The notes beneath the pieces are model-generated. The model had not been told where the DNA came from and did no database searches. It was given only the letters and a program-made list of their open reading frames with translations. 27,276 bases of DNA from a virus, in IMG/VR virus record IMGVR_UViG_3300037520_001437, positions 1-27,276 of that record, one strand, 5' to 3'. Positions 1-27,276 of the stretch are shown piece by piece. The position numbers and the translations under genes are program-made. Position 1 is the stretch's first letter. The number at the start of each line of letters is the position of its first letter.

Positions 1-326
1 ATATTTCTACTTTGAAACATGGTCTTTCTATGTATAACGAAACACATACGCCAAAGAAAGTAGTTAAACCAAAAACACAAAAAACTCAATTTGGTTCAAT
101 ACAAGAATTACTAGAAGAAACAAAAAGAAGTTTGAAGGAAAGTTATGAAATGGAGGATGAATTTCGTTTTACCGCTGATATGGCAGAAGGGTTTGGTCAT
201 GATAGAGGTTCAACACCAATTCCACAAGGTTATTCTAAATCAGACATACCATCAGAAGTTATGAATGCTTTAACAAAAGATTATTCTGCTCTTATGAAAA
301 AAATAGACGAAAAGAAAGGGAGATAA
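1..326 (+). CDS. C-terminal part of an unknown phage protein (5' end outside window)
   Basis: The reading frame is open to the left edge, with no stop before the first in-frame TTG (12) or ATG (30). Neither has a Shine-Dalgarno sequence, so this is probably the tail end of a longer gene rather than a complete 98-104 residue protein. The visible part is hydrophilic, rich in Lys and Glu, and probably helical in its middle (an LLEETKRSLKES stretch) and at its end. It has no Cys, no membrane segment and no motif I recognise. The gene ends 3 bases before the gp25 gene, so it belongs to the baseplate operon and may be a hub or wedge-associated protein, but that rests only on position. It could also be a complete small gene using ATG 30. 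Function unknown. Confidence 0.6.
   Translation, partial: ISTLKHGLSMYNETHTPKKVVKPKTQKTQFGSIQELLEETKRSLKESYEMEDEFRFTADMAEGFGHDRGSTPIPQGYSKSDIPSEVMNALTKDYSALMKKIDEKKGR
316..323 (+). promoter_or_regulatory. Strong ribosome binding site for the TTG-started gp25 gene
   Basis: AAAGGGAG(A) lies 6-7 bases upstream of the TTG at 330, inside the last codons of the preceding gene. The spacing is ideal for a Shine-Dalgarno sequence. The gp25 frame has no ATG near its N-terminus, so this site decides the start and supports use of TTG. Confidence 0.7.
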
Positions 327-329
327 AAA

Positions 330-821
330 TTGTCTTATTTTAGAAGAAAAAAGGTAATTCCAAATAGTGATACCGCTACAAATTTAAAGTATGCGAAACC
401 TCTTGGTGTTTTATTACCATTTAATAACCCAAAGGGGATTTTTAAATTAGGATATACAAATGAAGAACAAGTATATTCAAACTTAAAAAATTTATTATTA
501 ACGGCAAAGGGTGAAAGATATATGTTGCCAACATTTGGAACAGATATAAGAACGCTATTGTTTGAAAATATATCAACAGAAGATGAATTTTTTGATTCAT
601 TAAAAAATGAAATTCGTTCATCAATAACGGAATGGATGCCATATTTGGTTATTAGTAGATTGGATGCAAATTTAGCAGACGAACAAGAAGACGAAAGAGA
701 CCATTCGATAAAAATATCATTAATTGTACAAATAGTAGATACTGGAATATATTTGCCAATACAGATATTTATAGATGAAACCGGTAACTTAAACATCACA
801 GAGGCATTAAATAATGGCTGA
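330..821 (+). CDS. 25: Baseplate wedge subunit, T4 gp25-like
   Basis: A 163-residue protein of the GPW/gp25 family, which forms part of the inner baseplate wedge of contractile tails and contacts the tail tube/sheath start. It belongs in the virion and acts with gp6 (and gp53 in T4). The family signature is visible at residues 44-80: a helical segment, then LLLTAKGERYMLPTFGTDIR with the conserved GER...P..G pattern, then an amphipathic helix. The C-terminal half alternates hydrophobic residues in the beta pattern usual for the family. The N-terminus is longer than that of T4 gp25 (132 residues). The start is TTG, chosen because of a strong ribosome binding site just upstream. The last 8 bases overlap the gp6 start, so translation is probably coupled. 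Family assignment is firm; exact stoichiometry and partners are inferred from T4. Confidence 0.92.
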   Translation: MSYFRRKKVIPNSDTATNLKYAKPLGVLLPFNNPKGIFKLGYTNEEQVYSNLKNLLLTAKGERYMLPTFGTDIRTLLFENISTEDEFFDSLKNEIRSSITEWMPYLVISRLDANLADEQEDERDHSIKISLIVQIVDTGIYLPIQIFIDETGNLNITEALNNG

Positions 822-2706
822 TTTAGTTAAAAAAGATATAAGATATTTGTCAAGAGATTTTTCTTCATTAAAGCAAAATCTTATAGATTTTACAAAAAAT
901 TATTTTCCAAATACATATCAAGACTTTAATGAAGCATCTCCTGGTATGATGTTTTTAGAAATGGCAGCTTATGTTGGTGATGTTTTATCATATTATACCG
1001 ATGTTACATTACAGGAATCTATGATACTACATGCAACAGAAAAGCCAAACATATTAAATATTGCACAATCACTTGGATATAGACCAAAAGGAAAAATTGC
1101 TTCAAACGTAAAACTTGATGTTTTTCAAATAGTTCCATCGATACAAATTGGCAGTAATATTGTTCCGGATTACAATTATGCTTTTGCAATCGAACCTGAT
1201 ATGATTGTTGGAAATACTGATTTGACATCGAATACTGAATTTAGAACAATTGATTATGTTGATTTTAAATTTAGTAGTTCTATTGATCCAACAGAAGTTA
1301 CACCATTTGAAGTAGATACCAACGGTGAAGTCTTATTTTTCCTATTAAAAAAATCAGTAAGGGCAACATCTGGAACAATACAACAAATTGATTATGATTT
1401 TGGAAATCCAAAACCATACGATAGTGTAATTTTAGAAGAATCAGATTTGATAGAAGTTTTATATGCCGTTGATTCTGATAATAATGTTTGGTATCATGTT
1501 CCATTTTTAGCACAAGATACTATATTTGAACCGGTATTGAATATACCAAGAAATGATACTCAATTGAGTACATACAGAGATGAGACACCGTATTTATTGA
1601 AATTAAAAAAGGTTGCTAGAAGGTTTTCTACAAGACAAATAGATGATACTAGATATGAAATAAATTTTGGTGCAGGTGTTTCCGACCTTGATGATGAAGA
1701 ATTGATACCAAATCCAGATTTGGTTGGTAGTTCCCTTGTTGGTATAGATAGATCAACATCATTTGACATAGATCCTTCAAACTTTTTATACACAAAAACA
1801 TATGGATTGGCACCAAATAATACAACATTGAGTGTTTTTTATACAACAGGAAATGGTTTATCCGATAATGTAAGTAGTGATACATTAACTAGAGTAATAA
1901 GTAAGGTATTGTTGATAGATGAAACAGGTTTAGATCCTGTTTTATATGAACAATCAATATCAAGTCTTGCGGTTACAAATCCAGAACCGGCAAAAGGTGC
2001 AAAGGGTGAAGAAACTCCAAATGAAATTAGAGAAAACGCTCTTGCTTATTTTGCATCACAAAATCGTGCAGTTACAAAAGAAGATTACATAATAAGGGCA
2101 TACAGTATGCCTTCAAGATATGGTTCTATTGCAAAGGCATATATCACAAAAGATACACAATTAACAAGAGAATCTGTTTACAATAGTGATCGTGTTCAAA
2201 ATGGTTTGGCTTTAAATTTTTATGTATTGGGATATGACGGAGACCAACGATTAACTACTGTGAATGATGCCACAAAGGAAAATATTAAAACATATTTAAA
2301 TTACCATAGAATCTTAACGGATGCCATAAACATCAGAGACGCATATGTAATAAATATTGGTGTTGAATTTGATATAATGACTATACCAAATCAGAATAGC
2401 AATCAAGTTATTTTAAGGTGTATTGATAGAATTTCAAACTACTTTGATATTAAAAGATGGCAAATAAATCAACCAATAGTAATAAGTAATATATTTACAG
2501 AATTAGATAAAGTTGAAGGTGTACAAACTGTTGTTAATGTTAAGATTGTAAATAAATATGATCAAACGCTTGGGTATTCACAACATGCATACGATATTGG
2601 TGCTGCTACAAAAGACGGAATAATATTTCCATCTTTAGATCCTTCTATATTTGAAATAAAATATCCACAAAATGATATTATCGGTAGAGTGAGGGCATTC
2701 GGATGA
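814..2706 (+). CDS. 6: Baseplate wedge subunit, T4 gp6-like (baseplate J family)
   Basis: A 630-residue wedge protein. In T4, gp6 dimers form the continuous inner ring of the baseplate and join neighbouring wedges. The hallmark block is at residues 37-75: DFNEASPGMMFLEM followed by AAYVGDVLSYYTD and an ESMILHAT stretch. A baseplate-J-like segment follows at about 401-450 (PNEIRENALAYFASQNRAVT, then KEDYIIRA and SRYGSIAKAY). The C-terminal region (about 480-600) has alternating helices and strands as in the J family. Length is close to T4 gp6 (660). A GAGG at 801-804 precedes the ATG. The gene overlaps gp25 by 8 bases and the next gene by 4 (ATGA). The gp25-gp6 order matches other T4-like phages, which supports both calls. 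Confidence 0.93.
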   Translation: MADLVKKDIRYLSRDFSSLKQNLIDFTKNYFPNTYQDFNEASPGMMFLEMAAYVGDVLSYYTDVTLQESMILHATEKPNILNIAQSLGYRPKGKIASNVKLDVFQIVPSIQIGSNIVPDYNYAFAIEPDMIVGNTDLTSNTEFRTIDYVDFKFSSSIDPTEVTPFEVDTNGEVLFFLLKKSVRATSGTIQQIDYDFGNPKPYDSVILEESDLIEVLYAVDSDNNVWYHVPFLAQDTIFEPVLNIPRNDTQLSTYRDETPYLLKLKKVARRFSTRQIDDTRYEINFGAGVSDLDDEELIPNPDLVGSSLVGIDRSTSFDIDPSNFLYTKTYGLAPNNTTLSVFYTTGNGLSDNVSSDTLTRVISKVLLIDETGLDPVLYEQSISSLAVTNPEPAKGAKGEETPNEIRENALAYFASQNRAVTKEDYIIRAYSMPSRYGSIAKAYITKDTQLTRESVYNSDRVQNGLALNFYVLGYDGDQRLTTVNDATKENIKTYLNYHRILTDAINIRDAYVINIGVEFDIMTIPNQNSNQVILRCIDRISNYFDIKRWQINQPIVISNIFTELDKVEGVQTVVNVKIVNKYDQTLGYSQHAYDIGAATKDGIIFPSLDPSIFEIKYPQNDIIGRVRAFG

Positions 2707-3881
2707 TTTATACAATATATGCGCAAAAAGACGCAACAATATACGAAAAAACAGAACATCAAAATACTGGTTTAGATCAATTAGTAGAACTATCTCATTT
2801 ATATGAAGGGACATCTGGATCTGGAAAAATATACAACAGTAGAATATTGATGAAATTTGATATGGATGATATAGAACAAAAAGTAAATTCTGGAAAAATA
2901 TCTCAAAATGCAAAATATTATCTTTCATTAAAAACAGTTGATTCTAGAGAAATTCCACAAGAGTACACAGTTTATGCATATCCAGTTAGTTCTTCTTGGA
3001 TAAACGGAACTGGAAAATTTTACAATAAACCTATAACAACTGATGGTGTATCTTGGACATATAGAACATCAAAAAATGTTGGTGTCATGTGGGACATACC
3101 ACCTACTTTATCTAGTTTAGAATGGGATGAAGTATCACAAACTTGGATTCAAGATGACGCAGTATGGGGAAATCGTATATCGATTAGTGTTACATCATCA
3201 TACAATACTAATGAAGGTGGTGGAACTTGGTGGGATTATGATGATTTAGAATGTACACAATCTTTTTACTATCAAACATCGGATGTTTATATGAATGTTA
3301 CCGATATTGCAAAAAGATGGATAACGGGATCTGCAAGAATTGAAAACGATGGGTTTATATTAAAATTTTCAAATGATGTTGAAACATCTAATGATTCAAG
3401 TACAAGTTTAAAGTTTTTTGGAACAGATAGCAATACAATATATGTTCCAAAATTATATGTTGTTTGGGATGACAGTGAATTTTCTACTGGAAGTTTAAAT
3501 CCTGTTCCTGAAAATGGTATAAATTTAAATTTAAAATTGAAAAAATTCTATTCTCAAAATGAAAAGGCAAAAATTAGAATACACGCTAATAAATTATTTC
3601 CAACAAAAACATATTCAACACAATCTTATTACAACGTAAATTACTATCTACCATCATCTTCATATTATGAGGTTAGAGATGCACACACGGATGAAATAAT
3701 ACTTCCGTTTGATAACATTGGAACAAAAATTAGTTGTGATTCAACTGGAAATTATTTCAATATCTGGATGAACAGTTTTCAACCTGAAAGATTTTATAGA
3801 ATTGTTGTTAAAGTAGAAACAGATGGCGGTGATGTTGTTACATTTTTTGATAACAATTATTATTTTAAAGTTACAAGATAA
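2703..3881 (+). CDS. Virion protein with an N-terminal DNRLRE/CBM-like beta-sandwich domain
   Basis: A 392-residue protein in the baseplate operon. Residues 1-235 look like the DNRLRE (disaggregatase-type, carbohydrate-binding-like) domain: an initial YAQKDATIYE strand, the SRILMKFD strand, AKYYLSLKTV, YTVYAYPVSSSWINGTGKF, the D(G)VSWTYR segment, a Trp-rich stretch (GGGTWWDYDD), and DVYMNVTDIAKRWITG followed by NDGFILKFS. The order of these elements fits the family. Residues 240-392 form a second beta-rich region with several YY pairs that I do not recognise. GAGGG at 2691-2695 sits 7 bases before the ATG, which overlaps the gp6 stop. In other settings such domains bind polysaccharide; here it may be a host-facing wedge component. 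It is not recognisably a T4 gp7, gp8 or gp9 homologue. Domain call moderate, role inferred. Confidence 0.6.
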   Translation: MIYTIYAQKDATIYEKTEHQNTGLDQLVELSHLYEGTSGSGKIYNSRILMKFDMDDIEQKVNSGKISQNAKYYLSLKTVDSREIPQEYTVYAYPVSSSWINGTGKFYNKPITTDGVSWTYRTSKNVGVMWDIPPTLSSLEWDEVSQTWIQDDAVWGNRISISVTSSYNTNEGGGTWWDYDDLECTQSFYYQTSDVYMNVTDIAKRWITGSARIENDGFILKFSNDVETSNDSSTSLKFFGTDSNTIYVPKLYVVWDDSEFSTGSLNPVPENGINLNLKLKKFYSQNEKAKIRIHANKLFPTKTYSTQSYYNVNYYLPSSSYYEVRDAHTDEIILPFDNIGTKISCDSTGNYFNIWMNSFQPERFYRIVVKVETDGGDVVTFFDNNYYFKVTR

Positions 3882-3883
3882 TC

Positions 3884-4579
3884 ATGTTAAAAAGAGACGA
3901 AAAAACGGAACAAATAATTAGTTACACAACTGATTCTGAAAAATTAAATCGTGGTAAAATTAGTCTTCCAATAGTTGATGGTAGATTTTTAAAAGGAGAA
4001 TTTTCAGAAGTTATTGATGTAAAATTTAAAAACTTACCAGAAGCTGCCAAAGCAGATGAAGTTGTTGTAAGTAAAATATTATTAGCTCAATCTGATATGA
4101 TAAGTGGTTTGATTCCACTTCCATCTGGTGTAACAGTTCCTGCAGAAATTATGAATAATCCTGATGCAATGGAACAGTTCACCAAAGATGTTGCTAAAAA
4201 AGAATTTTTATCAAATTTAGCAAACTTAATAGATGATACTGGAAATAGTGCTGCTGCATTGAGTATGCAAATTGATGAACTTAATAGAGAATTGGAAGAA
4301 AAAGATAAAATAATAACTGGCCAATTGGATGCTATATCCAATTTTGATAATGTTTTGGCAACAATTTCAAATGAAAGGGCAAATGCAATTGCAGAAAATC
4401 AGGCATTACAAGATGCAATAATTTCAACACAACAAATAGTTGATGAACAAAATATTATGATAGAAGATATGATGAATCAACAAATACAAGAATCAACTAG
4501 AGTGTTTGAAGATACTCAATTAGCTACATTATTGGCATTAACTGAAATAATAAGTGGAAGTAGAAATAATAATGAGTAA
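3884..4579 (+). CDS. Coiled-coil virion-associated protein, function unknown
   Basis: A 231-residue acidic protein starting 2 bases after the preceding stop. Residues 1-60 are mixed alpha/beta. Residues 60-115 contain a Pro/Gly-rich turn region (IPLPSGVTVPAEI). Residues about 120-205 are a long predicted coiled coil with heptad-spaced Leu/Ile and many Glu/Asn/Gln (LSMQIDELNRELEEKDKII and following). There are no Cys residues and no membrane segment. The gene overlaps the start of the next large gene by 8 bases, so both are probably made together. The coiled coil suggests a trimeric or dimeric connector between baseplate and fibres, or an assembly chaperone. I do not recognise a family. Confidence 0.72.
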   Translation: MLKRDEKTEQIISYTTDSEKLNRGKISLPIVDGRFLKGEFSEVIDVKFKNLPEAAKADEVVVSKILLAQSDMISGLIPLPSGVTVPAEIMNNPDAMEQFTKDVAKKEFLSNLANLIDDTGNSAAALSMQIDELNRELEEKDKIITGQLDAISNFDNVLATISNERANAIAENQALQDAIISTQQIVDEQNIMIEDMMNQQIQESTRVFEDTQLATLLALTEIISGSRNNNE

Positions 4580-7500
4580 TTTTAATTATACAAATCTTGA
4601 AGAAATACTATCTACAAACTCGACTATTCGAGGTACAAGATTTTTAACAACTTCTGCTAGAAGACGATTAATTGTTCCGGTTTTGAGTGAGTATGACGAA
4701 CAACTAAATCCAAATAGTGTTGAAGTTCATGCATTTCTACCAAATACGGCATACGTTGAAAACGGATCTTTTTACAATTTACCATTTGAAATACAGACAA
4801 TAACCAGAACCATACAAAATGCAAATGGTCAACCAGAACAAACAACTGAAAGAAATATAATACTGGATATTCATAATCATCTACATACAAAACTAAAACT
4901 TTTTCAGGGTGACTATAAATTAGTTTACAACTTTTTTGTAAATTATCTTGGTGGTCCATCTGAACAAGAGGCCGATGGTCGTGTTTTTATATCGGATATT
5001 TCTGAAAACAGACGAGAATTAAAATTAAAACTCATAAATAATAATTCAACTAATAGAGCTTCATTAGAATCTTTTGTATTATCCTATCTTTCTTCAAATG
5101 TTTATTTACCACCAATTGTTTTAAATTTTGGTGAAAATATGATAGTAGATGTAATTAATGTTACATCTGATGGAGACAATACTTACTTTTTTGTAAAATT
5201 ATATGATGAACTTCCACAAGACATAGATTTATATTACGAATGTTGGGTTGGTTTACAAATATTAAAACCACTAATAGAAAGTGTTAAGGTTTTAAGAGAA
5301 GATGAAGTTGAAGTTATACCTTACATAAAGGGTGCGAATTTTGAAGCAAATACTGACTATTGGGTTTCTTCTGAAACTGATTACAAATCTTGGACAGACT
5401 TATTATCAACTAATGTTCAAACATCACAAGAAATTTTAAATAGATACATTGGTGGTACAAGTGCATCAATAGAATTAAACGTAGATTTCAGAGAGTTTAG
5501 AAATTTCATATTTTATTCTTCAGCAGAAGATAGAGTTCAAAACTTTAACTACAAAGTATCATTAATAGAGCAATTTAATGGTCAATTGGAATTACTCGAT
5601 ACATATACTGGTTCTGTTAATGCAAATAAGATAAAAATAAAAGGGTTACGTGAAAAATTAATAAGTGGTTTTGATAATTTTGAAAAGTTTTTATATTACG
5701 AAACTACTTCTAGTAATTACTACACAACACAATCTTTTGCTTCGATTACACCATATCCAAAGTATGAGTTGGATATTACAGCCAGTTCATATCATATATT
5801 GACAAAAGAAGGTAAATTTAATTTATACCCAACTATATCCGAAGAAGCAACAAATTGGTATATTGATTTATTAGATAAAGCTACTGATTATGATTTAAAA
5901 AATTACAATTCTTTAGAAAAATCAATACCTGAATACTTGAGAGATAGTAACGATAATGAACAATTTGTAAGTTTTGTTAATATGGTTGGTCAACATTTTG
6001 ATATAATGTATCTGTATACTGATCATATTTTGAGAAAAAGTCAAAGAAAAGAAAACCCGAAAGATGGGATGTCTCAAGATTTGATTTATCATGCTACAAA
6101 AAATTTAGGATGGCAATTAACACATGGTACACAGGCAAAGGATCTTTGGGAATATGCATTAGGTGTTAGTGGTAGTGGTGAACCAATTTGGACTGGAAGA
6201 ACAACTACAAATAAATACTTAGCGAAATCGGAAGAACAGAGAACTAAGGAAGTGTGGAGACGTGTGTTAAACAATCTCCCTTATGTTTACAAGACAAAAG
6301 GTACTGGTAGAGCAGTAAAGGCATTACTTGCTGCATATGGTATTCCTCAAACATTACTTTCTATAAGAGAATACGGTGGACCTGATACAGCGGATTTTGG
6401 TAAACCACCAACATACGAATGGGAAAAACATACTTATTATTTAAATTTATCTGGTAGTTGGCCATCACCAACAAGACAACATCATGTTGAGGTGCCTTGG
6501 GATAAAGTTAATAATGTTAAAGAAGTTTGGCAGTATCCAGATACTTTGACATTTCGTTGGAAAATGGAACCCGATAGATTATATGATTATGAAAAGGATC
6601 CTGTACAAACAGTTCTTCAAAAACAAAGTGGTAGTCGGTTAGATTGGTTCGTAACAGTTCATCACGATGGAACTGATATTGAAAAGGGTAGTTTAAAATT
6701 CCATATGAGCGATGGAACTAATTACAAATCTGCATCTATAAATGACACATATTTGTTTGATGATATACCACTAAACATAATGATTCGTAGAAGTAGTGGA
6801 TCTGCAGATAATCATTCTGTTAATCAGAAATATGAATTAGTTTTGAGAACAGGAAAATATGGAAAAATAGCAATTGAACAATCTGCAAGTATAGTAATAA
6901 CTGGAAGTATTGAACCAAACTACAATAGAGCTTGGTCTTCTACTGGAAAACTATACATTGGTTCTGGATCAAATCCTGTAACAAATCAGATACTATCAGG
7001 TTCTATTTATGAATTAAGATATTGGTCGAACATTTTAAGTACATCATCTTTTAATAATCACACATTGTCTCCAAGGGCATATAATGGAAATTATCAAACA
7101 TCTTCATTTTATGATTTACAGGCACAATGGAAATTTTGGGATCCTTGGGATGTTGCTTTAACACAGAGTTTAAATAGTACACATCCAAATAGACTAAAAG
7201 ATAGATTTTATGAAACACCAAAAACTGCTTCTTTTTATGGATTTAATATTGACGCATTCGAGTCTATAACAGAAAATTATACAATGGAAGTTGTTTCTGT
7301 TGCAAATGATACACCATTTACTGAAAAAATACGAATTGATTCTGCATCGTTATTGTCACCTTTAAGTATGCACCAATCAAATACAGTAACTCAATTTGAT
7401 AGATATTCGATTGATTCAAATAAATTAATGGTTGCATTTTCACCACAACACATAATAAATGAAGACATATACGAGGCAATTGGATATACCATTTTAGATG

Positions 7501-8591
7501 ATTATTTTGGTGAATACTCAAATGTAAATAAAAATGAATACCCAAGATTAAAATGGTTTTCAAGGGAATATTGGCAGAAGTATGAAAATAAAAATGATTT
7601 TACTGCTTATGTTAGATTACTTTCTGCATTTGATTTTAGTGTATTTGAACAAATAAGACAGACTTTACCGTTAAGAGTAAACGAAATACTTGGAGTTGTT
7701 GTTGAACCAAATGTACTCGAACGATCAAAACAATCGGTATTGAAAGATTTTTCTGGAATAAATCAAGATGTCATAGATACGAATGATTTATCTAAATTAC
7801 CAAAACCTGTTTCAAAATTTTCTTACAATAAAGGAACTGTATTAATTGGTTTCGATGAGGATCTTGGAAGTAAATTGTATGACATAGAAGGTGAATATAC
7901 AAGTGAAGTGGAAGTTGTTACACAATTTGATGAAATAGAAAACGATGTAGATTTGAATTTTAACGTAAACATCAAAGATGTTGAACCTAAAAAAACAACT
8001 ATTATTGCACAAAATAAAATACTAAACGGTTTATCTAATACAATAAAAACAACTCTTGATTTAGATAACAAATCAATAATTGGAAAAACCAATGATATTA
8101 GATTTACTTTGAAACCAAAGGCTAAATTTGTTTTAGAGTCCGTATTGAATAGTGACGAAGAAAATATGAATGTTTCTATATTTTGGAGTGCTCCTACAAT
8201 AGAATCTTCACCAACAACAATACCAAATAAATCAAATTATACATTAAAAGATGAAGTTACATCATTGTCATACAATTCAGAAGAAAAAATAACTGCAACA
8301 TATGAACAAGTATACAGTCATGTTGATGATGGTTACTATAAAAAGTTTGAACCTGTATTTTATAGTATGCCTGATTATGTTAATAATACACCAACAACTC
8401 ATTCGTTGATTGGAACAAATTATGTAAATCCAACATCTTTACCAACTGGAATACAAAATCATAGATATTTGGGATCAAAAGTAAGTTTGGTATATGGTGA
8501 TGAAATAAATGAAACATTGATTCCATCATTTATTCCACCAAATGATGTAATTACTGAAACATATGTTAAGGTAAGACCAAATATATTGTAA
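4572..8591 (+). CDS. Very large baseplate/tail structural protein with LamG-like middle domain
   Basis: A 1339-residue protein. ATG 4572 is preferred over an in-frame GTG at 4554 because GGAAG lies 11 bases upstream and the overlap with the previous gene is short. Residues about 560-590 hold a conserved block (NNLPYVYKTKGTGRAVKALL, then AAYGIP and EYGG) of a kind I recall from large marine T4-like phage virion proteins and that loosely resembles gpI/tail-protein-I segments. Residues about 640-830 look like a concanavalin/LamG sandwich ending in GSIYELRYWSNILS. A second conserved region follows (about 925-1060: LSPLSMHQSNTVTQFDRYSI, then FSPQHIINEDI, EYPRLKWFS.EYW and LPLRVNEILGVVVEPNVLER). 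The last 250 residues look more variable. Its position after gp6 and its size suggest the structural role that gp7 (1032 residues) plays in T4, but I see no direct homology. Confidence 0.75.
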   Translation: MSNFNYTNLEEILSTNSTIRGTRFLTTSARRRLIVPVLSEYDEQLNPNSVEVHAFLPNTAYVENGSFYNLPFEIQTITRTIQNANGQPEQTTERNIILDIHNHLHTKLKLFQGDYKLVYNFFVNYLGGPSEQEADGRVFISDISENRRELKLKLINNNSTNRASLESFVLSYLSSNVYLPPIVLNFGENMIVDVINVTSDGDNTYFFVKLYDELPQDIDLYYECWVGLQILKPLIESVKVLREDEVEVIPYIKGANFEANTDYWVSSETDYKSWTDLLSTNVQTSQEILNRYIGGTSASIELNVDFREFRNFIFYSSAEDRVQNFNYKVSLIEQFNGQLELLDTYTGSVNANKIKIKGLREKLISGFDNFEKFLYYETTSSNYYTTQSFASITPYPKYELDITASSYHILTKEGKFNLYPTISEEATNWYIDLLDKATDYDLKNYNSLEKSIPEYLRDSNDNEQFVSFVNMVGQHFDIMYLYTDHILRKSQRKENPKDGMSQDLIYHATKNLGWQLTHGTQAKDLWEYALGVSGSGEPIWTGRTTTNKYLAKSEEQRTKEVWRRVLNNLPYVYKTKGTGRAVKALLAAYGIPQTLLSIREYGGPDTADFGKPPTYEWEKHTYYLNLSGSWPSPTRQHHVEVPWDKVNNVKEVWQYPDTLTFRWKMEPDRLYDYEKDPVQTVLQKQSGSRLDWFVTVHHDGTDIEKGSLKFHMSDGTNYKSASINDTYLFDDIPLNIMIRRSSGSADNHSVNQKYELVLRTGKYGKIAIEQSASIVITGSIEPNYNRAWSSTGKLYIGSGSNPVTNQILSGSIYELRYWSNILSTSSFNNHTLSPRAYNGNYQTSSFYDLQAQWKFWDPWDVALTQSLNSTHPNRLKDRFYETPKTASFYGFNIDAFESITENYTMEVVSVANDTPFTEKIRIDSASLLSPLSMHQSNTVTQFDRYSIDSNKLMVAFSPQHIINEDIYEAIGYTILDDYFGEYSNVNKNEYPRLKWFSREYWQKYENKNDFTAYVRLLSAFDFSVFEQIRQTLPLRVNEILGVVVEPNVLERSKQSVLKDFSGINQDVIDTNDLSKLPKPVSKFSYNKGTVLIGFDEDLGSKLYDIEGEYTSEVEVVTQFDEIENDVDLNFNVNIKDVEPKKTTIIAQNKILNGLSNTIKTTLDLDNKSIIGKTNDIRFTLKPKAKFVLESVLNSDEENMNVSIFWSAPTIESSPTTIPNKSNYTLKDEVTSLSYNSEEKITATYEQVYSHVDDGYYKKFEPVFYSMPDYVNNTPTTHSLIGTNYVNPTSLPTGIQNHRYLGSKVSLVYGDEINETLIPSFIPPNDVITETYVKVRPNIL

Positions 8592-8602
8592 TTAATTAAG
8601 AA

Positions 8603-8629
8603 AATATAAATGTAACACATATTTATATT
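8603..8629. promoter_or_regulatory. AT-rich inverted repeat containing a TATAAATG late-promoter-like box
   Basis: Perfect 9-base arms AATATAAAT and ATTTATATT flank the loop GTAACACAT. The left arm contains TATAAATG (8605-8612), one base from the T4 late promoter consensus TATAAATA. It could be a late promoter, a weak terminator, or chance in AT-rich DNA. Confidence 0.35.
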
Positions 8630-8645
8630 AGAATTATTATTACAT

Positions 8646-8665
8646 CCCACATCGGGTTTTTATTT
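8646..8665 (+). terminator. Possible weak intrinsic terminator
   Basis: CCC (8646-8648) and GGG (8654-8656) can pair around the loop ACATC and are followed by TTTTTATTT. The stem is only 3 bp, but it is an isolated GC-rich island in very AT-rich DNA between two operons. Too short to be sure of. Confidence 0.3.
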
Positions 8666-8675
8666 GTCATAAAGT
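8660..8675 (+). promoter_or_regulatory. Conserved 16-mer TTATTTGTCATAAAGT upstream of the second structural operon
   Basis: It matches 14 of 16 bases of TTATTTTACATAAAGT at 19790-19805, just before the primase gene. Both copies follow a possible hairpin/terminator and precede a gene that starts a new transcription unit. A phage-specific promoter element is the simplest reading; the function is inferred. Confidence 0.35.
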
Positions 8676-8690
8676 AATACTATTAAAATA

Positions 8691-8697
8691 AAAGGAG
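8691..8697 (+). promoter_or_regulatory. Strong ribosome binding site AAAGGAG
   Basis: AAAGGAG ends 7 bases before the ATG at 8705. It is one of the best Shine-Dalgarno sequences in the window, suggesting high expression of the downstream structural protein. Confidence 0.75.
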
Positions 8698-8704
8698 TTT
8701 TAAA

Positions 8705-9388
8705 ATGGGTTATTTAAGCAATAGCGGAACAATAACAGTAGATGCAATTCTTACCAAAAAGGGAAGAGAATTGTTAGCAAAAGGTCAAGGTGCATTCAAC
8801 ATTACACAGTTTGCTCTTTCAGATGATGAGGTTGATTATGATTTATGGAATCCGCTTCACGGGCTTGGTACAAATTATTATGGTGTTGTTATTGAAAATA
8901 TGCCTATTACAGAGGCAGTTCCAGATGAAACACAATCAATGAAATATAAATTGATTACTCTTCCAGTTGGTACAAAATCTATACCGTACTTGAGAACATC
9001 AGATGATGCAACATCATATACGTTTGAAAGTTCTGCAAGAAAAGGTAAGGGATTTATAGATATTACTTTTTCAACTTACAAGTATGAAAATTTACCACAA
9101 GACGATAAATTATCAGAAAGTGGAATGACTTATTCCGTTACTATTTTAGATACAACATATGTGGATTTAGATCCTGCAAGTCTACCAACTGGTACGGTTA
9201 CAAGTCCATCTGGTAATTCTACAAAATATAGTAATATGATTCCAAACTCATCAACTTTTGATGTAACTTTTAAAGTTTTGGGTAAAACATTTGCTAATTC
9301 AGATGCACAAACTAAAACAACAAAAATTATTTTAGAAAATGAAACATATGGTTCAAGATTAGTTGTTCCTATTTCATATACATTCTAA
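8705..9388 (+). CDS. Conserved marine T4-like virion structural protein
   Basis: A 227-residue protein with a strong N-terminal signature: MGYLSNSGTITVDAILTKKG, then RELLAKGQGAF, NITQFALSDDEVDYDLWNP and a YYG..IENMP..EA.PDETQ.MKYKL block (about residues 55-85). I recognise this pattern from T4-like phages of marine bacteria, where it is annotated as a virion structural protein of unknown role. The rest is beta-rich (residues 85-227), ending in strands that suggest a sandwich fold. There are no Cys residues and no signal peptide. It is the first gene of its transcription unit and has a very good ribosome binding site, consistent with an abundant virion component. It does not look like T4 tail tube (gp19) or sheath (gp18). 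Recognition is from memory; the function remains open. Confidence 0.75.
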   Translation: MGYLSNSGTITVDAILTKKGRELLAKGQGAFNITQFALSDDEVDYDLWNPLHGLGTNYYGVVIENMPITEAVPDETQSMKYKLITLPVGTKSIPYLRTSDDATSYTFESSARKGKGFIDITFSTYKYENLPQDDKLSESGMTYSVTILDTTYVDLDPASLPTGTVTSPSGNSTKYSNMIPNSSTFDVTFKVLGKTFANSDAQTKTTKIILENETYGSRLVVPISYTF

Positions 9389-9422
9389 TATCGTTTCAAT
9401 TAGAAAATTATAGGATTATATT

Positions 9423-10616
9423 ATGGCAAATTTAATTTTTCATCCTGTTACTTATCCGAATAGTGATCCAAGATACGTTGTTGCAAATTCTTATGCAAAA
9501 TCATTATGGGGTAGTGTATCGAGTGAATTAAAAACATTTTTTACTAGTTCATTACAAACCGGCGGTTCTGTATCAAGTTCAAAATCATATTATTATGAAG
9601 TTTGGGGATCTGCATCATTAACTTGTAATGATGAACGTATGTTCTCTGTTGCATACGGACATGAGGCAGGATCTGGTTCTGCATATTTGGATTCGGTAGA
9701 TACAACAAGTGGTGATACACCATCAAAGTCAGTCTTTTCACAATTTAAATTAATGTGTTTGGATGGTGATGAGGAAGGATTTTTATTAAGTGGATCTATA
9801 TTTCCATTTGAACATATTTATGCAATTTCAATAAATAGGGATAAATTTGGGAACAGAATTGATCCTGGTAATTTTCAATTACATTTAGTTGGATTAAGTG
9901 GCAGTGGTGTACCGAACAATGTTCATACTGGAAGTAGAGTTAGAGTTTCTGGATCAAATCCAAAACTAATATCACTTATAGATGATTCAGGTGACGCAAA
10001 TCAAAGGGCAGTAGATTCTAATCCAGATTTTATATCAAGACCAAGATATATTGTTAGTGGAAGTATATCAAATGGTATTTCTGGATCTTATCCTGATAAT
10101 ACTTATGGCATATTATATCCCAGTTTGGGTGTGATGATTTTAGATGCAGATAAATTGAATGATGAATTGGGTTTTAATACTGTAACTGGAAGTAATGTTG
10201 CAGGTGATAATGCATTTAAGTTGTTCACATCTATAAGTGGTGCAGCCGCTATTAGAAATTCTGGTTTCATTGCACGTTCTATTGATGTAAAAAATGAATC
10301 TTCATATTATATTAATATAATGCCGTCACAATTTGGATATGCGTCAAATAATCCAACATATATTCTTCCGGAAGAATCACCCGATCCAGACTTTCCAAAT
10401 GACAGTAAATTGCGTGGAACAGGAATAATAAAAGAAGAAGAATGGCGTTCATTGGGTAATCCACCAAGACCACCACAGGCGAGTGTAGTTTATATTACAT
10501 CAATTGGTTTGTACAATGATACAAAGGATTTAATTGCAGTTGCAAAATTAAATAGGCCTGTAAAATTTGAGGGAACTAGAGACTTATTGAATATAATAGT
10601 AAAATTGGAGTATTAA
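9423..10616 (+). CDS. Tail/fibre structural protein, paralogue A of the GSGS family
   Basis: A 397-residue protein preceded by TAGGA 7 bases before the ATG. It is the first of five related proteins in the window. Shared landmarks are a YYYEVWGS strand, FSVAYGHEAGSGSAY (residues about 76-90), a PSKSVFSQFKLMCL helix/strand, IYAISINRDKFGNRIDPGNF (about 137-156), LISLIDDSGD, an IVSGSISNGI strand pair, YGILYPSLGVMILDADKL, DNAFKLFTSISGAA, and a C-terminal YITSIGLYNDTKDLIAVAKL. It is rich in Gly, Ser, Thr and Asn and predicted nearly all beta. A Pro-rich insert near residues 330-360 interrupts the region before the C-terminal motif. It is probably a baseplate-attached fibre or short tail spike component; no enzymatic motif is visible. 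The family is known to me only as hypothetical virion proteins in marine T4-like phages. Confidence 0.72.
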   Translation: MANLIFHPVTYPNSDPRYVVANSYAKSLWGSVSSELKTFFTSSLQTGGSVSSSKSYYYEVWGSASLTCNDERMFSVAYGHEAGSGSAYLDSVDTTSGDTPSKSVFSQFKLMCLDGDEEGFLLSGSIFPFEHIYAISINRDKFGNRIDPGNFQLHLVGLSGSGVPNNVHTGSRVRVSGSNPKLISLIDDSGDANQRAVDSNPDFISRPRYIVSGSISNGISGSYPDNTYGILYPSLGVMILDADKLNDELGFNTVTGSNVAGDNAFKLFTSISGAAAIRNSGFIARSIDVKNESSYYINIMPSQFGYASNNPTYILPEESPDPDFPNDSKLRGTGIIKEEEWRSLGNPPRPPQASVVYITSIGLYNDTKDLIAVAKLNRPVKFEGTRDLLNIIVKLEY

Positions 10617-10620
10617 TGTT

Positions 10621-11673
10621 ATGAGTGCATTTAGTTACAAAGAATTTTCACCAGATTCAATATCTGCAAATCAAAGAGAAGTTGTTACAGCACCATTGTG
10701 GTCAAATGCTCAATCATCATTAACTGCTGTTTTTACAAGTTCCGCACAATCAAGTAATGAAAAAAGATATTATTACGAGATATTCAACAGTCAATCAAAT
10801 GCACAGGGTGCAGAGTCACAATTTAGTATGACATATGGACACATATATGGTAGTGGTTCAGGAACTGGATCATACGGACAAAATTTATTAGACTATCCAA
10901 CAAAGGCAATATACTCACAATATAAACAATTATTGTTAAATGCAAGTGAAACTCTTTTTAAGTTTTCTAATGATGAAACATCCGAATACATTTATGTGAT
11001 AAATATAAATCGTGCTAGATATAAAGATAGAATGGACACTAATACTTGGCAATTGAATTTGGCAAAATTAACATCTGGTGGAACACTTGCAAGTCCAACT
11101 CAAATAATTTCATTAATAGATGATTCCGGCAATTCCTCAACAGAACTTGCATCACAAGGTGGTCGTGTCTATAATATCAGAAGTGGTAGTATTGGTGATG
11201 GCATTAATACATCCGATACAACTCCTTGGGGATTGTTTTATCCAGATTATGGTGTTATAGTATTAAATGGAAAGGCGCTTGATGCATCTGCATCATTCTT
11301 CACAAAAAATAACCCTGCAACTGCAAGTGGTGATGATAATGCTGGTAGATTTTTTACATCAATAAGTGGTGCAATTGCATCAAATAGATCAACATTAGGT
11401 TTTCGTGGTAAAACGAGTGAGGTGTTACATTCAACTTATTATTTCGCTAGATTACAGAATAATGAATTTAACTATACATCAAACAATACATTTTACTCAG
11501 GAAGTTCAAATGTATTGAAATGGGCTTCAATGTATGATAATCCCAGAACATATGTAACTACTGTTGGTTTATATGATGATTTTTACAATTTACTCGCAGT
11601 TGCAAAACTAAATAAACCGGTTTCAAAGACATTCGATAAAGAACTTGTTATTAAAATAAAAATAGATTATTAA
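10621..11673 (+). CDS. Tail/fibre structural protein, paralogue B of the GSGS family
   Basis: A 350-residue protein. It is the shortest family member and probably close to the minimal domain. It starts with ATG 10621, 4 bases after the previous stop; GGAG (10607-10610) lies 10 bases upstream. An overlapping ATG at 10616 hits a stop at once and is excluded. Landmarks in order are RYYYEIFNS, FSMTYGHIYGSGSGTGSYG (about residues 68-86), YPTKAIYSQYKQLLL, YIYVININRARYKDRMDTNT, IISLIDDSGN, IRSGSIGDGI, WGLFYPDYGVIVLNGKAL, GRFFTSISGAIA, and a C-terminal TYVTTVGLYDDFYNLLAVAK followed by LNKPV. The usual 'DPGN' is replaced by DTNT, a small departure from A, C and D. It is beta-rich with no Cys. Tandem placement and shared motifs indicate duplication from a common ancestor. 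Confidence 0.72.
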   Translation: MSAFSYKEFSPDSISANQREVVTAPLWSNAQSSLTAVFTSSAQSSNEKRYYYEIFNSQSNAQGAESQFSMTYGHIYGSGSGTGSYGQNLLDYPTKAIYSQYKQLLLNASETLFKFSNDETSEYIYVININRARYKDRMDTNTWQLNLAKLTSGGTLASPTQIISLIDDSGNSSTELASQGGRVYNIRSGSIGDGINTSDTTPWGLFYPDYGVIVLNGKALDASASFFTKNNPATASGDDNAGRFFTSISGAIASNRSTLGFRGKTSEVLHSTYYFARLQNNEFNYTSNNTFYSGSSNVLKWASMYDNPRTYVTTVGLYDDFYNLLAVAKLNKPVSKTFDKELVIKIKIDY

Positions 11674-11681
11674 GGTAAATT

Positions 11682-14600
11682 ATGGCAGATGTATTAGGTG
11701 CATTTAATGGCAACGGTTTAAATACCGTAAGAGCAGGAATGATTGCTGTTAGAAATTCTAATAGAAATAGTTTAGATGATGTGATAAGTGCATTGAGAAA
11801 TTTACAACTCAGTGCATCTAGGGCTTATGATCAGTCTGTTATCACAAATGGACCTAACTCAAATGCAACTCGGGCTGCTAAAGATACAAGAGATGCATAT
11901 GGTAAATTCATAACTGCATTTAATATCTATTTTAGATATTTGAGTTCTAGATCTTCATTGATGGAAACATTTGGAAATTGGGCTGATAGAAATACCTCAT
12001 TTAAACAACAAAGACTAGGACTTACATACCCATACGGTGCAACCACCGAATCATACATGAACTTTACAGATTTATTGACATTTATGCCATTAAATGCACC
12101 TAGTTCAGGTGGTGCAACAATAACAGGTGGTGGTGGCATAATGGTTGATCCAAGAGATCTAACCGGTGGTGCTGGTATAACCATATTCAATAATCCAATA
12201 GGACCTGGTAATTTTGTTACCGCTTCTGGAATTACAGATTTGGGTTTAACCGGATCACGTTTACCGGATGATGTTGGTGCCGATGACAGAGATTTGATTG
12301 GACCCGATAGACCGGATAATTTTGATAGTGTTGTAATAAATACACCAGTTCCATGTAAAAATCCTAGATATTGGATAAAGGTATCAAGAGACGAACTTAG
12401 AACTCAAAGAGTTTTGGTAGGACCTGATGGATTTGATAAATTTGATATAGGTTATCCTTGCGTATTAAATATTGAAATTTATAGATGTTGTGAACCTGTA
12501 ACTGTTCCTGGTTTGTCTTTAACTGCACAACAGATAACAACATACAATTCTACATATAATCCAGGAAAAGCACAACAAGTTGCGGCATTTAGTGTTACTG
12601 GTAAAAACGCATGGGTACACGAACCATGTAATGTATCAGAAAGATTTCCAGGTGAAGGTTTCTTACAGGGTAAGGGGAAACTTTTCTATACTTGGTATTT
12701 TGATTTAGAAGATGTTATTAAAGCAACATATTCTGCTTTAAATTACACACCGTCTGCACAAAGAACATCTGGAATATCAACTACATTGTTATCAGAAATC
12801 CATTCGGTAATGGCTACAACTAGAAGTCCATTTGTTGCTGGTAAAAATATAACTCAATCAAATCTATGTATTTCATCTCCACTCGGTCTTCGTGGAACAT
12901 ATTCATCTGCTGGATATAATTCATTAAATGCAATAGATTCTTTGGCAAGATACTATGGTTTGAAATCTGGATTTCCTGCTCCTGGAAGATTGTTACCAAC
13001 TTTTGATTATCTCGGTTACAAACCAATAGAAGATTCAACAACAAGTAATACCTATAAGTCTGCTGGAATTATTGAAGCATTATTAATTCAACTTGAAATA
13101 TCTTCAATGATGAACTTATGGTCACTTGCACCATCTGCATATCAAAATAATTGGAGTACACGATATAAAGATACAACCGTTCTTCTTTGTAAAGGATTAA
13201 CCGAAACAGAAAGAGAATGTTTTGGTACACCGCCACCTGCAATTGCAGATGATTGTACAAAACCTTGGAAGGGTAATGGTGATATGCTTGGTTGGTGGAA
13301 TTTTAAAGAGACAATTTCAAACGACTACCAAGATATTCAGGATAATGTAAATAAAGATACATACAAAAATGGTTTATATGAATCATTAACACTTGCTCCG
13401 GGTAGAGTGGATGGTGCTGTTCAAATAGTTCCTGGAAAAACTTTTGTATTCAAAGGAAGTAATATTGTTTCTAAACAAATTGTTAGAACAGAAAAAAGAA
13501 CAATAGATAGAACAATAGCTGGATCTGATTGCTGGGCTGGGTATTTCGATATAAACAAATATAGAATAAAGAGATTAAGAAAACATTACATAGAATTATT
13601 CTGTGTTAGTGGTGCAAAAATAGACTATCTATCGTCATATGATTCTAATGGAAGACCGATAATGGCACCCATTCCAAATGAAACAGAAAGACGTGCATTA
13701 AATAATACTACATTTTCAAAGGGTGATACTGGAAAATATGTTTCCACTATGGTGATGCAACAATTTGGTGCAAGAAATCCAAAAATAGAAACAATTGGTC
13801 CAAATCTTGGACAATGGTATATTTGGACTGAAAACGAATATGATGTAATAAATTCTGATACCGGTGCTTCTGAATTTACAGACCGTTTGCCAAAATTTGG
13901 AAGCATTGAATTGAATAAAAACGGTAATTGTATTCCAAAAGAAGAATGTAAATATTTAGGATTTCAATTAGACACAAGTAATCCATGTGGTTGTGTTGAT
14001 ATAGAAGTGTATAATTGTTACAATGTTTACATGGGATTTACATATTATGATGATATGGGTAATCCAATAACAATTCAGGATGTAAGAGAACCAAAAGATT
14101 TTGGAAACACATATGCAAAATATATGCTTCCGGCGGGATATAAAGTAACAGGTGAACAACCATCTTTGAGTCCAGAGTGTAATGAATCATCTATTAAAAT
14201 ATACCACCCATTATTATTTGGACAAGATGTAATTCGTGGAAGTAAAAAGAATATAATGATGGGATTATTCAATACATCACAGTCATTATTGTGTTATTAT
14301 ACGAGTTCTACCCAAGATAGTGTATCAAAAGATTATTATTACGAAATAACAGATTGCGATAATTGTAATAAAAAATCATATTATGCGGTTGCATATGGAA
14401 ACCGTTTTGGTTCAGGATCATTGAGTATTGGTTATGATTATAGTGACAGTCCTTCAAGGGCAATATATGGTCAGAATAAATTATTATGTTTAGAACCACC
14501 AGAAAATACATTTAAGTTTTACAATAGTGGAACAGAAAATACACCAAACGATATTTACGTGATAAACTTCAATAGGGATGGTTTGAGTCACAGAATTGAT

Positions 14601-15284
14601 CCTGGTAATTTTGAAATTAATCTTGCAGAATTAAGTGGTAGCAGTGTACCTAACCATTACCATACCGGAAGTAATGTAATGGTATCTGGATCAAATCCAA
14701 AGATTCTCAGACTAATAGACAATTCAGGTGATTCAGATGATTCTCAATTCTGTGTGGAGGCGCCATTTACAAGTTATGACCTTGTTAGTGGTAGTATAGA
14801 AGATGGTGTACACGAATCCGGTGTTGGAACAACTATTACAACTTATGGAAAAGTCTATCCTAATTTAAATTTATTAGTTTTTGATGGATCTAAATTAAAT
14901 TCATATCTAAGTTTTAATAGTGTAACTGGAAGTAATATCGCAGGTGACAATGCATTTAAATTACATACCGCCATAAGTGGTGCTGCAGTTGTTGGTTATC
15001 CAATGAAGGCACGAAATGTTAGAGAAAAAACAACAAATCATTACTTTATTAGAATACCATCAAGACACGCCAATTATAGTACAAATCCAACGTTTGTTAC
15101 AGAAGACACAACTAGAATTGGTTCTTTAAAATACGATTGTTTTGTACAAAATCCTGTTACATATGTAACATCGGTTGGTTTGTATAATCCAAAAAGAGAA
15201 TTACTTGCTATTGCAAAATTAAGTAGACCTATACAAAAAAGTCTCGAAAATGATGTATTGATTAAAATAAGGTTGAATTGGTAA
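11682..15284 (+). CDS. 1200-residue Cys-rich tail protein with C-terminal GSGS-family domain (paralogue C)
   Basis: AAGG sits 6 bases before the ATG. Residues 1-100 are helical (MADVLGAFNGNGLNTVRAGM onward). Residues 130-180 are Gly/Pro-rich. Residues about 220-830 form a region with many Cys, unusual for this phage's structural proteins, including YPCVLNIEIYRCC near 257 and NPCGCVDIEVYNC near 766. Near residues 530-600 there is a LamG-like opening (GDMLGWWNFKE, later APGRVDGAVQIVPG) without the rest of the fold. Residues about 855-1200 are a full copy of the family domain seen in A and B: YYYEITDC, YAVAYGNRFGSGS, IYVINFNRDGLSHRIDPGNF, VMVSGSNPKILRLIDNSGD, DNAFKLHTAISGAA and TYVTSVGLYNPKRELLAIAK. 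It is therefore a fusion of a long unique N-terminal part to a common C-terminal module. It is probably a large fibre or baseplate-peripheral protein. Role inferred. Confidence 0.72.
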   Translation: MADVLGAFNGNGLNTVRAGMIAVRNSNRNSLDDVISALRNLQLSASRAYDQSVITNGPNSNATRAAKDTRDAYGKFITAFNIYFRYLSSRSSLMETFGNWADRNTSFKQQRLGLTYPYGATTESYMNFTDLLTFMPLNAPSSGGATITGGGGIMVDPRDLTGGAGITIFNNPIGPGNFVTASGITDLGLTGSRLPDDVGADDRDLIGPDRPDNFDSVVINTPVPCKNPRYWIKVSRDELRTQRVLVGPDGFDKFDIGYPCVLNIEIYRCCEPVTVPGLSLTAQQITTYNSTYNPGKAQQVAAFSVTGKNAWVHEPCNVSERFPGEGFLQGKGKLFYTWYFDLEDVIKATYSALNYTPSAQRTSGISTTLLSEIHSVMATTRSPFVAGKNITQSNLCISSPLGLRGTYSSAGYNSLNAIDSLARYYGLKSGFPAPGRLLPTFDYLGYKPIEDSTTSNTYKSAGIIEALLIQLEISSMMNLWSLAPSAYQNNWSTRYKDTTVLLCKGLTETERECFGTPPPAIADDCTKPWKGNGDMLGWWNFKETISNDYQDIQDNVNKDTYKNGLYESLTLAPGRVDGAVQIVPGKTFVFKGSNIVSKQIVRTEKRTIDRTIAGSDCWAGYFDINKYRIKRLRKHYIELFCVSGAKIDYLSSYDSNGRPIMAPIPNETERRALNNTTFSKGDTGKYVSTMVMQQFGARNPKIETIGPNLGQWYIWTENEYDVINSDTGASEFTDRLPKFGSIELNKNGNCIPKEECKYLGFQLDTSNPCGCVDIEVYNCYNVYMGFTYYDDMGNPITIQDVREPKDFGNTYAKYMLPAGYKVTGEQPSLSPECNESSIKIYHPLLFGQDVIRGSKKNIMMGLFNTSQSLLCYYTSSTQDSVSKDYYYEITDCDNCNKKSYYAVAYGNRFGSGSLSIGYDYSDSPSRAIYGQNKLLCLEPPENTFKFYNSGTENTPNDIYVINFNRDGLSHRIDPGNFEINLAELSGSSVPNHYHTGSNVMVSGSNPKILRLIDNSGDSDDSQFCVEAPFTSYDLVSGSIEDGVHESGVGTTITTYGKVYPNLNLLVFDGSKLNSYLSFNSVTGSNIAGDNAFKLHTAISGAAVVGYPMKARNVREKTTNHYFIRIPSRHANYSTNPTFVTEDTTRIGSLKYDCFVQNPVTYVTSVGLYNPKRELLAIAKLSRPIQKSLENDVLIKIRLNW

Positions 15285-15685
15285 TGGATGAATATAATAT
15301 AACATATGCGTTGGGAAACTATGTAATAAATCCTCTTCCTGATATAAAAGAAGAAGATAGTGAATACTATTCTGCCGTAGATGATTTTGAATCTATTACC
15401 CCATACAAACTATTGACTATACAAGAAATAAAAAAACAAGCAGCTTTAGATGCAATGCGAATTTTTGATATTATGTATAAAAATAATAAATTTTTGATAT
15501 TACCTGATGATAGCGGAACTCCAAGTGCAATATATTTTGATTACATAAGTTTAATAAAAACTCACACAGACGATTTAGACAATTTGGAAATAAAATTGAT
15601 GTCTATAATTAATGGTTACATAAGTGATGAAACCCCATTAGATTATACCTATATTGAATTTGAAAATGATATTACATCGGAATAA
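15284..15685 (+). CDS. Small acidic protein of unknown function in the tail operon
   Basis: A 133-residue protein. ATG 15284 overlaps the preceding TAA (TAATG) and has AAGG about 11 bases upstream; it is preferred over an in-frame TTG at 15278. The protein is acidic (many Asp and Glu), has no Cys, and appears mixed alpha/beta: a helix at about residues 45-65 (LLTIQEIKKQAALDAMRIFD), a short beta hairpin (FLILPDDSGTPSAIYFDYIS) and a second helix. Sandwiched and coupled between paralogues C and D, it may be a small virion subunit or a fibre-folding chaperone. No family recognised. Confidence 0.65.
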   Translation: MDEYNITYALGNYVINPLPDIKEEDSEYYSAVDDFESITPYKLLTIQEIKKQAALDAMRIFDIMYKNNKFLILPDDSGTPSAIYFDYISLIKTHTDDLDNLEIKLMSIINGYISDETPLDYTYIEFENDITSE

Positions 15686-15693
15686 AATAAATT

Positions 15694-17019
15694 ATGTTAA
15701 ATTCGTTACTGACAAATAGGTATCTTTTACAATTAATAAGAGATTATGTTCAATTTCAATTTGACAATAATACTCATATAGCAGCCGCTGATGGTATAAA
15801 ACCATCATACTCATATTCATTAAATGATGCCATAACTCAGCCAGTAATCACATTTAAAGACAATTCTCCTTCTCCTAAAAGTAATACGTATATTTTTAAA
15901 AGTTTACTAGATGAAGATAAGACATATCAAGATTTTGTTAAATCTATACCTATAACAACTTATCATACATTGGGTTTATTTAGTTGTAATAAAGATGAAA
16001 GAGTGTATCATATTTACACTGGATCAACAACTTCAAATCATTCAAACTATTATTTGCCGGTCTATAACAAAGTTCCATTATCGTTTGATGCTTACCATGA
16101 ATTTGATATTTCATATGCACACATATCCGGTTCTGGATCATCATATATTGAAATAGATGGCGACTATGAAACGGAATACTTACCATCAAAAACAATGTAT
16201 AGAAAATATATGTTGGAATGTTTTGAAAAGACAACAGGAAAATTTGAATTTAAAAATAATAAAAATGGTGATCATTTTTACATATTACAATTTGGTAGGG
16301 ATTCTTTTAAAGATAGATTGGATCCTGGCAATTTTCAAATATCCTTGGCAGCACATCCACCGTTTTTAACTGGTAGTGGATTAACTTTATCACCAGGCCA
16401 AGTTGCTACTGCAAGTAAACTATTTACATTAATAGATAACAGTACAGATGGTAATGAATATGTAACCGAAACTGAAGAAGTAAAAGATTATTATTATTTG
16501 GTATCTGGATCATTACAAGATGGGATATATGATGAACCCGAATCAGATGGTTGGGGCATTATTTTTCCAAATAAAGGCATTGTAATTTTAGATGCTACTG
16601 TATTGGATAATTCGTGTTCATTAGATACATCGGTAACATCTAGTAATGGTAATAATCCGTATAAATTATTTTTGTCAATAAGTTCCTCATTGACACCATT
16701 GTCATATAATCCTTATGGAAGTATACGGCAAAATACTGGTTCATTTTTTGCTCGTTCAATGGAAAAGAAGATAGTTGAAACACATTTTTGTAGAGTTATG
16801 CCAAATGAAATGATTTATTCAAATAATCCAACATATCTATCTGCAAGTCAAGAAAATGTTAAATACAGATATTTTCAAAGACAAGGTGGTGCATACATAA
16901 CTACTATTGGTTTATACAATGATAATAGAGAACTTCTTGCAGTTGGTAAATTAGAAAAACCACTTTTTAGAAAAAATAATGTTGAAACTATATTCCAAGT
17001 AAGAGTGAGGTTGAACTAA
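15694..17019 (+). CDS. Tail/fibre structural protein, paralogue D of the GSGS family
   Basis: A 441-residue protein. The N-terminal 110 residues begin MLNSLLTNRYLLQLIRDYVQ, a hydrophobic helix that is probably structural rather than a signal peptide, and have no counterpart in A or B. The common domain follows: FDISYAHISGSGSSY (about 134-148), PSKTMYRKYMLECF, FYILQFGRDSFKDRLDPGNF, LFTLIDNSTD, YYYLVSGSLQDGIYD, WGIIFPNKGIVILDATVL, PYKLFLSISSS, FCRVMPNEMIYSNNPTYL and the C-terminal AYITTIGLYNDNRELLAVGK. It is more divergent than A to C, with an extra Pro/Gly/Ser-rich loop (about 225-245). The stop overlaps the ATG of the next gene (TAATG), so D and E are probably translated in a coupled way. Likely a fibre or baseplate-peripheral component. 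Confidence 0.7.
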   Translation: MLNSLLTNRYLLQLIRDYVQFQFDNNTHIAAADGIKPSYSYSLNDAITQPVITFKDNSPSPKSNTYIFKSLLDEDKTYQDFVKSIPITTYHTLGLFSCNKDERVYHIYTGSTTSNHSNYYLPVYNKVPLSFDAYHEFDISYAHISGSGSSYIEIDGDYETEYLPSKTMYRKYMLECFEKTTGKFEFKNNKNGDHFYILQFGRDSFKDRLDPGNFQISLAAHPPFLTGSGLTLSPGQVATASKLFTLIDNSTDGNEYVTETEEVKDYYYLVSGSLQDGIYDEPESDGWGIIFPNKGIVILDATVLDNSCSLDTSVTSSNGNNPYKLFLSISSSLTPLSYNPYGSIRQNTGSFFARSMEKKIVETHFCRVMPNEMIYSNNPTYLSASQENVKYRYFQRQGGAYITTIGLYNDNRELLAVGKLEKPLFRKNNVETIFQVRVRLN

Positions 17020-18767
17020 TGTCTTTTCAATTTGGAAATAATATAAGTCTTGCTTGGAAAAAATTAAAAGCAGGAGAACATACGGTAAGGGAATTTCAGG
17101 CAAATAAATTGTACCAATTGAGTTCCGATCCTAATAATGTATTTAATTACAGACAAACTAGACTTGGATTATATCGAACATTTTTTCCTGAAAATTTTAA
17201 ATATTTTGGACAAGTTGCAAATTTATCATCATCATTATATGAAAGAATTTTTACAACACAAAGTTTGGATCCAAAAGTTCTTTGGTATTATATGGATCAT
17301 AGATACTATGCACCAATAACAACTCAAAAAATTCCTTCTACTGTAACCGATGATAATTTAATTGCAAATCACTATTTAAGTGGTTCTATTTTTGTTATAC
17401 CAAGAGATATGTTCGGTGAAGGTATAAAAAAGAAAAGTGTTGAAATATCAATATATGATGCATTAACATCATCATTGAATTATACGATAACTGATGATGG
17501 TTTTGGTAATTTAATAGATAATTCATTTGATAAATCTAAAATAATAAATCGTGACTATCAATTGATGTATATTGGATTCAATGATAAATACAGAGAATAT
17601 GGAACATCAAAAAATTACAAAACTGACTATATTGTTGATGAATCGCCATTTTACAATACAATAAAAATTGAAAATAAAAGATATATTGATTATCAAGCCG
17701 GAATAAAAACATCAGATACAAACGAAGACACTGGAACATCTGCATATTTTGGTGGAACATATCTTAATGTAAATGAATTTCAAAGATTTAATTTTAACAG
17801 AGGTAGGGATTTTTCTTTCAGTTTTTGGCTAAAGATTCCAGAAAATCAAACAGATATATCAACTACTTACAATAATATATTTGATAAAAAAACAGTAGAA
17901 GATTCAACGTTGAACACAGATATAACACAAGTTGGTGATGGTGATCAACCTGTTGAAATGATAAAAATTTCAAAAAAATATCCATTTGACATTTATCTGA
18001 ATAATCAAACATCTGATATAAATAAATCAATAACTTTTAAACAGGGATCAGAGTTATTATATTCAGAAGTAACATCATCTGCCTTGACTGCAAATGTTTG
18101 GCATCATGTTGTTTGTCAAAAGACCGGAAGTAATTATCAAATATGGGTAGATGGTGTATTGGAAAATACACAAAATAGAATAATAACAACTAATGTTGAT
18201 AATAACTATAAATTTTATATTGCAGGTAATGGAACAACATCAAGTAAATTTACTGGTAATCTTGATGAAATACGAATATATCGAAAGGCATTAACCTCAA
18301 CGGAAATATCAAATTTATATGATAATAGTTTTGAAAATGGTTATGCATATCAAACTGCAAGAATTGGTAATGTTTTTTATGGTCATGGGATAATATGTGT
18401 ATCGGATTCAAGACCAAAATATAAAAATACATTTTTGGGTAAAACTGGAAATTATGATTACAACGATGATGAGAATGGGTTTTTATTAAAATATAGAAGT
18501 ACGGTTACATATTGGGAACATGAAGTTATATGTAAACTGCGTAAAAATGAATTTAATTTTACACAAAATCCAAGTCTTTATACTAATCCGGAAATGGGTT
18601 CTATGCTAACAGATACTTATGCTACCAATCCAAACTTTAATCCATATGTCACAACGATTGGTTTGTATAGTGACAAAAGAGAATTGGTTGCAGTTGCTAA
18701 ATTTGCAAATCCTGTTGAAAAAAGAGATGATGTTGATATGAATTTTATAGTAAGGTTTGATTTGTAA
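17019..18767 (+). CDS. Tail fibre-like protein with inserted LamG domain (paralogue E)
   Basis: A 582-residue protein. Residues 1-220 carry motifs common in marine T4-like tail proteins: LSGSIFVIPRDMFGEGIKKK then SVEISIYD, and ITDDGFGNLID. Residues about 223-436 are a LamG/concanavalin-type sandwich, shown by AYFGGTYLNV, FSFSFWLKIPE, VWHHVVCQKTGSNYQIWVDG and the closing GNLDEIRIYRKALTSTEI. Residues 437-582 return to the fibre scaffold with IGNVFYGHGIICVSD, NEFNFTQNPSLYTNPEMGSM and the C-terminal PYVTTIGLYSDKRELVAVAK that also ends A to D. The arrangement looks like a scaffold interrupted by a sugar-binding-type domain, a plausible receptor-binding device. Start and stop both overlap neighbours (TAATG at each end), which ties it to paralogue D and to the downstream resolvase gene. 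No catalytic site seen. Confidence 0.74.
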   Translation: MSFQFGNNISLAWKKLKAGEHTVREFQANKLYQLSSDPNNVFNYRQTRLGLYRTFFPENFKYFGQVANLSSSLYERIFTTQSLDPKVLWYYMDHRYYAPITTQKIPSTVTDDNLIANHYLSGSIFVIPRDMFGEGIKKKSVEISIYDALTSSLNYTITDDGFGNLIDNSFDKSKIINRDYQLMYIGFNDKYREYGTSKNYKTDYIVDESPFYNTIKIENKRYIDYQAGIKTSDTNEDTGTSAYFGGTYLNVNEFQRFNFNRGRDFSFSFWLKIPENQTDISTTYNNIFDKKTVEDSTLNTDITQVGDGDQPVEMIKISKKYPFDIYLNNQTSDINKSITFKQGSELLYSEVTSSALTANVWHHVVCQKTGSNYQIWVDGVLENTQNRIITTNVDNNYKFYIAGNGTTSSKFTGNLDEIRIYRKALTSTEISNLYDNSFENGYAYQTARIGNVFYGHGIICVSDSRPKYKNTFLGKTGNYDYNDDENGFLLKYRSTVTYWEHEVICKLRKNEFNFTQNPSLYTNPEMGSMLTDTYATNPNFNPYVTTIGLYSDKRELVAVAKFANPVEKRDDVDMNFIVRFDL

Positions 18768-19180
18768 TGCGTAGAAATCAAGTTGCAATAAAACATGGGT
18801 TTCGTAGTGGATTGGAAGATACTGTAAATGATTTGTTGAAAGAAAGTAAAAAATCATTTAGTTATGAAACTGAAAAAATATCCTACATACAACCAGAAAC
18901 TAAACACAACTATACACCAGATTTTGTTCTAACAAAACAATCTGGTCAAAAGATGTATGTTGAAACAAAGGGCAGATGGGTAAAGACAGACAGATTAAAA
19001 TTTGACCTTATATTTGAACAATATCCCCAAATAGATATTCGTTTCGTATTCCAAAATCCAAATGCAAAGTTATACAAGGGAAGTAAAACAACTTATGCCC
19101 AATACTGTGACAAGAAGGGTTGGTTATGGGCGAAAAAAGAAATACCTAGAGAATGGTTAGATGAATGTTTGGATTTGTAA
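18767..19180 (+). CDS. Holliday junction resolvase, T7 endonuclease I family
   Basis: A 137-residue structure-selective endonuclease of the T7 gp3 family (T7 protein 149 residues). It acts on branched DNA as a domain-swapped dimer. The metal-binding catalytic set is complete: Glu17 in SGLEDTVNDLL, Asp52 in YTPDFVL, and Glu66 and Lys68 in YVETKGRWVKTDRLKF, corresponding to E20, D55, E65 and K67 of T7 endonuclease I. The downstream DIRFVFQN and KGSKTTYAQYCDKKGWLWA segments and the final IPREWL also fit the family. Its ATG overlaps the stop of the tail gene (TAATG), so it is expressed with late structural genes. That suits removal of branches before DNA packaging, the job that the unrelated endonuclease VII (gp49) does in T4. 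Function assignment is strong; timing is inferred. Confidence 0.93.
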   Translation: MRRNQVAIKHGFRSGLEDTVNDLLKESKKSFSYETEKISYIQPETKHNYTPDFVLTKQSGQKMYVETKGRWVKTDRLKFDLIFEQYPQIDIRFVFQNPNAKLYKGSKTTYAQYCDKKGWLWAKKEIPREWLDECLDL

Positions 19181-19185
19181 AAAAA

Positions 19186-19203
19186 AATAAATGTATATTT
19201 ATT
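19186..19203. promoter_or_regulatory. AT-rich inverted repeat with AATAAATG box after the resolvase gene
   Basis: Arms AATAAAT and ATTTATT flank GTAT, directly after a run of nine A's that includes the end of the stop codon. On the + strand AATAAATG resembles a late-promoter box and is similar to the element at 8603. On the - strand the hairpin followed by T's resembles a terminator, but no minus-strand gene needs one. Low information content. Confidence 0.3.
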
Positions 19204-19246
19204 GTAAACTGAAATGATTTTTCTAAATTGAAGTGAGAGAAAACAT

Positions 19247-19741
19247 ATGTTGAAACTTAAAGACATATTAACAGAAGCCGTAGAAGGAGAAATAAAATGG
19301 GAAACCGATCCAATGGTAGACGGCTTCAACGGCATATTTCTTGGTCCAGATGGCAAAAATTTTAGAATAAAGATTGGGAATCTCCCATTAGACTATATTA
19401 CACCTGCAGACAAACAACTACTTGATACTTTATGGAAAGATAAAACATCTGAATCCAAATTTGATGATTATGGTTATGCATGTCTATGTTATGATACAAA
19501 AACAAAGGGGCGTGGAAAATTGGATTCATCTACAATATCAAAAGTTTCAAATATGTTTGTAGATATTCTTGCTGCTAAACTTAAAGCAGATAGAGTAGAA
19601 TATGTATATTTTCAATCATCTAAACGTCCGGTATCAGGGCAACTCCATTCAATGATAGCTCCTAAAATTGCATCAAAAATGGGATTTCAAGTTAAACAGA
19701 TTAAAAGTGGTTGGATGGTAGGAAAAGATATATTTAAGTGA
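19247..19741 (+). CDS. Predicted head-targeted internal protein with T4-like capsid-targeting N-terminus
   Basis: A 164-residue basic-to-neutral protein; ATG 19247 follows GTGAGAG by about 7 bases. The N-terminus MLKLKDILTEA aligns without gaps with the T4 capsid-targeting sequence MKTYQEFIAEA. In T4 this peptide sends internal proteins and Alt into the prohead, and the gp21 protease cuts after Glu10. Here Leu8-Thr9-Glu10 fits the T4 cleavage rule (Leu or Ile, any residue, Glu). The rest of the protein (GFNGIFLGPDGKNFRIKIGN, a central DYGYACLCYD strand, a helix at about 103-120, RPVSGQLHSMIAPKIASKMG at the end) looks like a compact alpha/beta fold; I do not recognise it. It has its own 66-base leader. 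If the prediction holds, the mature protein would be packaged in the head and possibly injected with DNA. The targeting claim is inference from a short motif. Confidence 0.6.
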   Translation: MLKLKDILTEAVEGEIKWETDPMVDGFNGIFLGPDGKNFRIKIGNLPLDYITPADKQLLDTLWKDKTSESKFDDYGYACLCYDTKTKGRGKLDSSTISKVSNMFVDILAAKLKADRVEYVYFQSSKRPVSGQLHSMIAPKIASKMGFQVKQIKSGWMVGKDIFK

Positions 19742-19752
19742 TAAAATGCTTG

Positions 19753-19789
19753 TAATTGTCACAAATTTTTACTATATTTGTGACAATTA
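19753..19789 (+). terminator. 14-bp perfect inverted repeat before the primase gene (terminator or operator)
   Basis: Arms TAATTGTCACAAAT (19753-19766) and ATTTGTGACAATTA (19776-19789) pair perfectly around the 9-base loop TTTTACTAT. It starts 12 bases after the stop codon of the preceding gene and is followed by T-rich DNA. As RNA it would form a stable hairpin, fitting an intrinsic terminator. Its symmetric TTGTCACAA/TTTGTGACAA core would also suit a dimeric repressor. It lies in the primase leader and might control that operon. Confidence 0.6.
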
Positions 19790-19805
19790 TTATTTTACAT
19801 AAAGT
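19790..19805 (+). promoter_or_regulatory. Second copy of the 16-mer, TTATTTTACATAAAGT, just before primase
   Basis: It differs from the copy at 8660-8675 only at positions 7 and 8. It directly follows the inverted repeat and ends 7 bases before the primase ATG. If CATAAA acts as a -10 box, the mRNA would be almost leaderless, which would fit the lack of a good Shine-Dalgarno sequence. Promoter role inferred. Confidence 0.35.
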
Positions 19806-19812
19806 GCGTTTT

Positions 19813-20766
19813 ATGATTAACTACGATTTGTTATCACTTGTAGAAAAAGTTCTCGGTAAAGGTAGACGAACATCTGGCAACAATTATTCGTTCTTCTCAC
19901 CATTTATCAGTCATTACAAACCAAAACTTGAAATAGACCTATCAGTAAACAATAATTCAGAAAACCCATGGCATTGTTGGGTTAGTAATGCTAAAGGTAG
20001 AAGTATAGTTTCTCTTTTCAAGAAATTGAAAGTTGGTAGACAATTTCAAGAAGACCTCAATAAAATTCTCAAAACAAAAAACCTATACATTCAGAATAAA
20101 AAAGAAACAAAAGAAGAACTGACTTTACCAAAAGAATTTATCAATTTATATCAGTTTCCAAAGATAAAAGATATTCAGATAAAGATGCAAATGAAACAAT
20201 CATTAAATTATTTGAAATCGAGGGGAATTGGTAGAACTGATATTTTGAGATATGGGATTGGGTATTGTCCGAGTGGTAATTATTCTGGTAGAATCATCGT
20301 TCCATCTTATGACGATAATTTCAATCTAAACTTTTTTGTTTCTCGTTCTATCTTTGAAGAAGACATATTAAAATATAAAAATCCAAAATGGAGCAAGGAT
20401 GTTATTGGATTTGAAAGTTTCATAAATTGGGAAGAACCTATCACACTCGTTGAGGGTGTTTTCGATGCAATTACTGCACGATACAATGCCATTCCACTAT
20501 TTGGCAAAATAATTCAACCAAGACTTATGGAAAAGATATTGTTGCGTAAACCACCAAAAGTGATTGTTGCACTTGATAGTGATGCGATAAATGATGCAAT
20601 AAAAATTTCATCCAAACTACTATGTGAAGGTATCGAAGTATCAATGGTTAAGATGGAACAGAAAGATATAAATGAAATGGGTTTCAAAGATTTTGTTGGT
20701 GTTAAACAAGAAACAAAACCCACAGACAGTTATGACATAATTAAACAGAGGATATTATATGCGTAA
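19813..20766 (+). CDS. DnaG-type DNA primase with TOPRIM domain (T4 gp61-like role)
   Basis: A 317-residue protein (ATG start; the frame extends upstream to a GTG at 19804 and a TTG at 19756, but the latter lies inside the inverted repeat). Primases of this family make RNA primers for lagging-strand synthesis with the replicative helicase. The catalytic core starts near residue 130 (YLKSRGIGRTDILRYGIGYC), then SGRIIVPSYDDNFNLNFFVS. The TOPRIM motifs follow: Glu214 in TLVEGVFDAI, Asp255 and Asp257 in VIVALDSDA, and KDINE at 284-288. The N-terminal region (about 26-66: FFSPFISHYKPKLEIDL, NPWHCWVSNAKGRSI) has the outline of a DnaG zinc-binding domain, but only one Cys remains. The last 8 bases overlap the fused nuclease gene. 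No strong ribosome binding site. Primase call is good; retained primer synthesis is not certain. Confidence 0.82.
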   Translation: MINYDLLSLVEKVLGKGRRTSGNNYSFFSPFISHYKPKLEIDLSVNNNSENPWHCWVSNAKGRSIVSLFKKLKVGRQFQEDLNKILKTKNLYIQNKKETKEELTLPKEFINLYQFPKIKDIQIKMQMKQSLNYLKSRGIGRTDILRYGIGYCPSGNYSGRIIVPSYDDNFNLNFFVSRSIFEEDILKYKNPKWSKDVIGFESFINWEEPITLVEGVFDAITARYNAIPLFGKIIQPRLMEKILLRKPPKVIVALDSDAINDAIKISSKLLCEGIEVSMVKMEQKDINEMGFKDFVGVKQETKPTDSYDIIKQRILYA

Positions 20767-23700
20767 AGAAACATTGTGGGTTGGATCACTTGCTAGAGTA
20801 GATACAATTATTCATATTGCAGATGTTCATATTCGTAATCTTAAAAGACACGAGGAATATCGTAGTGTATTCCAAAAAGTATATGATGTTTGTAGAAAAA
20901 AAGTTGAAGAAAACAAAAATACAATAATCTATCTTGCAGGTGATATTGTTCATGCAAAAACAGATATGACACCTGAATTGGTTGCAATGGTAACTGAATT
21001 TCTTGATACACTTTCAAGAATTGCTCCAACGATTTTGATTGCAGGTAATCACGACTGTAACTTGAACAACATGAGTAGGATGGATGCACTTTCACCGATA
21101 GTTTCTCTTATTAACGATGACTTCAATAATCTTTTTTATCTGAAAGAAACTGGTGTGTATGAACTTGAAAATGTTGATTTCGTTGTAAACTCTGTTTATG
21201 AGAATCCTGAAAATTTTATTTTGGCAAAAGATGTTAATAGTGGTAATAAAACAAAAATAGTTTTATACCATGGTCCTGTTGATAGAGCGGCAACCGATGC
21301 TGGTGTTCTTATGAAACATAATCAAGTAAAGGTTGAAATGTTTGATGGATTTGATTATGGTTTATTCGGTGATATACACAAGTTTCAATATCTTGATGTG
21401 GGTGGAAAGTTTGCTTATGCAGGTTCACTCATTCAACAAAATTACGGTGAAGGATTAACACATGGAATAATTGAATGGGACATTAAAAACAAGAAATCAA
21501 AGTTTATTGAAATTGAAAATGATTGGTCATATCATACTATTGATGTTGAAAATGGTAAGATGAAAAAATTACCAACAAAGTTTACCAAATACAATTCTAT
21601 TCGTTTGAGAATAACAAACACACCACATTCGGAAGTCAATCAGATAATGACAGACTTGAAATCAATGACGAATGTTATAGACATCAGAACACAACATCTT
21701 GTTGGATCTAGCAATGGTAATATACAAACAAAAGTAAATCCAATCGGTAAAATTCGTGATGTTGAATATCAAAACAAATTGATTACGGACTATGTAAGTG
21801 ATAAGTTTTCAGTATCAGATGAAATACTTGAAAAGATAAGAAATATAAATCGTAATGTAAACACAAAAATATCAGAGAGTGATGTTGTTCGTAATCTTGT
21901 ATGGACGCCAGTATCATTTGAATTTGATAATATGTTTTCTTATGGCAAAGGAAACCGTATTGATTTTTCAAATATGAATGGTGTGTATGGATTGTTTGCA
22001 CCTAATGCTAGTGGTAAATCCTCATTGCTAGATGCTATCATGTTCTGTCTATTCGATAAGTGTTCCAGAACATTTAAGGCTGCACAAGTTCTTAACAATA
22101 AGAAAGAAAACTTTCAATGTAAATTACATTTTATGATTGGTGATAAAAATTATTACATTAAGAGAGTTGCAACAAAAGAAAAGAAAGGAAATGTAAAAGT
22201 CAATGTAGATTTTTGGTATGAAGAAAATGGTGATTTGGTTTCTTTGAACGGTGAGGATAGAGATACAACAAATTATGCAATCAGAAAATACATTGGAACA
22301 TACGATGATTTTGTTCTAACTGCAATGTCATTGCAGGGTAATAATACAAACTTTGTTGACAAGGCACAAAAGGATAGAAAAGATTTACTTGCACAATTTT
22401 TTGACTTAAATTTATTTGAGGAACTGAATACTATTGCAACTGATGAAGTAAAGGGATTGCAAGCATTGGTAAAAGAATTTAAGAAACAAGATTACTCAAC
22501 CAAACTTGCCGATGCGAATGGTATTCATCAATCAAATACCGTTTTGTTAGAAGAAACGGTAGACCAGAAAGGGTATATCGAAAAGAAAATAGAAAAATTA
22601 ACAGAAGAAATATCCGAATTAAACAAGAAACTTATCCCTACTGATGAAAACTTTTCTTCAAAATCTGTCCAATCATTATTAGATAAGAGATATTTATTAG
22701 ATAGAAAGATGACTGATTTGGCAAAGGAATTAACTGTATTAGAAGGTGAATTATCCGATGCAAACTCATCATATGACAAATATAATGGTTTATCGAAAGA
22801 GTTTGACAAAGAAACTCTTATGAAAAATAAAGAAATAGTTGATGATGTTAGAAACAAACTTACACAATTTGAAGCTGATTTGAGAAGTGTAAAGCTGAAA
22901 GTTCAACATTGTCAGGATAAAATTGATAACTTGAAAGACCACGAATATGATCCTAATTGTCAATTTTGTGTTAATAATGTGTTTGTAAAAGATGCAGAAA
23001 AGGCAAAGTCACTAATATGGGGTTATGAACAAGACCGTGATGAATTGATATTTGAGATAAAACATCTCGAAGGAGAATTTTCAAAAAGTTCATCTGTATA
23101 TTCCGAGTTAGAAAAATTACACAGTCTTGAAAATAGTGCTTTCAAATATGAAAAACAAATTTACTCAATAGAAAAGAGTATATTTTCTGTAAAAGAAGAA
23201 CTATCAAAGATTGGTGAAGAACTATCATCGGTTGATAGTCAAATTGAAAAATTAAAAGAGAATGAAGATACTATAAATCAAAATGCAAAAATTCAATTAG
23301 AAATTGCTGAATTGGAAATGGAAAAACATAGAAGTTTGAAGATTGAATTAAAAGAGATTGATGAAAACATTTTAGAATATAGTGGAAATGTAAAGGTTAG
23401 TGAAAAAATAATAAACGAATGTGAAGTTTCAATTCAAAAGCTGAAAGACCTTGAAAATGAATATGAGGCATACGATTATTATTTGAAGGTGGTAAATAGA
23501 AACGGTGTTCCGTATGAATTGATTAGTAATGCTTTGCCAAACATTCAAGAAGAAACGAATAATATATTGGCAAACATTGTTGATTTTCAAGTTCTTTTCG
23601 ATACGGATGGCAAGAGTATAAACACTTATATTGTTTATGACAATGACCGTTTTTGGAATTTGGAATTGTCAAGTGGAATGGAAAAATTTATTTCATCACT

Positions 23701-23941
23701 TGCAATCAGAACAGCATTGATACAAGTTTCGTCTTTACCAAGACCAAACTTTATTGCGATAGACGAGGGATTGGGTGTCATGGATCCAACAATAATGGCC
23801 AACTTCTCTCTGTTCATGGAGTATTTGAAAACACAATTTGAGTTTGTCATACTTATATCACACATAGATAGTGTTCGTGATATGGTTGATAATCATATTG
23901 AAATTAAAAAAGAAAATGGTTTTTCTAAAATAGAGACATAG
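20759..23941 (+). CDS. Fused Mre11-Rad50 recombination nuclease/ATPase (T4 gp47+gp46, SbcD+SbcC)
   Basis: A 1060-residue chain holding both halves of the end-processing complex needed for recombination-dependent replication. Mre11 half (about 14-335): DVH (22-24), GD (61-62), GNHD (96-99), YHGPVD (170-175), GDIH (204-207) and YAGSL (220-224), i.e. the full metallophosphoesterase set. Rad50 half (about 385-1060): Walker A APNASGKSS (414-422), Q-loop Gln526, coiled-coil arms (about 555-725 and 745-905), zinc hook CQFC (734-737), ABC signature LSSGMEK (970-976), Walker B FIAIDE (998-1003), D-loop GVMD, and H-loop His1035. In T4 and bacteria these are two genes. No stop, frameshift or ribosome binding site for a separate second protein is visible around the junction (335-385). 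AGAGGA lies 6 bases before the ATG, which overlaps the primase end, so the two are translationally coupled. Confidence 0.93.
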   Translation: MRKETLWVGSLARVDTIIHIADVHIRNLKRHEEYRSVFQKVYDVCRKKVEENKNTIIYLAGDIVHAKTDMTPELVAMVTEFLDTLSRIAPTILIAGNHDCNLNNMSRMDALSPIVSLINDDFNNLFYLKETGVYELENVDFVVNSVYENPENFILAKDVNSGNKTKIVLYHGPVDRAATDAGVLMKHNQVKVEMFDGFDYGLFGDIHKFQYLDVGGKFAYAGSLIQQNYGEGLTHGIIEWDIKNKKSKFIEIENDWSYHTIDVENGKMKKLPTKFTKYNSIRLRITNTPHSEVNQIMTDLKSMTNVIDIRTQHLVGSSNGNIQTKVNPIGKIRDVEYQNKLITDYVSDKFSVSDEILEKIRNINRNVNTKISESDVVRNLVWTPVSFEFDNMFSYGKGNRIDFSNMNGVYGLFAPNASGKSSLLDAIMFCLFDKCSRTFKAAQVLNNKKENFQCKLHFMIGDKNYYIKRVATKEKKGNVKVNVDFWYEENGDLVSLNGEDRDTTNYAIRKYIGTYDDFVLTAMSLQGNNTNFVDKAQKDRKDLLAQFFDLNLFEELNTIATDEVKGLQALVKEFKKQDYSTKLADANGIHQSNTVLLEETVDQKGYIEKKIEKLTEEISELNKKLIPTDENFSSKSVQSLLDKRYLLDRKMTDLAKELTVLEGELSDANSSYDKYNGLSKEFDKETLMKNKEIVDDVRNKLTQFEADLRSVKLKVQHCQDKIDNLKDHEYDPNCQFCVNNVFVKDAEKAKSLIWGYEQDRDELIFEIKHLEGEFSKSSSVYSELEKLHSLENSAFKYEKQIYSIEKSIFSVKEELSKIGEELSSVDSQIEKLKENEDTINQNAKIQLEIAELEMEKHRSLKIELKEIDENILEYSGNVKVSEKIINECEVSIQKLKDLENEYEAYDYYLKVVNRNGVPYELISNALPNIQEETNNILANIVDFQVLFDTDGKSINTYIVYDNDRFWNLELSSGMEKFISSLAIRTALIQVSSLPRPNFIAIDEGLGVMDPTIMANFSLFMEYLKTQFEFVILISHIDSVRDMVDNHIEIKKENGFSKIET

Positions 23942-23942
23942 A

Positions 23943-26900
23943 ATGATAGAAAAGAAAAGACTTAAAAGAAATTATGTGGACGTTCAGACCAATATAGATG
24001 ATTTTAATAATCTATCAGAAGGGATATTGAACATAACAAAATTGCCAGAAGTGTTTACATCTGGTAAAAATGTCTTTAAGTTTTCTCCAAATTTTGATGT
24101 AGTGGATATTGGTTATCCGATATACATAGAGATATTAGATTCTAGTGGGGAGCCAGTATTTCACGAAGTTTTGGAATTTCAAGAAAAAGATGATTCTATA
24201 AATGTTGTGGTTTATGTATATGAAACAACAAAACCTGGTGATTGTATATTAACTATTTTATCAACTATATTTGTTGATAGAGATGGAAACCCTTTAAATG
24301 CAGATGAGGTTTTTGAACAAAATTACAAGTATACCCACAACTTAAAGATAAATACAAAAAAGAAAAATGATTCTGAAATAATATATTTACACTATCCACA
24401 AATTTCTATTCAAGAAAAAAGATATTCTATTCTTGAAGAAAAATTTGATCCCGAAAAACAAAAAACAATAAGTGGTTCTGCTGATTATTTTCTTTCCGAT
24501 GGACAAGTTCCCATACTAAGAGCAAGGGAAAATTTATTTAAAAAAGATTATGAAAATGCAACTATATGGTTTCCATATCTTTCAAATGAGATAATACCAA
24601 ATCTAACTACATCTAGTTTTTCATATACATCAAGTATTCAAAAAGTATTAACACCCTATCAAATATTTTTGGATTCTAGAGTATATGCAACAAGTTCTAT
24701 GGAAGTTAGTAATGAGATAATATCATCTATAAATCAACCATATTATATTACATATAATAAAATACCACTCGAAAGAAACTCAACAAAAAATATAAAATCA
24801 TTTGCAGTTGTAGACATTTACAATTTAGATCCAGAAGCAGGTCATGTTTCAAGGGTAAAAGTATTTGGTAAAAGTGCAACAAAACCAAATCAGTCCTACG
24901 AACTTTTTTATGATGGTGCAATTACTGAAAAAAATTATTTGGTAACTGCTTCAAATTATTTCGTAGAATTACCAATTGGTGTATTTGGTGATGAAATAAA
25001 AGTTTTTGATTTTGAAACAAAAGTAACAGGATCTATAAATCCATATTCATATTGGAAGACAACTTCAATAAAAGGTGCACCAACTGCAACTATCGCATCA
25101 AGTAGTACGTATTTATTAAATCCAATATCTGTAAAACCTAATGCAATTTTATCCGATAAACAAGAAATAATACTTGAACAGAAATCAGAATATTCTGCAA
25201 ATTTCAATGACAATACAGTATACAGTCTTATATTTGATTATTCGGTGGAAGAAAATAGTTATGATAACAGAGAACCTTTACTGAATGTGTATGCAAGCGG
25301 AAGTTCATTTGTAAATAATACTGAATATGGTGCATTTGTTGCCGAAGTTCCACTAACCAATAGAGACGATAGATTTGGATTGGATTATTCTGTAAAACTT
25401 CCAGTTAATAGTGCTGGAACCGGTGTAATAAAATTTTTATTGAGAGATGGTACATCAATTTCCAATATTAGAATTGTTAGTGAAACAGATTTTGGATTTA
25501 CACCAAATATTTCAAGACTTTATGTTCCTATAAAAATAGATCATAGAAATGAATTTTTAGATTTCAAAATAGAATATTTTAATGATTCATTACAACAGGC
25601 AAATATAACATCTGAAATATACAGCGTATTTTTCAATGGCGGTAATGTTTATATTTACGGTGATGATTCTTACATAACAGGTTCACAAGAAGTTGGTAAT
25701 GATTCTGTAATAAAATCCGAAGGATATAAAGGACTCGATGAAGCAAAGAAAAATGTTTTAGAAAATAACCCACTCTATTACTATTACAGAACAACCACAA
25801 GAGGTATAAATTCTCTCTATGTAAAAAATAATGACAATACTTTGTGGGCTTGGGGATATAATGTATCTGGTCAATTAGGACTTGGTGATAAGGTAAATAG
25901 ATCATCACCCATTCAAGTTGGAACTTTAAAAAATTGGGCATCCGCATCTGCAGGTGATGATTATACGATTGCTGTTAAAACTGACGGGACAATTTGGGGT
26001 TGGGGATCAAATACATATAGACGAGCAGGAATTACTGGATCTGGAGCTGCGTCTACAAGTTCTCCGGTTCAAATTGGAACAGAAACAAATTGGAATAAAG
26101 TTTTTGCAGGCACAAATCATAGTTTAGGTATGAAACGTGATGGATCACTTTGGGCATGGGGAAGAAATAACAATGGACAACTTGGTTTAAATGATAGTGT
26201 AACAAGGTCATCTCCAGTTCAAGTTGGAACGGAAACAAATTGGAAGGATGCCGCGGTTGCTCAAGCTACAACAGTTGCAATAAAAAATGACGGAACACTT
26301 TGGTCTTGGGGCTCTAATGATTCTACTTCTGGACGAAGAACAGTGGAAACGCCAACCGTAGTTAATCGAAGTTTGCCTGTACGAATAGGAACTCTCTCAA
26401 ATTGGACATCAGTTGTTGGTAATCAATACCATTATATTGCATTAAATACATTAGGAGAATTATGGACTTGGGGAGAAGGTGGAAATGGCGTATTAGGACA
26501 AGTTACCGATACCTTAGCAAAATCATCTCCTGTTCAAATTGGAACACTAAAAACTTGGGTTTCTGCATCAACAGGTAAATACCATAGTCTTGCTGTGAAA
26601 AATGATGGAACTCTATGGGGTTGGGGTTACAATTTCAGAGGTGCACTCGGACAAGATGATTTGATACCAAGATCGTCTCCTGTACAAATCGGAACAGGAT
26701 CAAATTGGTTGTATACTCATGGTGGACAAGATTTTACGTTTGGAATAGACCGAACTGGAAGTTTTTATGCTTGGGGTGATAATGAATTTGGACAACTAGG
26801 ACTTAATAGTACAACACACTATTCTTCATCCATACTGATTTCAACTTCATCGGTAAGACCAGTTACAAAATCATTATTTGGTTGGTCATTTAACGTTGGT

Positions 26901-27276
26901 GATCCATTTAATTCTGGAATTAAACAAAATAGTGTTCAGTTAATAAATGAAGAAGGTGCATATTTAGATTTTGCAACATATCCACCATTGCTTGACTTAA
27001 CATTTAAAGGTAGTAGTTCGAGATTATATGTTGAGAGTGAAAGTGGTTCAATTCTTTGGGATGGTAAAAAAATAGTTGTAACTGGTGTAGAGATTTCATC
27101 ATCGGTTATTGTTGGATCTTTATTGACTGGATCATTACCAGATGGTGTTGTATCTGGTTCACCACAAACACTTGAACATTTATATGGAACAAATATAGTT
27201 TCTAGTTCAGAACAAAGATTTGTTTTAGGATTGGCAGAAACAGACTCACCGCGATTTTCGGGTCTAACTATTGATG
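23943..27276 (+). CDS. Large tail fibre-like protein with RCC1 beta-propeller (3' end outside window)
   Basis: Open for 1111 residues from ATG 23943 to the right edge; it starts 1 base after the preceding stop. Residues 1-620 are beta-rich and resemble N-terminal parts of marine T4-like tail fibres (for example LRARENLFKKDYENATIWFP, FTPNISRLYVPIKIDHRNEF, FFNGGNVYIYGDDSYITGS). Residues about 620-969 contain seven RCC1 repeats of about 49 residues with LW.WG.N..GQLGLGD, SSPVQIGT, W....AG..H..A.K.DGT. A lone final strand (INSLYVKNNDNT) precedes repeat 1 and would close blade seven, so the propeller looks complete. After it, GWSFNVG onward returns to fibre-like sequence, with SPRFSGLTID at the edge, a motif I associate with fibre shaft repeats. 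Probably a host-recognition fibre or adhesin. RCC1 domain certain; fibre role inferred. Confidence 0.85.
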   Translation, partial: MIEKKRLKRNYVDVQTNIDDFNNLSEGILNITKLPEVFTSGKNVFKFSPNFDVVDIGYPIYIEILDSSGEPVFHEVLEFQEKDDSINVVVYVYETTKPGDCILTILSTIFVDRDGNPLNADEVFEQNYKYTHNLKINTKKKNDSEIIYLHYPQISIQEKRYSILEEKFDPEKQKTISGSADYFLSDGQVPILRARENLFKKDYENATIWFPYLSNEIIPNLTTSSFSYTSSIQKVLTPYQIFLDSRVYATSSMEVSNEIISSINQPYYITYNKIPLERNSTKNIKSFAVVDIYNLDPEAGHVSRVKVFGKSATKPNQSYELFYDGAITEKNYLVTASNYFVELPIGVFGDEIKVFDFETKVTGSINPYSYWKTTSIKGAPTATIASSSTYLLNPISVKPNAILSDKQEIILEQKSEYSANFNDNTVYSLIFDYSVEENSYDNREPLLNVYASGSSFVNNTEYGAFVAEVPLTNRDDRFGLDYSVKLPVNSAGTGVIKFLLRDGTSISNIRIVSETDFGFTPNISRLYVPIKIDHRNEFLDFKIEYFNDSLQQANITSEIYSVFFNGGNVYIYGDDSYITGSQEVGNDSVIKSEGYKGLDEAKKNVLENNPLYYYYRTTTRGINSLYVKNNDNTLWAWGYNVSGQLGLGDKVNRSSPIQVGTLKNWASASAGDDYTIAVKTDGTIWGWGSNTYRRAGITGSGAASTSSPVQIGTETNWNKVFAGTNHSLGMKRDGSLWAWGRNNNGQLGLNDSVTRSSPVQVGTETNWKDAAVAQATTVAIKNDGTLWSWGSNDSTSGRRTVETPTVVNRSLPVRIGTLSNWTSVVGNQYHYIALNTLGELWTWGEGGNGVLGQVTDTLAKSSPVQIGTLKTWVSASTGKYHSLAVKNDGTLWGWGYNFRGALGQDDLIPRSSPVQIGTGSNWLYTHGGQDFTFGIDRTGSFYAWGDNEFGQLGLNSTTHYSSSILISTSSVRPVTKSLFGWSFNVGDPFNSGIKQNSVQLINEEGAYLDFATYPPLLDLTFKGSSSRLYVESESGSILWDGKKIVVTGVEISSSVIVGSLLTGSLPDGVVSGSPQTLEHLYGTNIVSSSEQRFVLGLAETDSPRFSGLTID
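25842..26850 (+). repeat. Seven tandem RCC1 repeats within the fibre-like gene
   Basis: Each unit of about 147 bases encodes one propeller blade. Blade openings read LWAWGYN, IWGWGSN, LWAWGRN, LWSWGSN, LWTWGEG, LWGWGYN and FYAWGDN. Repeats 1, 3, 5 and 6 are close in protein sequence; repeats 2 and 4 have irregular loops (TYRRAGITGSGAAST and DSTSGRRTVETPTVV). Repeat 7 lacks its final strand, which is supplied from before repeat 1. Confidence 0.88.

Follow-up and report, generated by a model that had tools for sequence, protein, structure and literature searches.

The window, a 27,276-nucleotide stretch of viral DNA, encodes what is very probably a single-chain Mre11–Rad50 (SbcD–SbcC) protein resembling Mimivirus R555. 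This protein would be the main, and probably the only, Mre11–Rad50 machine of a large aquatic tailed phage. The gene is a single open reading frame on the plus strand (20759–23941, ATG start, 1060 residues), exactly as the first-pass annotation had it, in which a complete Mre11/SbcD-type nuclease is followed by a complete Rad50/SbcC-type ATPase.

The fused gene and its domains

Both halves were recognized by Pfam: Metallophos at residues 16–208 (E = 4e-12, 47.3 bits against a cut-off of 21.5) and AAA_23 at residues 390–625 (E = 9e-14, 53 bits against a cut-off of 27). PHROG matches were obtained for SbcD (E = 2e-28) and SbcC (E = 2e-47). The curated NCBIfam cut-offs are missed by the fused protein (SbcC, 60.2 versus 478.5 bits; SbcD, 31.6 versus 77.65 bits). 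All hallmarks of SbcCD/Mre11–Rad50 are present, namely the nuclease and ABC-ATPase motifs, a coiled coil and a zinc hook. The separate chains of SbcCD are not found at gene level, nuclease and ATPase being one frame. The features of the region are as follows.

18767..19180, plus strand: endonuclease I gene (Phage_endo_I family); Pfam Phage_endo_I, E = 6e-43
19756..20766, plus strand: DnaG-like primase gene; PHROG_47, E = 3e-28; TIGR01391, E = 1e-14, below its cut-off
20759..23941, plus strand: fused Mre11/SbcD–Rad50/SbcC protein, 1060 residues; Pfam, PHROG; one frame in 110 of 112 whole-gene loci
20798..21700, plus strand: nuclease and capping region, residues 14–314; Pfam Metallophos, structural matches, conservation; catalytic residues D22, H24, D62, N97, H98, H171, D205 and H207
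21704..21757, plus strand: flexible loop, residues 316–333; pLDDT about 50, no secondary structure
21761..21862, plus strand: two-helix hairpin, residues 335–368; modelled helices 335–349 and 354–368, probable Rad50-binding domain
21863..21898, plus strand: true linker, residues 369–380; no secondary structure in the model
21899..22408, plus strand: Rad50-type ATPase N lobe with Walker A and Q-loop, residues 381–550; Pfam AAA_23, SbcC head match
22409..22957, plus strand: ascending coiled-coil arm, residues 551–733; modelled helices, conservation below that of the heads
22958..22969, plus strand: zinc hook CxxC, residues 734–737; conservation in 111 rows
22979..23494, plus strand: descending coiled-coil arm, residues 741–912; modelled helices
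23495..23938, plus strand: ATPase C lobe with signature, Walker B, D-loop and H-loop, residues 913–1060; motif conservation, model, structural match

That the complete motif sets of nuclease and ATPase share one frame, as previously noted from the sequence, was confirmed by Pfam, PHROG and motif alignment. The nuclease motifs are D22/H24, G61-D62, GNHD (96–99), H171 and GDIH (204–207). Those of the ATPase are Walker A (up to K420-S421), Q526, CxxC (734–737), the signature (971–975), Walker B (D1002-E1003), the D-loop (D1009) and H1035. The canonical signature of such ATPases is LSGGE; here it reads SSGME. Conservation was analysed in 111 aligned rows, consisting of 110 full-length loci plus the window (the window recurs as one of these loci, and five contigs are represented twice). 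Twenty-three of the 25 scored catalytic and ATPase positions are invariant. The zinc-hook cysteines are found in 110 rows (C734, replaced by Tyr in the remaining one) and in all 111 (C737). The second varying position is H24, a metal ligand, which is Gln in six of the 111 rows.

The nuclease region matches the structures of SbcD from Staphylococcus aureus (7dog, Z = 24.8 over residues 14–313) and Escherichia coli (4lty, Z = 23.6 over residues 13–313); that the match reaches residue 313 suggests that the cap is kept. For the ATPase, E. coli SbcC heads rank first among the structural matches (7yzo_D, Z = 30.7 over residues 382–1060). The pTM of our model is 0.51, so that the relative placement of the domains is unsure.

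Distribution of the fusion and exclusion of an assembly error

How widespread the fusion is had been left open by the first-pass annotation. Among the matches listed, it is common in aquatic phage contigs. Of 112 loci holding the whole gene, 110 have one open frame of 1043–1073 residues, with identity down to 28%. In one of the two exceptions, the main frame, of 1201 residues, is fused and a short extra match lies upstream. The other is interrupted by an insert, which lies within the nuclease and not at the junction; an Rfam search with this insert gave one chance-level row. Searches with one half alone, for which the best-scoring 80 matches were kept, returned fused genes in 76 of 79 and 77 of 80 cases, the remainder being cut by contig ends. 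As these scans keep the best-scoring 80 and largely share their contigs, they are biased towards close, fused relatives, and the lack of split genes applies to none but the closest relatives in IMG/VR.

More distant relatives without the ATPase half were found on two MAG contigs: L138 (Bacteroidales), with 284 residues in a closed frame, and L139 (Flavobacteriaceae), with 302 residues. Both match the fusion profile in its nuclease region (E = 3.5e-58 and 1.5e-46, respectively), and no ATPase match was found within their 12.8 and 5.6 kb of sequence. Matches on three further contigs (L140–L142) are weak. Among 72,556 plasmid records, 35 contain homologues, none of which spans 80% of the query.

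A full-length fused gene also occurs in an isolate, Microcystis phage Mel-JY01 (WWT39521.1, 48.8% identical), for which a literature search retrieved no paper. The window corresponds to one IMG/VR record of 27,276 bases, possibly a fragment, so an assembly or sequencing artefact had to be considered, in which two genes are really separated by a masked stop or frameshift. The 110 single-frame loci at identities down to 28%, the position of the one break within the nuclease, the half-specific scans and the isolate gene rule out an assembly error, and the probability left to such an artefact is negligible. The single frame, for which a hidden stop or frameshift at the junction had been named as one possible refutation, is thus upheld by independent contigs and an isolate.

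The junction between nuclease and ATPase

In the model, the region between nuclease and ATPase comprises a loop (316–333), two helices (335–349 and 354–368) and about 12 residues without secondary structure (369–380), followed by the first ATPase strand (381–390). The linker of about 50 residues proposed earlier therefore has to be revised: most of it is a disordered loop plus a two-helix hairpin, and the true linker in the model has about 12 residues. Stretch 372–381 is 9–11 residues long in all 111 rows, and D334, Q338, N339 and N364 are conserved in the hairpin region. From its place and two-helix shape, the hairpin (335–368) is probably the Rad50-binding (HLH) domain of Mre11. A comparison of the hairpin stretch with PDB sequences gave 12 chance-level rows and no convincing match. 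In Pyrococcus furiosus Mre11, a 14-residue loop connects nuclease and HLH domain (PMC8824468), similar to the disordered loop seen here.

The fusion had also been thought to limit how the heads can open. This is unsupported, because the covalent join lies between the hairpin and the ATPase N terminus while the disordered loop remains between nuclease/cap and hairpin; nor is it disproved. If the hairpin is, as seems likely from the model, the Rad50-binding domain, it is already seated on Rad50 in complexes of separate proteins. Yoshida et al. found the Mre11–Rad50 order compatible with a two-protein complex, a gap of about 28 Å being bridged by 9–12 residues (PMC3175470).

One gene might still give rise to two chains, by an internal start or by proteolysis, an ordinary two-protein complex then being at work. 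The homologues of T4 and the Herelleviridae are indeed two genes, and the linker would be exposed. Within residues 300–400, we considered those positions at which 15 or more of the 111 rows have a start codon in frame. A single ATG is conserved among them (M392, 108 rows); it lacks a Shine–Dalgarno-like motif in every row and is situated just past the first ATPase strand (381–390). At the other seven start-codon positions, the motif occurs in two rows at most. The Shine–Dalgarno test is a weak one, for even with a somewhat more permissive pattern the motif was detected at no more than 53 of the 110 genuine starts; within this limit, internal initiation is unsupported. Together with the linker length, held at 9–11 residues throughout, this makes two chains very improbable. 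Provided that one chain is made, the 1:1 stoichiometry pointed out earlier follows.

Genomic neighbourhood and other repair genes

The primase gene is located directly upstream of the fusion and overlaps its start by 8 bases. A primase homologue is present in 135 of 142 loci, an endonuclease I homologue in 102 of 142. In Mel-JY01 a primase-like gene is likewise located just upstream of the fusion, but with a small extra gene in between, and a gene for a SegE-type GIY-YIG endonuclease takes the place of endonuclease I. Phage primase and endonuclease genes also neighbour R555-like genes on metagenomic scaffolds; we take those endonucleases to belong to the endonuclease I family.

A search of 11 long records of relatives with AAA_23 revealed no further Rad50-type gene scoring above the Pfam cut-off. 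This model can miss diverged Rad50 halves (it finds none at E = 0.01 in phage pT24, see below), so that a diverged second copy may have escaped the search. Matches over the cut-off are confined to the fused frame in nine records and, in LR756508, to the ATPase piece of a fused gene that is interrupted. The eleventh record has the fused frame as its sole match, just under the cut-off. RecA is found over the cut-off in 10 of the 11 records, and six of them encode extra small metallophosphoesterases (frames of 220–278 residues).

A PADLOC model for LmuB matches the ATPase half (E = 8.5e-34), as would be seen if the protein were a defence or counter-defence ATPase–nuclease resembling Lamassu LmuB/LmuA and not a replication/recombination enzyme. 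LmuB is itself a Rad50/SMC-type ATPase, so such a match is expected, and we attribute it to the shared ATPase fold. The Mre11-type nuclease half, the primase homologue in 135 of 142 loci and the lack, in the 11 long records, of another Rad50-type gene above the Pfam cut-off argue against defence, which we regard as very improbable.

Relationship to other Mre11–Rad50 proteins

Novelty, as implied by the first-pass annotation, cannot be claimed for the fusion. Mre11/Rad50 fusions were described in 2011 by Yoshida, Claverie and Ogata in Mimivirus (R555), a Bacillus phage, plasmids and eukaryotes, one P-loop segment not being observed in the Bacillus phage protein (PMC3175470). A full-text literature search, judged by titles and abstract openings and covering mostly papers outside subscription, returned only that report on the topic. 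As in R555-like fusions, an Mre11-type nuclease at the N terminus and a Rad50-type ATPase at the C terminus are joined in the window protein into a single chain by a short linker (369–380 in our model). In R555, Asp replaces the motif-V His equivalent to P. furiosus H206 (PMC3175470); the window protein has Asp at the same position (D205), which is kept in all 111 rows. The window fusion differs in being on a tailed-phage contig, R555 belonging to a giant virus, and in having 1060 instead of 1351 residues, so that its coiled coil is probably shorter. Judged by these sequence features, the window protein would best be classed with the R555-like fusions as a member from a phage, Mimivirus R555 standing outside our alignment. 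Aquatic R555 relatives had been located on scaffolds that also carry primase and endonuclease genes of phages (PMC3175470). Our longer contigs and one isolate back the conclusion drawn from those short scaffolds, that many abundant aquatic R555-like sequences are from phages.

A viral fold search was topped by giant-virus repair proteins matching over nearly full length, from Tupanvirus (1379 residues, E = 3e-76), Harvfovirus (1343 residues) and Yasminevirus (1389 residues). TM-scores of the first five matches are low (0.37–0.61 on the query). Length and alignment span suggest that these proteins are fusions.

T4 gp47/gp46 and Herelleviridae SbcD/SbcC have the same two domains in the same order and on the same strand, but as two separate genes and with GHxH in motif V. 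In three Herelleviridae the primase gene is located a few genes further on. In a set of 29 proteins searched with the fusion profile, T4 gp47 did not reach significance (E = 0.16). E. coli SbcCD also consists of two proteins, of which SbcC alone has 1048 residues and a much longer coiled coil. Further fusions, all very diverged, occur in Thermus phage phiLo (phiLo_161, 866 residues) and Vibrio phage 1.031.O (NVP1031O_031, 1054 residues), where both Pfam cut-offs are passed in one frame. In Tenacibaculum phage pT24 (1310 residues), nuclease and ATPase were found in one frame by the fusion profile, the ATPase half having no Pfam match at 0.01. In a comparison of 13 fused proteins picked by hand, motif V is GD[IV]H in all of them; among eight split SbcD proteins it is GHxH in seven, with Asp in one.

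In trees of both halves, which include E. coli as the only cellular pair and phage but no giant-virus proteins, 11 fused rows form one group (SH-aLRT 98 in each). This grouping and the motif-V Asp common to all 13 fused rows would fit descent of all such proteins, in phages and giant viruses alike, from a single fusion event. However, the phiLo and Vibrio 1.031 proteins lie apart from this group: the ATPase tree places them among split rows, the nuclease tree with PM135, a split protein. Two changes are needed in both trees, only one of which is forced by well-supported branches, and the branches concerned are long. Yoshida et al. also favoured several fusions (PMC3175470). We therefore consider a single event doubtful.

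Proposed function

We infer the dimer, activity and role of the window protein as follows. Two chains would most likely pair via their nuclease domains and, with ATP, via their ATPase heads, giving the usual clamp of two nucleases and two ATPases (M2R2) on DNA ends, in which the zinc hook closes a short coiled coil. ATP binding and hydrolysis would gate nuclease action at DNA ends, including blocked and branched ones. The product would be recombinogenic single-stranded ends, feeding RecA/UvsX-driven, recombination-dependent replication. Degradation of host DNA, as by T4 gp46/gp47, may be a further role. Since hairpin and ATPase already touch in a two-protein complex, the join would guarantee assembly and a 1:1 supply without introducing a new mechanism. 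It is unlikely that R555-like fusions, those of giant viruses included, have this phage clade as their main reservoir and origin, and that join and motif-V Asp mark a functionally distinct branch without exchange or dissociation and with end processing unlike that of SbcCD.

Half of such a fusion can be missed in annotation, under names such as ‘AAA domain containing protein’, ‘coil containing protein’ or ‘metallo-phosphoesterase’; the first of these, given to WWT39521.1, covers its ATPase half only. As its stoichiometry would be fixed, a 1060-residue single-chain Mre11–Rad50 protein with a short coiled coil would be handy for structural work.

A single frame encodes the nuclease and the ATPase

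The first-pass annotation had placed Mre11 and Rad50 activities in one phage protein. ORF, Pfam and PHROGs analyses confirmed this observation; the interpretation attached to it proved half right.

20759-23941, + strand: fused Mre11/SbcD-Rad50/SbcC ORF, ATG start, 1060 residues

The ATG lies within an 8-base overlap with the 3' end of the preceding primase ORF. Pfam search with the fusion protein placed Metallophos at residues 16-208 and AAA_23 at residues 390-625, both scoring above the cut-off, and PHROGs search matched both an SbcD-like and an SbcC-like family.

The single frame across the junction is real, as judged from relatives. An IMG/VR scan with the fusion protein returned relatives in 55 of 55 pattern matches, and a scan with a profile gave at least 595 relatives from the 600 pattern matches listed. 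The gene was whole, with both ends closed, in 112 loci (a count that excludes partial matches and loci truncated by a contig end), and in 110 of these it reads through as one frame, 1043-1073 residues long. Of the other two, L002 (LR756508.1) has its nuclease part broken by an insert of ~1 kb; in L003 the main frame is fused and 1201 residues long, with a short extra match upstream. Among the 110, five contigs are present twice and one locus is, by contig name, the window itself; the 104 records that remain include Microcystis phage Mel-JY01 and four MAG contigs. Clustering at 85% identity leaves 61 rows. Scans with either half alone, which presuppose no fusion, gave the same picture among the best-scoring 80 relatives each, the two lists overlapping: 76 of 79 were fused with the ATPase half as query and 77 of 80 with the nuclease half. 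The other three relatives in each list are truncated by a contig end on the side where the second half would lie.

At least 80% of the query was covered at one place in four of 851 matching phage records, namely Mel-JY01 and three uncultured phage records. The whole fusion gene also occurs on four contigs assigned to archaeal or bacterial MAGs (L131, L132, L134 and L136), which may come from phages and have been sorted into cellular bins. Distant nuclease-only relatives were found on MAG contigs of Bacteroidales (L138, 5995-6846, 284 residues) and Flavobacteriaceae (L139, 1409-2314, 302 residues); the ATPase half was not found on the available DNA of either.

Conservation of catalytic positions

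Of the 25 nuclease and ATPase positions scored across 111 aligned rows, 23 do not vary. The variable ones are H24, replaced by Gln in six rows, and C734, replaced by Tyr in one. The Gln, found in L036 among others, substitutes for the metal-ligand His of motif I. Archaeal and eukaryotic Mre11 normally have a His in motif II (GDxxH), and H65 was therefore not taken as diagnostic. Motif V of the fusion reads GDIH, not GHxH. Asp at this position is present in all 13 fused proteins chosen for comparison (12 GDIH; GDVH in Thermus phage phiLo) and, of eight split SbcD proteins, in the one from Proteus phage PM135. The Mimivirus fusion protein R555 is described as carrying the same replacement (Yoshida et al., 2011; PMC3175470).

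Predicted anatomy of the join

The AlphaFold2 model, built from a 60-row alignment, has a mean pLDDT of 83.5 and a pTM of 0.51; the individual domains are credible as predicted, but their arrangement relative to one another is not.

To about residue 314: nuclease and cap
316-333: unstructured stretch
335-349 and 354-368: helices of a hairpin
369-380: linker
381: start of the ATPase
551 to CxxC 734-737, then back to 912: long helices

From its place and form, the hairpin 335-368 may represent the Rad50-binding HLH domain of Mre11; a profile of this stretch gave no convincing match. The segment 372-381 is of constant length, 9-11 residues in all 111 aligned rows. In agreement with this, Yoshida et al. 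(PMC3175470) considered 9-12 residues sufficient to span the ~28 A from the Mre11 C terminus to the Rad50 N terminus. The constant length and this estimate together suggest that the fusion connects parts already in contact, with the nuclease loop retained; P. furiosus Mre11 is reported to have a 14-residue loop at the position of the flexible loop (PMC8824468). The proposal that fusion limits opening of the heads is therefore unsupported, though not disproved.

Structural and phylogenetic relatives

The top structure matches are E. coli SbcC head complexes (7yzo_D, Z 30.7, 349 residues), and the nuclease region matches SbcD structures (7dog, Z 24.8 over 14-313; 4lty, Z 23.6 over 13-313). In a viral fold library, the first rows are proteins of the giant viruses Tupanvirus, Harvfovirus, Yasminevirus, Terrestrivirus and Catovirus, 969-1389 residues in length. 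Their alignments span 1106-1376 columns; the TM-scores are modest, as long coiled coils would lead one to expect. Tenacibaculum phage pT24 follows at rank 10. At rank 14, the 1009-residue 'recombination exonuclease' A0A068CB47 of Listeria phage LMTA-57 matches the full-length model and is possibly another fused protein; the phage group concerned normally has the nuclease and ATPase genes apart.

Among isolates, Vibrio phage 1.031 and phiLo also encode fused proteins, with both Pfam domains above the cut-off. One tree was computed for each half by a quick method (21 rows, several very long branches). Both trees contain a fused group of 11 rows (SH-aLRT 98), with phiLo and Vibrio phage 1.031 outside it. 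Each tree needs two changes, of which well-supported branches force only one.

Besides R555, Yoshida et al. (2011) described twelve fusions, among them that of Bacillus phage 0305phi8-36, in which one P-loop segment was not observed. Their metagenomic R555 relatives share scaffolds with phage primase and endonuclease homologues, a description that the window matches closely. The fusion is an ordinary, though well-supported, phage representative of a type described in 2011. According to a 2021 jumbo-phage survey, conservation of SbcC and SbcD is practically universal (PMC7824862); the passages considered contain no mention of an SbcC-SbcD fusion.

Long relative records

Eleven long records were compared: Mel-JY01, LR756508 and nine contigs from IMG/VR, 137-274 kb in length. 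In nine of the eleven, the AAA_23 matches above the cut-off lie in the fused frame. In LR756508 such a match falls on the interrupted gene's ATPase piece, and one further match, below the cut-off, lies elsewhere; the sole match in the record G008 is the fused frame, just under the cut-off. Genes above the cut-off were found for a RecA-family protein in 10/11 and endonuclease I in 7/11, and additional small Metallophos genes in 6/11 of these records, which may be incomplete. Each Phage_endo_I match of records G003, G005 and G009 contains one in-frame TAA.

In the 484-kb uncultured phage LR756508.1, the interruption (locus L002, 8580-9592) begins right after the catalytic GDIH motif. Within it, an ORF of 305 residues combines cysteine clusters with a TnsA-like endonuclease domain. 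The insert resembles a homing-endonuclease intron; no intron model matched it in an Rfam search.

Neighbouring genes

The window, a virus record of 27,276 bases from IMG/VR, carries baseplate genes and one for a LamG-domain protein, besides those for endonuclease I, the DnaG-like primase, the fusion and a protein with RCC1 repeats.

19247-19741: 164-residue ORF between endonuclease I and primase
23943-27275: RCC1-repeat gene downstream of the fusion, truncated by the contig end

Homologues of the primase occur in 135, of endonuclease I in 102 and of the RCC1-repeat gene in 96 of 142 loci, many of which are short, some duplicated and one the window. Wherever endonuclease I, primase and fusion are all present among the gene orders listed, they stand in that order. 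The RCC1-repeat gene matches Pfam RCC1 (E 5e-54) and the RCC1-like domain (E 7e-64). The 164-residue ORF has no match in Pfam or PHROG, and a homologue in only five of the 142 loci. Endonuclease I was not found in the Mel-JY01 record, where its place is taken by a SegE-type GIY-YIG endonuclease gene (locus L001, 10274-10786).
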